Of a stretch of DNA of 64,000 nucleotides, positions 1 to 64,000 are shown piece by piece. Made by a program: the position numbers and the translations under genes. The stretch covers positions 3,495,501-3,559,500 of the forward strand of contig FP929003.1 in NCBI GenBank assembly GCA_000196815.1, in the 5' to 3' direction. Positions within the stretch are counted from its first letter, which is position 1. Every line of letters begins with the position of its first letter. The stretch comes from Nitrospira defluvii. GTDB lineage: Bacteria > Nitrospirota > Nitrospiria > Nitrospirales > Nitrospiraceae. A model generated the notes under the pieces. It saw only the letters and a program-made list of their open reading frames with translations. It made no database searches and was not told the origin of the DNA.

Positions 1-2
1 TC

Positions 3-1544
3 GAGCGCTTGATTCCCGTCGAATATCAGACCCCGCAAGGTTTCAATTACAGTCTTCTGCTGGATCAAGTCACCGCCACGGACGAGCAGGGCACTCCGCT
101 CACATTCGAAAGCAACCGAAAGCGGCATTACCGGAACGTCCGGATCTGGATTCCCGGCGCGACCGATGCGACCCGTACGTTCGTCTTGAAATATCGTGTG
201 AGAAACGGGCTGAAATTTTTCTCGCATCACGACGAACTCTACTGGAACGTCACCGGCGACGAATGGGACGTGCCGATAGAACAGGCTTCCGTACGAATCA
301 TCCTGCCGCCGCAGACGACGGGTATCCGTGCCCAGGCCTTCACAGGCGCCTACGGGGCACGCGAGTCGGCAGCGACGGTAGAGATCGTCGGGGCCGGCGT
401 GGAGATGACCATGACACGCGCCCTCGGTTTTCGCGAGGGCCTCACCGCCGTCGTCGGCTGGGACAAGGGCCTCGTCGCCGCTCCGACCGCACTGGATCGG
501 ACACACACGTTCCTCGTGAGCAACTGGGCACTGGGGATTCCCCTGCTCGTCTTCATCGTCATGTATCGCCTATGGGCCACGCGAGGCAGGGATCCGCGGC
601 TCCGGCCCATTACAGTGCTCTACGAACCACCGGATCGACTGACCCCGGCCGAAGCCGGCACACTCGTGGACGAGAGTCCCGATACTCGCGACCTCACTGC
701 TACCGTCGTCGATCTTGCCGTGCGGGGATACCTCCGGATTGTGGAAGAAAAGGCCGAGCACTTGTTCGGCCTCTGGTCAAGCACCGACTATCGCTTTCAT
801 CGCACCAAGCCCGCCCTGGAGTGGGCCACCTTACCGGCCTGCGAACGGCTCCTGCTGGAAGCCTTGTTCAAAGACAGCAGCACCGATGACGTCTCGCTGA
901 GCTCGCTCGAAAATCGCTTCTACAAATCCCTCCCCCCTATTCAGGACGCGATCTTCGAATCGCTCCTACGACGGAAGTACTATGCCCAACGTCCCGATCG
1001 GGTGAAGCAGGGGTATCTGGTCGGGGGAATCGTGCTGGGCATGCTGCTGACGTTTGCCCTCTCCGCGCTGGCCACTCGATCGGGCATGGCGCCCCTGACG
1101 TTCGTCTGGGCCGGGATCCTCTCCGGCCTGATCGTAGTCGGGTTCGGACGCATCATGCCGGCGCGCACGCGGCACGGGAGCAGGGCCCTGGAAGGCGTCT
1201 TGGGATTCGAGGAGTTTCTCACCCGCGTGGAAGCCGACCGTTTCGATCGAGTCATCAAGACCCCGGAGCTGTTTGAAAAATTTCTTCCCTATGCGATGGC
1301 GCTCGGAGTGGAGAAGAATTGGGCACGGGCGTTCGAATCCATCGTGACGAACTCGCCTGCCTGGTACCAGGGAGCCGAGATGGCGCAGTTCAACACCAGC
1401 GGCTTTACCAACCGCATGGGCGACATGGCCGCGCGCACCGGCGCCACCATGACCTCGGCCCCGCGCAGTTCAGGCGGGTCGGGATTCAGCAGGGGCGGAT
1501 CGTCTGGCGGCGGGTTCGGCGGCGGCGGTGGACGGGGATTCTGA
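3..1544 (+). CDS. DUF2207 domain membrane protein (5' end outside window)
   Basis: The frame is open to the left edge of the window, so the true start lies upstream and the first TTG at 9 is probably internal. The N-terminal part (about residues 1-150) is a beta-rich extracytoplasmic region of the DUF2207/YciQ type. A hydrophobic segment follows near residue 175, then a cytoplasmic-looking region, then two more hydrophobic stretches near 340-380. The tail is Gly/Ser-rich (GGFGGGGGRGF), as is common in this family and its TPM-domain relatives. Function is unknown; family members are predicted inner-membrane proteins. It is convergent with the next gene, with stops 36 bp apart. Family assignment is fairly sure, role is not. 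Confidence 0.75.
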   Translation, partial: ERLIPVEYQTPQGFNYSLLLDQVTATDEQGTPLTFESNRKRHYRNVRIWIPGATDATRTFVLKYRVRNGLKFFSHHDELYWNVTGDEWDVPIEQASVRIILPPQTTGIRAQAFTGAYGARESAATVEIVGAGVEMTMTRALGFREGLTAVVGWDKGLVAAPTALDRTHTFLVSNWALGIPLLVFIVMYRLWATRGRDPRLRPITVLYEPPDRLTPAEAGTLVDESPDTRDLTATVVDLAVRGYLRIVEEKAEHLFGLWSSTDYRFHRTKPALEWATLPACERLLLEALFKDSSTDDVSLSSLENRFYKSLPPIQDAIFESLLRRKYYAQRPDRVKQGYLVGGIVLGMLLTFALSALATRSGMAPLTFVWAGILSGLIVVGFGRIMPARTRHGSRALEGVLGFEEFLTRVEADRFDRVIKTPELFEKFLPYAMALGVEKNWARAFESIVTNSPAWYQGAEMAQFNTSGFTNRMGDMAARTGATMTSAPRSSGGSGFSRGGSSGGGFGGGGGRGF

Positions 1545-1579
1545 ACGCAAAAGACTCACCTGAATGGCAGACGAGCGAG

Positions 1580-4500
1580 TTACGGGCGTAGCGGCTTCTG
1601 CACGACGGCGAGCTCGGTGCCGGGCGGAAATGCCGAACCCAATTGAATCTTCCGCGCGGGTCCACGGAGTGTCACTCGCATCTTCTGCCCGTCCCATTGC
1701 CACGTGATGGAGCCGCCGGGAAGGGCGAGATTGGACACCGCCATCGGTTGTGACAGCCAGGCCGGAGTAATGCCGGCGCCGAGCACCACCGTGGGCTCCG
1801 CCGCCGCCTCATCGAGATAGGCCAACATGTCCTGTTGCAATAACAGCAGCAAGGCCGCCGTCTCATAGTCCGGTGAGACGGCGGTTTCATTGTGCCACCC
1901 CCGCGCATATTGCCAGCCATCCGCCACTTCATCCTGCGTCGGCCGCGGCGCATCCCAAGTATACAGGCCCGGCGAGGCCTGGTGACTCCAGAGCTGATGA
2001 AGCGTCGCCCAGACTGTTTCCGGTCGTCCAAGCCGCAATGCTCGATGTGCCTGAGTCAGTTGGGTTGCCGCCGTCCCCGACGGCGCAGGGGGACGATACG
2101 TCGTCATCGGTTGTCCCAACTGGGTGCGGCGGGTGGCAGACCCGGCCAATGCACGAATACTGACAAGGGACGTGACACTATCCGGCGACCCGTTTGGAAA
2201 CTGGCGCTGCCAACTCTCTTCCAACCCATGGGCATGCTGTCGCCAACGGGCCGCCTGTTGACGTTTCCCCAGTCGCTCGGCGAAGTCAGCGGCAGCGAGC
2301 AATCCGCGATAATTGACGGCATTCACATAGAAGAGCGGCCAGTCCTCTCCGACGCGGCCGACGATCAGGCCGTCACGCGCCGGTTGGGCCAACAGCGCCG
2401 TCCTGGTCTGCCGACTGTGATTGAAGTCGTGGGGCGAAGGTATCCAGAACGATTCGACAAGCGGAGCCCTGGCCGTCAACATACCTTCGATCCGTTGGGC
2501 TTTCCGGAGGATATGCGGCCAGAGCCACTGATCGTGGACCGGATCGGCGATATACGCAGCCGACTCGACCAACGCCCAGATGGCCAGCCCAGGGGCATCG
2601 GCTTCGGGACCGGAGCCGCCGGCAAAATCATGCGACGCTAAAAATTGCGACAGGACCCGGCTCACCTGAGGATCGCCGGCCCGCGCGAGAGCGGCCGTAA
2701 TGTATGCCCCCTGCCGATGCCAGGCGCGGTAATAAAACGTGGGATCACCCGGCCGGGTTTCATCGTCCACGAGACTCATCATGAGATGCGTGATTTGCGC
2801 GTCCATGGAGGCCTGCAGGCGCGGCTCGGGAAGCGCGAGACGAGCCCGCTTCGAGGGTTGTGTGTAGTGAGTCTGGATTTCGAAGGGCGGCTGCAAGTCG
2901 GCAAGCACCACACGAACTTCGTCGTCCTTCCCCGTTGAGGCCGACGCAAACTTCATTCGCGCATAGCCCCATCCCGACTCACCGCTCCAGGACCGGGCCG
3001 ATGACTGCGCGGTCATCCAATCGGGCGTATTCTCGTCCCCCAGGGTGATCGATCCGGGAGCAGGCGTCGCATTCACGGCCCAACGGTGGTTGATCCCGAT
3101 CTGTTTCCCGTCCCAATCCAACGCGGTCACGGGTCCTCCGGCCGGGCCCACGCTTCGAATGAGAATCGCGGGAACATGGTTCGTATAGTTTTTGAACCGC
3201 AGCTCCCAATGCGTGGCGTCCACACGCGACCAGGTCGCCTGATAGTAGGGTGTCTTCGTGACAATGGCCGGAATGTTCGGATGCGTAGAGGGCGCGAACC
3301 GCTGCTGGATATCGCTGAGTGGCACCGCCTGGCTGGTGACGACCGGAAACCCGTCGGCATCGCAGAGCCAGATTGAGACGCCGAAACTCGGAACATGCGG
3401 ACTGAAATCCCCGCCCGGCTCGTGATAGGCCGTGCCGCCCTCGGGAGTTCCAGGCAGCGCCAGCGGCACATGCCCCACCGAGCGGGGCCAGGGTCGATCC
3501 GGATCCTGCTGCATCATCGTCGTCATGAGCTCACGCTGCGGCGTGAACTGCGTCGCCGAACGCGTCGCCTCATGAAACTGATGCCAGTTGTTCAGCCCGG
3601 CACAAAGCGCGAGCAACGCAGCCAGGGGGACAACTACCCGGCGACCTGGACTGATAGCCCCCAGGGCGGCAACGGCGAGGAGGAGCGGAAGAAAGTTCAG
3701 ACTGTAGACGAAGGTTTCTTCTCCGTAGAGGAGGTGCAGTAGCGTCTCAAACCCCAGCAGGCCGGCCAGGACGAGACGAAATCGAAGATGGTGATCGAGG
3801 GTGACCAGCCGCCAGAGTCCATTCAACAGCAAGGCCGACCAGAGTCCGACGGCCAGCAGCCCCAGCGGACCGGCCGATCCCGGGCGGGAAAACTGAAACG
3901 ACAGACGTTCGGACAGGCGAAACGAATCGGATTTCGCCTGAGTGTATGCATCGTCCTTCATGAACCGGACATCCGGGGCAACCACCGTGTGGAAGATGAG
4001 GGATGACAGGACGTTGGCGAATCCCCCGGATTGGGGATGATTGATGAACTCCGCCTCTTCGCGATGGCCGATAAAAAATTCGGCCGTGGGAAAGATGAAC
4101 TTCTGCACGCCCCAGAGCAGGACCACCACACACAACGCATTGACGGAGAGTTGCACCGCCTGCTTCCAGGGCCATCGAATCAGCGTCACCAGCAGACCCG
4201 CCATCCAGTTCGTCACGGTAAAGCTGAGCGTCAGCGCACTCGCGATCACATAGGCCGTAGCCCCGAACGGCCGTTGCTCGGCGAACAACAGCAGCACGAG
4301 GGCCAGCATGATCGAGAGCGATCCCCAGGAATAGGAGTTGGGCACCGGAAGCCAGAACAGGGCCGAGGCACTGCAGAGCCCGAGCAGCGTGAAGACCGAA
4401 GCATCCAATCTCCAGCAGCCGAGTAAGCGAAACAGCAGGTACAATGTCCCGGCCCACATACCGCCCACCACGCCGGTGATGAGCAATACCGCGCGAAGCG

Positions 4501-4873
4501 GGCTGGTGGTCAACGCATGCTTCGCAATGTAGACCGGAATGAAGGTGAACAACGAAAACAGCGGATGCACAGACGTCCGATAGTGGTCATCGTGCACCCG
4601 GCTCATGTTCGAGATTTCGCGCAGCGTGTCGGCCTCGAACCAGAAGTCCATCGACTGAAACAGGAACGAGGGCATGGATCGCGCAATCAGCAGGCACAGG
4701 ATCGCCACGGACAGTGCGAGCAACCCGGCAAAGACCCAATCCGTCCGGTCCATCCTGATCGGATGGGGTGGTGACTTGAACGAGAGCGTCGGAAACCCCG
4801 GGCTCTCCGCTTGAGCGAGAGGCTCGCGGCGAGGTAGCAACTGAAGCGAGCGGCTGGTTCTGACTGAACCCAT
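1580..4873 (-). CDS. large multi-pass membrane protein with glycosidase-like C-terminal half
   Basis: About 1097 residues. The first ~430 residues contain roughly ten hydrophobic segments, in the manner of integral-membrane glycosyltransferases (PMT/GT-C fold), with acidic residues in the first loop after the first membrane segment. The middle (~450-680) looks like beta-rich periplasmic domains. The C-terminal ~400 residues look helical, with repeated Trp/Ala/His patterns resembling six-hairpin glycosidase (alpha,alpha-toroid) folds. The ATG at 4873 was chosen because it has AGGA upstream; the frame continues to a TTG at 4957 with no ribosome site, and an ATG at 4753 lies just before the first membrane segment. 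No close family recognised. A role in cell-surface glycan synthesis or trimming is inference only. Confidence 0.7.
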   Translation of the reverse strand: MGSVRTSRSLQLLPRREPLAQAESPGFPTLSFKSPPHPIRMDRTDWVFAGLLALSVAILCLLIARSMPSFLFQSMDFWFEADTLREISNMSRVHDDHYRTSVHPLFSLFTFIPVYIAKHALTTSPLRAVLLITGVVGGMWAGTLYLLFRLLGCWRLDASVFTLLGLCSASALFWLPVPNSYSWGSLSIMLALVLLLFAEQRPFGATAYVIASALTLSFTVTNWMAGLLVTLIRWPWKQAVQLSVNALCVVVLLWGVQKFIFPTAEFFIGHREEAEFINHPQSGGFANVLSSLIFHTVVAPDVRFMKDDAYTQAKSDSFRLSERLSFQFSRPGSAGPLGLLAVGLWSALLLNGLWRLVTLDHHLRFRLVLAGLLGFETLLHLLYGEETFVYSLNFLPLLLAVAALGAISPGRRVVVPLAALLALCAGLNNWHQFHEATRSATQFTPQRELMTTMMQQDPDRPWPRSVGHVPLALPGTPEGGTAYHEPGGDFSPHVPSFGVSIWLCDADGFPVVTSQAVPLSDIQQRFAPSTHPNIPAIVTKTPYYQATWSRVDATHWELRFKNYTNHVPAILIRSVGPAGGPVTALDWDGKQIGINHRWAVNATPAPGSITLGDENTPDWMTAQSSARSWSGESGWGYARMKFASASTGKDDEVRVVLADLQPPFEIQTHYTQPSKRARLALPEPRLQASMDAQITHLMMSLVDDETRPGDPTFYYRAWHRQGAYITAALARAGDPQVSRVLSQFLASHDFAGGSGPEADAPGLAIWALVESAAYIADPVHDQWLWPHILRKAQRIEGMLTARAPLVESFWIPSPHDFNHSRQTRTALLAQPARDGLIVGRVGEDWPLFYVNAVNYRGLLAAADFAERLGKRQQAARWRQHAHGLEESWQRQFPNGSPDSVTSLVSIRALAGSATRRTQLGQPMTTYRPPAPSGTAATQLTQAHRALRLGRPETVWATLHQLWSHQASPGLYTWDAPRPTQDEVADGWQYARGWHNETAVSPDYETAALLLLLQQDMLAYLDEAAAEPTVVLGAGITPAWLSQPMAVSNLALPGGSITWQWDGQKMRVTLRGPARKIQLGSAFPPGTELAVVQKPLRP

Positions 4874-5385
4874 ACTGCGGAGCATCCTGCTAAACAATAA
4901 TTCGTGACGCGGCTCGATGACGCGCCAGGTTCGGGTGATTTCAAGGGAACGGATCAAGCCCGACTGGGGGCCTGCAGCGAGGAGAGGAAGCTCAGTTGGG
5001 GAAGAACGACGAGCTTCCTGTCAGGTGCGCACTTCATTATTCCTAACAGACCGAACCGGTGAGATCAACCCTCGGCCTCTAAAGAACTCAGCCCCTCCCA
5101 GGAATTCCCATGCCCGCAAGTGCGCGCTGTTGCCTCCCTGCGACACTGTGTCACATTCGAACAGGCGAGCCGGCGAATCGGGACACGAATGCAGCGAATC
5201 TGTAGGTTGTGGCTATTGGTAAAACGAACAGTGAGAGGAAACGTTTCCGGCCGGAACAGCTTTTTTTCAGAATCGTGCACCAGGCGGTGCAATGCAGGTG
5301 GTCACATGACAATAAGAATCATGCCCGGACGGGAAGAATGTGGACGCCGGCAGGGAACCATTGCAGAGGGACACTCTTCCGGACA
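4874..5385. other. intergenic stretch without recognised gene
   Basis: About 510 bp upstream of the large membrane protein. Short open frames here have no ribosome sites and no protein-like composition. A small palindrome (TTCCGGCCGGAA) sits near 5247-5258. No convincing promoter or terminator was seen. Confidence 0.4.
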
Positions 5386-5592
5386 TCACCCGACTCGCCA
5401 GGCATTCTGCAGAATGAGCAGGGCCAGGCAGAACAGCAAGACCGCCAGTGCACCGAGAACCGACACCGCAATGGAAAAGGCCCCGTAGCGCCTGAAGCGT
5501 TCACGGCGCATGTGGGGGAACCGCATCAGACAATACGTCGTCACCGCCGCTCCCAGACCGACGATCGCGATTAAGACCTGCGCAACATCCAT
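5386..5592 (-). CDS. small two-span membrane protein
   Basis: Predicted 68 residues. There are two hydrophobic segments, at about residues 5-25 and 42-63, separated by a very basic loop (MRFPHMRRERFRRYG), which predicts a cytoplasmic loop with both ends outside. The ATG at 5592 is preceded by GGA seven bases upstream; a GTG nine bases further up is possible. No homology recognised. The clear two-helix layout and positive-inside pattern make it more likely real than chance. Confidence 0.5.
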   Translation of the reverse strand: MDVAQVLIAIVGLGAAVTTYCLMRFPHMRRERFRRYGAFSIAVSVLGALAVLLFCLALLILQNAWRVG

Positions 5593-5715
5593 TGTTTCCA
5601 CTTACGTAGAAGGCCAACAAAACCCTACGCGCGAATCGGAAACGCGTCAAGAAACGGAAGAAAAATGCGCGGGGTGCGTTCTTGGCGGAGGCGCATGCTG
5701 CGGATCGAGAAGGGA

Positions 5716-6270
5716 TCAGTGCCCCTCTTTGACGACAATGTGAGTGGGAATACCGTCCAGACTCAGTTGATTCTTTTCTTCCCGGTACCGCCTCAATCCC
5801 TCCTCACCTTTCTTCCCGGCCCAGGCGCTGAGCAATTCCCGGTCGCCGAGGTACGACAAATAGGGCACGGCCATGCCGCAGGACGTTTGCACGAGGTCGA
5901 GGGTCACATCGAAAATCTGACGGGCACCGGGTATCGGCGGGAACAGGCGGAGCAAATCCTGCCACTCGGAGTCGCCCTTGTGCAGCACCTTCGCCCTGCC
6001 ATAGAGGCGCAGGATCAGCGGCTGACCCTCGAAGGCGCAGAACATGATCGTCATACGCGGGTCATACTGTACATGGGCCGAGGATTCGTTACCGCTCCCG
6101 GTAACGTTGAGCCATACCACGCGAGCGGGGCCGAGTACCCGCAACGAATCCATGCCTTTCGGCGACACATTTACCCGGCTCTCAGCCGTGGCCGTCCCGA
6201 CAAAAAACAGCTTCTGTGTGGTCATGAATTCGATATGGGCCTGTGAAAGTTCCTTGTATCGTTGAGCCAC
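5716..6270 (-). CDS. pyridoxamine 5'-phosphate oxidase-like flavin-binding protein
   Basis: 184 residues starting at GTG (6268-6270) with an excellent GAGGAGG site seven bases upstream. The upstream part of the longer frame has no protein-like character. The sequence follows the split-barrel PPOX pattern: an N-terminal helix, then a strand with FFVGTA, NVSPKGMDSLRV, VVWLNVTGSGNES and MTIMFCAFEGQP. Family members bind FMN or F420/heme and act in cytoplasmic redox chemistry. The exact substrate cannot be read from sequence. It is transcribed in the same direction as the upstream DUF5069 gene, about 60 bp away, possibly as one unit. Confidence 0.8.
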   Translation of the reverse strand: MAQRYKELSQAHIEFMTTQKLFFVGTATAESRVNVSPKGMDSLRVLGPARVVWLNVTGSGNESSAHVQYDPRMTIMFCAFEGQPLILRLYGRAKVLHKGDSEWQDLLRLFPPIPGARQIFDVTLDLVQTSCGMAVPYLSYLGDRELLSAWAGKKGEEGLRRYREEKNQLSLDGIPTHIVVKEGH

Positions 6271-6329
6271 CGTTATCCTCCTCCCTCGTCCTCGCGGGAC
6301 CGAAATCATCGCCCCGAAGGGGCGTACGC

Positions 6330-6818
6330 TCAGAAGCGTCGTTTCTCGACATCTGCAGCGCCACCCGGTGCGGGGACCGCAAGCCGGCCCTCGTCCATAT
6401 CGATGAGATCGAGCAAGCTTACGAGGGCACAATCAATTCGGGCTGCCACTTCAGGCACGGTCGCTTGCAGGTACAGAAGGACACGGCCGGCCGGCCGATA
6501 GCCCTCAACTTCTGCGGCCCACCGCTGTTTCTCTTCGGCGGAATGTCGTGTGGCATGATGCGCAACCCATTGCGCCACCGGTTCATCCGTCTCGCAGGAG
6601 AGAATGACCGCCCGTAAGGCCTCCCCTTCCAACCCGGTAAAGGCAAGGAAGCGCCCATCGAGCGTGCCCCCGCGATGCAACAGATTCCTCTGGTATGCCG
6701 CCGGAAGCTCGCCTCGTGCCTGTGCGCGCACCTTGTCGATTAATCGCGGGAGGATGATGTACCCATCCAACGTCTCCCGCGGGGAGCGCAGCGCAACGAG
6801 TGGATTGAACCCCGTCAT
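6330..6818 (-). CDS. DUF5069 domain protein
   Basis: 162 residues. The ATG at 6818 has GGAGG nine bases upstream; the longer frame to 7247 runs into the divergent acetyltransferase and is not coding. The start region (SPRETLDGYIILPRLIDKVR) and the later YDxxLL-like stretch (AYQRNLLHRG) are typical of DUF5069, a small cytoplasmic family of unknown function. It lies divergent from the acetyltransferase and about 60 bp upstream of the PPOX-like gene. Confidence 0.75.
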   Translation of the reverse strand: MTGFNPLVALRSPRETLDGYIILPRLIDKVRAQARGELPAAYQRNLLHRGGTLDGRFLAFTGLEGEALRAVILSCETDEPVAQWVAHHATRHSAEEKQRWAAEVEGYRPAGRVLLYLQATVPEVAARIDCALVSLLDLIDMDEGRLAVPAPGGAADVEKRRF

Positions 6819-7013
6819 GATCACTTGCCTCCGACCGTTTCGACCTGTCGATATCTCGAAAGCAAGACCGAAACATTTCTCTTGCCTGTTCCGACGATCA
6901 GGATTCTGGCGGGGGTGGAGAGGCGCTGTCAATCGACAGGCTTTCATGACGTCCACCACGGTCCACGCCGGGCGCGGCAGTTGTTTTAGGCTGGATACTA
7001 TGCTGTGATCAGC

Positions 7014-7571
7014 ATGATGAATGCCTTTCCCACGCTCCGCACTGAACGACTGATTTTCCGGCAATTCCAGGCCTTCGATGCCGATACCGTGCAGCGCCTG
7101 GCAGGGCTGAAAGAAGTCGCCGCAGGCACGTTGCTCCCCCACCCCTACGACCTCGAAGCGGCCACACAATGGATCGCTCAGCAACAGGAGAGTTTCGCCG
7201 CGGGCAACGCCATCACGTTCGCCATCGTCCTCGCTGAAGAGGAACAACTCATCGGTTCAATCGGGATGGAAATCGCCCGCGAGCACGAACTGGCGCGCCT
7301 CAGTTATTGGCTCGGCACCGCCTACTGGAACCGGGGCTACTGCACCGAAGCCGTACAAGCAGTTCTCGACTACGGCTTCACCCGCCTGTCACTCCATCGC
7401 ATCTACGCCCCGCACTTCCACAACAACCCGGCCTCAGGGCGTGTCCTACGAAAAGTCGGGATGACCTGCGAAGGCCGCATGCGCGAGCATTACATCCGCT
7501 TCGGCCAATTTGTGGATGTGGAGATCTATGGAATATTGAGAGAGGAGTTTCTGAATGATAGTGTTCTCTAA
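7014..7571 (+). CDS. GNAT-family N-acetyltransferase (RimJ/RimL type)
   Basis: 185 residues. It starts LRTERLIFRQF, the usual opening of the RimJ/RimL group. The acetyl-CoA binding region is near LSYWLGTAYWNRGYCTEA (about residues 100-117), followed by the late motif NNPASGRVLRKVGMTCEG. The reaction is acetyl transfer from acetyl-CoA to an amino group (ribosomal protein N-terminus, amino acid or small amine). Several ATGs cluster at 7014-7020 with no strong ribosome site, so the start is uncertain by one or two codons. Its 3' end overlaps the next gene by 17 bp, suggesting coupled translation. Confidence 0.85.
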   Translation: MMNAFPTLRTERLIFRQFQAFDADTVQRLAGLKEVAAGTLLPHPYDLEAATQWIAQQQESFAAGNAITFAIVLAEEEQLIGSIGMEIAREHELARLSYWLGTAYWNRGYCTEAVQAVLDYGFTRLSLHRIYAPHFHNNPASGRVLRKVGMTCEGRMREHYIRFGQFVDVEIYGILREEFLNDSVL

Positions 7572-8397
7572 CGGGAAGCAGTCGCACGTGCTCACGAACG
7601 ACTTCCCGCACAACGTGAACAGGCGCTCTGCCGACCGGGCATCGATCCTCGTTCTATTCTGTGTCATAGCCATGATGTTCAACGCTCTGTCCTCCGTCGC
7701 AGAAGCCGCGCATCCTGAGCATCCCTTCTCCCTGGAATTCGAAACCGGGGCCGTATGGCAATCGCGCAATCAGATTCAGATTCCCGACAGCAGCGCCGGG
7801 ACGAGGTTCGCGCTGACCGATCTCCAAGGCCATGGTCCGGAGGCACAGCGCCGCGTCGAGTTGACCTGGAACATGGCGCATCGGCATTCACTCCGCTTCG
7901 TGTACGCCCCGCTCGGATTTTCCGGGACCGGGACGTTCGGACAGCCGGTGCGCTTCGCCGGCGGCACGTTTACCCCCGGCAGCCCGATAGATTCCGAGTA
8001 CAAGTTCGATTCCTACCGTCTTACCTATCGATACCTTCTCCACGAATCTGAACGCTGGCGCTGGCGCATCGGCGCCACAGCCTTTATTCGCGATGCGCGC
8101 GTGGAACTCCGCCAGCAGGGCGTGCTCGCCTCCGACAGCAATGTGGGATTCGTGCCCCTGCTGAGCAGCAGCCTGGAATACGACATCGCCTCGCGCTGGA
8201 CGGCGCTCCTGGACTTCGATGGTCTCGTCAGCACGCAGGGTCGTGCCATCGATGCGGCAGTGAAAGTTCGGTATGACCTCACCGACCACTGGTTCATGAC
8301 CGCGGGGTACCGTGTGTTCGAAGGTGGAGTGGATAACGACCGGTATGCCTTCGGTTGGTACAACTTCGCCCTAGTCTCACTGGGCCTTCGATTCTAA
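7555..8397 (+). CDS. predicted outer-membrane beta-barrel protein
   Basis: 280 residues with a long n-region and a hydrophobic signal segment (about 30-50, ending in SSVAEAA). The rest is alternating amphipathic strands (for example FSLEFETGAVWQ, HSLRFVYAPLGF, HWFMTAGYRVFEGG), and the last residue is Phe, the classic signature for outer-membrane insertion by BAM. Function is unknown; structural or porin-like roles and lipid A-modifying barrels are alternatives. The final TTC-TAA lies inside the 211-bp repeat that starts at 8392, so the repeat edge supplies the stop codon. Confidence 0.7.
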   Translation: MIVFSNGKQSHVLTNDFPHNVNRRSADRASILVLFCVIAMMFNALSSVAEAAHPEHPFSLEFETGAVWQSRNQIQIPDSSAGTRFALTDLQGHGPEAQRRVELTWNMAHRHSLRFVYAPLGFSGTGTFGQPVRFAGGTFTPGSPIDSEYKFDSYRLTYRYLLHESERWRWRIGATAFIRDARVELRQQGVLASDSNVGFVPLLSSSLEYDIASRWTALLDFDGLVSTQGRAIDAAVKVRYDLTDHWFMTAGYRVFEGGVDNDRYAFGWYNFALVSLGLRF

Positions 8398-8602
8398 CAG
8401 GTTGCGGAAAAACTCATTTTGAGTCCCAAAGCCACCACAGATACGCGGTGTGGGACGACGTTGAACAGCCTCGCAGGATGCGCAAAAAGGCCGTCCAGCA
8501 AGGCCGCAGCGAGCACAGGGGCGAATCGTACTCTTGCGGTACGGTGAGCCGCTGAGCGATGCGAGAACGCCGCTGGCGGACTTTTTCCGCATCCTGCTAA
8601 GC
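8392..8602 (+). repeat. 211-bp repeat, copy A (identical inverted copy at 33697-33907)
   Basis: Direct base-by-base comparison shows this stretch equals the reverse complement of 33697-33907 over all 211 bases. It begins in the last Phe codon of the barrel gene. Inside is a palindromic core (8475-8595) with inverted ends AGGATGCGCAAAAAGGCC and GGACTTTTTCCGCATCCT. Short open frames through it are not genes. Confidence 0.95.
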
Positions 8603-8734
8603 GGAGCGGGAACCTCAGCCTCCGGCGCCGTTGCCAAATCGTTTCTACCAGCATACCTGCGACAGCCTGCACCGGCGCGAGGAGAGGAGCACCGAGACCT
8701 TGGTTCACGAAGGGGACCAGTCACATACGTTGGG

Positions 8735-8932
8735 CTAGCCCGCATTGTTCACGAGGGGTCGCGACGAAACCGCCGAGACGTCGAGCAAGACGGGCGCGCG
8801 GAACCGCGAGGGAGGGAAGCATACTTGAAACAGGATGTTGACCGATCGAGCGGCGAGCCCGCCCGCCGTCAGGCCTGTCGGAGCGGCGTCTCGGCGGTTG
8901 CAGTAGAAGCCTTCGTGAATAATGCGGGCTAG
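8735..8932. repeat. second small repeat element with 22-bp inverted ends
   Basis: The left end CTAGCCCGCATTGTTCACGA (from 8735) is the near-perfect inverse of the right end TTCGTGAATAATGCGGGCTA (ending at 8932). The size of 198 bp and lack of coding potential resemble a miniature inverted-repeat element or a large hairpin. The right end overlaps the TAG stop of the following minus-strand gene. Related ends occur near 21200 and 28532. Confidence 0.8.
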
Positions 8933-9597
8933 GATTTGGATTGTAGCTGTGCGGCAATGACGAAGGGCTGACCTTGTCTCGTCAACCAGGTTGCATGCCG
9001 ATCGACGCTGCGAGCCAAGACAGTCGCCGTGAACCAGGCTCGTGTCCGATCCTGGCTGACGGCAAAGACGAGGGTACCGGGTCGTTCGGGCGGCGTACCA
9101 AGTGTCGGCCCGGTCGCATCGGACACACAGTGGATCACATAGGGAAGCGCCTGACCTTGCCGAGCAAACAGAGACGATGCGGAGGGCGTTCCGGATCTGT
9201 CACAGACAAATTCTCCCTGCTCCCGGGCGAGTTGAGTCGCTGAACCGGCGAACCCGCTCAACCGTTGCAGCGCGCTGAAGGACGCCCGGCCCACCGGTGT
9301 TCCATGTGGCCAGCGTTCTATATTTGGAAAGACCACAGCAAAGATCATCACCGCCGCTGGCACGAGAACCCACTTCCATCTCCCATTAGCCCGCCACAGT
9401 CGATGGCAGCCGAATAGTCCGATGCAGCCCGCACAGGCGAATATGACTGCGTCGGTAAGGTGCTTCTGACCCTGAACCGAGTACATCAACGGATCATGAG
9501 CTTGAATTTCTCTCAGGACCGATGCCACCCCCACCCCAATGAGTACGAGGGGAACGAGTCCCAGCAGCGCAGAAACGATTCGTCGAACGAGCAGCAT
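8929..9597 (-). CDS. hypothetical membrane protein
   Basis: 222 residues. Hydrophobic segments at about 5-27, 48-65 and 75-92 anchor it in the membrane. The C-terminal ~110 residues are a soluble, probably periplasmic domain with two Cys (near 131 and 153) that could form a disulfide. No family recognised. The stop codon TAG (8929-8931) is formed by the edge of the repeat element at 8735-8932. Confidence 0.6.
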   Translation of the reverse strand: MLLVRRIVSALLGLVPLVLIGVGVASVLREIQAHDPLMYSVQGQKHLTDAVIFACAGCIGLFGCHRLWRANGRWKWVLVPAAVMIFAVVFPNIERWPHGTPVGRASFSALQRLSGFAGSATQLAREQGEFVCDRSGTPSASSLFARQGQALPYVIHCVSDATGPTLGTPPERPGTLVFAVSQDRTRAWFTATVLARSVDRHATWLTRQGQPFVIAAQLQSKS

Positions 9598-9801
9598 AGG
9601 CTGCCGCCATCCTATCGTGTTTTGGAATGTCCGCTAGGAAATAGGGAGATGCTGCGAGACTCTGAGAACGAAGCTGGAGTTGCAAAAGAAGGCGAGACGA
9701 CAAAACCCTCCCCTCCTGCCCCCAACATATCGAAGCCTTCCGTGCAGAATCCCGCTCCGATGCTGTGTTATCCTGACTGCGTAACCAGACAGGGGATCAC
9801 C

Positions 9802-11082
9802 ATGGCTCTCTCCCGCAGCGGGCTGACACTGTCGGTTTTCTTTCTACTCGGGGCCTCCACCCAAGTCATTACCCTATCGGACAGCCGGGCCTCGATTTAT
9901 ACCTACATCGACGACGCGGGCGTTCAAACCTTCACAAACCAACTCGATTCCGTCCCCGAACAATATCGAAACAGCCTGACCTCACAGGAGTACGACAGGC
10001 CTCCGGCCGTTTCCTCTGCTCCGCCTCGTGCCGTTGCCGAATCACCGACGCGCTCCGCCGATTCCCGCGTTGTCACCGCCAGCGGCGAATATCGCTTGGG
10101 CGATCACGACACCCGCACGGATGGCGCGCGTCTGGCGGTCGAAGCCGCCAAGAGAGATGCGCTCGAACAGGTGGCCACCTATCTGGAACGTGTCACGGAA
10201 GTGCACGACATGAACCTCACACGAGATGACATCCGGAGTTACACGGCAGGCATCGTCACCGTGTTGGAGGAGACCATCACGACCAGGGTGGAGAACGAGA
10301 GTATCGTCATCCGTGCCGAGTTGACGGCGGAGATCGACCCGCAGGAAGTCGCACAGGCCATTGCGGCTTTGCGGGAACACGACAACGCCATACTGGAGCT
10401 CACGGCCCTCCGCGCGGAAACCGACCGGCTACAGGAACAGCTTGACGCCACCAATCGCGCCCTCGCCGCCGCCCCATCGGCGGATGAAGTCCAGCAACTC
10501 ACCCGCCAACGTGACGACATGCTGAACGACCTGCAGGCCAATGCGCTGGTGTCACGAGCCTGGACCAGCTGGGCATACCCAACACTCGGCCTCTATTCCT
10601 ATCCCTGGATCGCAGGACCTGGGACCAACGGCTTACTACTCCAGGCACAGCGCCTCTCTCCCCGGCATCGTCACCTCGCGCAGGCGCAGCAGACCATTGC
10701 CACGCAGAACGGCGCGCTCGCGCCGGCCCCGACTCACGCCTTCAGTTCCCCGCTCCGCCGCTCGCTGCTCGCACCATCGCCATCGACGCAGAGCCGTCGA
10801 ACCCCGCCGTTGCTCAACCAGCAAGGCCTACCGGCCAAAGTGGGAGACATCGTGACCATTCCCACACCGCGCTCCGTTCCACCGGTGATGCACCAGTCTG
10901 CACCGCAGCCGCAGCCCTACCAGTTGCACCCGTCCCATTTCTGGCGCCCAAGCCCTCCGAACATTCATACCGCGCCCTCCATCACGCAGCAGACCCCGTC
11001 GATCAGCTCACGCCCTTCCGGCGGATACACTGGGCATGGCGGCGGCTACTCCCGCAGCAGCGGGGGGCACCGCGGTCGATAG
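9802..11082 (+). CDS. exported DUF4124 / LPP20-like protein
   Basis: 426 residues from ATG 9802; the longer frame overlaps the neighbouring gene and is rejected. A signal peptide covers about 1-30. A DUF4124-type motif follows (SIYTYIDDAGVQTFTNQLD, about 34-52). Residues ~90-210 resemble the LPP20 lipoprotein domain (RLAVEAAKRDALEQVATYLE) but without a lipobox Cys. A coiled coil follows (~195-245: ELTALRAETDRLQEQLDAT). The tail is Pro/Ser/Gly/His-rich and probably disordered. It is likely periplasmic or surface-linked; function unknown. Convergent with the multicopper oxidase, 11 bp apart. Confidence 0.75.
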   Translation: MALSRSGLTLSVFFLLGASTQVITLSDSRASIYTYIDDAGVQTFTNQLDSVPEQYRNSLTSQEYDRPPAVSSAPPRAVAESPTRSADSRVVTASGEYRLGDHDTRTDGARLAVEAAKRDALEQVATYLERVTEVHDMNLTRDDIRSYTAGIVTVLEETITTRVENESIVIRAELTAEIDPQEVAQAIAALREHDNAILELTALRAETDRLQEQLDATNRALAAAPSADEVQQLTRQRDDMLNDLQANALVSRAWTSWAYPTLGLYSYPWIAGPGTNGLLLQAQRLSPRHRHLAQAQQTIATQNGALAPAPTHAFSSPLRRSLLAPSPSTQSRRTPPLLNQQGLPAKVGDIVTIPTPRSVPPVMHQSAPQPQPYQLHPSHFWRPSPPNIHTAPSITQQTPSISSRPSGGYTGHGGGYSRSSGGHRGR

Positions 11083-11093
11083 ACGGAGATCTG

Positions 11094-12953
11094 TCAGTGT
11101 TCGTGCCCGTTTCCATGGTGACAGCCCGGACGTTCGCCGTCTTCCGTCGGCCCATCCTTGTCCGGGCAGGGCAAATCGCTCTTGTCCTGTATCTCGAACA
11201 TGGCCATCATGGCATGATCCTCATGCAAGACGTTATGACAGTGGATTGGATACTGGCCCTCGAAGTCCCGGAACCGCATCAGCAATTCAACCTCGCCTCC
11301 CGGGTCCAACCGCACGACATCTTTCCGCCCCGCTTCGATGTCGGCCACCGGCAGGCCATTCCGTTTGAGCAAGAGAAACTCATTGTGGTGAACATGGATC
11401 GGGTGATCCCAGCCACCGCCACCGTTTTTGAAGGTCCAGATTTCGGCCGAGTTGCGTTGGACATGAGCCACCACCTGCCCATCCTTATAGGGACGCCCGT
11501 TGACCGTCCACATACCATTCCCACGATTGAAGATGAACTCTCGTTTGCCCTGACAACGCAGCGCTTCGTGCGACACATCTGGCCGTTTACGTAACACCTC
11601 TGGCACACGGCTCGGGTCAGGAGCATCGCGCACCACGTCGAAGCGCAGCAACGGCACTCCTTTGCTTTCGACATCAGCCGGCTTGGCCCCACCAGTCTGG
11701 CGCAGCCGATTCTCAAGGCAAATCTGGTCACCGATCTTGCTTTTTGAAAAATCGATAATGACATCGATCCGTTCGGCCGCCCCCAAGCGTGTCGGCGTCT
11801 GCCGTTCGACGGGACGCTCCAGCAAGTTCCCGTCGTTGGAAATCTGCGTGAAGGTCATGCCGTGGCTAAGAAAAAGCTGATAAAACCGCGAGGGACCGGC
11901 GTTGAGGAACCGGAACCGATACTTGCGCCTGGCAACCTGGAAATAGGGCTGAATCACGCCGTTCACCAAGACCTTGTCGCCTACCACTCCCGCCGTATTG
12001 GTTGTGTCGAGATACAGCAACCCATCGCCCGGATCAAATGCCTTGTCGGTCAGCAAGATCGGCACATCATATTCCCCACTCGGCAAGCGGAGCGCCATGG
12101 GATTCGAGTCGAGCTCGTTGCCGGAATCCAGTTCGTCGAACAGCAGGAACATCCCCGTGAGGCCCTTATACACATTGGCCGCCGTCGCATCGTGCATATG
12201 GTCGTGATACCACAGGGTCCCGAGCGCCTCGCTGGGATCACCCGCCGCAGAGAAGCCATCCCGGACGCGCGGATCCAGGTCGTACCCCGCATACTGGTTC
12301 GCGTAGCACTGATCATGAAACAAGCCGTTCTTCCAGAAATTCCGCGGGTTCCCGTCGCTTTCCGGCGCCGTGTGACCATTGTGTAGATGAGTCGAGACGA
12401 AATGGCAGCCGAACTCATATACCTTCGCCTTCTCGGGAACTTTCGGCGCCTTGTCCGACACTTCCGGGAGCAGGTTCCAATTCCGGAGAATGACTGGTCG
12501 GCCATAGCGCGCATGGTAGACCGGACCTGGCGAATGTCCGTTGAAGCCCCAGACCGGTTGCAATGGGAGGTCCGGATGGAAGGAATGCAAAAACTCTTGT
12601 TGGCGAACTTCATACATCGTCACCGGGCGCTGAGGATCCTGAAAAAGCGTCTCGAATTGCTGGTGCGGGAGCCTGCGGCCTTCGCGGGGATCGGAACTCG
12701 GATCTTTGGTCGGGATAGGATTCACGAGCGCGACCGGCTGCTGAACGGGTGGAACCGGCATCGGAACCGCAAAAGGCCTGGTGCAGGGACTCTTCAAATC
12801 GCCCAGGATCCGATCTGCAATCTCCTTGGCTTCATCCGAAATCGGGCAGGTGGAACTTGGATGGCTCCAGGCGCGGCCGCCTGCTCCCGGCACCCACAGC
12901 CCGGCAGCCGTCAGCACGCTCCATTTCATCAAATCACGTCGCGAGAGTGCCAT
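11094..12953 (-). CDS. Tat-exported multicopper oxidase (CotA/SufI-like)
   Basis: 619 residues. The N-terminus SRRDLMKWSVLTAAGLW is a twin-arginine signal, so the enzyme is exported folded. The four copper-ligand clusters of multicopper oxidases are visible: THLHNGH (188-194), WYHDHMHD (about 247-254), HPIHVHHNEF (about 523) and HCHNVLHEDHAMM (571-583, containing the type 1 Cys/His and a Met axial ligand). The C-terminal tail is His-rich. The family oxidises phenols or metals (Cu, Mn, Fe) and reduces O2 to water. Its ATG overlaps the TAA of the peroxidase gene by one base (TAATG), so the two are translated together. Confidence 0.9.
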   Translation of the reverse strand: MALSRRDLMKWSVLTAAGLWVPGAGGRAWSHPSSTCPISDEAKEIADRILGDLKSPCTRPFAVPMPVPPVQQPVALVNPIPTKDPSSDPREGRRLPHQQFETLFQDPQRPVTMYEVRQQEFLHSFHPDLPLQPVWGFNGHSPGPVYHARYGRPVILRNWNLLPEVSDKAPKVPEKAKVYEFGCHFVSTHLHNGHTAPESDGNPRNFWKNGLFHDQCYANQYAGYDLDPRVRDGFSAAGDPSEALGTLWYHDHMHDATAANVYKGLTGMFLLFDELDSGNELDSNPMALRLPSGEYDVPILLTDKAFDPGDGLLYLDTTNTAGVVGDKVLVNGVIQPYFQVARRKYRFRFLNAGPSRFYQLFLSHGMTFTQISNDGNLLERPVERQTPTRLGAAERIDVIIDFSKSKIGDQICLENRLRQTGGAKPADVESKGVPLLRFDVVRDAPDPSRVPEVLRKRPDVSHEALRCQGKREFIFNRGNGMWTVNGRPYKDGQVVAHVQRNSAEIWTFKNGGGGWDHPIHVHHNEFLLLKRNGLPVADIEAGRKDVVRLDPGGEVELLMRFRDFEGQYPIHCHNVLHEDHAMMAMFEIQDKSDLPCPDKDGPTEDGERPGCHHGNGHEH

Positions 12954-15028
12954 TAGGATTTCCCTCCCTTTCCGACGCTGAGCTGCAACTGTTCCTCAAA
13001 AGATTTCAGACAGGCCGATTTCGATCGGCCTGTCTTGCCGACCGCCGGCAATTGCCGCGTCAGTTCCCGGTAGGTCCCATCGCTGTTTCGGCTGTAGCCG
13101 TCCGGAATCGTCAACGAAGGATGATCGAATGGGGCCTGCTCGCACCGCACCCGCTCGTCGGTCAAACTTTTCAGGAACGCCACCAAGGCATTCTTGTCCA
13201 CTTCGTTGAGCCACAGCGGTGTGATCTCAGGCGCCTGCTCCGCGTTAAGAAAATCGCCGCCTCGGTCATAGAATTCCACGACCTGCCTCAGCGTGCTCAG
13301 TCCGCCGGTGTGCATATACGGCCCTGTCAATTCGACGTTGCGAAGGCTCGGCGTTTTAAACGACCCATTGACGGCCGCTCGCACGAGGTCGGGACGCTCG
13401 ATCGACTCGCACGGCTGAATCGCAAACCCGCAGGGATCGACGGTGAACAGATCCACAGTCCCTTGCCCGGTCTTGAGATGCGGCAGATATTGCTTGGTAA
13501 ACGACAGCGGGTGCCCGAAGGGATCGTTCAGGCCAATGCCGAGATCCTCCGCCGTCGGGCGTACGCCGAGGTTGTAGAACCCGCTATCGTACATGGCCGT
13601 GTCACCCTGCTGCATCTCGTGCATCCGCATCAATTCGACCTGCTCGCGATGCTCTCGATCGGCCTTGAACGACTCAAGTCCGGACACCGTGAGCTCAGGA
13701 CCACGATGGCAATCCACGCACTTGCCGCGATCCATGAAGACCGAGAACCCGAACGCGGCCAACCCGTCGAGCGGCTTGCCGCCGGGTTTGTTCTTGAGAG
13801 CGTCGATGTGCTTGTCGAAGGGGCTTTGATCCGAGATCAATGTGGCCTCGTAGAGCATGACGGCAATCCCGAAGAACATCGAAAAATTGTTTTCGATCAT
13901 GGCGAACTCACTCGCCTTGAGCGTCTTAGGATCGCGGGGATCGCGCCACCAGTGATCACGGAACGCGCGTTGAATCAACTCACGGTAAGTGACCCTCAGC
14001 CCGTCCGTCGGATGACGAAACACACCGAGCACGCCGTCGTTCCGATCCACACGTTGTGTGTAGAGGGGCCGCGGGATGCGCGAGATCATCTTGCGCCCCA
14101 ATTCCGGCCAGCTCTGGCAGCTCATTTCAGCGGAGTTCACCGGAGGGCCGAGGGCTTGGGACGCCAGCGCCGCAGAAGGCAGATCCAACGACACCGCCCG
14201 CAACGTGACAGCGGGAGAGCCTGTTTTCCCGATCCTTTCGGTGAAGACTCGCATCAACTGGTGCCGTGGCCGGACCGTCCCGTCCGGATTCGACTCGGGG
14301 CTTGCATTCGGATCGGCAAGCTCGCGCTGGCCGAATGGATTGACGCCGTTGAAGTGGTTGTTGGCGCGACCATCCCAAAACGATCGAAATTGAAAGACGG
14401 CATTAATGACCGTCGGGGCATTCCGTCCGGTCGTCGCGCGCGAGTGGCCTGGGTTCAGGCAAGCCGTTCCCTGCGATCCAACCACGTCGTTCGTATCGAA
14501 GAGGACCTCCGAATCCGTCCGCGCCGGATCTTTGACGACATGAAACGGGAAATCCCCCACCTTGAGCGCATAGGCAGGTCCACCGAGGCCACCGCTCCTC
14601 GTGGGGTCCAGCGATCCCGGCTGCGAGCCATTGCCGGCCCCCCCGTTCAATTGTCCTCGTGTGCGGGTATCGGTACCCGCGTGAAAATGGCAACTCGCGC
14701 AGGCCTGCCCGTCGGAACCTAGTTGGCGATCCCAGAATAGTGCCTTGCCAAGCGCGATCGCTGTCTGTCGCTGCCCCGGCTTCAGCAGGTCCGCAAGTTG
14801 CCCGTCCGTCGGTTGAACCTGGGGCAGCTGCTTGCGGACTTCTGCAAAATCCATCTGCTTCGCGAGGCCCAGGATCTCTGCCGCCGGGGTCGGCACTTCT
14901 TCCTCATGCACCGCAGGCGCAACCGGCGTCAGGTCAGCCGCAGGGGCGCGCTCCACATGCATACCGGTCACAGCGAGTAGCGACGCGACGAGGAGCACAC
15001 CCGCGCCGATGGTTGTTCTCGATGCCAT
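12953..15028 (-). CDS. di-heme cytochrome c peroxidase-family protein
   Basis: 691 residues from ATG 15028, with AAGGAGGAG just upstream. A signal segment (about 8-32) exports it to the periplasm. Two heme c sites are visible: CASCH (110-114) and CVDCH (about 436-440). The late motif YMHTGGLSTLRQVVEFYDRGG region is characteristic of CCP/MauG proteins. It is clearly longer than classical CcpA (~330 residues), with an extended N-terminus and inserts, so peroxide reduction cannot be assumed; MauG-like oxidation of a partner is an alternative. It is the first gene of a coupled pair with the multicopper oxidase, which suggests a joint periplasmic redox role. Confidence 0.9.
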   Translation of the reverse strand: MASRTTIGAGVLLVASLLAVTGMHVERAPAADLTPVAPAVHEEEVPTPAAEILGLAKQMDFAEVRKQLPQVQPTDGQLADLLKPGQRQTAIALGKALFWDRQLGSDGQACASCHFHAGTDTRTRGQLNGGAGNGSQPGSLDPTRSGGLGGPAYALKVGDFPFHVVKDPARTDSEVLFDTNDVVGSQGTACLNPGHSRATTGRNAPTVINAVFQFRSFWDGRANNHFNGVNPFGQRELADPNASPESNPDGTVRPRHQLMRVFTERIGKTGSPAVTLRAVSLDLPSAALASQALGPPVNSAEMSCQSWPELGRKMISRIPRPLYTQRVDRNDGVLGVFRHPTDGLRVTYRELIQRAFRDHWWRDPRDPKTLKASEFAMIENNFSMFFGIAVMLYEATLISDQSPFDKHIDALKNKPGGKPLDGLAAFGFSVFMDRGKCVDCHRGPELTVSGLESFKADREHREQVELMRMHEMQQGDTAMYDSGFYNLGVRPTAEDLGIGLNDPFGHPLSFTKQYLPHLKTGQGTVDLFTVDPCGFAIQPCESIERPDLVRAAVNGSFKTPSLRNVELTGPYMHTGGLSTLRQVVEFYDRGGDFLNAEQAPEITPLWLNEVDKNALVAFLKSLTDERVRCEQAPFDHPSLTIPDGYSRNSDGTYRELTRQLPAVGKTGRSKSACLKSFEEQLQLSVGKGGKS

Positions 15029-15494
15029 ATCTCTCCTCCTTCTCCAGCCAGCGCTTCTGCTCCATCTTGGAACAGCACCGTACAATCGCCTGCTCACCGC
15101 ACTAGCAGGATCTTTGCCAATCGTTGTCGCGAGTGAGCTCCGGGTGAATTGGTTGCATTGCAACACCAGCAGGAGGCGCACTCCCGCATCGTGTCAGGTC
15201 ATGTTATCGAGTGTCGCTTTCTTGCATTCCCCTTCCAGGCAAGAATAGCTTTTCGATTACCTGTCGCGCCTCAACCGTATCGAAACCGATACGTGTCATA
15301 ACGAATCAGATACACGCGGGTATGCAGTTATTCGCAGCGTTCGTCGACCCCGCAACAACCCCGACGGTTCATCATCAGCGGAAGGCAATGATCGAGACAA
15401 TCACAGACAGGGGGCGCACGAGGTGATCGTTGGTTGGGATGTAACAGGAGGAGGCGCGCTCGCAAGAGTTACTTGGCGGGCGACGAGAGACGAA
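15029..15494. other. intergenic region with a small palindrome
   Basis: About 465 bp upstream of the peroxidase/oxidase pair. The only structured piece seen is CGTATCG-AAAC-CGATACG at 15276-15293, with a partial repeat of its half site (CAGATACACG) 15 bases downstream. It could be an operator, but lies far (about 250 bp) from the start codon. No gene seen. Confidence 0.35.
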
Positions 15495-16556
15495 CTACGA
15501 CAGCCCGTGCTGGGCTCGGCCGATGCCGCCGTCGTACCGGTTGGTGGATTTGAACAGTTCGTATCGGCCATCCATCGCATACAAAGCCACGCGCGCGCGC
15601 AACCCTTCCATTTCGGCCACCGTCATGGGAGTGAAGCGACGGACAATGTCGAGGTTTTGCTTGAGGACCTGCGGCGAATCGATGCCGCTCACGAGCGAAG
15701 CAATCGGCAGGCTCAAGACATACCGGATCGCTTCCTCCGGTGTCACGATCCCTTGCTTGATCGGCTCTGCATTCCCGGTCAGGCTCTTCATACCCAGGGC
15801 TGCGATTCCGCGTTGGTTCAGGATCGGCAGCACCTCCCGCTCAAAACTCCGATAGGTGCCGTCGAAGACATTCAATGGCATCTGGCAGGTATCGAACGGA
15901 AAGTCGTGCGCCAACATTTTGAGATGGATCTGCGGATGTTTGTGGCCGGTGAACCCGATGAACCGCACCTTCCCCTGCTGCTTGGCTTCGAGCAGGGCCT
16001 CAGTGGCCCCGTTCGGCGCGAAGTGACGATCGGGATCGTCTTCATAGACGACTTCGTGAATCTGCCAGAGATCCAGGTAGTCGGTCTTCAACCGGCGCAA
16101 CGACTCGTCGAGTTGCTGCAGGGCCACCTTCTTATCGCGACCGTGTGAGCAGACCTTGGTCATGAGCACAACCTGTTGCCGCTTTCCCTGCAACGCCTTC
16201 CCCATGAGTTCTTCCGATCGCCCGCCGTGATACTCCCAGGCGTTGTCGAGAAAATTGACGCCTGCGTCGATGGCCTCGTGGATGATGCGGAACGCCTCGG
16301 ATTCGTCCTTCAGTCGGCCCCAATGGGCTCCGCCGAAACAGAGCGCCGACACCTGCACGCCGGTTTTTCCCAACGGGCGGCGCGGAATGTCACCCGTCGA
16401 GGTACCTGAAGAAGGAGTGTCTGCGGCCAGCAGCTCGGCCAAGCGGCCGGGGCCGCCAAGCGCCATGACTGATCCCGCCACGCCGAGCCCTTTCAAGAGC
16501 TGGCGACGGTCGAGTGGAGTGGACCAGATCGATTGGTCGGGTTTCTTGGGCGTCAT
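15495..16556 (-). CDS. aldo/keto reductase with Tat-like signal
   Basis: 353 residues from ATG 16556. The N-terminus has DRRQLLKGLGVAGSVMALGG, a twin-arginine type signal followed by a hydrophobic core, so the enzyme may be exported or tethered. The catalytic tetrad of aldo/keto reductases is recognisable: Asp and Tyr in FLDNAWEY, Lys in VVLMTKVC, His in DLWQIHEV. Members reduce carbonyls with NADPH. It is last in the run ackA > xfp > HAD > AKR, about 80 bp after the HAD gene. Substrate unknown. Confidence 0.85.
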   Translation of the reverse strand: MTPKKPDQSIWSTPLDRRQLLKGLGVAGSVMALGGPGRLAELLAADTPSSGTSTGDIPRRPLGKTGVQVSALCFGGAHWGRLKDESEAFRIIHEAIDAGVNFLDNAWEYHGGRSEELMGKALQGKRQQVVLMTKVCSHGRDKKVALQQLDESLRRLKTDYLDLWQIHEVVYEDDPDRHFAPNGATEALLEAKQQGKVRFIGFTGHKHPQIHLKMLAHDFPFDTCQMPLNVFDGTYRSFEREVLPILNQRGIAALGMKSLTGNAEPIKQGIVTPEEAIRYVLSLPIASLVSGIDSPQVLKQNLDIVRRFTPMTVAEMEGLRARVALYAMDGRYELFKSTNRYDGGIGRAQHGLS

Positions 16557-16637
16557 CGATGACCTGCCCTGTTGAGGTGGAGTGTGTAGGCTACGACCGG
16601 CCCACGGCGTTGTCAATCCTGCCGCCACGCACCGGCC

Positions 16638-17321
16638 TCACCGATGGCCTGCGGCGGGGAACAGTCGCGACTGATCGACCCTCAAGAGATCGCCGATGCA
16701 GTCGATGGTGAGATCGGCCGACGGAAACGTCCGCAGCGCCTCAGGATCATTGGCATAGCGCCCCTGACGCGGAAACACCGTCGTGACACGCGCCCCCCAC
16801 TGCGCTTTCACCGCGCTCAGGATGCGCAACTTGTCGTCGATCAACACATAGTGGTCGGCAGGATACCGCTGCTCGACGTCCTCCAGTTCCTGCTCCTTAT
16901 GCACATAGACGAGCACTTGCTCTTGGACGGCGGACAGGATGCCCGATTGCTCGATCTTGCGCGGCTGGAAGACCGCATCCCCGTCGGAAAGGATCACCGT
17001 CCTGCCCCATTGCCCGGCGTGCCGCACGACGTCCAACGCCCGTGGAAACAGCCGGTCGGCAAATGGGTAATTCACCAGAAAATGTGACACCGCCAACAGG
17101 TGCGAGTCGTGCGGATAGGCCAGGCGATACCGCTGCAATGCCCCGAGATAGTCCGCATACCCCAACTCTTCACGCAACTCGTCGAAGATGCGCCAATATT
17201 CGCGCTCGTGCGCCGGGCCCACTTCCCGGTCCAAATACTGCGTGAGGTCGGCCGTGATCCGATCGTTGTCCAGCAACGTATTGTCGACATCGAACAGCAC
17301 GACGACCGTAGGAGGAGCCAT
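16638..17321 (-). CDS. HAD-superfamily hydrolase
   Basis: 227 residues. Motif I is LFDVDNTLLDND (residues 9-20, with nucleophile and acid/base Asp), motif II is TVILSDGD (about 109-116), a Lys follows in VYVHKEQE, and motif IV is LIDDK. A helical cap lies between motifs I and II. It is a likely cytoplasmic small-molecule phosphatase. It starts 3 bp after the phosphoketolase stop, so it is almost certainly co-translated, and may act on a sugar phosphate or serve as a housekeeping phosphatase of that pathway (inference). Confidence 0.8.
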   Translation of the reverse strand: MAPPTVVVLFDVDNTLLDNDRITADLTQYLDREVGPAHEREYWRIFDELREELGYADYLGALQRYRLAYPHDSHLLAVSHFLVNYPFADRLFPRALDVVRHAGQWGRTVILSDGDAVFQPRKIEQSGILSAVQEQVLVYVHKEQELEDVEQRYPADHYVLIDDKLRILSAVKAQWGARVTTVFPRQGRYANDPEALRTFPSADLTIDCIGDLLRVDQSRLFPAAGHR

Positions 17322-17324
17322 ATC

Positions 17325-19700
17325 CTACCGCTTCCCGCTCCACTTCCAGTTTCTGATCTCCGGCATATCGGTTCCATAGGTCTCGATGTACTGCTTGTGC
17401 TGCATGCGTTTGTCGCGCATCTCCTGCTTGAGATAGGCGGCCCGCGCGCCGAGCTGCGGTACGCGGTCCACCACATCGGATACCAGGTGGAACCGGTCCA
17501 GATCGTTCAACACGACCATGTCGAACGGCGTGGTGGTCGTGCCTTCCTCTTTGTAGCCGCGCACATGCAGGTTGTCATGGTTGGTCCGTCGGTAGGTGAG
17601 CCGGTGAATCAGCCACGGATACCCGTGGAAGGCGAAGATGATCGGTTTGTCGGTCGTGAACAACGCATCGAATTCCTTGTCGGACATCCCGTGAGGATGT
17701 TCGCTCGCAGGCTGCAGCTTCATGAGATCGACGACGTTGACCACGCGCACCTTCAAATCGGGCTGGGCGATACGCAGGATCTCCACCGCCGCCAGCGTCT
17801 CCATCGTCGGCACATCGCCGCAACAGGCCATCACGACGTCGGGCTCGCTGCCGCGGTCGTTGCTCGCCCATTCCCAAATCCCGATCCCGGCAGTGCAGTG
17901 CAGCACGGCGGCATCCATATCCAGCCATTGCGGAGCCGGCTGTTTTCCGGCCACCACCACGTTCACATAGTCGCGGCTGCGCAGACAGTGATCCGTGACC
18001 GACAAGAGCGTGTTCGCATCAGGCGGCAGATAGACACGGATCACCTGCGCATTCTTATTCACCACATGATCGATGAAGCCGGGATCCTGATGACTGAAGC
18101 CGTTGTGGTCCTGGCGCCACACATGCGACGTCAGCAGATAATTCAGTGAGGCGATCGGCCTCCGCCAGGGAATCTCGCGCGACGTCTTGAGCCACTTCGC
18201 ATGCTGATTGAACATGGAATCGACGATGTGAATGAACGCTTCATAACAATTCAGAAACCCATGCCGTCCCGTCAGCAGGTATCCTTCGAGCCACCCTTGG
18301 CACAGGTGCTCGCTCAAGATTTCCATGACACGCCCGTCATGCGCGACATGTTCATCGGTGGGGAGAATCTGCTCGGTCGAGCAGCGATCGGTCACTTCAA
18401 ACACTCCGCCCCAACGGTTGGACGCCGTCTCATCCGGCCCGAACAGGCGGAAGTTATGCGGGTTCAACTTCAGGACATCGCGCAGCAACAATCCCTGCAC
18501 CCGGGTCGTTTCGGCATCCTCGACGCCTGGTTTCACCACGGGAACCGCGTACTGCCGGAAATCCGGCATCTGAAGGTCGCGGAGAAGGCCGCCCCCGTTC
18601 GCGCAGGCAATGGCCCCCATGCGTCGCTCCCCGGTCGGCGCCAGTTCGGCCAGTTCCGGAATCAATCTCCCCGTTTCATCGAATAACTCCTCCGGCCTGT
18701 AACTCTTCAGCCATGCTTCCAGCAACTCGACATGTCCGGGCTTGTCCATCTCGCCCATCGGCACCTGATGGGAACGGAACGTGCCCTCCGTCGGTTTGCC
18801 GTCCACTTCCTTCGGCCCGGTCCAGCCCTTTGGCGTCCGCAAGACGATCATGGGCCAGCGCGGGCGGCCGGCAAATCCCTTGGATCGGGCCTCTTGCTGA
18901 ATACCCCGAATCGTCGTGACGATTTCGTCCAGCGTGGACGCCATCAGCTGATGCATCGTCGCCGGATCATCGCCTTCGACGAAAAACGGCTGATGACCAT
19001 ACCCGACCAGCAGAGATTCAAGCTCATCCGGCGGCATACGTGCCAGCACGGTCGGACCGGCGATCTTGTACCCGTTCAAATGCAGTATCGGCAGCACCGC
19101 CCCGTCCCGCACGGGATTCAAGAACTTGTTCCCATGCCAACTCCCGGCAAGCGGACCGGTTTCGGCTTCCCCGTCTCCGATCACACAGGCTACCAGCAAC
19201 TCGGGATGGTCGAAAGCCGCTCCATAGGCATGCGCCAGGGAATAGCCCAGCTCACCGCCCTCGTGGATAGAGCCGGGCGTTTCCGGCGCGACATGGCTCG
19301 GGATACCTCCGGGAAAAGAAAATTGTTTGAACAGGCGATGCAAGCCTGCTTCGTCCTGCGAGATGTTCGGATAGACCTCGCTGTAGGTGCCTTCGAGGTA
19401 CACGTTGGCAACCAGGCCGGGACCGCCGTGTCCGGGACCCGCGATGTACAGCACCGGAAGATCCCGGGCTTTGATGATGCGGTTGAGATGGGCATAGATA
19501 AAATTCAACCCCGGCGTCGTCCCCCAATGTCCGAGCAGACGCGGCTTGATATGCTCCCGCTTCAACGGCTGTTTCAGCAGCGGATTGTCGTACAAATAAA
19601 TCTGTCCGACGGAAAGGTAATTCGCCGCTCGCCAGTAGGCATCGATCCGTTGCACTGTCTCCCGGCTCAGTGGCTGATTCGCCTGCGTCGTCTGATTCAT
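17325..19700 (-). CDS. xfp: xylulose-5-phosphate/fructose-6-phosphate phosphoketolase
   Basis: 791 residues, the usual length. It cleaves xylulose-5-P or fructose-6-P with phosphate to acetyl phosphate plus glyceraldehyde-3-P or erythrose-4-P, using thiamine diphosphate. Diagnostic stretches: [47 protein letters not shown], and the ThDP-binding [10 protein letters not shown] motif. ATG 19700 has AGGGAG seven bases upstream; the longer frame from 19775 runs into ackA. It sits 71 bp downstream of ackA, forming the standard phosphoketolase-acetate kinase bypass. Confidence 0.96.
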
Positions 19701-19771
19701 GGGCTCCCTCTCAAGTTTTGACTGTCGGTCATCAATCGCCCACGGCAGGCGTGGACGACCGTCCTGCATCG

Positions 19772-20986
19772 TCAACGGACTTCGTTCACTGCCAATAACC
19801 GGCAGACCGATTGCGCAATCTGACTTTCTTCGTCGGTACGGATCACCCGTGCGGTCACGCGACTCGCCGGGCTGGAAATCACGGCGGCATTGGCCTCGTT
19901 CAATTTCGGATCCAGATGGATACCGAGAAAATCCAGGCCTTCACACATACGCGCCCGCACGATCGGTGAATGCTCGCCGATACCTCCGCTGAACACGAGC
20001 TGTTCCACTCCGCCCAGCGCCGCCGCATAGGCCCCGATCCACTTTTTCCCCTGGTAACAGAACAGGGCCACTGCCTCAGCGGCGCGGGTATCGCGGCCCT
20101 CCTGCGCCAACAGGTCGCGAAGATCAGGGCTGATCTCCGACAGCCCCAGCAAACCGGATTGCGCGTTGACCATGTGATGAAACTGCTCCGCCGTCATGCC
20201 TTCGGTCTTGGCGAGATAGGAAATCAGGCCTGGATCCAGATCGCCGGACCTCGTGCTCATCGGCAGCCCCGAGGTGGGGGTGAACCCCATGCTCGTATCG
20301 ATGCTGACGCCGTTCCGCACCGCGGCCAGACTGGCGCCATTTCCAAGATGGGCGAGAATCACCTTGCCGCGAGCCGCGTCACAGCCGGCGACCCGCTCCA
20401 ATTCTTCCATCAGATAGGCGTAGGACAACCCGTGAAATCCATACCGCCTGATGCCCAGTTTTTCGTATCTGCGGGGAATGGCCAGGAGACGCGCCACCGG
20501 CGGCAGATGCTGATGGAACCCCGTATCGAAGCAGGCCACTTGCGGCACGTGCGGATAGTGTCTGCCGAATGCCTCAATGAAGGTGATTTCGGCCGGAAGA
20601 TGTTCCGGATCGTAGGGACTCAACCGCCGCAACTCCTCCATGACCTCAGTAGAGATCACCTGCGGATCTGCGTAACGACTGCCCCCGTGCACCACCCGAT
20701 GACCGACCGCCTGAACCACCGACAATCCCCTGCCGCTCTGCGCGAGTTGATCGAGAAGCAACCGGACAGAGGCGGCATGATCCGGTACCTGCTCGATTCG
20801 CCGCTCGTGATGCCCGGTGGCAACATCCGAAACGGTGACGATGCCATCCTGAAGCCCGATCCGCTCGATCTGTCCCGCTGCCGTCCGAACCGGCCCTGCT
20901 CCAATACGAAACAAGGCCCACTTCACGCTGGAAGATCCGGCGTTGAGGGTGAGGACTGCGGGCAACCCGCTTGCGGCTTCAGACAT
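19772..20986 (-). CDS. ackA: acetate kinase
   Basis: 404 residues, the family's normal length. It interconverts acetyl phosphate + ADP with acetate + ATP in the cytoplasm. Seen directly: the N-terminal [15 protein letters not shown] phosphate-binding motif, VGHRVVHGG, the central [11 protein letters not shown] signature, [13 protein letters not shown], and [10 protein letters not shown] near the C-terminus. It is the first gene of the run with xfp and lets the cell harvest ATP from the phosphoketolase product. Confidence 0.96.
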
Positions 20987-21039
20987 TCTTGGTTCTTCCT
21001 CTACGCTTCAAGATAGAGCGAGCATGAGTTCAGCGCAAC

Positions 21040-21201
21040 CGTAAAATCCTCAGTATCGCCCGCCGGAGTTTCTCGCCCGTAAGGCCGACGCAGGCGCACT
21101 GGCAGTACGTGGAGGATCTGATGGGCGAGCCCGCCGGCTGAAGGCTCGTCGCAGCAGCGGGACGGGTGCAGCAGAATCGCTCATGAACAATGTGGGCTAG
21201 G
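21040..21201. repeat. degenerate copy of the second repeat family
   Basis: The right end CATGAACAATGTGGGCTAGG matches the ends of the elements at 8735-8932 and 28353-28532. Internally, GGCCGACGCAGGCG and GGCAGT-CGT-GAGGA are shared with 28425-28470. A clear left inverted end was not found, so it is either decayed or truncated. Exact left boundary is uncertain. Confidence 0.55.
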
Positions 21202-21270
21202 TCCTCTGTCCATACAAGCCAGGGAAGAGTGCTAGTTCCGAACAGGCATTGGCATCGGCTATCATAGGGC

Positions 21271-21564
21271 ATGGGCCTGCACATCCCGGCCATACTCCTG
21301 CTGCTCCTCGGTTCTCCGGTCGGTTCCGGCTTCGCCGCCGGTCAGACGGCGGAGGTCGCCCTACTGGGCGGCACGATTCTTTCGATCGATCAGGACGCCC
21401 TGACTCTCACCATCCGGATGCCATCCGGGGAATCACAGATCCTCCCGGTCATCAACCGGCGTCTCCTGCAGGGCCTCAGCATCGGCGAACACGTGAGTTT
21501 TGAACTGGATGAGGCTCACCGCTTGATCAAGATCACCAAATTGCCGGTCGACCCGGCCAACTGA
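21271..21564 (+). CDS. small exported protein
   Basis: 97 residues. A signal peptide of about 22 residues (LHIPAILLLLLGSPVGSGFAAG) is followed by a compact beta-rich domain (VALLGGTILSIDQDALTLTIRM), resembling small OB-like or SH3-like periplasmic folds. No family recognised. It lies about 150 bp before the DsbA-like gene on the same strand. Confidence 0.6.
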   Translation: MGLHIPAILLLLLGSPVGSGFAAGQTAEVALLGGTILSIDQDALTLTIRMPSGESQILPVINRRLLQGLSIGEHVSFELDEAHRLIKITKLPVDPAN

Positions 21565-21651
21565 CCGGAATCGACCACTGCGCCTCCCGCCCTACGACGT
21601 TCAAGAATCTCGCTGCGCGCTCCATCAGTTTCTCAGACAATGAATTCTTGT

Positions 21652-21657
21652 ATAATG
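21652..21657 (+). promoter_or_regulatory. candidate -10 box
   Basis: A perfect TATAAT, 57 bp before the start of the DsbA-like gene. No good -35 hexamer is seen at 16-18 bp spacing, so this rests on the -10 element alone. Confidence 0.35.
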
Positions 21658-21713
21658 CCGCGCGTTCTCGCATCGAGCGACACACTGTCACCCTCATCCG
21701 AAACGGAGGCCGA

Positions 21714-22475
21714 ATGAACCCGGGCAGCGACCGACTTCTCCTTTCCCTCGGCTTCGCACTCGCCGCTTGCACCTTCCTCTCACCTGTCGAGGTCCGGGCA
21801 GCCGGACCGTCCGGCGAGCCGCTCACCAGGCAAGCCCTTGAGCAAATGATCGAGCAGTACATCCGAACCCATCCTGAAGTCATTGAGCAGTCGTTGCAGT
21901 CGCTGGAAAACAAACGGGCGGCGGAGGAGCAAGAACGGCAGAAGGCCGCCCTCGCGACACATCAGCAAGAGCTGCTCAACGACCCGGCTAGCCCGGTCAG
22001 CGGAAATCCAGCCGGTGACGTGACCGTGGTCGAGTTCTTCGACTATCGCTGCGGGTACTGCAAAAGAGCGGCATCAGCCCTGACCCAACTGCAGCAGAGC
22101 GACGCCCGGGTGCGGGTGGTGTACAAAGACTTTCCGATTCTTGGCGAGACATCGGAATTGGCGGCCAAGGCGGCACTCGCCTCCAATTTGCAGGGCAAAC
22201 ACCGGGCGTTTCACGAAGCCCTGCTGGCGACGAAGGACGATCTCACCAAAGAGCAACTCTTCCGTATCGCAGCGGAGGCCGGGGTGGACGTGAATCGACT
22301 TGATCAGGACATGACCCGACCGGAATGGCAACCGATCCTCGATCGTAACCGTGCACTCGCCAAAACCCTCGGCATCAGCGGCACACCGGCGTTCATCGTC
22401 GGCAACGATCTCGTACCGGGGGCCTTGGACCTCAAAACGCTGCAGGAATTGGTCGCACACAAGCGCAAGCAGTAA
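21714..22475 (+). CDS. DsbA-family thiol:disulfide oxidoreductase
   Basis: 253 residues from ATG 21714, with GGAGG seven bases upstream. Signal peptide about 1-30. The following helical stretch (EQMIEQYIRTHPEVIEQSLQ) is the N-terminal dimerisation-type region of ScsC/Com1-like DsbA proteins. The active site is CGYC in FFDYRCGYCKRA, and the cis-Pro loop is GTPAFIVG. It acts in the periplasm as a disulfide oxidase or isomerase. The long charged N-terminal helix suggests an oligomeric, isomerase-type member rather than classical monomeric DsbA. Confidence 0.88.
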   Translation: MNPGSDRLLLSLGFALAACTFLSPVEVRAAGPSGEPLTRQALEQMIEQYIRTHPEVIEQSLQSLENKRAAEEQERQKAALATHQQELLNDPASPVSGNPAGDVTVVEFFDYRCGYCKRAASALTQLQQSDARVRVVYKDFPILGETSELAAKAALASNLQGKHRAFHEALLATKDDLTKEQLFRIAAEAGVDVNRLDQDMTRPEWQPILDRNRALAKTLGISGTPAFIVGNDLVPGALDLKTLQELVAHKRKQ

Positions 22476-22572
22476 CAGCTTGCGCCTTACCTGCTTGTCA
22501 GACCTGTGACGGGAAGAAAGAGATCGACCGAAAGTAGAGGGAACTACTCTACCGCTCAGGCCCTAAATGCAA

Positions 22573-22602
22573 CTGCGGGAGAGCACCTGGGCTCTCCCGC
22601 AG
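22573..22602. terminator. strong hairpin between convergent genes
   Basis: A perfect 12-bp stem CTGCGGGAGAGC / GCTCTCCCGCAG with a 6-base loop, about 100 bp after the DsbA-like stop and 70 bp before the stop of the convergent giant oxidase gene. It lacks a clear U-run on the plus strand; a bidirectional terminator or RNA-stabilising hairpin is most likely. A weaker stem (GTAGAG/CTCTAC) lies at 22534-22552. Confidence 0.55.
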
Positions 22603-22670
22603 TCTTGGTGATTAGGACCGGCACTGCACCCTTGTGGCGGCACTTATACAGGGCTGCGCCGCCCCCACCT

Positions 22671-25600
22671 TTACCGGAGCGGATTCGACATTCTGGAGAC
22701 AGTGGGTGTTCCAGACTCGACTTCCGCCCGCTTGATTGAAGGCGCCTGCTGACTCAACGGGAGGATTCGTTGATCGTCATGCGGCAACACCTTCATCAAT
22801 CCCCACTGCCCTGATTGGGCGTAGGGCAACCGCTGATTGCTCCAGACGTAATCACCCGGGAGGCGGAAGCTTCCGCCGGCCGCCGGAATGAAGGCATCGA
22901 GCGTCTCCGAAGCGGAGAACTCGACGACGCTGATCTGGTCGGCGCCGCGCATGAACGGCTCGATGGGCCACTCGTGCTTCTCGACGCTGAACATGCCGTT
23001 TTGCTCATTGCTTGCACCGAACACATGGATGCGCACGGGATCTCCCGCATGCGCTTCGATGAGCGGCGTGGCAATGCTCTCCGGCTTGTCCACCGAGCAA
23101 GGCTGGAAGACCTTGCCCAAGGTGCAACCGTTGGACTCCCGGAACTTGTACGGTTCCGAGCGATAGTTGACGGCCGTCAAACCCGCCGTGTTCTGTACGT
23201 AGGGCATGAAGCTCGTCCCGATGATGTTGTCTTCGTCCTGAAAGAACAGGGCCGCATCGCGATAGTTCTGGCGATTCTCGTAGCCCTGAATCGACCGATC
23301 CACAATGACATCGGCGACCCAGCTGTTTTTCAGGGAAATATCCGCGCCGGTCTTCGGATCGCGATACGTCGCCCCCTTCGGGCCGATGACGATACCGCCG
23401 AACAGGCCGTTGCGCGGATTGGTCATGACATTGCCCCAATCCCACACGAGGGACGCAGTCTCACCGATGAACGGATCGGCATAGTAGGTGTAGACGCGGC
23501 TCTCACCCGGAGCGACTGTTTGTTCGCCCGGATTGTTGCCGACGTTCGCACCCAGCGAATCCTTCGGATCGAAGGCCAGGCCCAGCGCCGAGAAGGACGC
23601 CCGACCTTGCTTCATCTTGTTGGTCAACTTGATTTTCAAACAGTCGCCGACATTCGCCCGCAACGTCAACGGCATCGGTTGCGCGCCGGACGCCACGGCC
23701 GACACGTCCTCCTCCAAGGTGTAGATCTTGGCCTCAGGATTGACCATCTGGATGGTGCGTTCGAAATCGACCTCGATGGCATCCGGTGCTTTCGGATTCA
23801 ACTTCATGGACGGGAAATCGATCGCCACGACGTTGAAGTTCTTCACCGGCGCCTCGGCAGGGCACACCGCCGGAGCCTTGGGAATTTCATTCCGGCCGCT
23901 ATACCCGGCGGGCAGTTTCTGCAGGTCCGACACATCCTTATCCAACACCCGCAAGATGCCCCAGGCACCTTCCGAGAACTTGGACGAACGTCCGTTGAAG
24001 TGGATGTAGTCGCCCGCCTGCAGTCTTGGTCCGCCCGCCTGCGGCACCACCAAGTCGTATCGCTCGGCGATACCGACATGGATCGAGTTCTTCCGGTTCG
24101 CGTCGCCGGCATACCGCTCAGTCAGATAGGTATGTCCGGACAGCGTCCAGACCATGCTTTCGTTGGTCATGGTCTGCAACAACCGGAAGACGACCGTATC
24201 GCCCAGGTACGCGCGCACCATCGGCGTGTACGGATCGCCGTGCACGGCGCTGCTGAAGAGTTTCGACATATCCGGATTGGCCGCCATACGGCCGGAGATC
24301 GGCTCCGCCCGGAAGTTCAGGCTGCCGCCCGTCGTATGCGTGCCGCCGTTCAGGAACGGCATCGGCGTCATCTTGATATGGTCAGGAATCGGGAAGGAAA
24401 TCGTCTTACCCGCTTCCAGCGCCACCTCGACCGGCTGTCCAGGAGGATTGCCGGCCGTCACGATATTGATCGTGTGCGGCACGCTGTCGTTCAACTGCAC
24501 GAGTAACTCACGGAAGCTGCCGTTCACCCCGTAGCCCACAGGCTCCGCGGTGCGGATGTCCGCCAACGGACCGCTCCGGATCGGCGCTCCGGTCTTGGGA
24601 TTGTGATACGTCGAACCGACCGGCTCAACGATCATGGTGCCGAATCCGCCATGGCCCCAGGTAATCCGGCCCAACGCATGGTCGTGCCAGAACACGGTGC
24701 CCACATCGGAATCGACCCAGAACCGCTGCCGAACGAACTCCACCGTCACGATATCCTTCACCGGATGATCGTTCTTCAAGGGGCGAACCAGGGTGATCTC
24801 GTTCCCCTTGATCGACTGGATCCGCCCGACTTCATTCCCGCCGACGTTATCCGCGCCGATCAGGATCTCAATGCCCGGATGGTACTGCGCGGCGTTCTTG
24901 AGGGTGATGACGCGATCGCCCTTCTTCCCCGCCTTCGTGAACGTGGTGTTCAAGGGCAAGGGCAATCCCTTGTCCGTTTTCTTTTCCAGCATCGTGAAGG
25001 GGCGCACCGACTGTTCGTTCGAGAAACCGGTGATCACACCGTCCGACGACTGGTTGTCGAACTGCAGGAAATGCCAATGGGTATTGACCTTCGATGCATG
25101 GAAATTCCCGAAGTCGTCGTCGTCCCACTCGCTGGTCAACATCCAATCGACGCAATCATAGATGTTCGACCGCACGACCAGCGGAAACTTCAGGTCGTTA
25201 TTCTTCCGAATGGCCGCTTCCTCTTCATGCAACACATAAATCAACCCGCCCTCATCCATGATGGCCGGCGTGTCGCCTTGTTTGTCGGCGAGCATCATCG
25301 GCGTATGGATGAAGTGCACGTTGTATTTTTTCGAACCGGCATTCTCCGGGCACAGGCTCCAGCGGCCGTTTTCACCCGGCTTGGCGGGATAGGAACTCGG
25401 CAGGCCATCCTCTTCCAGATGGATCATCTCCAGCCAGGGGGACGGATTGTGGCCCTTCGAGAACGGCACGCGGCGACCGAAGTGCGGCTTCAAGTGCGGC
25501 CAGGAGACCTTGCCGGTCAACGGCTCGAACACGATCGGCAGCCGCTCGTTCGGATGCGCCGACTGATAGCGCGGATTGGGGACCGTGTTTTCCGGCTCGG

Positions 25601-27554
25601 TCATGGCGCGATTGCCCTGCCAGCCCCAGTTCAGCACGCTGGCATCGTAGGACCTGGTCTGCTCACGCTCATCTTTTTTGTGACCAGGCAAGCCCTGCGG
25701 CGGGAACTGCATCTCGACCCAATCTTTCAGGGTCACGATGGCCGGGCTCGCCTTCCAATCGGTTTTGCCCTTCTCAATGATCGTAAACTGCTTACCGAAC
25801 CAATCGACCGTCTTGCCGATCAACTCATCGGACGTGATCCCCACCTTGATCCGGCCTTTTCGGTCCGGCAACTCCAGCAGATCCGGCATCACATCGTTGT
25901 GATTTGCGCCCTGCTGAATGGTGTTGTACACGCGCCAATAGCCCCACATGCCCGCAATGTAGTGATGGGCCACATGGCAATGGAACAGGAAGTCTCCGGC
26001 CAACTGCTGACAGAGTCCGGATCCGCACTCCGTTTCGAGATCCATGGTCTCAGACGGACCGATCACTTCCACATCGACGCGATCGGACTTCGTCCGGATC
26101 ACCGGATACTTCACCGGACCGTTCTTCGCCGTATGCCAGAGCGGCATTTCATCGATCGCCCGCGGGCTGCGCGGCCAACGGATGGAACCTCCGTGCGGAT
26201 GATGTGAATGGAACACTTCCGAGCCCCCGTGCACCAGCCGGAACTTGGCCGGGTCACCGAGATAGCTGCGCGGAATGGTCGTGGCCGGATCGCCGAACGT
26301 GTAGGCACTGTAGGCCATCGACTCATCTTCGAAGCCGAAATATTCGTGCTGAGTCTGCATGTTGTCGACGCCGAACGGCTCGCTGCGATAGTTCAACGCG
26401 CGGGCCACCGGGCGATAGACGTCGGTCAGCGGATCCCGCTGCGGGATGAAGTCGCCCTTTTTGTTCAACGGACGGAACGCTTCATCACCGACCTCGTGAT
26501 AGAACAGCACGAACTCACGAAAGTCCGGACCGGCTCCGTTCTTGATGATCGCCTGCCAGCCGCTCTTGGTCGGCTGAGGATCACCGGTTCCCAACGGCTC
26601 CAGGTACTCGGAGCCTTTCGGCTCGATCACGAAGGATCCGAAGAGGCCCATCACGGTTAACTCGCGATCATTGCTGTAGGAATGGAACTGGCGGCTACCC
26701 TCCTGTTGAGTCGGCGGGATATACCATTCCATCTCCACGGCTTTGCCCTTGGCGGCGATGCTGTCAGGATTGGTGGTCGTAGCCGGCTGTCCCGTGGCCG
26801 CCATCACCATGCTGGATCCGTGAATGTTGAGACTGACCTCTTCCTCTCCCTCGAGCTGATTGCGAAGCGTGAGCTTGACGCAATCGCCCTGGTTGCCGCG
26901 AAGGACCAGCGGCTGAATCCATTGATTCTGCAACCCGTTCATCACCCCGCCCGGGTTGTAGCCTTCCACGTCACGCGCGTCTTTGTTCTTCGTTTCTTCC
27001 GCACGAACCTTGTCGATATTTTCCGTCAGCACGTACATATAGCCGGGATAAAAATCCAGCCACATGTTCAACGTAATCTCGACGTTGATCGCGGAGACGT
27101 CGTACGAGCGCACCGGCGCACTGGCCGGACACTTCCCGCCCATCGAAGAGACGGGCTCGGCGCCGCTGTTCGACATCAACAACAAATCCTGGTTGCCCGC
27201 GCCGTACTGGTGCATCATGTTGACGTTGTTGTACTGCCCGCCGGTCCGCTGCACTTCGGCGTCGTGCACCATCTGCTCGTTGATCTTCTCCATGATGCGC
27301 TGGTGTTGCCGCTCCATCATGGCCGTCCGCTCGACATGCCCCTCCTTGGCATCCTCGACGATGGTCTGCCCCTTGAGCTGCTCCGCCCAAGCCGGCTGGT
27401 TGTGCGCCGCGGCATGCAGGTCGGTCGGCTCCGCCGATGCGACGTGGAATGCCCCGATGCAGACCGTCGGGAGCATCGCCCCCAGCACATACTTCCAGGC
27501 CGCCCGGGACCTTCGCTGACTGAACTTCTTAGGCCCGCTTCGTACCGATCTCAT
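22671..27554 (-). CDS. giant multicopper oxidase (MnxG-like)
   Basis: 1627 residues from ATG 27554, with AGAGGAGG upstream. A signal peptide spans about 22-41 (KYVLGAMLPTVCIGAFHVASA). Several cupredoxin units follow. Copper-ligand-like clusters: HSHHPHGGS (~447), FLFHCHVAHHYIAGMW (~522), FIHTPMM (~750), THWHFLQFD...SSDG (~825) and FWHDHALGRITWGHGG (~955). A further C-terminal cupredoxin-like third has fewer His. This layout, with doubled His clusters inside one chain, recalls MnxG/MofA-type manganese oxidases, which are about 1200 residues; this one is longer. It is probably periplasmic or surface-located. Substrate (Mn, Fe, Cu or organic) is inference. The gene stands alone, with a long leader. 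Confidence 0.85.
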   Translation of the reverse strand: MRSVRSGPKKFSQRRSRAAWKYVLGAMLPTVCIGAFHVASAEPTDLHAAAHNQPAWAEQLKGQTIVEDAKEGHVERTAMMERQHQRIMEKINEQMVHDAEVQRTGGQYNNVNMMHQYGAGNQDLLLMSNSGAEPVSSMGGKCPASAPVRSYDVSAINVEITLNMWLDFYPGYMYVLTENIDKVRAEETKNKDARDVEGYNPGGVMNGLQNQWIQPLVLRGNQGDCVKLTLRNQLEGEEEVSLNIHGSSMVMAATGQPATTTNPDSIAAKGKAVEMEWYIPPTQQEGSRQFHSYSNDRELTVMGLFGSFVIEPKGSEYLEPLGTGDPQPTKSGWQAIIKNGAGPDFREFVLFYHEVGDEAFRPLNKKGDFIPQRDPLTDVYRPVARALNYRSEPFGVDNMQTQHEYFGFEDESMAYSAYTFGDPATTIPRSYLGDPAKFRLVHGGSEVFHSHHPHGGSIRWPRSPRAIDEMPLWHTAKNGPVKYPVIRTKSDRVDVEVIGPSETMDLETECGSGLCQQLAGDFLFHCHVAHHYIAGMWGYWRVYNTIQQGANHNDVMPDLLELPDRKGRIKVGITSDELIGKTVDWFGKQFTIIEKGKTDWKASPAIVTLKDWVEMQFPPQGLPGHKKDEREQTRSYDASVLNWGWQGNRAMTEPENTVPNPRYQSAHPNERLPIVFEPLTGKVSWPHLKPHFGRRVPFSKGHNPSPWLEMIHLEEDGLPSSYPAKPGENGRWSLCPENAGSKKYNVHFIHTPMMLADKQGDTPAIMDEGGLIYVLHEEEAAIRKNNDLKFPLVVRSNIYDCVDWMLTSEWDDDDFGNFHASKVNTHWHFLQFDNQSSDGVITGFSNEQSVRPFTMLEKKTDKGLPLPLNTTFTKAGKKGDRVITLKNAAQYHPGIEILIGADNVGGNEVGRIQSIKGNEITLVRPLKNDHPVKDIVTVEFVRQRFWVDSDVGTVFWHDHALGRITWGHGGFGTMIVEPVGSTYHNPKTGAPIRSGPLADIRTAEPVGYGVNGSFRELLVQLNDSVPHTINIVTAGNPPGQPVEVALEAGKTISFPIPDHIKMTPMPFLNGGTHTTGGSLNFRAEPISGRMAANPDMSKLFSSAVHGDPYTPMVRAYLGDTVVFRLLQTMTNESMVWTLSGHTYLTERYAGDANRKNSIHVGIAERYDLVVPQAGGPRLQAGDYIHFNGRSSKFSEGAWGILRVLDKDVSDLQKLPAGYSGRNEIPKAPAVCPAEAPVKNFNVVAIDFPSMKLNPKAPDAIEVDFERTIQMVNPEAKIYTLEEDVSAVASGAQPMPLTLRANVGDCLKIKLTNKMKQGRASFSALGLAFDPKDSLGANVGNNPGEQTVAPGESRVYTYYADPFIGETASLVWDWGNVMTNPRNGLFGGIVIGPKGATYRDPKTGADISLKNSWVADVIVDRSIQGYENRQNYRDAALFFQDEDNIIGTSFMPYVQNTAGLTAVNYRSEPYKFRESNGCTLGKVFQPCSVDKPESIATPLIEAHAGDPVRIHVFGASNEQNGMFSVEKHEWPIEPFMRGADQISVVEFSASETLDAFIPAAGGSFRLPGDYVWSNQRLPYAQSGQWGLMKVLPHDDQRILPLSQQAPSIKRAEVESGTPTVSRMSNPLR

Positions 27555-27606
27555 TGACCTACCTCCTCTTGAAACCATAAACACCCACCACGAGACTACC
27601 GCGAGC

Positions 27607-27632
27607 GGTGCAGGTCCATGGGGACCTGCACC
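27607..27632 (-). promoter_or_regulatory. perfect leader hairpin upstream of the giant oxidase
   Basis: An 11-bp perfect stem GGTGCAGGTCC / GGACCTGCACC with a 4-base loop, 53-78 bp upstream of the start codon. If transcribed it would be a stable 5' leader hairpin; as DNA it could be an operator. No known riboswitch pattern recognised. Confidence 0.45.
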
Positions 27633-27829
27633 TCATGGAGTGGAAAACTCCGGAGGCCGGTCCATCGTCTTCCACTTCCTTGCTCGCAAGCATTGCCACG
27701 ATGGCGCGTCCCCCACTGCACGTATAAAGACGGCTATCCCTAGAGCAACTCCCGTTCCAAGAAGATCAGCGTAAGAAAAACGCACTTTACTTGGTAATCT
27801 CAGCAGACGAAGGGCCGGGCTCTGTCATG

Positions 27830-27851
27830 AATGGGGCGCTGGCGCCCCATT
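27830..27851. promoter_or_regulatory. 22-bp palindrome, candidate operator
   Basis: AATGGGGCGC-TG-GCGCCCCATT is a perfect dyad about 280 bp upstream of the giant oxidase. A related, imperfect form (AATGGGACATCGACGCCCCAT) occurs about 70 bp further away near 27921-27941. Paired dyads in a long leader suggest a regulator-binding region. No gene is present between 27555 and 28117. Confidence 0.4.
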
Positions 27852-28117
27852 GAGAAGGAGTGCGAGACGAAAAGATATTGAATACAGAAGCGAATATGAC
27901 GTGTCAGAAAATCTTGTCTCAATGGGACATCGACGCCCCATCGATGAGAGCAGATGAAGGGTGATCAGCCGCACCGTGAACGGACACGGTGACGGCGTGG
28001 CTGGAAACGGTGAACGAAGAGGGACGAGTGGCTCGGTAGCCAGCTGTGGAACAACTCGACTCGTGCGCGCCTTACGTGAAATCAGCGCCTGTAGCTGTCA
28101 GTATCAAGTTAGTACGG

Positions 28118-28352
28118 AGGATGCGCAAAAAGGCCGGCCTCATAGTCCGTCGTCCGTAAATCGACGTTCGGCTCTGGTCGCAGAAAACCGCTTGTGCCAT
28201 AGCCCATCGCGTATGGCCGGAAATCGAGAATGGACGGCTCTACTCTCAACTCTACGCCACCAGCCATACGCTCTGCCCTCGACAAGATCGGCTTCACGAT
28301 TCACGCCTTAGGGATGTCGAGCACAGGGCCGGCGGATTTTTTCCGCATCCTA
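28118..28352. repeat. first repeat family, diverged copy
   Basis: Bounded by AGGATGCGCAAAAAGGCCGG on the left and CCGGCGGATTTTTTCCGCATCCT on the right, the same inverted ends as the core of the 211-bp repeat at 8475-8595, but with a different interior. It is directly followed by a second-family element. Confidence 0.75.
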
Positions 28353-28532
28353 CCAGCCAGGGCTATTCATGAATGCCGTCGCGAGGCATTCGAGACGGAA
28401 GCCCGCCGAGGCTGCTCGCACGTCAGGCCGACGCAGGCGTACCGGCAGTCCGTCGAGGAGGCCGAACGAGAACGGCCACGCCGGGCGACAGGATCGGATG
28501 CCGGAGCAGGGATTCGTGAATAGTCCGGCTAG
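28353..28532. repeat. second repeat family, copy next to the response regulator gene
   Basis: The right end TTCGTGAATAGTCCGGCTAG is a diverged inverse of the left stretch CCAGGGCTATTCATGAATG (about 17 of 23 aligned bases). Its interior shares GGCCGACGCAGGCG with the copy near 21080. The right end supplies the TAG stop of the response regulator gene. Confidence 0.65.
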
Positions 28533-29950
28533 AACAGTTCGCGCAGGCCGTGCTTTTTCACCATCCGTTCGATCGTCTTCCGATCGACGCCGGATTCCCG
28601 GGCGGCACGTCCCATGTGGCCATCGTGACGCTTGAGGAGATCGATCAAAAAGTTACGCTCAAAGTTCGTCACGGCGGCCTGCTTGGCATGTTTGAAGGAG
28701 CCGGCTTCGGCGGAGGCTGCGTCCTCCCCCCCGCACTCCCGCAAACGGTCGGGCAAGTGCGCACTCGTAATGACGGGGCCATCGGCCAGCACTGCGGCCC
28801 GCTCAATGACGTTTTGCAGCTCACGGACATTCCCCGGCCAGGAGTACCCGCACAACAGATCCGTCGCCGAGGAGTCCAACTCCGGCACGAACGCCAGGCC
28901 CAGCCGCTGCTGTTTCATGAACCGCCGCAGAAACTCCTGCGCCAGAAGGAGAATGTCCCCCTCGCGAGTCCGCAGGGGCGGCAGCACAATGGGGATGACG
29001 TTCAACCGGTAATAGAGATCCTCGCGGAACTCACCCCGGCGGCAGGCCGATTCAAGATCCTGATTCGATGCCGCAATCACCCGCACATCCACATCCAGAA
29101 ACCGAATGCCCCCCACCCGTCGCATCTGCCGTTCCTGCAACACCCGCAGCAGACGGGACTGCAGAGTCTGGCTCATCCCGCTGACTTCATCGAGGAAAAC
29201 GGTTCCACCGGCCGCCACCTCGAAGAGACCGGGCTTGGAGACATGCGCGCCGGTAAACGCCCCCTTCTCATGGCCGAACAGTTCGGATTCCAGCAGGGTA
29301 TCGGGCAGAGACACGCAATCCACCGGAATGAAGGGACGTTCCGCCCGCAGACTGGCATCGTGAATGGCGCGCGCCACGAGCTCTTTTCCTGTTCCGCTTT
29401 CTCCATAGACCAGCACATTGGAATGCGTCGGCGCGACCTTTTCAATCAGATTGAACACCGAGTGCATGGCTGGGCTCTCGCCGATGACCCGTGACAAGCC
29501 GGGACGCTTCCCGGAGCGCGCCTGCTCAGGGGTTTCGAGAAGCTTGTGCGCACCGACGGCCGCGGCGACAGGTCCCGCTCCATCCTCCCCGAACGCACGA
29601 CGGGCAACCGACACCAGATCGGCGCTCGTAAACGGTTTGGTAATGTAATCGAACGCGCCATACCGCATCGAGGTGACCGCAGTCTGCACGGTCGCATGAG
29701 CCGTCAACAGCACGACCTGCACCGAGGGATCGAACCGTTTGGCCGCCGCCAGGACCTCAATCCCGTCGAGATCGGGCATGCGCAAATCCGTCAGGATCAG
29801 GCCGGGCCGCTCACGCTGAATGACATCCAGCGCACGGGCGGGATCGCACTCGGTGAGACAGTCATAGGGCACACGACTCAAGATCCGGCGGCAATTCTCC
29901 AGCGCATCCTGTTCGTCATCGACGATCAGGATTTTTCCTGCAATCCCCAT
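28529..29950 (-). CDS. sigma54-dependent response regulator (NtrC family)
   Basis: 473 residues. Receiver domain 1-120 with acidic pocket DD (11-12), phospho-acceptor D55 (LTDLRMPD) and K105. AAA+ domain ~150-390 with Walker A GESGTGKE (183-190), intact GAFTGA (230-235) needed to contact sigma54, and [10 protein letters not shown] Fis-type helix-turn-helix ends the protein ([20 protein letters not shown]). It activates sigma54 promoters after phosphorylation by the kinase encoded just upstream; the two genes overlap by 25 bp. Targets are probably in the metal-uptake block, but no convincing -24/-12 promoter was found by eye. Confidence 0.95.
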
Positions 29951-31959
29951 GATGCTCCCTCATGAACCCGGTTCCCGAATGCCACCGCAGGCAGATACAC
30001 ATCGAAGACGGCGCCGACGGCGTTATTTCGCACCTCAATGCGACCGCGATGGTCCGAGACAATTCCATAGCTTAAGAACAACCCCAATCCCGTCCCCTGC
30101 CCGGCCGGCTTGGTGGTAAAGAATGGATCGAAGATACGGTCGAGAATCGCAGTCGGGACACCCGGCCCGTTATCGGACACGCTGATCCGCACCCACTCGT
30201 CTCCGTCGATCGGCACCCGCGCAGTGCTTACCGTGATGATCCCTTGACCGTCGCAGCCGGTGACTGCATCGATGGCATTGTTGATCAGATTGAGCAGGAC
30301 CGTTTCCAAGCGATCGCGGTCGCCCATGACCGGTGATACCTCGGGAGCCAGTTGGGCGTCAATCCGGACCGCCAGGGCCGCCACCCGTTCACCGGCCATC
30401 GCGACACAGGTGCGCGCCACGCAGTTGAGATCCAGGGGCTTCAACATCGAGACGGTGCCGCGGGAGAACGTGAGGATACTCCGCGTGACCCGTGAAATTC
30501 GTTCCGCCTGCGTCCGGATCGTCACCAGATCCCGTCCGACTTGCTCCGGCACGCCGGCCTGCGCCGCGTCGGCCTCCATGCATTCAATCCGATTCAAAAT
30601 GATGCCCAGCGGATTATTAATCTCATGGGCGATGCCGCTGGCGACTTTGCCGAGCGTGGCGAGGCGTTCGGACAATTCCAGTTTCCGCATCTGGCAGGTA
30701 ATTTCCGCCGTCTTCTCCTCCACCCGATGCACCAGCTCCGCGTTCAGCGATTCCAGTTCGGCTCGCGAGGATTGCAGCCGGTCCGCCATCCGGTGCACGG
30801 CCACGGCGAGTTCCTCAAACTCATCTCCTGTCTTGATATCGAGCGGACCATCGTACGTGCCCTGGCTGATGGCCTCCACGCCCGATTTCAACACCTGGAT
30901 CGGGCGGGCGATCCGTGCCGCCACATACCGCCCCATGGCCCAGAGCAGGCCCAACATCACCACACCGATCAACGCGAGATTTCGCAGCTGGTCGCGAATC
31001 GGCGCATAGGTTTCCTCCGGTTGCTGCCGCACGAAGACGTGCCAGGAGTTATCCGGCAGGCTCAGCCCCGTCACGGGCGCATACCCCACCACCGTATCGG
31101 TCGCACCATGGCCGTCGTCCTCGGCAATGCCCCAGCCGGGATTCGACGAGACGATCATGGCCATCAATTGGCTGGGAATCCGATGCGCGCGCCGGGGAAG
31201 GATAGGACAGACGAGCGGCTGACCGGCGGCATCGAACAGCATGGCATGGCCGGTCTGCCCGATGCGAATCTCTTTGATCATCGCGAAGAGAGAATCGAAC
31301 CGGTAGGACGCCTTGATGGCGCCGATGACTGCATGCTGGTGATCGTCCAGGATGGGGACCGCGATGTCGATGGTTTCTTCCGGCGAGCGGAAAGATCCTT
31401 CCTGTCCGGGGATCAATCCGCTGACGTAAACCCGGTCCAAACCTCCGGCCTGCAAGGCCTCCCACCAGGGTTCCTGGCTGAGGAAATAATGGTCCGGTTC
31501 CGAGCTGGCTGCGACCAGCGCCCCATAGCGGTCGGTGATCAACAGCCCCACCATCTTGTCGCCGTCGCGGACTTTGGTCTCCAGGAGGAAGCGGGACAAT
31601 TCCGAATTCAGCAGGCCGGCGGCGCTGTCATGCCCTTTCTCCCACTCCTTCGCGCGTTCCTGAATCAGCCGCTGCGAATCGGCCCAATCGCCTTGGTACG
31701 ACAGGTTGGCGGCCTCGACCGGCTGACGAACCCGTAAAGGCGCGGAGGCCAGCAACCGCACCCCCTGCACTTCGCTCTGAACGAGCATGGTCAGACGGTC
31801 GGCGGCCTGTTCGGCAATCGCCTGAAAATTTCCGCCGATCACATCGCGAAGGGAGCGCATGCCGGACATCGACGCCAGCACCAGGCCGATCACCAGCGGA
31901 ATACAGCCCACCAGCACGATGGCGAGCACAATGCGGCCTTTGATGGTACGAATCGTCAC
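29926..31959 (-). CDS. membrane sensor histidine kinase with extracytoplasmic Cache-like domain
   Basis: 677 residues. Membrane segment near 10-32, a ~290-residue extracytoplasmic sensing region of dCache type, a second membrane segment near 330-350, HAMP (~350-405), a coiled linker, then HisKA with the H-box [12 protein letters not shown] (His about 445) and HATPase_c with [18 protein letters not shown] and [12 protein letters not shown]. It autophosphorylates and signals to the NtrC-type regulator downstream. The ligand is unknown; the position behind a TonB/DUF4198/PepSY run suggests a metal or chelate signal (inference). Confidence 0.93.
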
Positions 31960-32034
31960 GCCGACCTCCTGCGTGACATTCTAAACATCCGGCGAAAGAA
32001 AACGCCACAGCACCCCGCCCCTACGCCGACAGGA

Positions 32035-32838
32035 TCAGGCGCGCGTGGTTTCCTCGGGTGCTGCCGACAATCGAGACGGCACGGCAGCCGCCCGATGAGC
32101 GACAGCCGCCTGCCTGGCTCGCCGCGCCCTGGCGCGATGGAATCCCCACAAAAGCAGGCCGGATAGACTCATCAGCAGAATCGGCACCCCCGGAATATTG
32201 AGCAGGGTTTTCTCGAAGCCGAAAAAATTCAGCTGATGCAGTTGCATCACGGCAAAGTGAACTTTTCGCCAACGGCCCTCATCTTCAAGAATCTCACCGG
32301 TCTGCCGATCCAGCACAATCTCCGTGGCATCAGCATCATCGAACCGGACACGCACGGCATCGTAGGCACGTTTTTTCTTCCTGGGCGTATACCGTTCCAT
32401 CTCCACGCCCGTGACGGCGGCAGGCGGACGCACATATTGCATGGCAATGGCCGGAGCCAGTTCCTCTGTAATCGGCGAGAGCCGCGCTCCGTTCAGGGCA
32501 TCCATCAGCACAATCGTCGAGCCCCCGTTCACCCGCAGTTTCACCTCATAGAAGAGCCGGCCGAAATCAGTGCGTAACGTGGCCTGCTCGACCAGCGCAC
32601 GATCCTCCACCGTCTCTTTCGCCAGAACCAGCGCCCGGTCCAGCGGCAGTGTCGCGGAATCCACCGGCGGCCCCGTGAGCGGCCGCACCTTTTCCTTGTA
32701 GTGCTCATCCCAATAGAGAAACTTCGCATCCGCCCAGAGCAGCCCCGTTACGACGGACAGCAGAAGAAACCCGAGCGCCCCTATGCCGAGCCATCGATGC
32801 GCCCGCCTGACGATCCGCTCGGCCCCCCCGCGGCCCAT
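32035..32838 (-). CDS. PepSY-domain membrane protein
   Basis: 267 residues. An N-terminal His-containing helix (AHRWLGIGALGFLLLSVVTGLLW) and a C-terminal pair near 195-240 (MQLHQLNFFG...VPILLMSLSGLLLWGFHRARAR) frame a periplasmic region with PepSY-like repeats. The His-Arg-Trp-Leu start and the C-terminal helix resemble PiuB/PepSY-TM proteins, which are heme-linked and implicated in reducing imported ferric siderophores. The ATG directly abuts the TAG of the DUF4198 gene (no gap), so they are co-translated. Confidence 0.8.
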   Translation of the reverse strand: MGRGGAERIVRRAHRWLGIGALGFLLLSVVTGLLWADAKFLYWDEHYKEKVRPLTGPPVDSATLPLDRALVLAKETVEDRALVEQATLRTDFGRLFYEVKLRVNGGSTIVLMDALNGARLSPITEELAPAIAMQYVRPPAAVTGVEMERYTPRKKKRAYDAVRVRFDDADATEIVLDRQTGEILEDEGRWRKVHFAVMQLHQLNFFGFEKTLLNIPGVPILLMSLSGLLLWGFHRARARRARQAAVAHRAAAVPSRLSAAPEETTRA

Positions 32839-33651
32839 CTATTTCTCCCCTGAACGCTCAGGCCGCACCTGAATCGCCAGGGTGCTGCGATGCCGAAGCG
32901 CCTCGTACGCCTTCCCCTGAAATTCACCGGGCGTTTTGTCGACGTGAATCAATTCGAGGACATACCGTCCCGGCCAGAGCGGCGTGAAGGCCACAATCCC
33001 TTCCCCATCCGTTTTTAATTCCTTGTCCCACCCGATGGGCGCATGAACTAAGACCGTCGTATTCGGAAGGGGCTGCCCCTTGAAGAAACCTTTGACGACA
33101 ATTTCACCGCCCGGCACATGGCTGACTCGCCCGGTGGCCAGATTCAGTCCCTTGGTCAGGGGAATCATGTCGAGGGCCATCGGCGCGGCCTGCTCCCGTT
33201 CATGTTCGTTGATGCGGCCTTCTTCCAGGCACATGAAATAGGTCCGCGCATAAAACATCGGTTTGACCAGGCCGATGTCGTGTTTTCGTAAATCCTGAAC
33301 CGGGGCCTGCGCCTGCTGCGCCACCACCGCGTTCCGGCCGGGCAGACACGACGGCAGCGCCCCGGCAAAGTGATTGACCTGCTTGGTCAGAGCCACTTCA
33401 GTCGTACCCTGCTTGGAGTCCTGCACACGTAGCGTGACGCCGTCGATCGAGTCCAGACGCCCGCCGCGTTCCTCCCGCAAGAACTCGCTGTATTCCCCGA
33501 AATAGACTTTGAATGGCTGTCCCATTTCCGACGGCGCGGTGGCGTCGGCCTCGACCCACACGAAATGGGCCCCGGCCGAAGATGGCCCCGCAAGGACAGA
33601 CAGCACCATCGCGCTCCACAGACCGACCGCCCATCTTCTCCTATCCATCAT
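32839..33651 (-). CDS. DUF4198 (cobalt/nickel-transport-associated) periplasmic protein
   Basis: 270 residues from the first of two ATGs at 33651, with GGAGT five bases upstream. The longer frame to 33765 reads into the 211-bp repeat and is not real coding sequence. Signal peptide about 8-27, mature protein starting AHFVWVEAD, as is typical of DUF4198 (relatives of NikK/CbiK-like periplasmic proteins). The C-terminal half is a beta-sandwich (GEIVVKGFFKGQPLPNTTVLVHAP...GRYVLELIHVD). It is likely a metal- or ligand-handling partner of the TonB receptor encoded upstream on the same strand. Confidence 0.8.
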   Translation of the reverse strand: MMDRRRWAVGLWSAMVLSVLAGPSSAGAHFVWVEADATAPSEMGQPFKVYFGEYSEFLREERGGRLDSIDGVTLRVQDSKQGTTEVALTKQVNHFAGALPSCLPGRNAVVAQQAQAPVQDLRKHDIGLVKPMFYARTYFMCLEEGRINEHEREQAAPMALDMIPLTKGLNLATGRVSHVPGGEIVVKGFFKGQPLPNTTVLVHAPIGWDKELKTDGEGIVAFTPLWPGRYVLELIHVDKTPGEFQGKAYEALRHRSTLAIQVRPERSGEK

Positions 33652-33696
33652 CAACACTCCTTTGCTAGAGAATCCCCGGAGGGGATCGCACATGCT

Positions 33697-33907
33697 GCTT
33701 AGCAGGATGCGGAAAAAGTCCGCCAGCGGCGTTCTCGCATCGCTCAGCGGCTCACCGTACCGCAAGAGTACGATTCGCCCCTGTGCTCGCTGCGGCCTTG
33801 CTGGACGGCCTTTTTGCGCATCCTGCGAGGCTGTTCAACGTCGTCCCACACCGCGTATCTGTGGTGGCTTTGGGACTCAAAATGAGTTTTTCCGCAACCT
33901 GTTAGAA
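33697..33907 (-). repeat. 211-bp repeat, copy B (inverted, identical to 8392-8602)
   Basis: Lies between the TonB receptor gene and the DUF4198 gene. Read on the minus strand it equals copy A at all 211 positions. Like copy A it starts inside the terminal Phe codon of an outer-membrane protein gene and supplies its TAA stop. It may act as a transcription or stability element separating receptor from downstream genes. Confidence 0.95.
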
Positions 33908-36394
33908 CCGCCATGACACGCCGCCGTAGAAATTCCGGATTTCACCGGGCTGAATGCCGATGAAACTCGCAGTGGTCCGTTGCGCGATGAAGGACTCGTC
34001 TGTCAGGTTGCGCACGCCGGCGAAGATGGCCCACTTCGCCTTCGGGGGCGCATAATTGAGCCTGAGGTTCCAGATGGTATAGGAAGGAATGGCGCCGTTC
34101 GTGCCTAAGGCATTTTCCGCCTGGGTATTCGCACCGTCGGTGAACTGCTGCGCGATATACATGGCATCGGCCTCGATCGACGCGCCGGTCGGGTGGTAGT
34201 ATCCCACCAGTCCATAAAACGTCATGCGCGGGGCATAGGGCAGATCTTTCCCATTGGTCGCTCCGAAGAGCGACTTGGGCCGCAAGAGCGTAATACTCCC
34301 GCGCGTCACGAATCCTTGCAACGGGCGAACCATTTCGCCCCAATCGAGGCTCACCGTACTCTCGATGCCCTCCTGCAACGTTTTCCCCGCATTGACGAAC
34401 GCGCTGCCCTGCTGCACGATCTGATTCCTGAATTCCGTTCGGAAGACCGCGACTTCCGCGCTCACGCCGGGAATGATCGTGGATCGAAGACCGATATCGG
34501 AACTCAACGCCCGCTCGGCCTCCAGATCCTGCGTCGTCCCGCTGGTGGGATCCACCGCGTTCGCAAACGTCGGTGGGCGGAAGGTGGTATGCACGTGGCC
34601 GAAGAGCATGCTGTCCGGCGTCAGTTGATACTTCACGCCGGTCCCGTAGATCAGGCCTTGTGTTGTTTTTGAATTTCTGAAATTGCCGCCCACCGGGGGT
34701 ACGGCATTCATCGTCTCGCGACTCTGATTGACTTGCTCCCACCGGATGCCGGGAGAAATTGTGAAGGCCTCGGTCAGGCGAATGGCCGTCTCCGTATAGG
34801 CCGCATAGGCCACCGATTCCAGATCCGCGTTATTCGTCGTGCGACTGATCTTCGAGCCGGCCGTCCCGATGCCCTGAATATCGGTCAAGCGCTCGGCGTG
34901 ATAGCGAACACCGGAGGTGATTTGTTGATCCAATCCAAATAGAGAAAATTTGAACTGGTGTTGCGGCATCACACCGAAGACATTGAACTTGCGCAAAAAG
35001 TTCGTGCTGGTCTGGAGCAGCGCGCCCGTAGTGGCGTTCTGATCTTGGACATACCAATTCCGCTCGAACACGTTGCCATACACGATGATCTTGGCGGTGT
35101 TGTGGGCATCGATCTCGCGACTCGCGGTCACATCCACCGCCGTCCGTTGGCCCTTGAACTCATCCAGCGGCTTGCCCGCCAGCGTGCGATCGTTGCGATA
35201 TTGGGTGGGCGTGAGGCTCCCCGGCGTCTGTGTCGTTTCATTGTAGTAGGAGAAGTTCGTCGTGATGCGCGTCCGATCGTCGGGATTGGCTTCGAACCGC
35301 AGAGTGAAATCGTCCAACTGCGATTTGCTGCGGTCTCTGAAGCCGTCTGATTGACGCCGGAGATAGCCCATTTGCGCACCGAAGTTTCCGAAGTATCCCC
35401 CGTACTGCGTGTCGCTTTGAAAGAGGTTGAAGCTGCCGAACGTGTTCGTCGTGGAGAACGTGGGGGTCGTGGGAATCCATTTTTGAATGAAGTTGATCAT
35501 CCCGCCCTGGGTGTTGGGCGAATAGAGCACGGAGGCTCCGCCTTTGATCACCTCGATATGGTCGATGCGTTCGATCGGCACCATGTAATACGTCGAGGCA
35601 TCACCAAAGAGGGCCGGCTGGATGGGCACATCGTCCATCAATAGAAGAATATTCTTGCTGCGCCGTGGATCCATGCCCCGTATTCCGATGTTCGGTCGTA
35701 ACCCCTGGCCATATTCATCCAACACGTTGACACCGGGAATCCGCCGCAACATTTCGTCCGCGTTCTTGGGTCTGGCTCGCTGAATTTCCTCGCGTGTCAC
35801 GACATTGACCGTTCCGGCGATGTCCTTCACCGATTCCTGGTCCGGCTCGTTCCGTTCGTGCACATCCTTGACCACGATTTCCGGGACGACCACGGGTTTG
35901 ACGCCGGGTGAGGTGGTCGCCGATCCGGCGTGACCCGCCTCAGGGACAGAAGGGTGATCGTCTCCGGCTTGTGCCTGGGACACGCTGGAGGGGTGTGCCC
36001 GCTCCAGCGTCACCGTATCAGCGTTGGTAAAGCGGAACGAGAGTCCGCTGCCTGCCAGCAATTCCGACAGAGCCTCCTCAGGCGTATAGGACCCGGCAAC
36101 CTCGCGCGACGTGTGCCCGAGTGTCATATCGTCCGGAAAGCTGACTTGCAGGCCGGAGGTCAACGCAAAGTCTCGTAGCGCCCTGTTCAAAGGCTGCGGC
36201 GCAATCTGATAGTGCATTTTCTGCCTGGGTTCCGCGCCGGCACTCGCTCCATCGCCCTGCGCGGATGCGTGATCGACACCCGCCGAGGTGAATGCCAGCA
36301 GAGCGAACAGGAACAGGATTCGTAGATGCATGGTGAAAAAGACGTCATGCCATCGATTCATAGATGCGCGTCGGCAGCAGGCACTGTTCCGCAT
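33902..36394 (-). CDS. TonB-dependent outer-membrane receptor with signalling (STN) domain
   Basis: 830 residues. ATG 36394 has GGAGG five bases upstream. Signal segment about 22-45. STN/secretin-TonB N-terminal domain about 60-115 (YQIAPQPLNRALRDFALTSGLQV), the domain that talks to FecR-type anti-sigma factors. A TonB-box-like stretch and the plug follow (about 190-330: NADEMLRRIPGVNV, RGMDPRRSKNILLLMDDVPI, EVIKGGASVLYSPN). The 22-strand barrel ends in Phe. It imports a ferric chelate or another metal complex (FecA-like). Downstream of fecI/fecR-type genes; ligand unknown. Confidence 0.93.
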   Translation of the reverse strand: MRNSACCRRASMNRWHDVFFTMHLRILFLFALLAFTSAGVDHASAQGDGASAGAEPRQKMHYQIAPQPLNRALRDFALTSGLQVSFPDDMTLGHTSREVAGSYTPEEALSELLAGSGLSFRFTNADTVTLERAHPSSVSQAQAGDDHPSVPEAGHAGSATTSPGVKPVVVPEIVVKDVHERNEPDQESVKDIAGTVNVVTREEIQRARPKNADEMLRRIPGVNVLDEYGQGLRPNIGIRGMDPRRSKNILLLMDDVPIQPALFGDASTYYMVPIERIDHIEVIKGGASVLYSPNTQGGMINFIQKWIPTTPTFSTTNTFGSFNLFQSDTQYGGYFGNFGAQMGYLRRQSDGFRDRSKSQLDDFTLRFEANPDDRTRITTNFSYYNETTQTPGSLTPTQYRNDRTLAGKPLDEFKGQRTAVDVTASREIDAHNTAKIIVYGNVFERNWYVQDQNATTGALLQTSTNFLRKFNVFGVMPQHQFKFSLFGLDQQITSGVRYHAERLTDIQGIGTAGSKISRTTNNADLESVAYAAYTETAIRLTEAFTISPGIRWEQVNQSRETMNAVPPVGGNFRNSKTTQGLIYGTGVKYQLTPDSMLFGHVHTTFRPPTFANAVDPTSGTTQDLEAERALSSDIGLRSTIIPGVSAEVAVFRTEFRNQIVQQGSAFVNAGKTLQEGIESTVSLDWGEMVRPLQGFVTRGSITLLRPKSLFGATNGKDLPYAPRMTFYGLVGYYHPTGASIEADAMYIAQQFTDGANTQAENALGTNGAIPSYTIWNLRLNYAPPKAKWAIFAGVRNLTDESFIAQRTTASFIGIQPGEIRNFYGGVSWRF

Positions 36395-36604
36395 TCAAAC
36401 CTCCGTGTCGGTGGACTTCGAGGATAGGGAATCCGTTTTCCTCGATCGTGGTGTTCTCCCTGTGCCTGGACGTATGGCGAAGAGAAAATCCCCCCGGCAG
36501 GATAAAGAAGGAACGAATTTATTCACTGTAGATCTGTGAAAAATCAGAACGGGATGCCAGCGATGCGAGACCCGGCAGAGCCACAGGTATTTCCTGAGTC
36601 TGCC

Positions 36605-36731
36605 GCGGATGTTGAGAAAAGCCGTCCGGAAAGGCCGCAGCCGGCGAACGACTGAGGCATACTGTTCCGGTACGTCGAAGGGGTGAACGACGCGAGAGCG
36701 CCGCCGACCGCCGTTGCCAACAGCCGGCTAG
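36605..36731. repeat. degenerate copy of the first repeat family
   Basis: Aligns with the interior of the 211-bp repeat: GCCGTCC-GGA-AAGGCCGCAG, CATACT-TTCCGGTACGT, GAACGACGCGAGAGCGCCGC. The inverted ends are worn. The right end GGCTAG supplies the TAG stop of the FecR-type gene. It fills most of the 333-bp gap between the receptor and fecR-type genes; nothing else was seen there. Confidence 0.6.
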
Positions 36732-37726
36732 CGAATCACGATCAGATGGTCCGTGAGCCGAACCATACGAATGGGCAACGTGTCCGCCAGAGTGGTGAAG
36801 ACATGAGAAGGATCGGACAGATTATAGATCCCGGTGATCGGGAGCGATTGGAGGGCGGGATTCCAGATGACGATATACCCGCGATGGTAGCGAGCCAGAT
36901 CGTGAACCACATCAGCCAGGGGAGTGCGGACGAACACCAGACGACCCTGCATCCATGCGGCAACGGCAGCCGTGTCCACGCGATCGACCGCACCGGCACC
37001 TTGCGGCCCGACGGAAACCTGGTCGCCGGCGGCCAAACGAACGGCCTGGTCCGATCGCCGCTTTCCATCGGCAACCAGGACCGAACCGCTCAACACGGTG
37101 ACTTGCACGTCGGTCTCGCGATCCTTGACTAAAAATTCGGTGCCGACGGCTGTCGTGGCGACTCCTCGGCTCTCAACGGTAAACGGCCGTTCCGGATTGG
37201 GCTGAACCGCAAAGGATGCCTCGCCCCGCAACAACTCCACACGACGCCGATCGGACTCGTACACCACCGCGATCGAGCTGTCCGTATTTAAGGTCACGAC
37301 CGATCGATCCGGAAGGGTCACGACGCGCTGTTCTCCGATCCCCGTCGAATAGTCGGATCTGAGCCACATCAAGACCGCATCGCTCCAAAGAGCCATGCCG
37401 ACGAGCAGAAAGACGGCTGCAGCCGCCATGCTTCCCCTGCGCCAGGAACGATGCGCCTGCCGACGCAACGTATCGATCGTATCACTCGCCACGCTCCGGG
37501 CCGCGGCCTGCTGCAATTCAGGCGCATTCCACAACGCCTGAACCCGGTCGTAGGCGCGCGCATGCGCCGGACTTTGCGCGCGCCACGCGTCCAAGCGGCG
37601 TCGCTCGGCGCCGGAAAAATCGTCGGCGGCCTGGCGCATAAACCAAGCGGTCGCTTCGTTCATCAGCTGCGAATCGGATAGTTGGGGCACGGACGGCCCC
37701 GGCGAACGGTTGTCTTCAGGTGGCAT
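36728..37726 (-). CDS. FecR-type anti-sigma factor / signal transducer
   Basis: 332 residues. N-terminal DUF4880-like anti-sigma region (LMNEATAWFMRQAADDFSGAERRRLDAW...HARAYDRVQALW, about 20-70), one membrane segment about 100-120, then the periplasmic FecR domain (GEQRVVTLPDRSVVTLNTDSSIAV, REVELLRGEASFAV-like, VGTEFLVKD) and a C-terminal STN-like part that would contact the receptor. It relays receptor occupancy to the ECF sigma factor. Start at ATG 37726 is by family length; a GTG at 37777 is possible and neither has a clear ribosome site. Confidence 0.88.
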   Translation of the reverse strand: MPPEDNRSPGPSVPQLSDSQLMNEATAWFMRQAADDFSGAERRRLDAWRAQSPAHARAYDRVQALWNAPELQQAAARSVASDTIDTLRRQAHRSWRRGSMAAAAVFLLVGMALWSDAVLMWLRSDYSTGIGEQRVVTLPDRSVVTLNTDSSIAVVYESDRRRVELLRGEASFAVQPNPERPFTVESRGVATTAVGTEFLVKDRETDVQVTVLSGSVLVADGKRRSDQAVRLAAGDQVSVGPQGAGAVDRVDTAAVAAWMQGRLVFVRTPLADVVHDLARYHRGYIVIWNPALQSLPITGIYNLSDPSHVFTTLADTLPIRMVRLTDHLIVIR

Positions 37727-37829
37727 GGTGGCCCATGGCGGCTCGGCAAACCGGGAACATGAGAGCGATCGACGCACTATAGTCTCATATGTCCGACGTG
37801 TCAGCTCGCTCTTTTCCCCCTCACCTCCA

Positions 37830-38351
37830 TCAGGCCGGCGGGTCTTTGGAGAGCAGCGCTTCCTGACAGCAGGTCATCGCTTTGACGAGCTGTTTTTCGA
37901 CTGCGCGTTCCGACATTCCCAATTGCGCCGCAATTTCCTGGTAGGAATACCCGTACACCCGCCGCATGGCAAAAACCGCCCGGGTGCGGTCCGGGAGGGC
38001 GGACAGCGCCTTCTCAAGCGTAGCGACCAATTGCTTGTCATGCGCCTGGGCATCGATCGGTCGCGTGTCGGTGGGAACCTGTTCGGCTTCTTCCAGCGAC
38101 GTTTGCCGCTGCCCACGGAATTTTTGTTTCCTAAAATGGTCCAGCGCGAGATTCGTGGCGGTCCGAAACAAGAACGCACGCGGTGACGCAATGATTTGCG
38201 ATGTGGGGACATCGGCGAGACGAATGTACGCTTCCTGAGCCAGGTCGGCCGCCGTTTCCTGGCATCCCACCATGCGCCGGAGCATGGCCAGAAGATCGCG
38301 CTGATGCTCGTGAAACAACCGTTCCAGATCCATCGAGGGTGAGGCGCTCAT
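37830..38351 (-). CDS. ECF sigma factor (FecI-like)
   Basis: 173 residues. Region 2: LERLFHEHQRDLLAMLRRMVG, DLAQEAYIRLA and FLFRTATNLALDHFRKQ. Region 4: LEKALSALPDRTRAVFAMRRVYGYSYQEIAAQLGMSERAVEKQLVKAM, with an intact helix-turn-helix. It should direct RNA polymerase to the receptor operon when released by the FecR-type protein, with which it forms the usual pair about 100 bp apart. Start at ATG 38351 chosen by family; a longer frame to 38396 exists. Confidence 0.92.
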   Translation of the reverse strand: MSASPSMDLERLFHEHQRDLLAMLRRMVGCQETAADLAQEAYIRLADVPTSQIIASPRAFLFRTATNLALDHFRKQKFRGQRQTSLEEAEQVPTDTRPIDAQAHDKQLVATLEKALSALPDRTRAVFAMRRVYGYSYQEIAAQLGMSERAVEKQLVKAMTCCQEALLSKDPPA

Positions 38352-38541
38352 GTCATCGTTGCTCGGGACCGGTCGGCGCGGCAGAGATACACACATCCGC
38401 CGCCGGCCATGCCGGGATCTTGTGACTTCTGAGGGCTCAGCCTAGGGTTTCGCGGGCGAAAAGAGAATGATCGGATTCCGGATCGTGCAGGCAAGCATGC
38501 GATTGTGAGGATGAAACCGGATGAGATCGGTTATCGGCCCG

Positions 38542-41500
38542 TCATGCGGCAGGGTGCAGAGCGGCCGCCCGGGCTCGTACCCATCGAAGCCTCAGGCGAT
38601 CGAGGAAGAGGTAGACGACGGGAGTCGTATAGAGCGTCAGCATCTGGCTCACGAGCAGGCCGCCGACGATCGCAATGCCGAGGGGACGCCGCAACTCCGA
38701 TCCCACCCCCATGCCCACGGCCAGAGGGAGTGCGCCCAGCAGGGCTGCGGCGGTCGTCATCATGATCGGGCGGAACCGCAGCAGGCAGGCTTCGTAAATC
38801 GCTTCCTGGGGAGTCTTCCCTTCCACCATCCGTTCGCTGTGCAACGCGAAGTCGATCATCATGATGGCGTTCTTTTTCACGATGCCGATCAGCAACATGA
38901 TCCCGATCAACGCGATCATGCTCAGCTCCGTCTTGAACAGGAGCAGGGCCAGCAACGCGCCGACACCGGCGGAGGGCAGCGTCGAGAGAATTGTGATCGG
39001 GTGGATGTAACTCTCGTAGAGAATCCCCAGCACGATGTACACCGTAACGAGCGCCGCCAGGATCAGCCAGGGTTGATTCTCGACGGACGATTGAAAGGCC
39101 TTCGCCGTGCCTTGAAAAGTGCCGCGCACAGTCGCGGGCAGGCCGATGTCATGCATCGCCTGATCGACAGCGAGCACAGCCTGCCCGAGCGATGCGCCCG
39201 GCGCCATGTTGAACGACAACGTCACGGCGGGAAACTGCCCCTGGTGATTCACCGAGAGGATTGTGTTGGCCGGCTCATATCGCGTCACGGCACTCAATGG
39301 CACTTGTCCGCCGTTCGGCGAGCGGACGTAAATATCATGCAACGCGGAGGGGTTCTGCCAATATTGCGGCGCCACCTCCATCACCACATGGTACTGATTG
39401 AGCGGGGTATACATGATCGAGACCTGCCGCTGGCCGAAGGCATCGTAGAGCGTGTCGTCGATCAATTGAGGACTTAAGCCGAGCCGCGATGCCGTGACCC
39501 GGTCGAAGACCACCAGCGATTGCTGCCCCCGATCCTGCTGATCGCTGTTCACATCCACGATCTCCGGGACCGTCCGCAACTTGGCCTCGACCTTCGGAGC
39601 CCAGGTGTTGAGTTCGGCCAGATCCACACTCTGCAGGGTATATTGATATTGTGCGCTGCTCGCCCGACCGCCGATACGCAAATCCTGAATGGCCTGCAGA
39701 TAGGTCGGCGCTCCCGGCACCTTCGCCAACTTGGGGCGCAACCGGGCGATCACTTCGTCCGAGCTGATCCCTCGCTCTTCCAGCGGCTTGAGCGCGATGA
39801 ACATGCGTCCTGTATTGGTGGTGCCGGCATGGCTGCCGCCTCCGGTAAAGCCGGTGATGCTGGCGACGGCGGGATCGCTCTTGATGATGTCCACCACGTC
39901 GGTCAATTTCTGACGCATCGCCTGAAACGAGATGTCCTGCGCGGCCTGAATATTTCCGAAAAGCCGGCCCGTGTCCTGCTGAGGGAAAAATCCTTTCGGC
40001 ACGAGGATATACAAATACACCGTGAGCGCCATAGTGCCCAACGTCACCACCAACATCGTACGCGGATGGCGGAGGACCCAGGCCAGGCTGGTCGCATATC
40101 CGCGGGACAACCAACCGAACCCCCGCTCGCTGACGCGATACCACCAGCCATGAGTATCCCTCGGCTCCGACTTCAACACCCGCGCGCAGAGCATCGGAAT
40201 CGTCGTGAGCGACACCACCAACGACACCAGAATGGCGGTCGAGAGCGTCACCGCAAATTCACGAAACAGCCGGCCGAGCATGCCGCCCATCAAAAAGATC
40301 GGGATGAACACCGCCACCAACGAGAGGGTCATCGACACGACCGTAAACGCAATCTCCTTCGCACCGCGGAGCGCCGCGTCCACCGGCGACAGCCCCTGCT
40401 CGCGATACCGCGTGATGTTTTCGAGCACCACGATCGCATCGTCCACCACAAAGCCGGTGGCGATCGTGAGCGCCATGAGGGAGAGATTGTCGAGGCTATA
40501 CCCGAACAGGTACATCACGCCGAACGTGGAAATCAGCGAGACCGGAACCGCCACCGCCGGAATCAAGGTGGCGCGCAGATTCCTGAGAAACACGAACACC
40601 ACCAGAATGACCAGTCCGACGGAAATGGCCAGAGTGCGCTCGACGTCGTGCAGCGAGGCGCGGATGACGGGCGTGCGGTCCATGACAATCGACAGCGACA
40701 TACTCCCCGGCAGCGAGGCCTCCAATTGAGGGAGTTGCGCACGCAACCGATCGACCGTTTCGATGATGTTGGCGCCCGCTTGGCGATAAATGATCACCAG
40801 CACCGCCGGGGTCCCGTTTGCCACCCCCATGGTCCGGAGATCTTCGACAGACGTTTCCACCGAGGCTACATCGGACAGCTGCACCGCCCGCCCGTTTCGA
40901 TAGGCCACGATCAACGGCAGATACTCCTCCGCCTGTCGGAGTTGGTCGTTGGTGCGGATTTCCCAGGTGCGTTCGTCTCCGGTCAGCTGCCCCTTCGGCC
41001 GATTCACGTTCGTACTGGTCAGGACCTGGCGCACGTCTCCGAGTCCAATGCCGTACTTATTCAAAGCGGTCGGATTGAGATCCACCCGGATCGCCGGCAA
41101 AGACCCGCCTCCCACGGCGACCTGCCCGACGCCTTCGACCTGCGACAGTTTCTGCTGCAGGATGCTGGAGGCGGCATCGTACATCTGCCCGCGACTCACG
41201 AGTTCGGACGTCAAGGCGAGGATGAGAATGGGGCCGTCGGCCGGATTCACCTTGCTGTACCGTGGAACGGTCGGCAGATTCGACGGCAGATCGGCGCGAG
41301 CCGCATTGATGGCGGCTTGCACGTCCCGCGCTGCCCCGTCGATATCGCGGCTCAGCTCGAATTGAAGCGTGACGTTGGTCCCGCCGATCGTGCTCGAAGA
41401 GGTCATCTCCGTCACGCCCGCGATACGGGTGAACTGGCGCTCCAACGGCGCGGCGACGGACGAGGCCATCGTCTCGGGGCTCGCCCCCGGCAGCGAGGCC

Positions 41501-41643
41501 GACACATTGATCGTGGGAAATTCGACTTGCGGGAGAGAGGCCACAGGCAGGAATTGAAACGCGACGATGCCCACCAGCGTCGCTCCAATGGTGAGCAACG
41601 TCGTGGCGACCGGCCGTCGCACAAAGGGCGCAGACAGGTTCAT
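38542..41643 (-). CDS. mdtC: RND efflux pump inner-membrane subunit (MdtC-like)
   Basis: 1033 residues, normal for HAE-1 RND transporters. N-terminal start [17 protein letters not shown], twelve membrane segments, two large periplasmic loops, and proton-relay Asp pair in the [14 protein letters not shown] motif near residue 400. C-terminal [12 protein letters not shown] and [14 protein letters not shown] are family signatures. Its ATG overlaps the TGA of the preceding RND gene by 4 bp. In MdtABC, MdtB and MdtC form a mixed trimer exporting bile salts, novobiocin and similar compounds; the name here is by arrangement and similarity. Confidence 0.9.
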
Positions 41644-44600
41644 CGTTGACCTACCGGAACCGCCTCGGTCACAGGCGCCTGCCCGGGGTTGCGCCGAAAC
41701 CGAGCGGCCACTCGATCCAGAGCCAGATACACAACCGGGGTCGTGTAGAGAGTCAGCAACTGGCTCACAACCAATCCTCCGACGATGGCAATTCCAAGTG
41801 GTTGCCGCAACTCCGATCCGACCCCCGAGCCCATCGCCAGGGGCAAGGCCCCGAAGAGCGCCGCCATGGTCGTCATCATGATCGGGCGAAAACGCAGGAG
41901 TCCGGCTTCGTAGATAGCCTGTTCCGGCGACTTGCCCTCGTTGCGTTCGGCCTCCAGAGCGAAATCGATCATCATGATGGCATTCTTCTTCACGATGCCG
42001 ATCAGGAGAATGATCCCGATCAGTGCGATGATGCTGAACTCCATACGGAACAACATCAGGGCCAGCAGCGCGCCGACTCCCGCAGAGGGCAACGTGGACA
42101 GGATCGTGAGCGGATGAATGTAACTCTCATACAAAATCCCGAGCACGATATAGACTGTGATCAGGGCGGCCAGGATCAGGAGGGGTTCATGTTCCAAGGA
42201 GCTTTGAAAGGCTTGCGCGGCGCCCTGGAAACTCCCGCGGATGCTCGCGGGCAGCCCCAACTCCTGTGTCACCTGCCGGATTGCCGTCACCGCTTCGCCG
42301 AGAGACCCTCCCGGCGCAAGGTTGAACGAGATCGTCACGGCAGGAAACTGGCCCTGCCGGCTGATGACCAACGGCACCATGGTTTCGGTGACCCTCGTGA
42401 AGACGTTCAACGGCACGGACCCGCCGCTCCCGCGCACTTCCAACTGCTGCAGCGCCTCCGGCCCTTTTTGAAACTCCGGCATCACTTCAAGAATGACGCG
42501 GTACTGGTTCAGTTGCGTGAACATGGTGGAGACCTGCCGCTGGCCGAAGGCATCGTAGAGCGTATCGGTGATGAGTTGCGGCGTGATACCCATGCGGGAG
42601 GCGGTATTGCGGTCGATCTCCACCAGCGACGCCAGCCCCTGATTTAGTTGGTCGCTGCTGACATCCCGCAGCTCCGGCCGTGCTTGCAGGCTTTCCAGCA
42701 GTTTCGGAGCCCAGCGATTCAGTTCCTCGGGATCGGCGTCTTCCAACGTATATTGAAACTGAGTGCGGCTGACGCGATCTTCCACGGTGAGATCCTGCAC
42801 CGGCTGCATGTGCAGGGTAATCCCATCGATCTCCGCCACGCGTGATTCAATCCGGCGGATGATCTCGCCCGCCCCGACCATCCGTTCCGCCAAAGGCTTC
42901 AGATTGATGTACATCCGTCCGCTGTTGAGGGTGGTGTTCGTCCCATCGACCCCGATGAAGGAGGACAGGCTCTCCACGGCCGGCTCTTCGAGAATCACAC
43001 GCGCCAACGCCTGTTGCCGCTCTCCCATGGTGCCGAAGGACACGGCTTGCGGTCCTTCCGTGATCCCGAGAATGACACCGGTATCCTGAAGCGGAAAGAA
43101 ACCCTTGGGAATGATCAGGAAGAGCAGCGCGGTGAGCGCCAGGGTGCCTCCCGTCACGACCAGCGTGGCGCGTTGACGACGGAGTACCCACTGCAAACTT
43201 CGCCCATACCCGGCAATGATACGATCCAACAGCCGTTGCGAGGCCTGCGAAAACCGGCCCGGTTGTTCGGCCCGCCGCTCGCGCAACAGCCGGGCGCACA
43301 TCATCGGCGTCAGGGTCAGCGACACGATCGCGGAGATGAGGATGGTGATGCTCAGCGTGACGGCAAATTCACGAAACAGCCGCCCGACCACATCGCCCAT
43401 GAACAGCAAGGGAATGAGCACGGCGATCAGAGACACCGTCAGCGACAGGATGGTAAACGCGATCTGCTTCGACCCTTTCAGCGCCGCCTGAAACGGCGAC
43501 TCCCCCTGTTCGATGTAGCGCGCGATGTTCTCGATCATCACGATGGCATCGTCCACCACGAAGCCGGTCGAAATCGTGAGCGCCATCAACGTGAGGTTAT
43601 TCAGACTGAAGCCCATCGGGTACATGAGTCCGAATGTACCGATGAGCGACAGCGGCACCGCCACGGCCGGAATCACCGTGGCGGGTATCGTCCGGAGAAA
43701 CAGGAAGATCACCAGGATGACAAGTGCCACCGCGAGCACCAGCTCGAACTGCACATCGCGAACGGTCGCGCGGATCGAGGTGGTGCGGTCGGTCAACACC
43801 GACACCTGTACGGAAGAGGGCAAGGTCCCTTGCAACTGCGGCAACAACCGCTTGACCCGATCGACGACTTCGATGACATTCGTCCCCGGCTGGCGCTGGA
43901 TGTTGACGATCACGGCCGGCGTCTCGTTCATCCATGCCGCCTGCTTGGTATTCTCGACATCGTCGATCACCTCGGCGACCTCGGAGAGCCGGACCGGAGC
44001 CCCGTTGCGATAGGCGACGATCAACGCTTTGTAGTCCTTGCCGGCAAACAATTGGTCGGTGGCGTTGATGATGGACGCGCGCCGGGGTCCGTCGAATCCG
44101 CCTTTGGCTTGATTGACGTTCGCGGCGGCCACGACGGTTCGAAGATCCTCCAGCGTCAATCCATAGGCAGCCAAGGCGCGGGGATTGGCTTGGATGCGCA
44201 CGGCGGGCCGCTGTCCGCCGCTGATGCTCACCAGGCCGACGCCGGACAACTGTGAAATCTTTTGCGCGAACCGGGTTTCCGCGAAATCACGCACTTGGGG
44301 CAAGGGCAGCGTGGCAGAGGTCAAGGCCAGGGTGAGAATCGGCGCGTCGGCCGGGTTGACCTTGCTATAGACCGGGGGAGCCGGCAGATCGCGCGGCAGA
44401 AACGTGGCGGCCGCATTCATCGCCGCCTGCACTTCCTGCTCGGCCACATCCAGATCGATATCGAGGCTGAATTGGAGGGTGACGACCGAACTGCCGCCTG
44501 AACTCGTGGAGGTCATCTGGTTCAGCCCGGGCATTTGCCCGAACTGCCGTTCCAGTGGCGCGGTGATCGACGAGGTCATGACATCCGGTCCGGCGCCGGG

Positions 44601-44753
44601 ATAAAACGTCATCACCTGAATGGTCGGGTAATCGACTTGCGGAAGGGCGGAGACAGGCAGCTGGCGATAGGCCAGCGCTCCGGCCAGGAGAATGGCGATC
44701 ATCGTCAGGACCGTCGCCACAGGCCGGACGATGAACAACCGCGACGGGTTCAC
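41640..44753 (-). CDS. mdtB: RND efflux pump inner-membrane subunit (MdtB-like)
   Basis: 1037 residues, a paralogue of the next gene. Starts [20 protein letters not shown]; has the [14 protein letters not shown] proton-relay motif near residue 400 and [20 protein letters not shown] near 930. Paired RND genes in tandem with 4-bp overlaps on both sides (with the adaptor and with the second subunit) indicate a single translation-coupled MdtABC-type operon. Confidence 0.9.
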
Positions 44754-45988
44754 GTCCGCTTCCCTCGTGTGCGCCCCTCACCGCCGGGCGCCGGCGCCTC
44801 CTGACCGGCCGGGACCGCTCCGGCAGCGGGACGCAACTCCACCTTGCTGCCCTCGCGCAACTTTTCGGTCCCGTCCACGACCACCACCTCACCCGAGGCT
44901 AAACCCGTGTCGATGGCGGCTTCTTCGCCCTGCGTCACACCCACCGTTACGGCTCGCACGCTGACCGTTTGCTCCGCCTCGTTCACCACATAGACAAACG
45001 TGCCCTTCGGTCCGCGCTGAACGGCGGCGGACGGCACCACTGTGACGCCCTGCTTGATATCCAGGAGCAACCGGGCGTTCACAAACTGATTGGGAAACAG
45101 CGCGCTGTCATCGTTTGGAAACACCGCTTTCAGGCGGACGGTGCCGGTCGTGGGATCGATCTGATTATCGACGGTGAGCAGAGTGCCTGTGGCCAACTTC
45201 CGCTTTTGTTCCCGGTCGAAGGCCTCCACGACCAATTGCTTCCCGGCCTTGAGCCGCTCGAACACAGCCGGCAAATGGTCCTCCGCCAGGGCAAACACGA
45301 CCGTGATGGGTTGCAGCTGGGTAATCACCAGTAACCCGTTGGGATCGTTGGCATGGACGATATTGCCGGCATCCACCAGCCGCAACCCCACCCGCCCGTT
45401 GATCGGCGCGGTAATGCTGGAATAGGTCAACTGCAGCTTGGCATTGTCGATCTGTCCCTGATCGGCCTTGACGATGCCCTCGTACTGCCGCACCAGCGCT
45501 TCCTGCGTGTCGAGCTGCTGCTTGGGAATGAAGTTTTGTTTGTAGAGATCCCGGTAACGCTCCAGATCCAGTTGCGCATTTTTCATTTGCGCCTGATCGC
45601 GCGCCATTTGCCCTTCGGCTTGAATCAGCTGCACCTCGAACGGCCGCGGATCGATCTGCGCCAGCAATTCGCCGCTCCGCACGAGCTGTCCTTCCTTGAA
45701 GAGCACCCGCATCAACTGGCCGTCCACCCGGCTCTTCACCGTGACGGTGTTCATCGGGATCACCGAACCCAGACCGTTCAAGTAGATATTAATTTCGCTG
45801 GTTTTGGCTGCCGCCGCCACGACCGGCGTGCTCCGCGCTCCCATGGCGGGCCGCTTCTCCGCCTGGCGTGGCTGCGCTTCACCGGATCGGGTCATCAACA
45901 CATACGCCCCCACTGCAAGCAGGCAGGCCGCACACAGCCCGATCAGCCATCGCTTCAACAGGGTTGCAAATTGCACGGATTCAGCCAT
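44750..45988 (-). CDS. mdtA: RND efflux periplasmic adaptor (MdtA-like)
   Basis: 412 residues from ATG 45988, with GGAA eight bases upstream. Membrane anchor about 15-35 ([18 protein letters not shown]), barrel-sandwich ([36 protein letters not shown]), a helical hairpin, beta-barrel and membrane-proximal domain. It bridges the inner-membrane pump to an outer-membrane channel; no TolC-type gene is present in the window, so that partner must be encoded elsewhere. First gene of the operon. A LysR regulator is encoded about 275 bp upstream, also on the minus strand. Confidence 0.9.
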
Positions 45989-46261
45989 CGCCGCTATTCC
46001 TTCCGTCCCTCGGTCACCTGCGCCTGCTGCGTCACCCGTGACCGTCCACCCTCGCGAACAGCCAGGTCGTCGTTCCATGGTCGCGCACGGACATGAGCGC
46101 TTCTCATGTGAGACGTTTCATGCCGGCTGATTTCCCCCCCGCTATCATACCCTATCTGACCACGGGACCACAGATATTGCGCCTCGACGCCCCTGCCGGC
46201 AAGACCCGGAGGCCCATCTCTACGCACAAGGCCAGCGAGTCAGAGGAACCGGCGAACGCGA

Positions 46262-47158
46262 TCACGAACGCCAATGTTCAGCCACAACGGCCCTCACCTG
46301 ATCGGTCAGCGCCTTGGCCGCCCCGCTCCTGTGGCCGCCCTTTTTCCATAAGAGCCCGATACCTCGACGAGGTGTGGGGTTCTTCAGCGCAATGGCCCGA
46401 AGCGTCCGGTGACGCGCCAGGCCGAGAGACAAGCGCGGCAAAACCGTGGCGAGATTGCTCCTGCGAACGGTGGCTAGAATCCCCTCGATGGAATTCATTT
46501 CCACGATAATCTTCGGCTGGACGCCTGCCTGCTCGAAGCTTGCCTCCAACAAGCGGCGCGTACAGAACATATGCGGCAGAAGAATCAACGACTCCTTCGC
46601 CAGGGCCGACAGGGACAGGTACCTCCGCCGGGCAAACCGGTGCCTGTGAGAGGCGATCAATACAAAGTCTTCTTCAAACAGCGGCTGGCTCTCGATGCGA
46701 TCCGACACCACCGGCACGAACCCGATGCCGACTTCCAGCGACCCGCTCTTGACGCCGGCCTCGATGTCCGGCCCGGACAGCTCGTCGAGCTTGAGCGACA
46801 CCAGCGGATGCAGGGTCGAGAAGCGGCCGACGATTTCGGGAATTAAGTAGGCATTCACGGTTTGGACGACGCCGACCGTGAGAGTCCCCCGCTGCAGCCC
46901 CTCTTCCTCGGCAATCGCCACTTGCGCCAGTTCCATCTCCCGCAAGGCCCGTCGGGCATGTTCGCGAAAAATCGATCCGGCCCGCGTCAATTGCACCGAT
47001 CGCCCCACGCGATCGAACAGCGGCACCCCCACTTCCTGTTCCAACTGCTTGATTTGCGCGGACAACGCCGGCTGGGAAACCGGCAGCCCTTCGGCGGCCT
47101 TGGTGAAATGCAGCGCATCGGCCACGGCAAGAAAATACCGGAGATGGCGAAATTCCAT
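46262..47158 (-). CDS. LysR-family transcriptional regulator
   Basis: 298 residues. N-terminal winged helix-turn-helix MEFRHLRYFLAVADALHFTKAAE...VSQPALSAQIKQLEQEVGVPLF, then a periplasmic-binding-protein-like effector domain starting near 90 (LTVGVVQTVNAYLIPEIV), similar in length to CynR/CysB-type regulators. It is transcribed divergently from the MOSC operon with 113 bp between starts, the classic arrangement for LysR control of the divergent genes and of itself; it is also upstream of the RND operon. The ATG at 47158 fits the family; another at 47173 is possible. Confidence 0.9.
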   Translation of the reverse strand: MEFRHLRYFLAVADALHFTKAAEGLPVSQPALSAQIKQLEQEVGVPLFDRVGRSVQLTRAGSIFREHARRALREMELAQVAIAEEEGLQRGTLTVGVVQTVNAYLIPEIVGRFSTLHPLVSLKLDELSGPDIEAGVKSGSLEVGIGFVPVVSDRIESQPLFEEDFVLIASHRHRFARRRYLSLSALAKESLILLPHMFCTRRLLEASFEQAGVQPKIIVEMNSIEGILATVRRSNLATVLPRLSLGLARHRTLRAIALKNPTPRRGIGLLWKKGGHRSGAAKALTDQVRAVVAEHWRS

Positions 47159-47271
47159 GCCGCGTTTTATCATAAACAGAAGTGATGATACTAATCAGAA
47201 CAAACGCTTTGACGCCTTCTCTCATCACGCACTAGGTTACCGGGTACAAGTCACGACTCTGGAGGACCCTT

Positions 47272-48096
47272 ATGACCGCAGGACAATCTGACCTCGCCGG
47301 CACCGTCGCCACCGTCTGGCGTTACCCTGTGAAATCCATGCGCGGAGAAGAACTGAATGCCGCGGATATCAACACGCAGGGTATGGTCGGTGATCGCGGC
47401 TATGCCGTGATCGATGTGGAGACCGGCAAGGTCGCCAGCGCCAAACATCCGAAAAAATGGAGGCGCCTGTTCGACTGCCTCGCCATGCTGAGGCCGAATC
47501 TCACTGACGGTCATGACACGCCCCTGCAGGTCCTGTTGCCTGATGGAGCCAGGGCTGTGGGCGGCACCAACGATATCGATGAACGGTTGTCGGCCATGTT
47601 GGGGCGAGCCGTGCGGCTGACGACTGCCGTCCCAGCCGCTCCACAACTCGAAGAATATTGGCCGGACGTGGCGGGTCGAGCCCGTCAGAATACCGTGACG
47701 GATGAAGCCATGCCGACCGGCACATTCTTCGATGGCGCGCTCATCCACCTGATGACGACTGCCACCCTCGATGCCCTCCGCCGGCTTTATCCGGAAGGCC
47801 GCTTCGAAGTACGACGGTTCCGACCCAATCTTGTGGTGGCATCCGCCGCGGCTGAAACTCGGTTTGTCGAGAATGATTGGATCAACCGCACGCTGGCGAT
47901 CGGCAAGGATCTTCGGTTGAAGGTGACAGGGCCCTGCGCCCGCTGCGTCATGACGACCCTGCCGCAAGGGGACCTGCCCGAGGATGCCGGCATTCTTCGG
48001 ACCGCCGTGCAACATAATCGGGCCGCTGTGGGGGTGTATGCCACGGTCCTTGCGCCGGGTCGAGTCGTGCGGGGAGATGAAATCCTGATTTCGTAA
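47272..48096 (+). CDS. MOSC domain protein (YcbX/mARC-like)
   Basis: 274 residues, GGAGG six bases before the ATG. N-terminal MOSC_N barrel (ATVWRYPVKSMRGEELN) and a C-terminal MOSC domain with the conserved Cys in GPCARCVMTTL that binds the molybdenum cofactor in YcbX and mARC proteins. Those enzymes reduce N-hydroxylated compounds. No ferredoxin domain is fused, unlike E. coli YcbX, so an external electron donor is needed. First gene of a likely three-gene operon. Confidence 0.88.
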   Translation: MTAGQSDLAGTVATVWRYPVKSMRGEELNAADINTQGMVGDRGYAVIDVETGKVASAKHPKKWRRLFDCLAMLRPNLTDGHDTPLQVLLPDGARAVGGTNDIDERLSAMLGRAVRLTTAVPAAPQLEEYWPDVAGRARQNTVTDEAMPTGTFFDGALIHLMTTATLDALRRLYPEGRFEVRRFRPNLVVASAAAETRFVENDWINRTLAIGKDLRLKVTGPCARCVMTTLPQGDLPEDAGILRTAVQHNRAAVGVYATVLAPGRVVRGDEILIS

Positions 48097-48134
48097 CCGG
48101 TTTCACCTCAGACAGGAGCCACGGCGGTCAGAAT

Positions 48135-48869
48135 ATGGGTACGACGACCGGGCAATTACGATCCATCCAGATCGGCCTTCCTCGCGCCGAACAGTCAGAC
48201 TGCGCCGACGACCAGCAGCCACGATCCTGGACAACCGGCATGTTCAAGCACCCTGCTGCCGGCCCGATCTGGCTCGGCCGACACAATCTGACAGGAGATG
48301 GACAGGCGGATCTGGTCCACCATGGAGGCGTCGATAAGGCGGTCTGTGCCTATCCGTCGGAACACTGGATGTATTGGCGCGGCATCCTGACCTCTCATCG
48401 ACTCACCGGCGGCGCATTCGGCGAAAACTTCACGCTGGAGGGGCTCACGGAAGCCGATGTCTGCATCGGCGATGTCTTCTCAGCCGGCGCGGCCGTCGTG
48501 CAGATTTCTCAACCCAGACAACCCTGCTGGAAACTCGCCCGTCGCTGGCAGATCAAAGATCTGGCCGTACAAATGGAACGCACCGGCTTCACAGGCTGGT
48601 ATGTCCGCGTGATCCAAGAGGGCATGGTCGAACCGGGCGCGCGTCTGCAGCTCATGGAACGCCCCTGCCCTGAATGGACCGTCGCAACCGCCAATCGGAT
48701 CATGCACCATGAACGCAACAACCTGACCGCGGCCGAGCGCTTGAGCCTCTGCCCGTTACTTTCCGCGAGCTGGCAACACACCTTGCGGCAGCGATGCCAC
48801 AATCAAGCGGGGCCTGACGCGCAGCATCGACGATTCGGCACGACTCATTCTTCGTCATCATCACTCTGA
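48135..48869 (+). CDS. MOSC domain protein (YiiM-like)
   Basis: 244 residues. MOSC core: DLVHHGGVDKAVCAYPSEHW, GAFGENFTLEGLTEADVCIGDVF, QPRQPCWKLARRW (with the cofactor Cys) and a C-terminal 3-alpha region as in YiiM. E. coli YiiM reduces 6-N-hydroxylaminopurine using a molybdenum cofactor. It lies 38 bp after the first MOSC gene, so two different MOSC N-reductase-type proteins are co-expressed. The last ~20 residues are Ser-rich and not conserved-looking. Confidence 0.88.
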   Translation: MGTTTGQLRSIQIGLPRAEQSDCADDQQPRSWTTGMFKHPAAGPIWLGRHNLTGDGQADLVHHGGVDKAVCAYPSEHWMYWRGILTSHRLTGGAFGENFTLEGLTEADVCIGDVFSAGAAVVQISQPRQPCWKLARRWQIKDLAVQMERTGFTGWYVRVIQEGMVEPGARLQLMERPCPEWTVATANRIMHHERNNLTAAERLSLCPLLSASWQHTLRQRCHNQAGPDAQHRRFGTTHSSSSSL

Positions 48870-48879
48870 GGAGGTTTCC

Positions 48880-49218
48880 ATGAAGCATTTGGTTCTTTCC
48901 GCCTGTGCACTGACCATCGGCGCCACCCTCGCCCTGAATTCCTGGTGTGCCGCTGAAAATACGACGACCATCAATATCCTCTCTCCGCGCAACGGCGAGA
49001 CGGTCTCGGAGACCTTCGACATCAAGTATGAAATCCTGAACGCGCCGGCAGGCAATCACGCGCACGTCTACCTCGACGGCGCGTACCAGAAGGGCTTCAA
49101 AGGCACCTTTACACGAGTGGCCAAGGGGGATCACACGATCACGGTCAAGATCGCCGACCACGATCATAAGGACGCCGGAACCGCCACGGATAGCATTACC
49201 GTGAAGGTGGGAGAGTAG
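48880..49218 (+). CDS. small exported beta-sandwich protein
   Basis: 112 residues with GAGGAGG directly upstream. Signal peptide about 1-25. The mature part (INILSPRNGETVSETFDIKYEI...HAHVYLDGAYQKGF...GDHTITVKIADHDH) resembles small Ig-like/DUF4399-type periplasmic domains, with several His that could bind a metal. It starts 10 bp after the YiiM-like gene and is likely in the same operon. Function unknown. Confidence 0.75.
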   Translation: MKHLVLSACALTIGATLALNSWCAAENTTTINILSPRNGETVSETFDIKYEILNAPAGNHAHVYLDGAYQKGFKGTFTRVAKGDHTITVKIADHDHKDAGTATDSITVKVGE

Positions 49219-49232
49219 CGTTGAACTACCGG

Positions 49233-49269
49233 CTCATGATCGCCCCCCTCGTAGGCGGGCGATCATGAG
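49233..49269. terminator. hairpin downstream of the MOSC operon
   Basis: A perfect 13-bp stem CTCATGATCGCCC / GGGCGATCATGAG, 15 bp after the stop of the exported protein gene. No U-run follows. It is most likely a transcript end or stability hairpin. Confidence 0.55.
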
Positions 49270-49291
49270 CGGCGCTGGGGCGAGAACTGTT

Positions 49292-49332
49292 CAATGGTCA
49301 GTGTTCAATGGAACATTGAACACTGACCATTG
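49292..49332. repeat. 19-bp perfect palindrome between convergent genes
   Basis: CAATGGTCAGTGTTCAATG, a 3-base centre (GAA), then its exact inverse. Unusually long and perfect. It lies between the terminator-like hairpin and the stop of the minus-strand gene at 49430. It could be a bidirectional terminator, a recombination site or a tiny mobile remnant. Confidence 0.6.
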
Positions 49333-49429
49333 CAAATGGATCATTCGTCGGCTACCCGACGTTTCGAACCAGACGACACCGATGGAGGCGACGCCGCGAC
49401 ACCGCCTCCCTCATCGACACGAACTCGTA

Positions 49430-50098
49430 TTACTGCCCACCCTGGGTCGACGCCCGCGTCGAGCTGCCCTGTAGATCCATATCCAGCAAGACAGGACCAT
49501 TCGGATTCTTTGCGTCGAGCCGGATCGGCATCCGGTCCGCTACCAGCTTGACCAGCGGCACCGCGACGATATGTGGCGCCTTTTCCGACGGATTGGAATA
49601 GAGCGCGATACGAACATTCTTCGGGCGTTGGCTCGGCGCCACCTGGGTCATCAGTTCCGCGCCCATGAATCCGACCAACATTCCACTCCCATCGGCAAGC
49701 TTGTGAATCTCGTAGGCGTTTTCCGCGGGCGCCACCCGAGCGACGGCGAGATCCGGACTCTGCGTCACCAAGGCCAGGCCTAAGAGCTTCGGCACGATGA
49801 ATCCAAACGTCCCCGTCGGCGCTTGCGAAAACATCACTTGCGAGGTCGAAGCCCCGAGTTCAGCCACTCCGTTCTTGGCGCGCATCTGACGTCGCAATTC
49901 CGCTTCATTGCCGAGGCCCTCAATGATCACCGCCGCCGGCGCGGCCTTTTGCACCGGCAACACCTCGGTCTTGCCTCCCCCACGGGCGGCGTTGAGGGGG
50001 GACGGGGCCAGACCGATGAACAGCAGGCCGACCAGGCCTGCGGCCACGAGGTGATGGAGCGGGATGCGGGGAGTCGATCGGACGATGAAGTGAAACAT
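49430..50098 (-). CDS. hypothetical exported protein
   Basis: 222 residues. A signal/anchor segment at about 15-37 (HHLVAAGLVGLLFIGLAPSPLNA), then a mixed alpha/beta domain without Cys and a Ser/Gln-rich tail. No family recognised. A clear ribosome-site sequence AGGAGGACC lies just upstream of the ATG. Monocistronic, convergent with the MOSC operon. Confidence 0.6.
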   Translation of the reverse strand: MFHFIVRSTPRIPLHHLVAAGLVGLLFIGLAPSPLNAARGGGKTEVLPVQKAAPAAVIIEGLGNEAELRRQMRAKNGVAELGASTSQVMFSQAPTGTFGFIVPKLLGLALVTQSPDLAVARVAPAENAYEIHKLADGSGMLVGFMGAELMTQVAPSQRPKNVRIALYSNPSEKAPHIVAVPLVKLVADRMPIRLDAKNPNGPVLLDMDLQGSSTRASTQGGQ

Positions 50099-50240
50099 GG
50101 ATGCTGGTCCTCCTGATCAAGCGATGTGGGTGCGCTCGGAGGATTCTAAGAAGCTGCCGGTGGAAAATCAAACAGGAAGGACGTGAAACGGGCAGACCTG
50201 GCGAGCCGTAACGGGACGATCCCCCTCGCCGGACCGTACC

Positions 50241-50681
50241 TCACGGATAAAAACTGATCCGTCGTCCGGCAATCGCCTGCGCCACGGACGTGAGAATCTG
50301 TTCCCGTTCCGCCGGTTTCTCCAAACACTCCACCACACCTTGCTTGCGTAGCGAACTGGCCAGCTGCTCATCGTGATACCCCGTCAACACGATGACCGGG
50401 AGGGAAGGATATTGGGCACGGAAGTAGGCAATGGCCTCAACCCCGTTGATACGCGGCATCCGGATATCACAAATGATGACATCGACCATCAAGGGATTGT
50501 CGCCGCTGTTCAAGACCTCAACCGCCCTCCCACCGTCCTCCGCCTCCTCGACGTCGTATCCCGCCTGAGCCAACGTCATGCGTAGCAGACTGCGAATGGA
50601 ATCTTCATCGTCCACCACCAGCACCCGCCCTAGACAGACCTTCTCGTCTGCAACCAATCCGAACGGCCATGCCATTCCCAT
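50241..50681 (-). CDS. single-domain response regulator
   Basis: 146 residues from ATG 50681, with GGAGG five bases upstream. A receiver domain (about 18-140) with VVDDEDS, phospho-acceptor Asp in VIICDIRMPRING, Thr in VIVLTGYHD and Lys in CLEKPAE. There is no output domain, so it acts through protein contacts or a phosphorelay. No kinase gene is adjacent. Partner unknown. Confidence 0.88.
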   Translation of the reverse strand: MGMAWPFGLVADEKVCLGRVLVVDDEDSIRSLLRMTLAQAGYDVEEAEDGGRAVEVLNSGDNPLMVDVIICDIRMPRINGVEAIAYFRAQYPSLPVIVLTGYHDEQLASSLRKQGVVECLEKPAEREQILTSVAQAIAGRRISFYP

Positions 50682-51062
50682 GGTGACCTCCCCTCGCGCT
50701 TCACAACGGGTTTTCTCACCCCATTCAATCGTGGAAGGAATGCAAGGAGGACGCCTGCAGCCAGGGCCTGACAAGGTCGCGCCAAATCGTCGGGTTGACC
50801 ATGGATGGATGGCCAGGCAAACCTAAAAACGATGCAATCCGGTGGTGGAACCCCACCACCAGCGGTGCAAAAGCACCATCATTATTCCGTGGAGATGGCG
50901 CTGAGGGCGCAAAGAGGCTGTCCTCACGATCCGTCGTTCGTGAAACATCGCTGGTCTGTCCTCATCAAGAAGCGGATGGCGTTTGGTCCGAAATAGCCCG
51001 AGCGGAGTTGCTACCGGCGAGAGACTGTGAATCCCTGCAAGACAGGTGTAACGCTGCACGCT
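50682..51062. other. intergenic region with small hairpins
   Basis: About 380 bp between the ada stop and the response regulator start. A perfect 8-bp hairpin GGTGGTGG-AACC-CCACCACC lies at 50841-50860, followed by GGTGC-AAAA-GCACC at 50864-50877. No gene and no known riboswitch pattern recognised. Confidence 0.35.
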
Positions 51063-52151
51063 TCAGGGGGCCACACTCGACTCACGTTCAAGTAGCATCC
51101 GTTTGCGCTCCACACCCCAGCGATAGCCCGAGAGGCCACCATCGTGGCGCACGACTCGATGACAGGGAATGGCGACCGCCAACGGATTCGCCCCGCAAGC
51201 CCGCCCGACCGCTCGCGCAGACTTGGGCGAACCGATGCGAGTCGCGATCTCCGTATACGTCGCCGTCGAACCCACGGGAATCCGTTGCAAGGCCTTCCAC
51301 ACCAGCTGCTGAAACGCCGTGCCCCGGATATCGAGCGGAAGCTTCACTCCTCGCCCCGGAGTCTCCACGAAGCCGACCACGGTTGAGACCAGCCGCTCAA
51401 ACGCGGCATCCCCACCGGTGAGGTTCGCCCGGGGAAAGCGGGCCTGAAGATCCCGCGTCAACGCATCTGGATCATCGCCCAGCAGAATGGCGCAGACCCC
51501 ACGCTCACTTTGGGCCACCAGGATCGCCCCCAATGAACAGGGTCCCACGGCAAACCGGATCTTGCTCTGTGCACCCCCGGCCCGGTAGCGTGACGGGGTC
51601 ATACCCAGGAGGGCATTCGAGGCTTCATAGAATCGCCCGGAAGAATTGAATCCGGCCCGGTAGAGCGCCTCCGTTACCGGACGATCACGCCCCAATTCAC
51701 ACCGTACCCGTGTCGCGCGGTGCGCAACGGCATACCCTCGCGGCGTCAGGCCCGTGGCGGAGGTAAAAACCCGATGAAAATGGGACGGACTCATCTTCGC
51801 GCGTTGCGCCAACTCGTCGAGAGACGGCAGGTGCTCGGCCTGCTCGATGTACCGGCAGATGGCGACCACTATTCGCGCCTGCCGATCAACCGACGAGGGC
51901 TGATCGGGCCGGCAGCGCTTGCACGGGCGAAACCCGGCCTGCTCGGCATCCGCGCAGGTTGCATGAAACCGGACATTCTCCCGCAGAGGCTGCCGCGCAG
52001 CGCAGGAAGGACGGCAATACACGCCTGTCGTCCTGACGGAATAGTAAAAGGTGCCGTCCGCGGCAGGATCGCGGGCCAGGATGGCCGCCCAACGCGGGTC
52101 CTGCCTGATGGTCCGGTTGATCCGCCCTGTCGTCGAGGCCGAGGAGGTCAT
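51063..52151 (-). CDS. ada: Ada-type methyltransferase and transcription activator
   Basis: 362 residues from ATG 52151 with GGAGT upstream; the longer frame to 52355 overlaps the lipoprotein gene and is rejected. N-terminal Ada zinc domain with C46, C50, C77 and C80 (GVYCRPSC...FRPCKRC), C46 being the phosphotriester methyl acceptor in the family. AraC-type helix-turn-helix about 95-190. C-terminal O6-methylguanine methyltransferase with active-site PCHRV (C330). It repairs alkylated DNA and, once methylated, activates the adaptive response. Confidence 0.93.
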   Translation of the reverse strand: MTSSASTTGRINRTIRQDPRWAAILARDPAADGTFYYSVRTTGVYCRPSCAARQPLRENVRFHATCADAEQAGFRPCKRCRPDQPSSVDRQARIVVAICRYIEQAEHLPSLDELAQRAKMSPSHFHRVFTSATGLTPRGYAVAHRATRVRCELGRDRPVTEALYRAGFNSSGRFYEASNALLGMTPSRYRAGGAQSKIRFAVGPCSLGAILVAQSERGVCAILLGDDPDALTRDLQARFPRANLTGGDAAFERLVSTVVGFVETPGRGVKLPLDIRGTAFQQLVWKALQRIPVGSTATYTEIATRIGSPKSARAVGRACGANPLAVAIPCHRVVRHDGGLSGYRWGVERKRMLLERESSVAP

Positions 52152-52254
52152 AGGCACTCCGTTCACCTTGGCATGAGTCACTACAGGGTAGCAGGCAGAA
52201 GCCCGCGCGACACTCCGGATCCTGCTGTCGAATTCGAAAAGAGCCCCGTCGCGC

Positions 52255-52623
52255 TTATTTGGTTTCGACCGCCGTGCCGTACACCTGCGTGCAGGCTCGC
52301 GAGAACAGAATGAAGTACTGGAAATAGCCGTCGACCGTGACCTCAACCAGTGCATCCGCCAAGGGTTTCATGCGAAGCGCATCCTCGACCGCATTTCTCA
52401 TCTCATTGCCACCCGTCACCGGAATGAGGCCCAGCAGGTGATAGACACAATCCTGCCCGCGCACCTTACCCAGTTCGGTATAACCGCCCGGGGCCAGCGG
52501 CTTGGTCGAAGGCGCAATGCCACCGGGCTGATGCATACAGCCGGTGGTGAACGTCGCCGCCAGCAGCACGGCACAAGTCCAGCCCCTGATCTGCCACTGG
52601 TCAGAAAGTCGTCTCGTCATCAC
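52255..52623 (-). CDS. TRL-like lipoprotein
   Basis: 122 residues. Signal peptide with lipobox TTGC (Cys about 29), so it is lipid-anchored. The mature part matches the TRL-like family: LGKVRGQDCVYHLLGLIPVTGG, ALRMKPLADALVEVTVDGYFQYF and CTQVYGTAVE. The family is periplasm-facing and of unknown function. It is separated from ada by about 100 bp on the same strand. Confidence 0.75.
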   Translation of the reverse strand: MMTRRLSDQWQIRGWTCAVLLAATFTTGCMHQPGGIAPSTKPLAPGGYTELGKVRGQDCVYHLLGLIPVTGGNEMRNAVEDALRMKPLADALVEVTVDGYFQYFILFSRACTQVYGTAVETK

Positions 52624-52965
52624 GTGTCATTCCTTTCGTGTGCGCGGCCGCCACTGGCCACGCAATGTGATACCCACGTTGGGAGCACCTTGGTCTTGAT
52701 TGTCTCTGAAGATCGGTACTGAAAGTGACCGGGCAGAGCACACTATAAGAAGGTGAATCGACATCTTGCACGTCTGCCGGGGCATCCTCAACCCTAAAAC
52801 GCACGGCTCAGGCGGGTGTCTGAATGTGCGACAGATAGCAGGCGGCGGGGAAAAACTGCGAATCACAGATGGAGTGCCGAGTCAGCGGCGCAAACGCCAG
52901 AGCAAAGGGCGACGGCTAGTGAGTCATGGAGTACTGGCGATGATTGCGGATAGGACAAATGTGAA
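52624..52965. other. intergenic, outer flank of the integrative element
   Basis: About 340 bp between the lipoprotein start and the left attachment repeat. An open frame runs through it on the plus strand but ends just beyond the tRNA fragment and lacks a ribosome site, so it is not annotated. Nothing else recognised. Confidence 0.4.
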
Positions 52966-53010
52966 TGGTGAGTCGGCTGGGATTCGAACCCAGGACCCTC
53001 GCCTTAAAAG
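52966..53010 (-). repeat. left attachment site (3' fragment of tRNA-Lys)
   Basis: 45 bases identical to 57632-57676, covering the tRNA-Lys 3' end including CCA, T-arm, variable loop and the 3' side of the anticodon arm. After position 53010 the sequence departs from the tRNA. This is the classic displaced copy left by tRNA-targeted integration and marks the far end of the element. Confidence 0.93.
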
Positions 53011-53302
53011 TTCGTTAAGTAGTATTTCTATAGCGGCTTGACTTTGTGAAGGTTTCCCCGTTTTATCTTTCGAATTGAATAGTTACGATTCCCTAAAGAC
53101 TCTAGTGGTTCTACTGAATGGCCAGGTTCTGGACTGTTTCTAGCACAAATCTAGCACACGGGATCGAATGCTCTAAGCAAGAAAGCCGATCGAGAGTAAG
53201 TCCCTTCCGATTTACTCTGCTCGATTTTGAGCCTGTTGAGGCGTATGCTCTTGGTCGTTATCCACCTTCTTGCATCGGAAGCGGCGACTCACATTTCTTC
53301 TA

Positions 53303-54097
53303 ATGTTACATAAGTCTGCAGCCCTACACAGACTGGAACGGCAGCTGAAAGCACTCGATGTCATTCCGCTTAATCCGAGATTTTCACCGGAATTTAAGCG
53401 GTGGAAACGAAATACCGAGGTCGCCATTGAAAATATATTTGGCACTGAATCTCGTCATCTTAAAGACTTCGATGCTATAAGCTTCAGCCTTGGTTTCTTC
53501 TCTACTGGCACGCCTGATAGTGCATTCGACCATGCATTCCAAGATGGGATTGTCGATGCAAAGGCTATTCTGTCATCGCTCATTCAGGAGATAGAAGAGT
53601 ACTGGGAAGAGGAACCATCTTTAGGCCAACGCCCAGACACCCTATCTAGGCTAACGCGGCTCTGTGATCGCTTTCACCTTGTAGCACAGCGCATGCGTCA
53701 CAGGTATTCTGAACGACCAACCCTTGAAGTAGAAGATGAATACGACACTCAAGACTTATTCCACGCCTTGCTTGCCATAGATTTCGACGACATTCGCAGG
53801 GAGGAGTGGACTCCAAGTTATGCAGGGGGGTCAGCTCGAATGGACTTCCTTCTTAAGGAAGAAGGAATAGTTGTTGAACTAAAAAAAACGAGGAGATCCC
53901 TCGATACGAAAGCGATCGGCGATCAACTGCTTATCGATATTGGAAGGTACCAAGTGCACCCGGACTGTAAAATGCTCTTCTGCTTTGTGTATGACCCAGA
54001 AGGCCGCATAGGAAACCCAAGCGGTCTGGAATCTGACCTTACAAAGAGACACGGGAACATTGACGTACGAGTCATCGTCTCACCAAAGGGACTATGA
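53303..54097 (+). CDS. PD-(D/E)XK nuclease-like protein, candidate defence effector
   Basis: 264 residues. The N-terminal ~135 residues are mostly helical (LHRLERQLKALDVI, FKRWKRNTEVAIENIFG). The C-terminal part has a restriction-nuclease-like core: D181 in ARMDFLL, then E192-x-K194 in IVVELKKT, then IGDQLLIDIGRY, where the Gln/Asp could complete the site, and VRVIVSPKGL. This spacing fits PD-(D/E)XK nucleases. Codon use is clearly AT-richer than the chromosome. The ATG at 53303 is chosen over a TTG at 53270; neither has a good ribosome site. It is convergent with the next gene. Nuclease assignment is moderate; defence role is inference. Confidence 0.7.
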   Translation: MLHKSAALHRLERQLKALDVIPLNPRFSPEFKRWKRNTEVAIENIFGTESRHLKDFDAISFSLGFFSTGTPDSAFDHAFQDGIVDAKAILSSLIQEIEEYWEEEPSLGQRPDTLSRLTRLCDRFHLVAQRMRHRYSERPTLEVEDEYDTQDLFHALLAIDFDDIRREEWTPSYAGGSARMDFLLKEEGIVVELKKTRRSLDTKAIGDQLLIDIGRYQVHPDCKMLFCFVYDPEGRIGNPSGLESDLTKRHGNIDVRVIVSPKGL

Positions 54098-54139
54098 TGT
54101 TGAGCAAGTCCAGCACCGAAGAATAGTTCCTGCTTGCCT

Positions 54140-54907
54140 TCAAAATCTATCGCGCCGGCTTACTTCTTTCGGTTGTGTCTTAAGCGCGAACTTATCCAGG
54201 TTTGCGGAGATCCAATCCCACCCAGTTTCGGTAAACGTATATCCGATATATGTTTCATTATAGCCATCCCCTGGATAGGCCTCGTAACACAGAAATCCCT
54301 TCTGCGAAAGACTCTTTAGTGCAAAGGTAGTGGCGGCCTTTGTGAACCCGTTGTTCTCCATATCTCGCCTGATCATATAGGCAGAAGCATGATCTTCGGG
54401 ACTATCGATATTCTCCGCTAGTGCAGCCAGGGCTACTATCTCGTGCTGGTCTAGCCCTTCCACTTTGGCGACTTTTGATAGTGACAGGGTAGAGAGGGTC
54501 TGCGCCTTCTTCAAATAGGCCTCAATTTTTTTGGTAATACCAACTCTCAGGACGTCGAAATCGCTGGATGATGCAGTCGAATATCTAATTACAGCACGAT
54601 GTTGGATATCAAATGGGAATCTGGTCGCTCGTTCAGTCGAACATACAAGAACTACTTCCTTACCGCAGGCAATCGCATAACCTAATTCGAACCATACATT
54701 TGGATTGTCGAGTGTGATGTCCGCCAAACACATGGCTGAGTCTTGGATGGCACGTTCTATGTCTTGAATTGGAATGCTAACTTCAGGGTCCTGATCCACC
54801 CTATATGGCTCTAGCCCTGCATTTTGGATCGCAGGAGAAAAAATATCTGCGTACCTCTTATCAAATGTGCTGCCATCAAAAGGTTGAATGACAAAACATA
54901 TTGCCAT
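54140..54907 (-). CDS. nucleoside-deoxyribosyltransferase/TIR-like protein with winged-helix tail
   Basis: 255 residues, AGGAGG eight bases before ATG 54907. N-terminal domain 1-~125: AICFVIQPFDG, YADIFSPAIQNAGLEPYRVD, then LADITLDNPNVWFELGYAIACGK (62-83), with E74 at the place of the conserved acid in nucleoside 2-deoxyribosyltransferase-like domains; this fold group is related to TIR-type NAD-cleaving domains. C-terminal part (~160-245) looks like a winged helix (EIVALAALAE...TTFALKSLSQKGFLCYE...FTETGWDWI). A sensor/DNA-binding module fused to a nucleotide-cleaving domain suggests a stress or anti-phage protein; this is inference. AT-rich compared with neighbours. Confidence 0.7.
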   Translation of the reverse strand: MAICFVIQPFDGSTFDKRYADIFSPAIQNAGLEPYRVDQDPEVSIPIQDIERAIQDSAMCLADITLDNPNVWFELGYAIACGKEVVLVCSTERATRFPFDIQHRAVIRYSTASSSDFDVLRVGITKKIEAYLKKAQTLSTLSLSKVAKVEGLDQHEIVALAALAENIDSPEDHASAYMIRRDMENNGFTKAATTFALKSLSQKGFLCYEAYPGDGYNETYIGYTFTETGWDWISANLDKFALKTQPKEVSRRDRF

Positions 54908-55164
54908 TGAACTTCCCTCCTCCACTCAAGACAGGCGAAAAATCTATTTGGATTCTCCGGAATTTGTTCCCCCAGGATTTCGGCCGCAGTAGTTTATGCC
55001 TGCGTACCTTCGGGGTCAATTTTGCTCCAATATCGCATAAAGCTATCGTTTTCCGATACTTAGGCGTCGCACATGCTTGAAACAAATTTCACCCCTAGGC
55101 GTTTGACACGTCATGCACTCTGACGTACAGTTGCGTCATTCACACTGAGCGACATGGAGGTCTG

Positions 55165-55392
55165 ATGAAAACCCAAATGATGCAGTTTCGCGTCAATGAG
55201 GAGGAGAAGAAGTTGATCGAGAAGTGCGCCAAGGATGCCGGGATGGAGGTGGCCGACTATATCCGCGTCTCCCTGCTCATGGAGATGGTGATGCGGGGAG
55301 AGGTCCAGGCCATCAAGATTATCGGCCAACGGATCGGCATGAAGGCGATGGATGCCCTCAGCCGTCGGCTCAAGGAAAACCCTGCCTCATGA
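55165..55392 (+). CDS. small ribbon-helix-helix/mobilisation-like protein
   Basis: 75 residues with GGAGG upstream. Short N-terminal strand (QMMQFRVNEEEKKLIEKCAKDAG) followed by helices (MEVADYIRVSLLMEMVMRG), as in ribbon-helix-helix DNA-binding proteins and MobC-like accessory proteins. It is likely a DNA-binding regulator of the element. Base composition returns to GC-rich here. Confidence 0.65.
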   Translation: MKTQMMQFRVNEEEKKLIEKCAKDAGMEVADYIRVSLLMEMVMRGEVQAIKIIGQRIGMKAMDALSRRLKENPAS

Positions 55393-55441
55393 GGAACGGA
55401 ACAAAGGCAGCGCGGTCCGGCGACAGCCGGACGCGCAACAA

Positions 55442-55465
55442 GCCCCCGTTGAGTAATACGGGGGC
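55442..55465 (+). terminator. hairpin after the ribbon-helix-helix gene
   Basis: Perfect 8-bp stem GCCCCCGT / ACGGGGGC with an 8-base loop, 50 bp after the stop. No strong U-run. A very similar hairpin follows the next gene at 56013-56044. Confidence 0.5.
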
Positions 55466-55621
55466 GCTAACTGCAAATCGTGTCATTGCGTTTTCAAGAT
55501 CCTGTGTTTCGTTAAAGCATCGTGCGATCCAACACTTACACGCGTTCAAGCTGTCAACATAGGTATGTTCGTTTCGGAGCATTTAGCTATACGGGGGAGA
55601 GAGATCTCGGATAGGAGCAGC

Positions 55622-55999
55622 ATGAAAGAACGAATGAGTCTCCGTCAGTGTGAATGCCTCCGGTGTGGGAACCGGTGGTGGCCTCGTCAACCTAAACAAC
55701 CACGTCGTTGTGCTAGCTGCAAAAGCCCGTACTGGAATCGCCCGCGGCAAAAGAGAGTGATCATGATCAGGGAACCGGGGAAACGGTCTTATCGCATCGC
55801 AGCCCCCGTCGAGAGCTCGGCTGCGCAGGTCTCCCCTCCGACACCCACGCCGAGCCCCGATCAATCGGCCTCGCGACTCTTTACGGTCTTGAAAGAGCTG
55901 AAGGCCAACAATGTGCCTTGGGCGGAGATATTGGAACGTGTCCGGCACGAGTTCGGTGTCGAATTGACCAAGGATCAGGTGAAAACGCTGGTACGGTAA
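55622..55999 (+). CDS. zinc-ribbon protein of the element
   Basis: 125 residues from ATG 55622 with AGGAG upstream. N-terminal zinc ribbon CLRCGNRWWPR...CASCKSPYW (two CxxC pairs), a Pro-rich linker (PPTPTPSPDQ) and a C-terminal helical region (ILERVRHEFGVELTKDQVKTLVR) that may be a helix-turn-helix. It is probably a DNA- or RNA-binding protein; function unknown. Situated between the ribbon-helix-helix and excisionase-like genes. Confidence 0.65.
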   Translation: MKERMSLRQCECLRCGNRWWPRQPKQPRRCASCKSPYWNRPRQKRVIMIREPGKRSYRIAAPVESSAAQVSPPTPTPSPDQSASRLFTVLKELKANNVPWAEILERVRHEFGVELTKDQVKTLVR

Positions 56000-56012
56000 T
56001 GGACTACCGTAG

Positions 56013-56044
56013 CCCCGCCCCCTTACTGACACACGGGGGCGGGG
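56013..56044 (+). terminator. GC-rich hairpin after the zinc-ribbon gene
   Basis: Perfect 10-bp stem CCCCGCCCCC / GGGGGCGGGG, 13 bases after the stop, loop of 12. Followed by AAGAAAT rather than a U-run, so termination efficiency is uncertain. Confidence 0.55.
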
Positions 56045-56223
56045 AAGAAATCCGGAGTGCGCGGCGGCGCGGGGGTAGCACAGGGCGTGACTGAAGGGTT
56101 GCCGGAAGGCTCGCTCGGTGCTCCAACGCGCGACGCGCCTCCATATCCCGCGCTGGCGTTCCGACGCGAGCGCGTTCAGGGGGGGCCGGGGGTGTCGTCA
56201 GACGCCCCTGGTAACACGGCCAG

Positions 56224-56544
56224 ATGTTGTTAACGGTTAAGGATCTCTCACAGGAACTGCAAGTGAACTCGTCGACCCTCTACGCCTGGGCGAAACAGGG
56301 GAAGATCCCCTGTAAGCGTCTCCATCGGTTGGTGCGCTTCGAGCGGGGAGAAATCGACACCTGGTTAGCCTCCTGCCCCAACGGGATACCCGCGCCCCTG
56401 CCTGACATCTGCCCTGACGCATCACGCATCGACGTGGATGCCCTGATTGCGAGTGCCAAACGTGAGGTCTATACTCCCCGCCACGGGGAAACCAGACCGA
56501 AATCAAGCCTCATCAGGAAGGGGGAGCAGGATGGGGCTGTTTAA
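56224..56544 (+). CDS. excisionase-like helix-turn-helix protein
   Basis: 106 residues. An N-terminal MerR/excisionase-type helix-turn-helix (TVKDLSQELQVNSSTLYAWAKQGKIPCKRLHRLVRFERGEIDTWL, about 3-48) and a loose polar tail. Such proteins bind attachment-site DNA and favour excision, or act as regulators. It overlaps the integrase start by 14 bp, so the two are co-translated. Confidence 0.8.
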   Translation: MLLTVKDLSQELQVNSSTLYAWAKQGKIPCKRLHRLVRFERGEIDTWLASCPNGIPAPLPDICPDASRIDVDALIASAKREVYTPRHGETRPKSSLIRKGEQDGAV

Positions 56545-57616
56545 GCGTAACAAAGTATGGTGGATGAGCTTTATTCATAATGGCCGGCAAGTCCGTCGCA
56601 GTACCGACACCACGGATCGTCGATTAGCCGAAGCTATCCTTGCCAAAGTGCGGGTCAAGCTGATCGAAGGCCGACACTTTGACCGGCTGGAAGAAGAGAA
56701 CCGGACCTTTCAGGAAATGATGGAGCGATACGTTGCAGAACGTGCCACCTTGAAGGCGCCGAAGAGTCGCCTTCGAGATCAGGCAGCATTGAACCATCTC
56801 TTACCGGTCTTTGGGCAGAAACTGCTTTCCGAAATCAGCCCAAAGCAGCTCGCGAGCTACAAGGCCCAGCGACGGATCGAACAAGCAGCTCCAGCAACCA
56901 TCAACAAGGAGCTTCAGCTTGTCCGGCATGCCTTCAATCTGGCCATGCGGGAATGGGAATGGTGTCGGGAAAATCCGATGCATCGGGTGTCTCTGGAACA
57001 GGTCAGAAACGAAGTGGACCGTTGGCTGACGCCGGAGGAAGAAGACCGACTCATGGCCGCGTCGTCACCCTGGCTGCGAGAGATCATCGTGTTTGCCCTA
57101 AATACCGGTATGCGCCAAGGGGAAATCCTCAACCTACAATGGCAGGACGTGGATTTCTCACGGGGTACTTTGATCGTGATGCAAAGCAAGAACGGCACAC
57201 GACGGACCATCCCCCTCAATACCAAGGTCTATGAACTCCTGGCCTCGAAACAGGCTGCAACTGGTCTGTCTCGTGGGCCGGTCTTCAAGACTCCGCTCGG
57301 CAATCTCTTGCAGGTGCGCTTTCTCGTGCGGGAGTTCTGTGAGGCGCGCAATCGGGCCGGAATTCCAGACTTCCGGTTTCACGACATGCGGCACACCTTC
57401 GCCACGCGCTTGGTTCAGCGTGGGGTGGATCTCTACAAGGTCCAACGGCTGCTGGGGCATAAGACGAATTTGATGACACAACGCTACGCGCATCATTCGC
57501 CGGAAAGCCTGAGAGAAGGTGTGAAGGTGCTGGATGAGTGCCAACCGGAGCGGTTTAGCACAAATTTAGCACACGGGGCGGTTTCGGAATATTTCCGAGG
57601 CCTTCAATCGTCGTAA
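56531..57616 (+). CDS. int: tyrosine integrase of the element
   Basis: 361 residues from ATG 56531, with GGAGCAGG upstream. N-terminal arm-type and core-binding SAM-like domain (TFQEMMERYVAE, INKELQLVRHAFNLAMREWEW) and a catalytic domain with the RHRHY set: Arg in LNTGMRQGEI (~194), HxxR in FRFHDMRHTFATRL (~285-289), GH in LLGHKTN and Tyr in TQRYAHH (~318). It ends 15 bp from the tRNA-Lys CCA end, the expected place for a tRNA-targeting integrase. Confidence 0.95.
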   Translation: MGLFKRNKVWWMSFIHNGRQVRRSTDTTDRRLAEAILAKVRVKLIEGRHFDRLEEENRTFQEMMERYVAERATLKAPKSRLRDQAALNHLLPVFGQKLLSEISPKQLASYKAQRRIEQAAPATINKELQLVRHAFNLAMREWEWCRENPMHRVSLEQVRNEVDRWLTPEEEDRLMAASSPWLREIIVFALNTGMRQGEILNLQWQDVDFSRGTLIVMQSKNGTRRTIPLNTKVYELLASKQAATGLSRGPVFKTPLGNLLQVRFLVREFCEARNRAGIPDFRFHDMRHTFATRLVQRGVDLYKVQRLLGHKTNLMTQRYAHHSPESLREGVKVLDECQPERFSTNLAHGAVSEYFRGLQSS

Positions 57617-57631
57617 GTGCTTGATTTATTG

Positions 57632-57707
57632 TGGTGAGTCGGCTGGGATTCGAACCCAGGACCCTCGCCTTAAAAGGGCGATGCTCTACCAGCTGAGCTA
57701 CCGACTC
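57632..57707 (-). tRNA. tRNA-Lys (UUU)
   Basis: 76 bases including an encoded CCA. Acceptor stem GAGTCGG pairs with CCGACTC, D-arm GCTCAGCTGGTAGAGC, anticodon loop CTTTTAA (anticodon TTT), T-arm TGGGTTCGAATCCCA. It is the target of the integrative element, whose right 45-bp repeat forms the tRNA 3' end, so the gene stays intact. Confidence 0.97.
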
Positions 57708-57822
57708 TCCAAAACACAACGACGGCACATCGTCACGCGTGGCGCGGGACGGAGGGGGATCATACCACTGACACGGGATGGTTCGCTACGGCGAGTGATG
57801 CGTTTCACGGACAATCCGGCCC

Positions 57823-59437
<1,615 letters not shown>

Positions 59438-59503
59438 GCAGAGTTACGTCTGCACGTTGTTTCTTTTTCCCGTGCCTGTGCACATGTACAGACAAGCTTG
59501 CGT

Positions 59504-59579
59504 GGGGCTGTGGCGCAGTTGGGAGCGCGCGTGAATGGCATTCACGAGGTCGCCGGTTCAATCCCGGCCAGCTCCACCA
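59504..59579 (+). tRNA. tRNA-Ala (GGC)
   Basis: 76 bases including CCA. Acceptor GGGGCTG pairs with CAGCTCC, D-arm GCGCAGTTGGGAGCGC, anticodon loop ATGGCAT (anticodon GGC), T-arm GCCGGTTCAATCCCGGC. All arms pair, apart from one G-U in the acceptor. Confidence 0.97.
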
Positions 59580-59737
59580 AATAAAGCTTGTCCGATCAAC
59601 GCTTCAAATGTGTGCGGGGATATCCGAACTCTACGAGTCATACGCTTGCCCGGCCGCCGGTGCGCACACAGGCGCTGACACTCTGCAGCGGGTACCTCAC
59701 CGAACGTTTCACCCCTTACACCGAGTCTTACTGATCC

Positions 59738-61579
59738 ATGCTGCAGCTTGAATCTGTCCATAAACAATTTGCTACCAAAGTGCTGCTCGAAGGCGCCACG
59801 GCACACCTGCGTCCCGGTGCCCGTGTGGGCCTCGTGGGCCCCAACGGCGCTGGAAAAACGACGCTCTTCCGGATGATTCTGGGCGAGGAGTCTCCCGACA
59901 AAGGGACGATCCGCAAACGCCCGCGCCTCCGTGTCGGCTACCTCCCGCAGGAACTGGAAACCATCGTCGGAAAAACCGTGCTGGATGCCACGCACCGCGA
60001 TTTGTACCCGGAACATGAAGCCGAACGGATTCTTGCCGGCCTGGGCTTTTCGGAAACCGATTTTTCACGGCCGATTGAGAACCTTTCCGGCGGATACCGC
60101 ATGCGTGTCGCCCTCGCGCACCTGCTGCTGTCGAACCCCGACGTGCTCATGCTGGACGAACCGACGAATCACTTGGACAAGCCGACCCAGCGCTGGTTCG
60201 AGCGGTTTCTCCTCGACTCGAATCTCACGCTCCTCGTCATCTCGCACGACACCAAATTTTTGGACGGCATCGCCACGCACATCTGGGAACTCCGTGATCG
60301 CACCATTCAGGAATACCGCGGCAACTATACGAAGTTCCAGGAACTCCGGGCGGCGCGGGACGCCCAGATCGAATCGGCCGCCAACCGGCAGAGCAAAGAA
60401 GTCGCCCGCGTCCAGAACTTCATCGATCGTTTTCGCTATCAGGCCAATAAAGCCAAGCAGGTGCAGTCGCGCATCAAGCAGCTGGATAAGGTCAAGCTGA
60501 TCGAGCGGCAACGTGATACCAAACGCGTGCGCTTCAAGTTTCCCCTGCCCTCGGCCAGTGGCCGGCACGTGCTGGAACTCAAAGGCGTCGCGAAGAGCTA
60601 CGGCGAAAAGATCATTTACCGCTCATTGGATTTCACTGTTGAGCGGGGGCAACGGATTGCGCTGGTGGGTGAGAATGGGGCCGGAAAAAGCACGCTGCTG
60701 AAAATCCTGGCCGGCGTGCTGCCGTTCGAAAAGGGCACGCGCCAGGTCGGGCACGGAGTCACGCTTCACTACTTTGCCCAACACCAAGCGGAATCATTGG
60801 ACCCGGACGACACGATTCTGGAGTCACTGGCCGAGGTTTCCGCACAGGCCGAAACGAACTTTCTCCGCGGTATTGCCGGCGCCTTCCTGTTCTCCGGTGA
60901 CGATCAGAAAAAACCGATCAAAGCCCTCAGCGGCGGCGAGCGCAATCGCGTGGCCCTGGCCCGCATGCTGGTGGAGCCGGCCAACACGTTGCTGCTCGAC
61001 GAACCGACCAACCACCTGGACCCGGCCTCGGTGGACATGCTGACCGACGCCTTGACGGACTTTCCTGGAACGATCATCTTCATTTCCCACGATCCGACGT
61101 TTCTGACGCGCGTCGCCACGCTGATCGTCGAAGTAGATGAAGGCCAGGCGAAGAATTATCTCGGCGACTATGAGTATTTCTTGTGGAAGAAGGCCCAGGA
61201 GTTCGAATCGATCAAGGAAAGCAGCGCGGAACTCGCCGCCGCCCAGGCAGGTAAATCAGACGGCCCCACCAAGGCCATGGCTTCGCAGGTGCAGCAGAAA
61301 TCTCAGGGTGGGGAACGACGGGATCTGAGTAAAACGCAGGCGCGCCTTGAAAAGCAGGTGTCGCGGGCGGAGTCCGAGATCGCCTCGATGGAAACCAAAG
61401 TGAAAGCGCGTGAACTGGAACTGGCTGACCCGGCCCTCTACCAGGAACATGGCCGATGGAGCGACTTGCAGCGAGAGCAGGAAGGTTGGAAAAAGGAACT
61501 GGAACGACTCACGGCGCGCTGGGAATCGTTGTCCGATGAATTGCAGGACGTGCGGGACAAACTGACGGCAATCGGTTAA
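59738..61579 (+). CDS. ABC-F family ATPase (Uup/YheS-like)
   Basis: 613 residues with two ABC domains and no membrane segments. First Walker A GPNGAGKTT (34-42), signature LSGGYRMRVALA, Walker B LMLDEPTNHLD. Linker helices (NRQSKEVARVQNFIDRFRYQANKAKQVQSR) between domains. Second Walker A GENGAGKST (~311), LSGGERNRVALARM, LLLDEPTNHLDP. C-terminal coiled coil (~510-600: ARLEKQVSRAESEIASMETKV). ABC-F proteins act on ribosomes or DNA-linked processes. It overlaps the convergent PilZ gene by 4 bp. No obvious ribosome site. Confidence 0.92.
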   Translation: MLQLESVHKQFATKVLLEGATAHLRPGARVGLVGPNGAGKTTLFRMILGEESPDKGTIRKRPRLRVGYLPQELETIVGKTVLDATHRDLYPEHEAERILAGLGFSETDFSRPIENLSGGYRMRVALAHLLLSNPDVLMLDEPTNHLDKPTQRWFERFLLDSNLTLLVISHDTKFLDGIATHIWELRDRTIQEYRGNYTKFQELRAARDAQIESAANRQSKEVARVQNFIDRFRYQANKAKQVQSRIKQLDKVKLIERQRDTKRVRFKFPLPSASGRHVLELKGVAKSYGEKIIYRSLDFTVERGQRIALVGENGAGKSTLLKILAGVLPFEKGTRQVGHGVTLHYFAQHQAESLDPDDTILESLAEVSAQAETNFLRGIAGAFLFSGDDQKKPIKALSGGERNRVALARMLVEPANTLLLDEPTNHLDPASVDMLTDALTDFPGTIIFISHDPTFLTRVATLIVEVDEGQAKNYLGDYEYFLWKKAQEFESIKESSAELAAAQAGKSDGPTKAMASQVQQKSQGGERRDLSKTQARLEKQVSRAESEIASMETKVKARELELADPALYQEHGRWSDLQREQEGWKKELERLTARWESLSDELQDVRDKLTAIG

Positions 61580-61953
61580 TCGGTCGACTTCAGCGTCTCT
61601 TCAAGATAGTAGTACAACCAGCGGTTCTTCTCTTTCGTCACCAGATCATCCCACACCACTCCCAGCAATATTCCCTTCTCCCAGGGTTTGGCCCAAGCCA
61701 CGGTGGCGTTCAGCTTCTCCTGTTGTTCGACGCGATCGGGGTCCAGGAATGCCAGCGACACGGTAATCTTTGCGCCGATGGGCAGGGTCTCTTTGGAATG
61801 AAGGCCGGCGCCGATCTTGTTGACGTTGTTGAGCACCGCCGTAAAACCCTTGGCACCGCTTTGCGGCGACACCAGGGCCGACCCGACGAGCGTAGCTCGG
61901 ACATACTTCCGGCGTTCGCTCACACTCTCCGCTGAACTGGATTGACGTGCCAT
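61576..61953 (-). CDS. PilZ domain protein (c-di-GMP effector type)
   Basis: 125 residues. The PilZ switch is visible: RRKYVRATL near the N-terminus (RxxxR) and NNVNKIGAGLHS (a variant of D/NxSxxG) about 40 residues later, followed by a small beta-barrel (KITVSLAFLDPD...GILLGVVWDD). It likely binds cyclic di-GMP and modulates a partner. The second motif has Asn-Lys-Ile-Gly rather than Ser, so binding strength is uncertain. Confidence 0.78.
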   Translation of the reverse strand: MARQSSSAESVSERRKYVRATLVGSALVSPQSGAKGFTAVLNNVNKIGAGLHSKETLPIGAKITVSLAFLDPDRVEQQEKLNATVAWAKPWEKGILLGVVWDDLVTKEKNRWLYYYLEETLKSTD

Positions 61954-62015
61954 GCTGACCTCGGCCCTAAGTATAACCGTCTGCCCAGCTTTGTCCAGCC
62001 CCTTTCTTCACCAAA

Positions 62016-63305
62016 TTACGGGGTTTTCGGGCGGTAATACCGTGTGCCACGAAGCGGCTCCGGGAGGTGATTCTGATCGGTTTTGGCGGCTGAATCGTCA
62101 TGCACGTACCGATACCCCTTCCCGTAGCCGATGTCTTTCATGAGTGACGTCACGGCATTGCGCAGGTGCAACGGCACGCCGAGATTGCCATGTTGGCGCG
62201 CATCCCGCACTGCCTCCTGCAGGCCTACATAAGAAGCATTATCCTTGGGCCGCGAGGCCAGGTACGTCGTCACATGCGCCAGGTTGATTTGAGCCTCCGG
62301 CAATCCGACGAACTCCACCGCCTGCGCGACCGCGTTGGCCATCACCAAGGCCATCGGATCGGCATTGCCGATATCTTCTGAAGCAAAAATCACCATCCGT
62401 CGGGCAATGAATCGGGGATTCTCCCCGCCTTCCAACATACGCGCCAGCCAATAGAGGGCGCCGTCCGGATCGGAGTCGCGCAGGCTCTTGATATACGCCG
62501 ACACCAGGTTGTAGTGCTCCTCGCCCGACTTGTCGTAACGAAGCGCCTTTTTGAGTAGCGCAGCCTCCAGCACCTGTTCATCGATGGTTCGTGATCCATC
62601 CGGCCCGACAGGCGCCTGGCCGGCGACAAACTCCAACGTCGTCAACAGGCTTCTCGCATCACCGTTGCCGAAGGCAATCAATCGCTCACGAGCAGCGGGG
62701 AGCAACGTGATCCGGAGCGATCCGAGTCCCCGCGCCCTATCGTCCACTGCGCGATCCAGAATGGAACCGAGCGACTCTTCTGACAGCGGCTTCAACAGCA
62801 CCACGATGGAGCGAGACAGTAAGGGCGCGATGAGTTCGAAGGAAGGATTTTCCGTGGTCGCCCCGATGAGCACCACCGTCCCCCGTTCGACATGCGGCAA
62901 AAAGGCATCTTGCTGGGCTTTATTGAACCGGTGAATTTCGTCTACGAACAGCGTGGTCGCCCGACCCATCGCCCGACGATGCTCTGCAGCCTTAATAATC
63001 TCGCGCAACTCGGGAATGCCGCCGGTGACGGCCGAAAACGGCACGAACTGAGATTCGGTATGCTGCGCGACCAGGCCGGCTAATGTAGTTTTCCCGCAAC
63101 CCGGTGGTCCCCAGAAAATAACGGAGGAGAGCTGATCCCGTTCAATGGCATTTCTGAGCGGACGTCCCGGCCCCACCACCTCATCCTGCCCGACAAGGTC
63201 ATCGAAGCTTCGCGGACGCATCCGCTCGGCCAGCGGGACCTTTCCCGGACGGGTGGCCGTCTGAGCCGGCGCGAAGAGATCACCTGTGGAATCATGAGAG
63301 GACAT
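62016..63305 (-). CDS. rarA: replication-associated recombination protein A (RarA/MgsA)
   Basis: 429 residues from ATG 63305. AAA+ ATPase related to clamp loaders: Walker A GPPGCGKTT (66-74), Walker B LFVDEIHRFNKAQQD, sensor IGATTENPSF, then a helical lid and the C-terminal MgsA region (YNLVSAYIKSLRDSDPDGALYWLARMLEGGE, VGLPEAQINLAHVTTYLA). It acts at stalled replication forks. The frame extends to 63428 but the extra 41 codons do not resemble the family. Confidence 0.95.
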   Translation of the reverse strand: MSSHDSTGDLFAPAQTATRPGKVPLAERMRPRSFDDLVGQDEVVGPGRPLRNAIERDQLSSVIFWGPPGCGKTTLAGLVAQHTESQFVPFSAVTGGIPELREIIKAAEHRRAMGRATTLFVDEIHRFNKAQQDAFLPHVERGTVVLIGATTENPSFELIAPLLSRSIVVLLKPLSEESLGSILDRAVDDRARGLGSLRITLLPAARERLIAFGNGDARSLLTTLEFVAGQAPVGPDGSRTIDEQVLEAALLKKALRYDKSGEEHYNLVSAYIKSLRDSDPDGALYWLARMLEGGENPRFIARRMVIFASEDIGNADPMALVMANAVAQAVEFVGLPEAQINLAHVTTYLASRPKDNASYVGLQEAVRDARQHGNLGVPLHLRNAVTSLMKDIGYGKGYRYVHDDSAAKTDQNHLPEPLRGTRYYRPKTP

Positions 63306-63457
63306 GGTCGTGCTCTGCCTGAATATCTCTTGGCATTCTAGCTGTCGCGAGGGAATCATCGCAAACGACTCTCGTCCCCATCGCCGATCCTCCCCTTGAT
63401 TCCCGCGCACGGCAATGCTACCACCCACCCATCGGCTTTTTCACAAAGGATGAACTT

Positions 63458-64000
63458 ATGTTTTTCGACACGAAGGGCATTCGGTTGGCCTACGATGACC
63501 AGGGCACAGGACTTCCTCTCGTCTTCCTCCATGCGTTCCCGCTGAATCGCTCGATGTGGACGCCACAGACGACCGCGCTGTCACGACAGTTCAGGACCAT
63601 CGCCATGGATCTTCGCGGGCATGGTGAGTCGGATGCCCCGCTGTGGAATTTTTCACTCGAGCAGTACGCCGACGATGTCTTGGCACTGCTCGACCACCTT
63701 GCCATTCCACAAGCAGTACTGGTCGGGCTCTCGATGGGGGGTTATATCAGCCTTGCCTTTTCCCGAAAATACGGGAGCCGCCTGAAGGGATTGGTGCTGG
63801 CTGATACTCGAGCACAGGCGGATAGTCCGGAGGGGCGCACGGGGCGTTTCAATCTGGCACAGACTGCCTATGGGAAAGGGGCCGACGCCGTGGCGGACAT
63901 CATGCTCTCCAAACTACTGGGCGCAACGTCACTGCAACAAAAACCTGAACTGGTCGATTCCATCCGACACACAATCCGGAACACGCCGGTGAGCGGCATT
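63458..64000 (+). CDS. alpha/beta-hydrolase, 3' end outside window
   Basis: 181 codons to the window edge, still open. ATG 63458 has AAGGA upstream. Typical alpha/beta-hydrolase start: GIRLAYDDQGTGLPLVFLHAFPLN (oxyanion HxF/HA region), then MDLRGHGESD, and the nucleophile elbow GLSMGGY (Ser about residue 93). The acid and His of the triad would lie beyond the window. Similar to 3-oxoadipate enol-lactonase/esterase-like hydrolases; substrate unknown. Confidence 0.88.
   Translation, partial: MFFDTKGIRLAYDDQGTGLPLVFLHAFPLNRSMWTPQTTALSRQFRTIAMDLRGHGESDAPLWNFSLEQYADDVLALLDHLAIPQAVLVGLSMGGYISLAFSRKYGSRLKGLVLADTRAQADSPEGRTGRFNLAQTAYGKGADAVADIMLSKLLGATSLQQKPELVDSIRHTIRNTPVSGI

Follow-up and report, generated by a model that had tools for sequence, protein, structure and literature searches.

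What does a large di-heme protein do beside a multicopper oxidase (MCO) in Nitrospira defluvii? MauG-like di-heme enzymes install protein-derived cofactors and, to our knowledge, few of their partners are known. The question is raised by two genes within the window (the whole 64,000-nucleotide stretch analysed):

12953 to 15028, reverse strand: ATG-started gene for an oversized di-heme protein of the CCP/MauG family (691 aa; hereafter CCP), with a Sec-type signal and a C-terminal PFDHP motif
11094 to 12953, reverse strand: gene for an MCO of the bilirubin-oxidase/CotA type (619 aa), predicted to be Tat exported
12951 to 12955, reverse strand: TAATG, the stop/start overlap of the two genes, with one base shared by TAA and ATG

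The sequence-only reading had named both proteins, and these assignments were upheld. The first protein matched the CCP_MauG family (5e-20), contained exactly two CxxCH motifs (C110 to H114 and C437 to H441), and was aptly called oversized, as MauG and the peroxidases of known structure that it matched are about 310 to 480 residues long. Three of its sites were compared across an alignment of 97 relatives:

14687 to 14701, reverse strand: heme 1 motif CASCH, residues 110 to 114, found in 95 of 97 aligned relatives
13706 to 13720, reverse strand: heme 2 motif CVDCH, residues 437 to 441, found in 96 of 97
13268 to 13270, reverse strand: Tyr587, which falls in the alignment at residue 294 of MauG and residue 297 of MacA, the position of the axial ligand to the C-terminal heme; 96 of 97 rows have Tyr here and one has a gap

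In MauG this position is held by Tyr294, which we take to be the distal ligand of the C-terminal heme, and in MacA, by sequence alignment, it is held by Met297, presumably also a heme ligand. In classical peroxidases, the electron-entry heme is Met ligated. Given the near-invariant Tyr at the distal-ligand position, the heme protein is predicted not to be a classical peroxidase. Glu301 (97/97), Trp218 (94/97), and Gln291 (88/97) are also conserved and, by MauG-type assignment, are presumably the catalytic Glu, the inter-heme Trp, and the catalytic Gln, respectively. Membership in two characterized families was rejected, as the scores fell below the curated cutoffs both for the MauG equivalog TIGR03791 (76.6 versus 443.85 bits) and for the MbnH equivalog TIGR04039, the best NCBIfam match (94.9 versus 362.85 bits). 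A RoxA-like rubber oxygenase was likewise rejected; it appeared as a marginal match in one relative and in a fusion protein described below and was absent from the phmmer list of the window CCP. The same genome encodes two further CCP-family proteins.

The second protein matched Cu-oxidase_2 (3.9e-19) and contains SRRDLMK, which we take to be its Tat motif, in agreement with the earlier description of a Tat multicopper oxidase. Its relevant sites are as follows:

12924 to 12944, reverse strand: putative Tat motif SRRDLMK, read in the sequence
11223 to 11243, reverse strand: HCHxxxH copper motif, residues 571 to 577, placed by alignment
11403 to 11411, reverse strand: Trp515-Asp-His517, aligned with the adduct-bearing Trp-x-His of bilirubin oxidase

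All four copper-ligand motifs (HxH, HxH, HPxHxH, and HCHxxxH) are present and were invariant in a 12-sequence alignment; across 37 MCOs, the copper ligands were conserved at a frequency of 1.0, except for H571 (0.97). The Trp-x-His at the type-1 copper was invariant (37/37), whether or not the MCO had a CCP neighbor. Among solved structures, the best profile match was the Myrothecium verrucaria bilirubin oxidase (6iqz and 2xll; 7.4e-99), whereas the NCBIfam scores all fell below the curated cutoffs (CueO, 162.8/525; PhsA, 166.4/950; CopA, 27.8/478.95 bits).

The linkage between MCO and CCP is well supported. Of 29 genomes of the genus, 4 have the MCO and the same 4 have the CCP, with the two genes overlapping in each, and 9 of the 11 genomes of the phylum with the MCO have a CCP adjoining it. 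Conservation confined to close strains would have spoken against a meaningful pair; instead, MCO and CCP were paired in members of Nitrospirota, Verrucomicrobiota, Acidobacteriota, and Pseudomonadota. Among 80 CCP loci from many phyla, a strong MCO (>300 bits) lay within 8 kb in 9, with about 0.65 expected, and SCO1 was also present in 8 of these 9. Such MCO counts are lower bounds because Pfam detected a divergent MCO (locus L093, positions 4222 to 5622) that the motif search had missed; that motif search found no further, unrelated MCOs beside CCPs. Gene orders vary among the loci, being MCO-SCO1-CCP in the sister genera and MCO-hyp-SCO-CCP in plasmid record CP099603.1, which belongs to an independent plasmid collection in which 4 of the 7 records holding a CCP have an MCO beside it. 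On a tree of the 97 CCPs, the MCO label needs nine changes, at least six of which are forced by well-supported branches, so the link has been gained or lost repeatedly. One verrucomicrobial protein of 2,436 aa joins MCO and CCP in a single frame; no other such fusion was found in 288 genomes of its phylum.

The additional neighbors resemble those of known copper systems. In some MCO-CCP clusters, SCO1 and a mono-heme cytochrome c form one fused protein. Beside the pair, SCO1 is present in the sister genera and absent in the window and in its three genus relatives; elsewhere in the genome that holds the window, two proteins match SCO1 weakly, one of them above the cutoff. A CorA-like gene neighbors 13 of the 97 CCPs, all in sister branches that do not include the window CCP, and 10 of 27 neighbor proteins scanned matched Cu_bind_CorA. 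We found no published description of an MCO-SCO1-CCP set, which is best read as similar to two described arrangements but with an MCO as the copper enzyme. In the mtoX-SCO1/senC-mauG cluster, the methanethiol oxidase SBP56 is encoded with SCO1 and a MauG-like protein (PMC5739008); as described there, it shares with our set a copper enzyme, SCO1, and a MauG-like di-heme protein in operon-like order with two parts sometimes fused, but its copper enzyme is SBP56 rather than an MCO, its fused parts are SCO1 and MauG, and the di-heme protein here is larger, at about 700 aa. In the MopE/SACCP and CorA/CorB systems of methanotrophs, a di-heme CCP-family protein adjoins a copper protein, such as CorA, which is described as carrying kynurenine formed from the Trp of a Trp-x-His site (PMC3912023, PMC3621798). 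SACCP and CorB are compared with our CCP by gene neighborhood and description. Other CCP members, but not the window CCP, also have CorA-like neighbors; the partner there is a copper-binding surface protein and here a four-copper oxidase. MbnH/MbnP likewise combines a MauG-like di-heme enzyme with a conserved partner protein, from which the window CCP is set apart by its low TIGR04039 score.

The recurrence of CCP and MCO together, the fusion, and the usual presence of a copper-delivery protein suggest that the heme protein helps the copper enzyme work instead of only removing peroxide. Our best reading, to which we give a little less than an even chance, is that the genes form a functional unit, in which a bilirubin-oxidase-like MCO of the periplasm works with its own di-heme enzyme of the MauG/CorB type, most likely an oxidative maturase (or redox partner). 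The di-heme enzyme would use peroxide, via high-valent hemes, to oxidize an aromatic residue, either in the copper protein itself or in a component required for its copper loading, and this oxidation would complete the active form; in most relatives, copper would be delivered by SCO1, sometimes fused to cytochrome c. We infer the chemistry of the pair, including its direction of action, the identity of the modified residue, and the occurrence of any modification. Of the roles previously floated for the pair, enzyme maturation is thus the best supported, by the Tyr at the axial position, the SCO1 genes in the operons, and the CorA-like neighbors of sister branches, whereas metal oxidation gained no direct support here.

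Several observations weigh against maturation. The 22 MCOs beside a CCP could not be told from the 15 without one by any residue of the types W, Y, H, C, M, or K; the MCO thus shows no target site specific to the partner. The Nitrospira CCPs have no SCO1 gene next to them and differ from the other 93 rows in keeping His where MacA has its distal His; they may therefore act more like peroxidases. Furthermore, for 63 of the 97 CCPs, no MCO, SCO, or CorA-like gene was found nearby. Structure models of both proteins, based on alignments of little depth (14 and 12 rows), were discarded because their mean pLDDT values (42.7 and 49.2) were too low for use.

By analogy with CorA-like proteins, which cousins of the di-heme enzyme appear to modify at a Trp-x-His site, Trp515 might be the residue oxidized, to kynurenine or a Trp-His cross-link, thereby setting the MCO potential; we consider this specific proposal quite unlikely. 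We know of no di-heme partner for fungal bilirubin oxidase. This enzyme, which has the same Trp-x-His at its type-1 copper, is described as carrying a covalent Trp-His adduct there, with its Trp activated by the T1 copper potential (PMC6757100), and no such partner is reported for the making of this bond; it is fungal, whereas the bacterial MCOs compared here sit beside SCO1. The invariance of this site in MCOs with and without a CCP also argues against the maturase reading. If Trp515 were the target, the pair would represent a system for MCOs in which an enzyme, and not the copper site itself, makes the protein-derived cofactor.

Alternatively, the di-heme protein may shuttle electrons between the periplasmic cytochrome pool and an unmodified MCO, or take electrons released by the MCO substrate. 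The fusion and fixed proximity suit stable contact, and the occasional SCO1-cytochrome c fusion also speaks for this reading, but the Tyr at the C-terminal heme sets it apart from the electron-entry heme of classical peroxidases, which has a Met ligand, and no electron-carrier gene adjoins the pair in the window, leaving this explanation somewhat unlikely. The two genes may instead be merely co-regulated in a stress operon, with CCP removing hydrogen peroxide and the MCO oxidizing Cu(I) or Mn(II). “Candidatus N. defluvii” is reported to lack superoxide dismutase and catalase, and a Mn-oxidase-like MCO has been proposed for its defense against reactive oxygen species (PMC3578206), although the Mn-linked MCO in that account is placed in an NXR cluster and was not matched to the window MCO. 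The MacA-type His of the window clade fits peroxide removal, but the axial Tyr does not, the genome has its two other CCP-family proteins, and mere co-regulation would not lead one to expect a fusion of the two into one protein; we regard this reading as unlikely. Horizontal co-transfer of two functionally unrelated redox genes would suit the patchy distribution within the genus but is highly improbable given the recurrence at six or more well-supported places in the tree, the varied gene orders, the fusion, and the purifying selection on both genes (dN, 0.025 to 0.057; dS, 0.31 to 0.62 versus close relatives).

The recurring set of MCO, SCO1, and di-heme protein and the natural fusion name a partner for a large uncharacterized branch of CCPs and open the direct question of whether a laccase-class enzyme needs oxidative maturation. 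At the corresponding site, bilirubin oxidase is already described as having a Trp-His bond of an unusual kind.

The TAATG overlap noted earlier is real, but the fixed ratio of the two products deduced from it is unsupported because the MCO gene has its own candidate ribosome-binding sequence:

12962 to 12969, reverse strand: AGGGAGGG, Shine-Dalgarno-like by sequence and presumed in role, 8 nt 5' of the MCO ATG

A similar purine-rich sequence lies at the same place in the other three genus relatives, two of which share the TAATG form, while the third has a 4-nt ATGA overlap. Short overlaps are ordinary in the window, where, with naive start calls, an overlap of 1 to 5 nt is found in 4 of the 24 pairs of neighboring genes on the same strand. 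The MCO start is preceded, at a distance of about 55 nt, by a strain-specific 12-bp hairpin.

The di-heme and multicopper oxidase genes lie in tandem on the reverse strand:

12953-15028, reverse strand: CCP, a CCP/MauG-family protein of 691 aa with two CxxCH motifs (Pfam CCP_MauG, 5e-20)
11094-12953, reverse strand: MCO, a Tat-type multicopper oxidase of 619 aa (Pfam Cu-oxidase_2, 3.9e-19)

The CCP gene comes first, and its stop codon overlaps the MCO start by one base (TAATG). The sequence-only reading had reported this overlap correctly, but the fixed production ratio that it drew from it is not demonstrated, as MCO has its own AGGGAGGG 8 nt upstream of its ATG; translational coupling is possible. 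By itself the overlap is uninformative, since 4 of 24 adjacent same-strand gene pairs in the window overlap by 1 to 5 nt. A perfect 12-bp hairpin with a T-rich tail lies within the 3'-terminal part of CCP (13008-13035, reverse strand), about 55 nt upstream of the MCO start; perfect 12-bp hairpins occur at three places in the window, and this one is absent from three relatives.

CCP and MCO are very probably functionally linked. Within the genus, full-length CCP relatives and MCO occur in the same 4 of 29 genomes (G000, G021, G023, and G028), and both are absent from the other 25, where CCP matches were short and to other CCP-family proteins and where three genomes had distant MCO matches (20 to 23 bits). 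In G021, the pair is kept together with a 4-nt ATGA overlap although the flanking genes differ. For both genes, dN (0.025 to 0.057) was far below dS (0.31 to 0.62) in comparisons with close relatives (loci L080 and L081), indicating purifying selection. Across the phylum (395 genomes), MCO was found in 11 (E<=1e-60) and CCP in 33 (E<=1e-30), and CCP adjoins MCO in 9 of the 11 MCO-bearing genomes, namely, the four genus members and five others (G131, G212, G230, G260, and G268) with the gene order MCO-SCO1-CCP. The copper chaperone SCO1 was identified by Pfam in G268 and by profile in the other four. MCO is present with no CCP nearby in G154 and G328.

To cover more distant relatives, a named-genome scan was run with 14 CCPs as queries; the best 80 of 533 confirmed relatives were taken as the nearest loci, and MCO, SCO1, and CCP profiles were run on all open frames within ~8 kb. 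The sequence-only reading had named confinement to close strains as the result that would count against the pair; instead, the pair was found in distant phyla, with an MCO (>300 bits) near CCP in 9 of these 80 loci: L099 (Nitrospiraceae), L109 (Verrucomicrobiia), L111 (Trichocoleus, 3 kb away), L120 and L122 (Verrucomicrobiaceae), L123 (Acidobacteria), L132 and L137 (Noviherbaspirillum), and L148 (Methylococcaceae). SCO1 (>100 bits) was also near CCP in nine loci (the same set minus L111, plus L152), so that both were present in eight; weak matches to MCO (L114 and L149, 20 and 25 bits) and to SCO1 (L114) were left out. These counts are low because many loci break off at contig borders. The background was 25 MCO places (E<=1e-30) in ~60 Mb from ten genomes, and, as these genomes had been picked for an MCO or SCO1 near their CCP, the resulting expectation of ~0.6 to 0.65 MCOs near 80 random places is a generous one; 9 were observed (P(>=9) ~3e-8). 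On a tree of 97 CCPs, from which most repeated loci and pieces of <430 aa were left out, the labels were MCO for 19 (weak L149 included), CorA-like for 13, SCO1 only for 2, and none found for 63. The MCO label required 9 changes, at least 6 of them forced by well-supported branches, versus 17.6 in shuffles. The clade of the window protein (eight Nitrospiraceae rows; support, 96) has MCO throughout.

In L109 (Verrucomicrobiia bacterium Tous-C2TDCM, NEUQ01000007.1), which is one metagenome-assembled genome, a single 2436-aa open frame holds both MCO (316-910) and CCP (1799-2429), separated by Spondin_N and Ig-like domains and with SCO1 directly upstream. A search of 288 genomes from that phylum turned up no second fusion; G645 holds a relative with CCP alone (62% identical) and no MCO nearby. 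In an independent collection, of plasmid records, an MCO of the same type was close to CCP in at least 4 of 7 CCP-bearing records (Comamonadaceae OTU4NAUVB1, CP099603.1, and three Paraburkholderia, of which the SCO1 check covers AP028202.1 only). The annotated series in CP099603.1 reads multicopper oxidase, hypothetical, SCO family protein, and cytochrome-c peroxidase, the last two genes overlapping by 4 nt.

Known copper systems suggest a mechanism. Clustering of flanking genes revealed a secreted-protein family adjoining other members of the CCP family; 10 of the 27 scanned among its 41 members matched Cu_bind_CorA (best, 9.3e-7), and many have a GWTHTSxW motif. The copper site of CorA consists of Kyn62-x-His64 and His114, and its di-heme neighbor CorB is thought, though not proven, to make the kynurenine (excerpts of PMC3912023). 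MopE/SACCP is a similar pair (excerpts of PMC3621798), and mtoX clusters, in which a copper enzyme is joined by SCO1 and MauG, resemble the MCO-SCO1-CCP set (excerpts of PMC5739008). These parallels point to a role in the maturation of copper proteins. The best single mechanism, which we favor tentatively, is one in which the di-heme protein would mature the copper enzyme; we found no description of such a set with an MCO in the open-licence literature.

Residues of CCP suggest an architecture that is MauG-like rather than that of a classical peroxidase. In alignments, MauG residue 294 and MacA Met297, the distal heme ligands of those proteins, correspond to Tyr587, a position that holds Tyr in 96 of 97 aligned relatives (a gap in the other); Glu301 (97/97), Gln291 (88/97), and Trp218 (94/97) are similarly conserved. 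An axial Tyr is not in itself rare, as the two other CCP-family proteins of this genome have Met in one and Tyr in the other. Electron transfer between the di-heme protein and MCO is a less likely alternative, and joint stress defence by the two is slightly less likely still. A His at the MacA His position before the RNAPT motif, kept only in the window clade (4 of 97 CCPs), would suit peroxidase-like behavior. The size of CCP is due to insertions and a C-terminal PFDHP region (PFDHP in 100 of 104 frames). Its scores fell below the cutoffs of both the MauG and MbnH models.

MCO has every copper motif, and the nearest match of its profile is fungal bilirubin oxidase (7.4e-99), in which Trp396 is covalently bonded to the T1-copper ligand His398 (excerpts of PMC6757100). 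The Trp515-Asp-His517 of MCO falls at this site and may be a maturation target of CCP, which is suggestive but weak: Trp-x-His is present in 37 of 37 MCOs from the surveyed loci, both with and without a nearby CCP, no residue separates CCP-linked (22) from unlinked (15) MCOs, and we know of no di-heme partner of fungal bilirubin oxidase. SCO1 lies within 8 kb of 28 of the 37, and copper loading by SCO1 thus seems to be the general rule, with the di-heme protein an added part. In alignments, an extra His in HxHNxH close to the type-2/3 copper ligands (His194; 12372-12374) is present in 95% of the 37 MCOs and absent from bilirubin oxidase and CotA.

Other proteins recur near these CCPs. Other Nitrospiraceae (L089, L090, L156, L162, L173, and L175) have one or two oversized CCPs accompanied by GWTHTS-motif CorA-like proteins, several with PEP-CTERM tails. 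A large secreted family, whose core consensus includes LPANxLTxxxxFxQAP and SPDxRFTLDxDN, is repeatedly found close to oversized CCPs (L082:4802-7312, L085:9322-11793, L095, L096, L108, L117, L123, L140, L148, L153, L169, L201, and L217); in a 13-member set, the core had no Pfam or NCBIfam match, and tail domains alone matched. Of the 29 Nitrospira genomes, 10 have full-core matches, and the four with the CCP-MCO pair are not among them. A secreted protein of 158 to 170 aa lies between MCO and SCO1, adjoining MCO, in three betaproteobacterial clusters (L137:5717-6229, L217:4438-4923, and L218:6221-6697; mutual identity, 29 to 36%), with no Pfam match in the two copies scanned (L217 and L218). 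In several MCO clusters, SCO1 has one CxxCH (L098:4844-5935, L109:1501-2673, L137:6278-7273, L198:8618-9526, L201:6232-7605, L202:5234-6583, L217:3474-4406, and L218:6724-7725), and in the three scanned by Pfam (L098, L217, and L218) it is fused to a cytochrome c domain.
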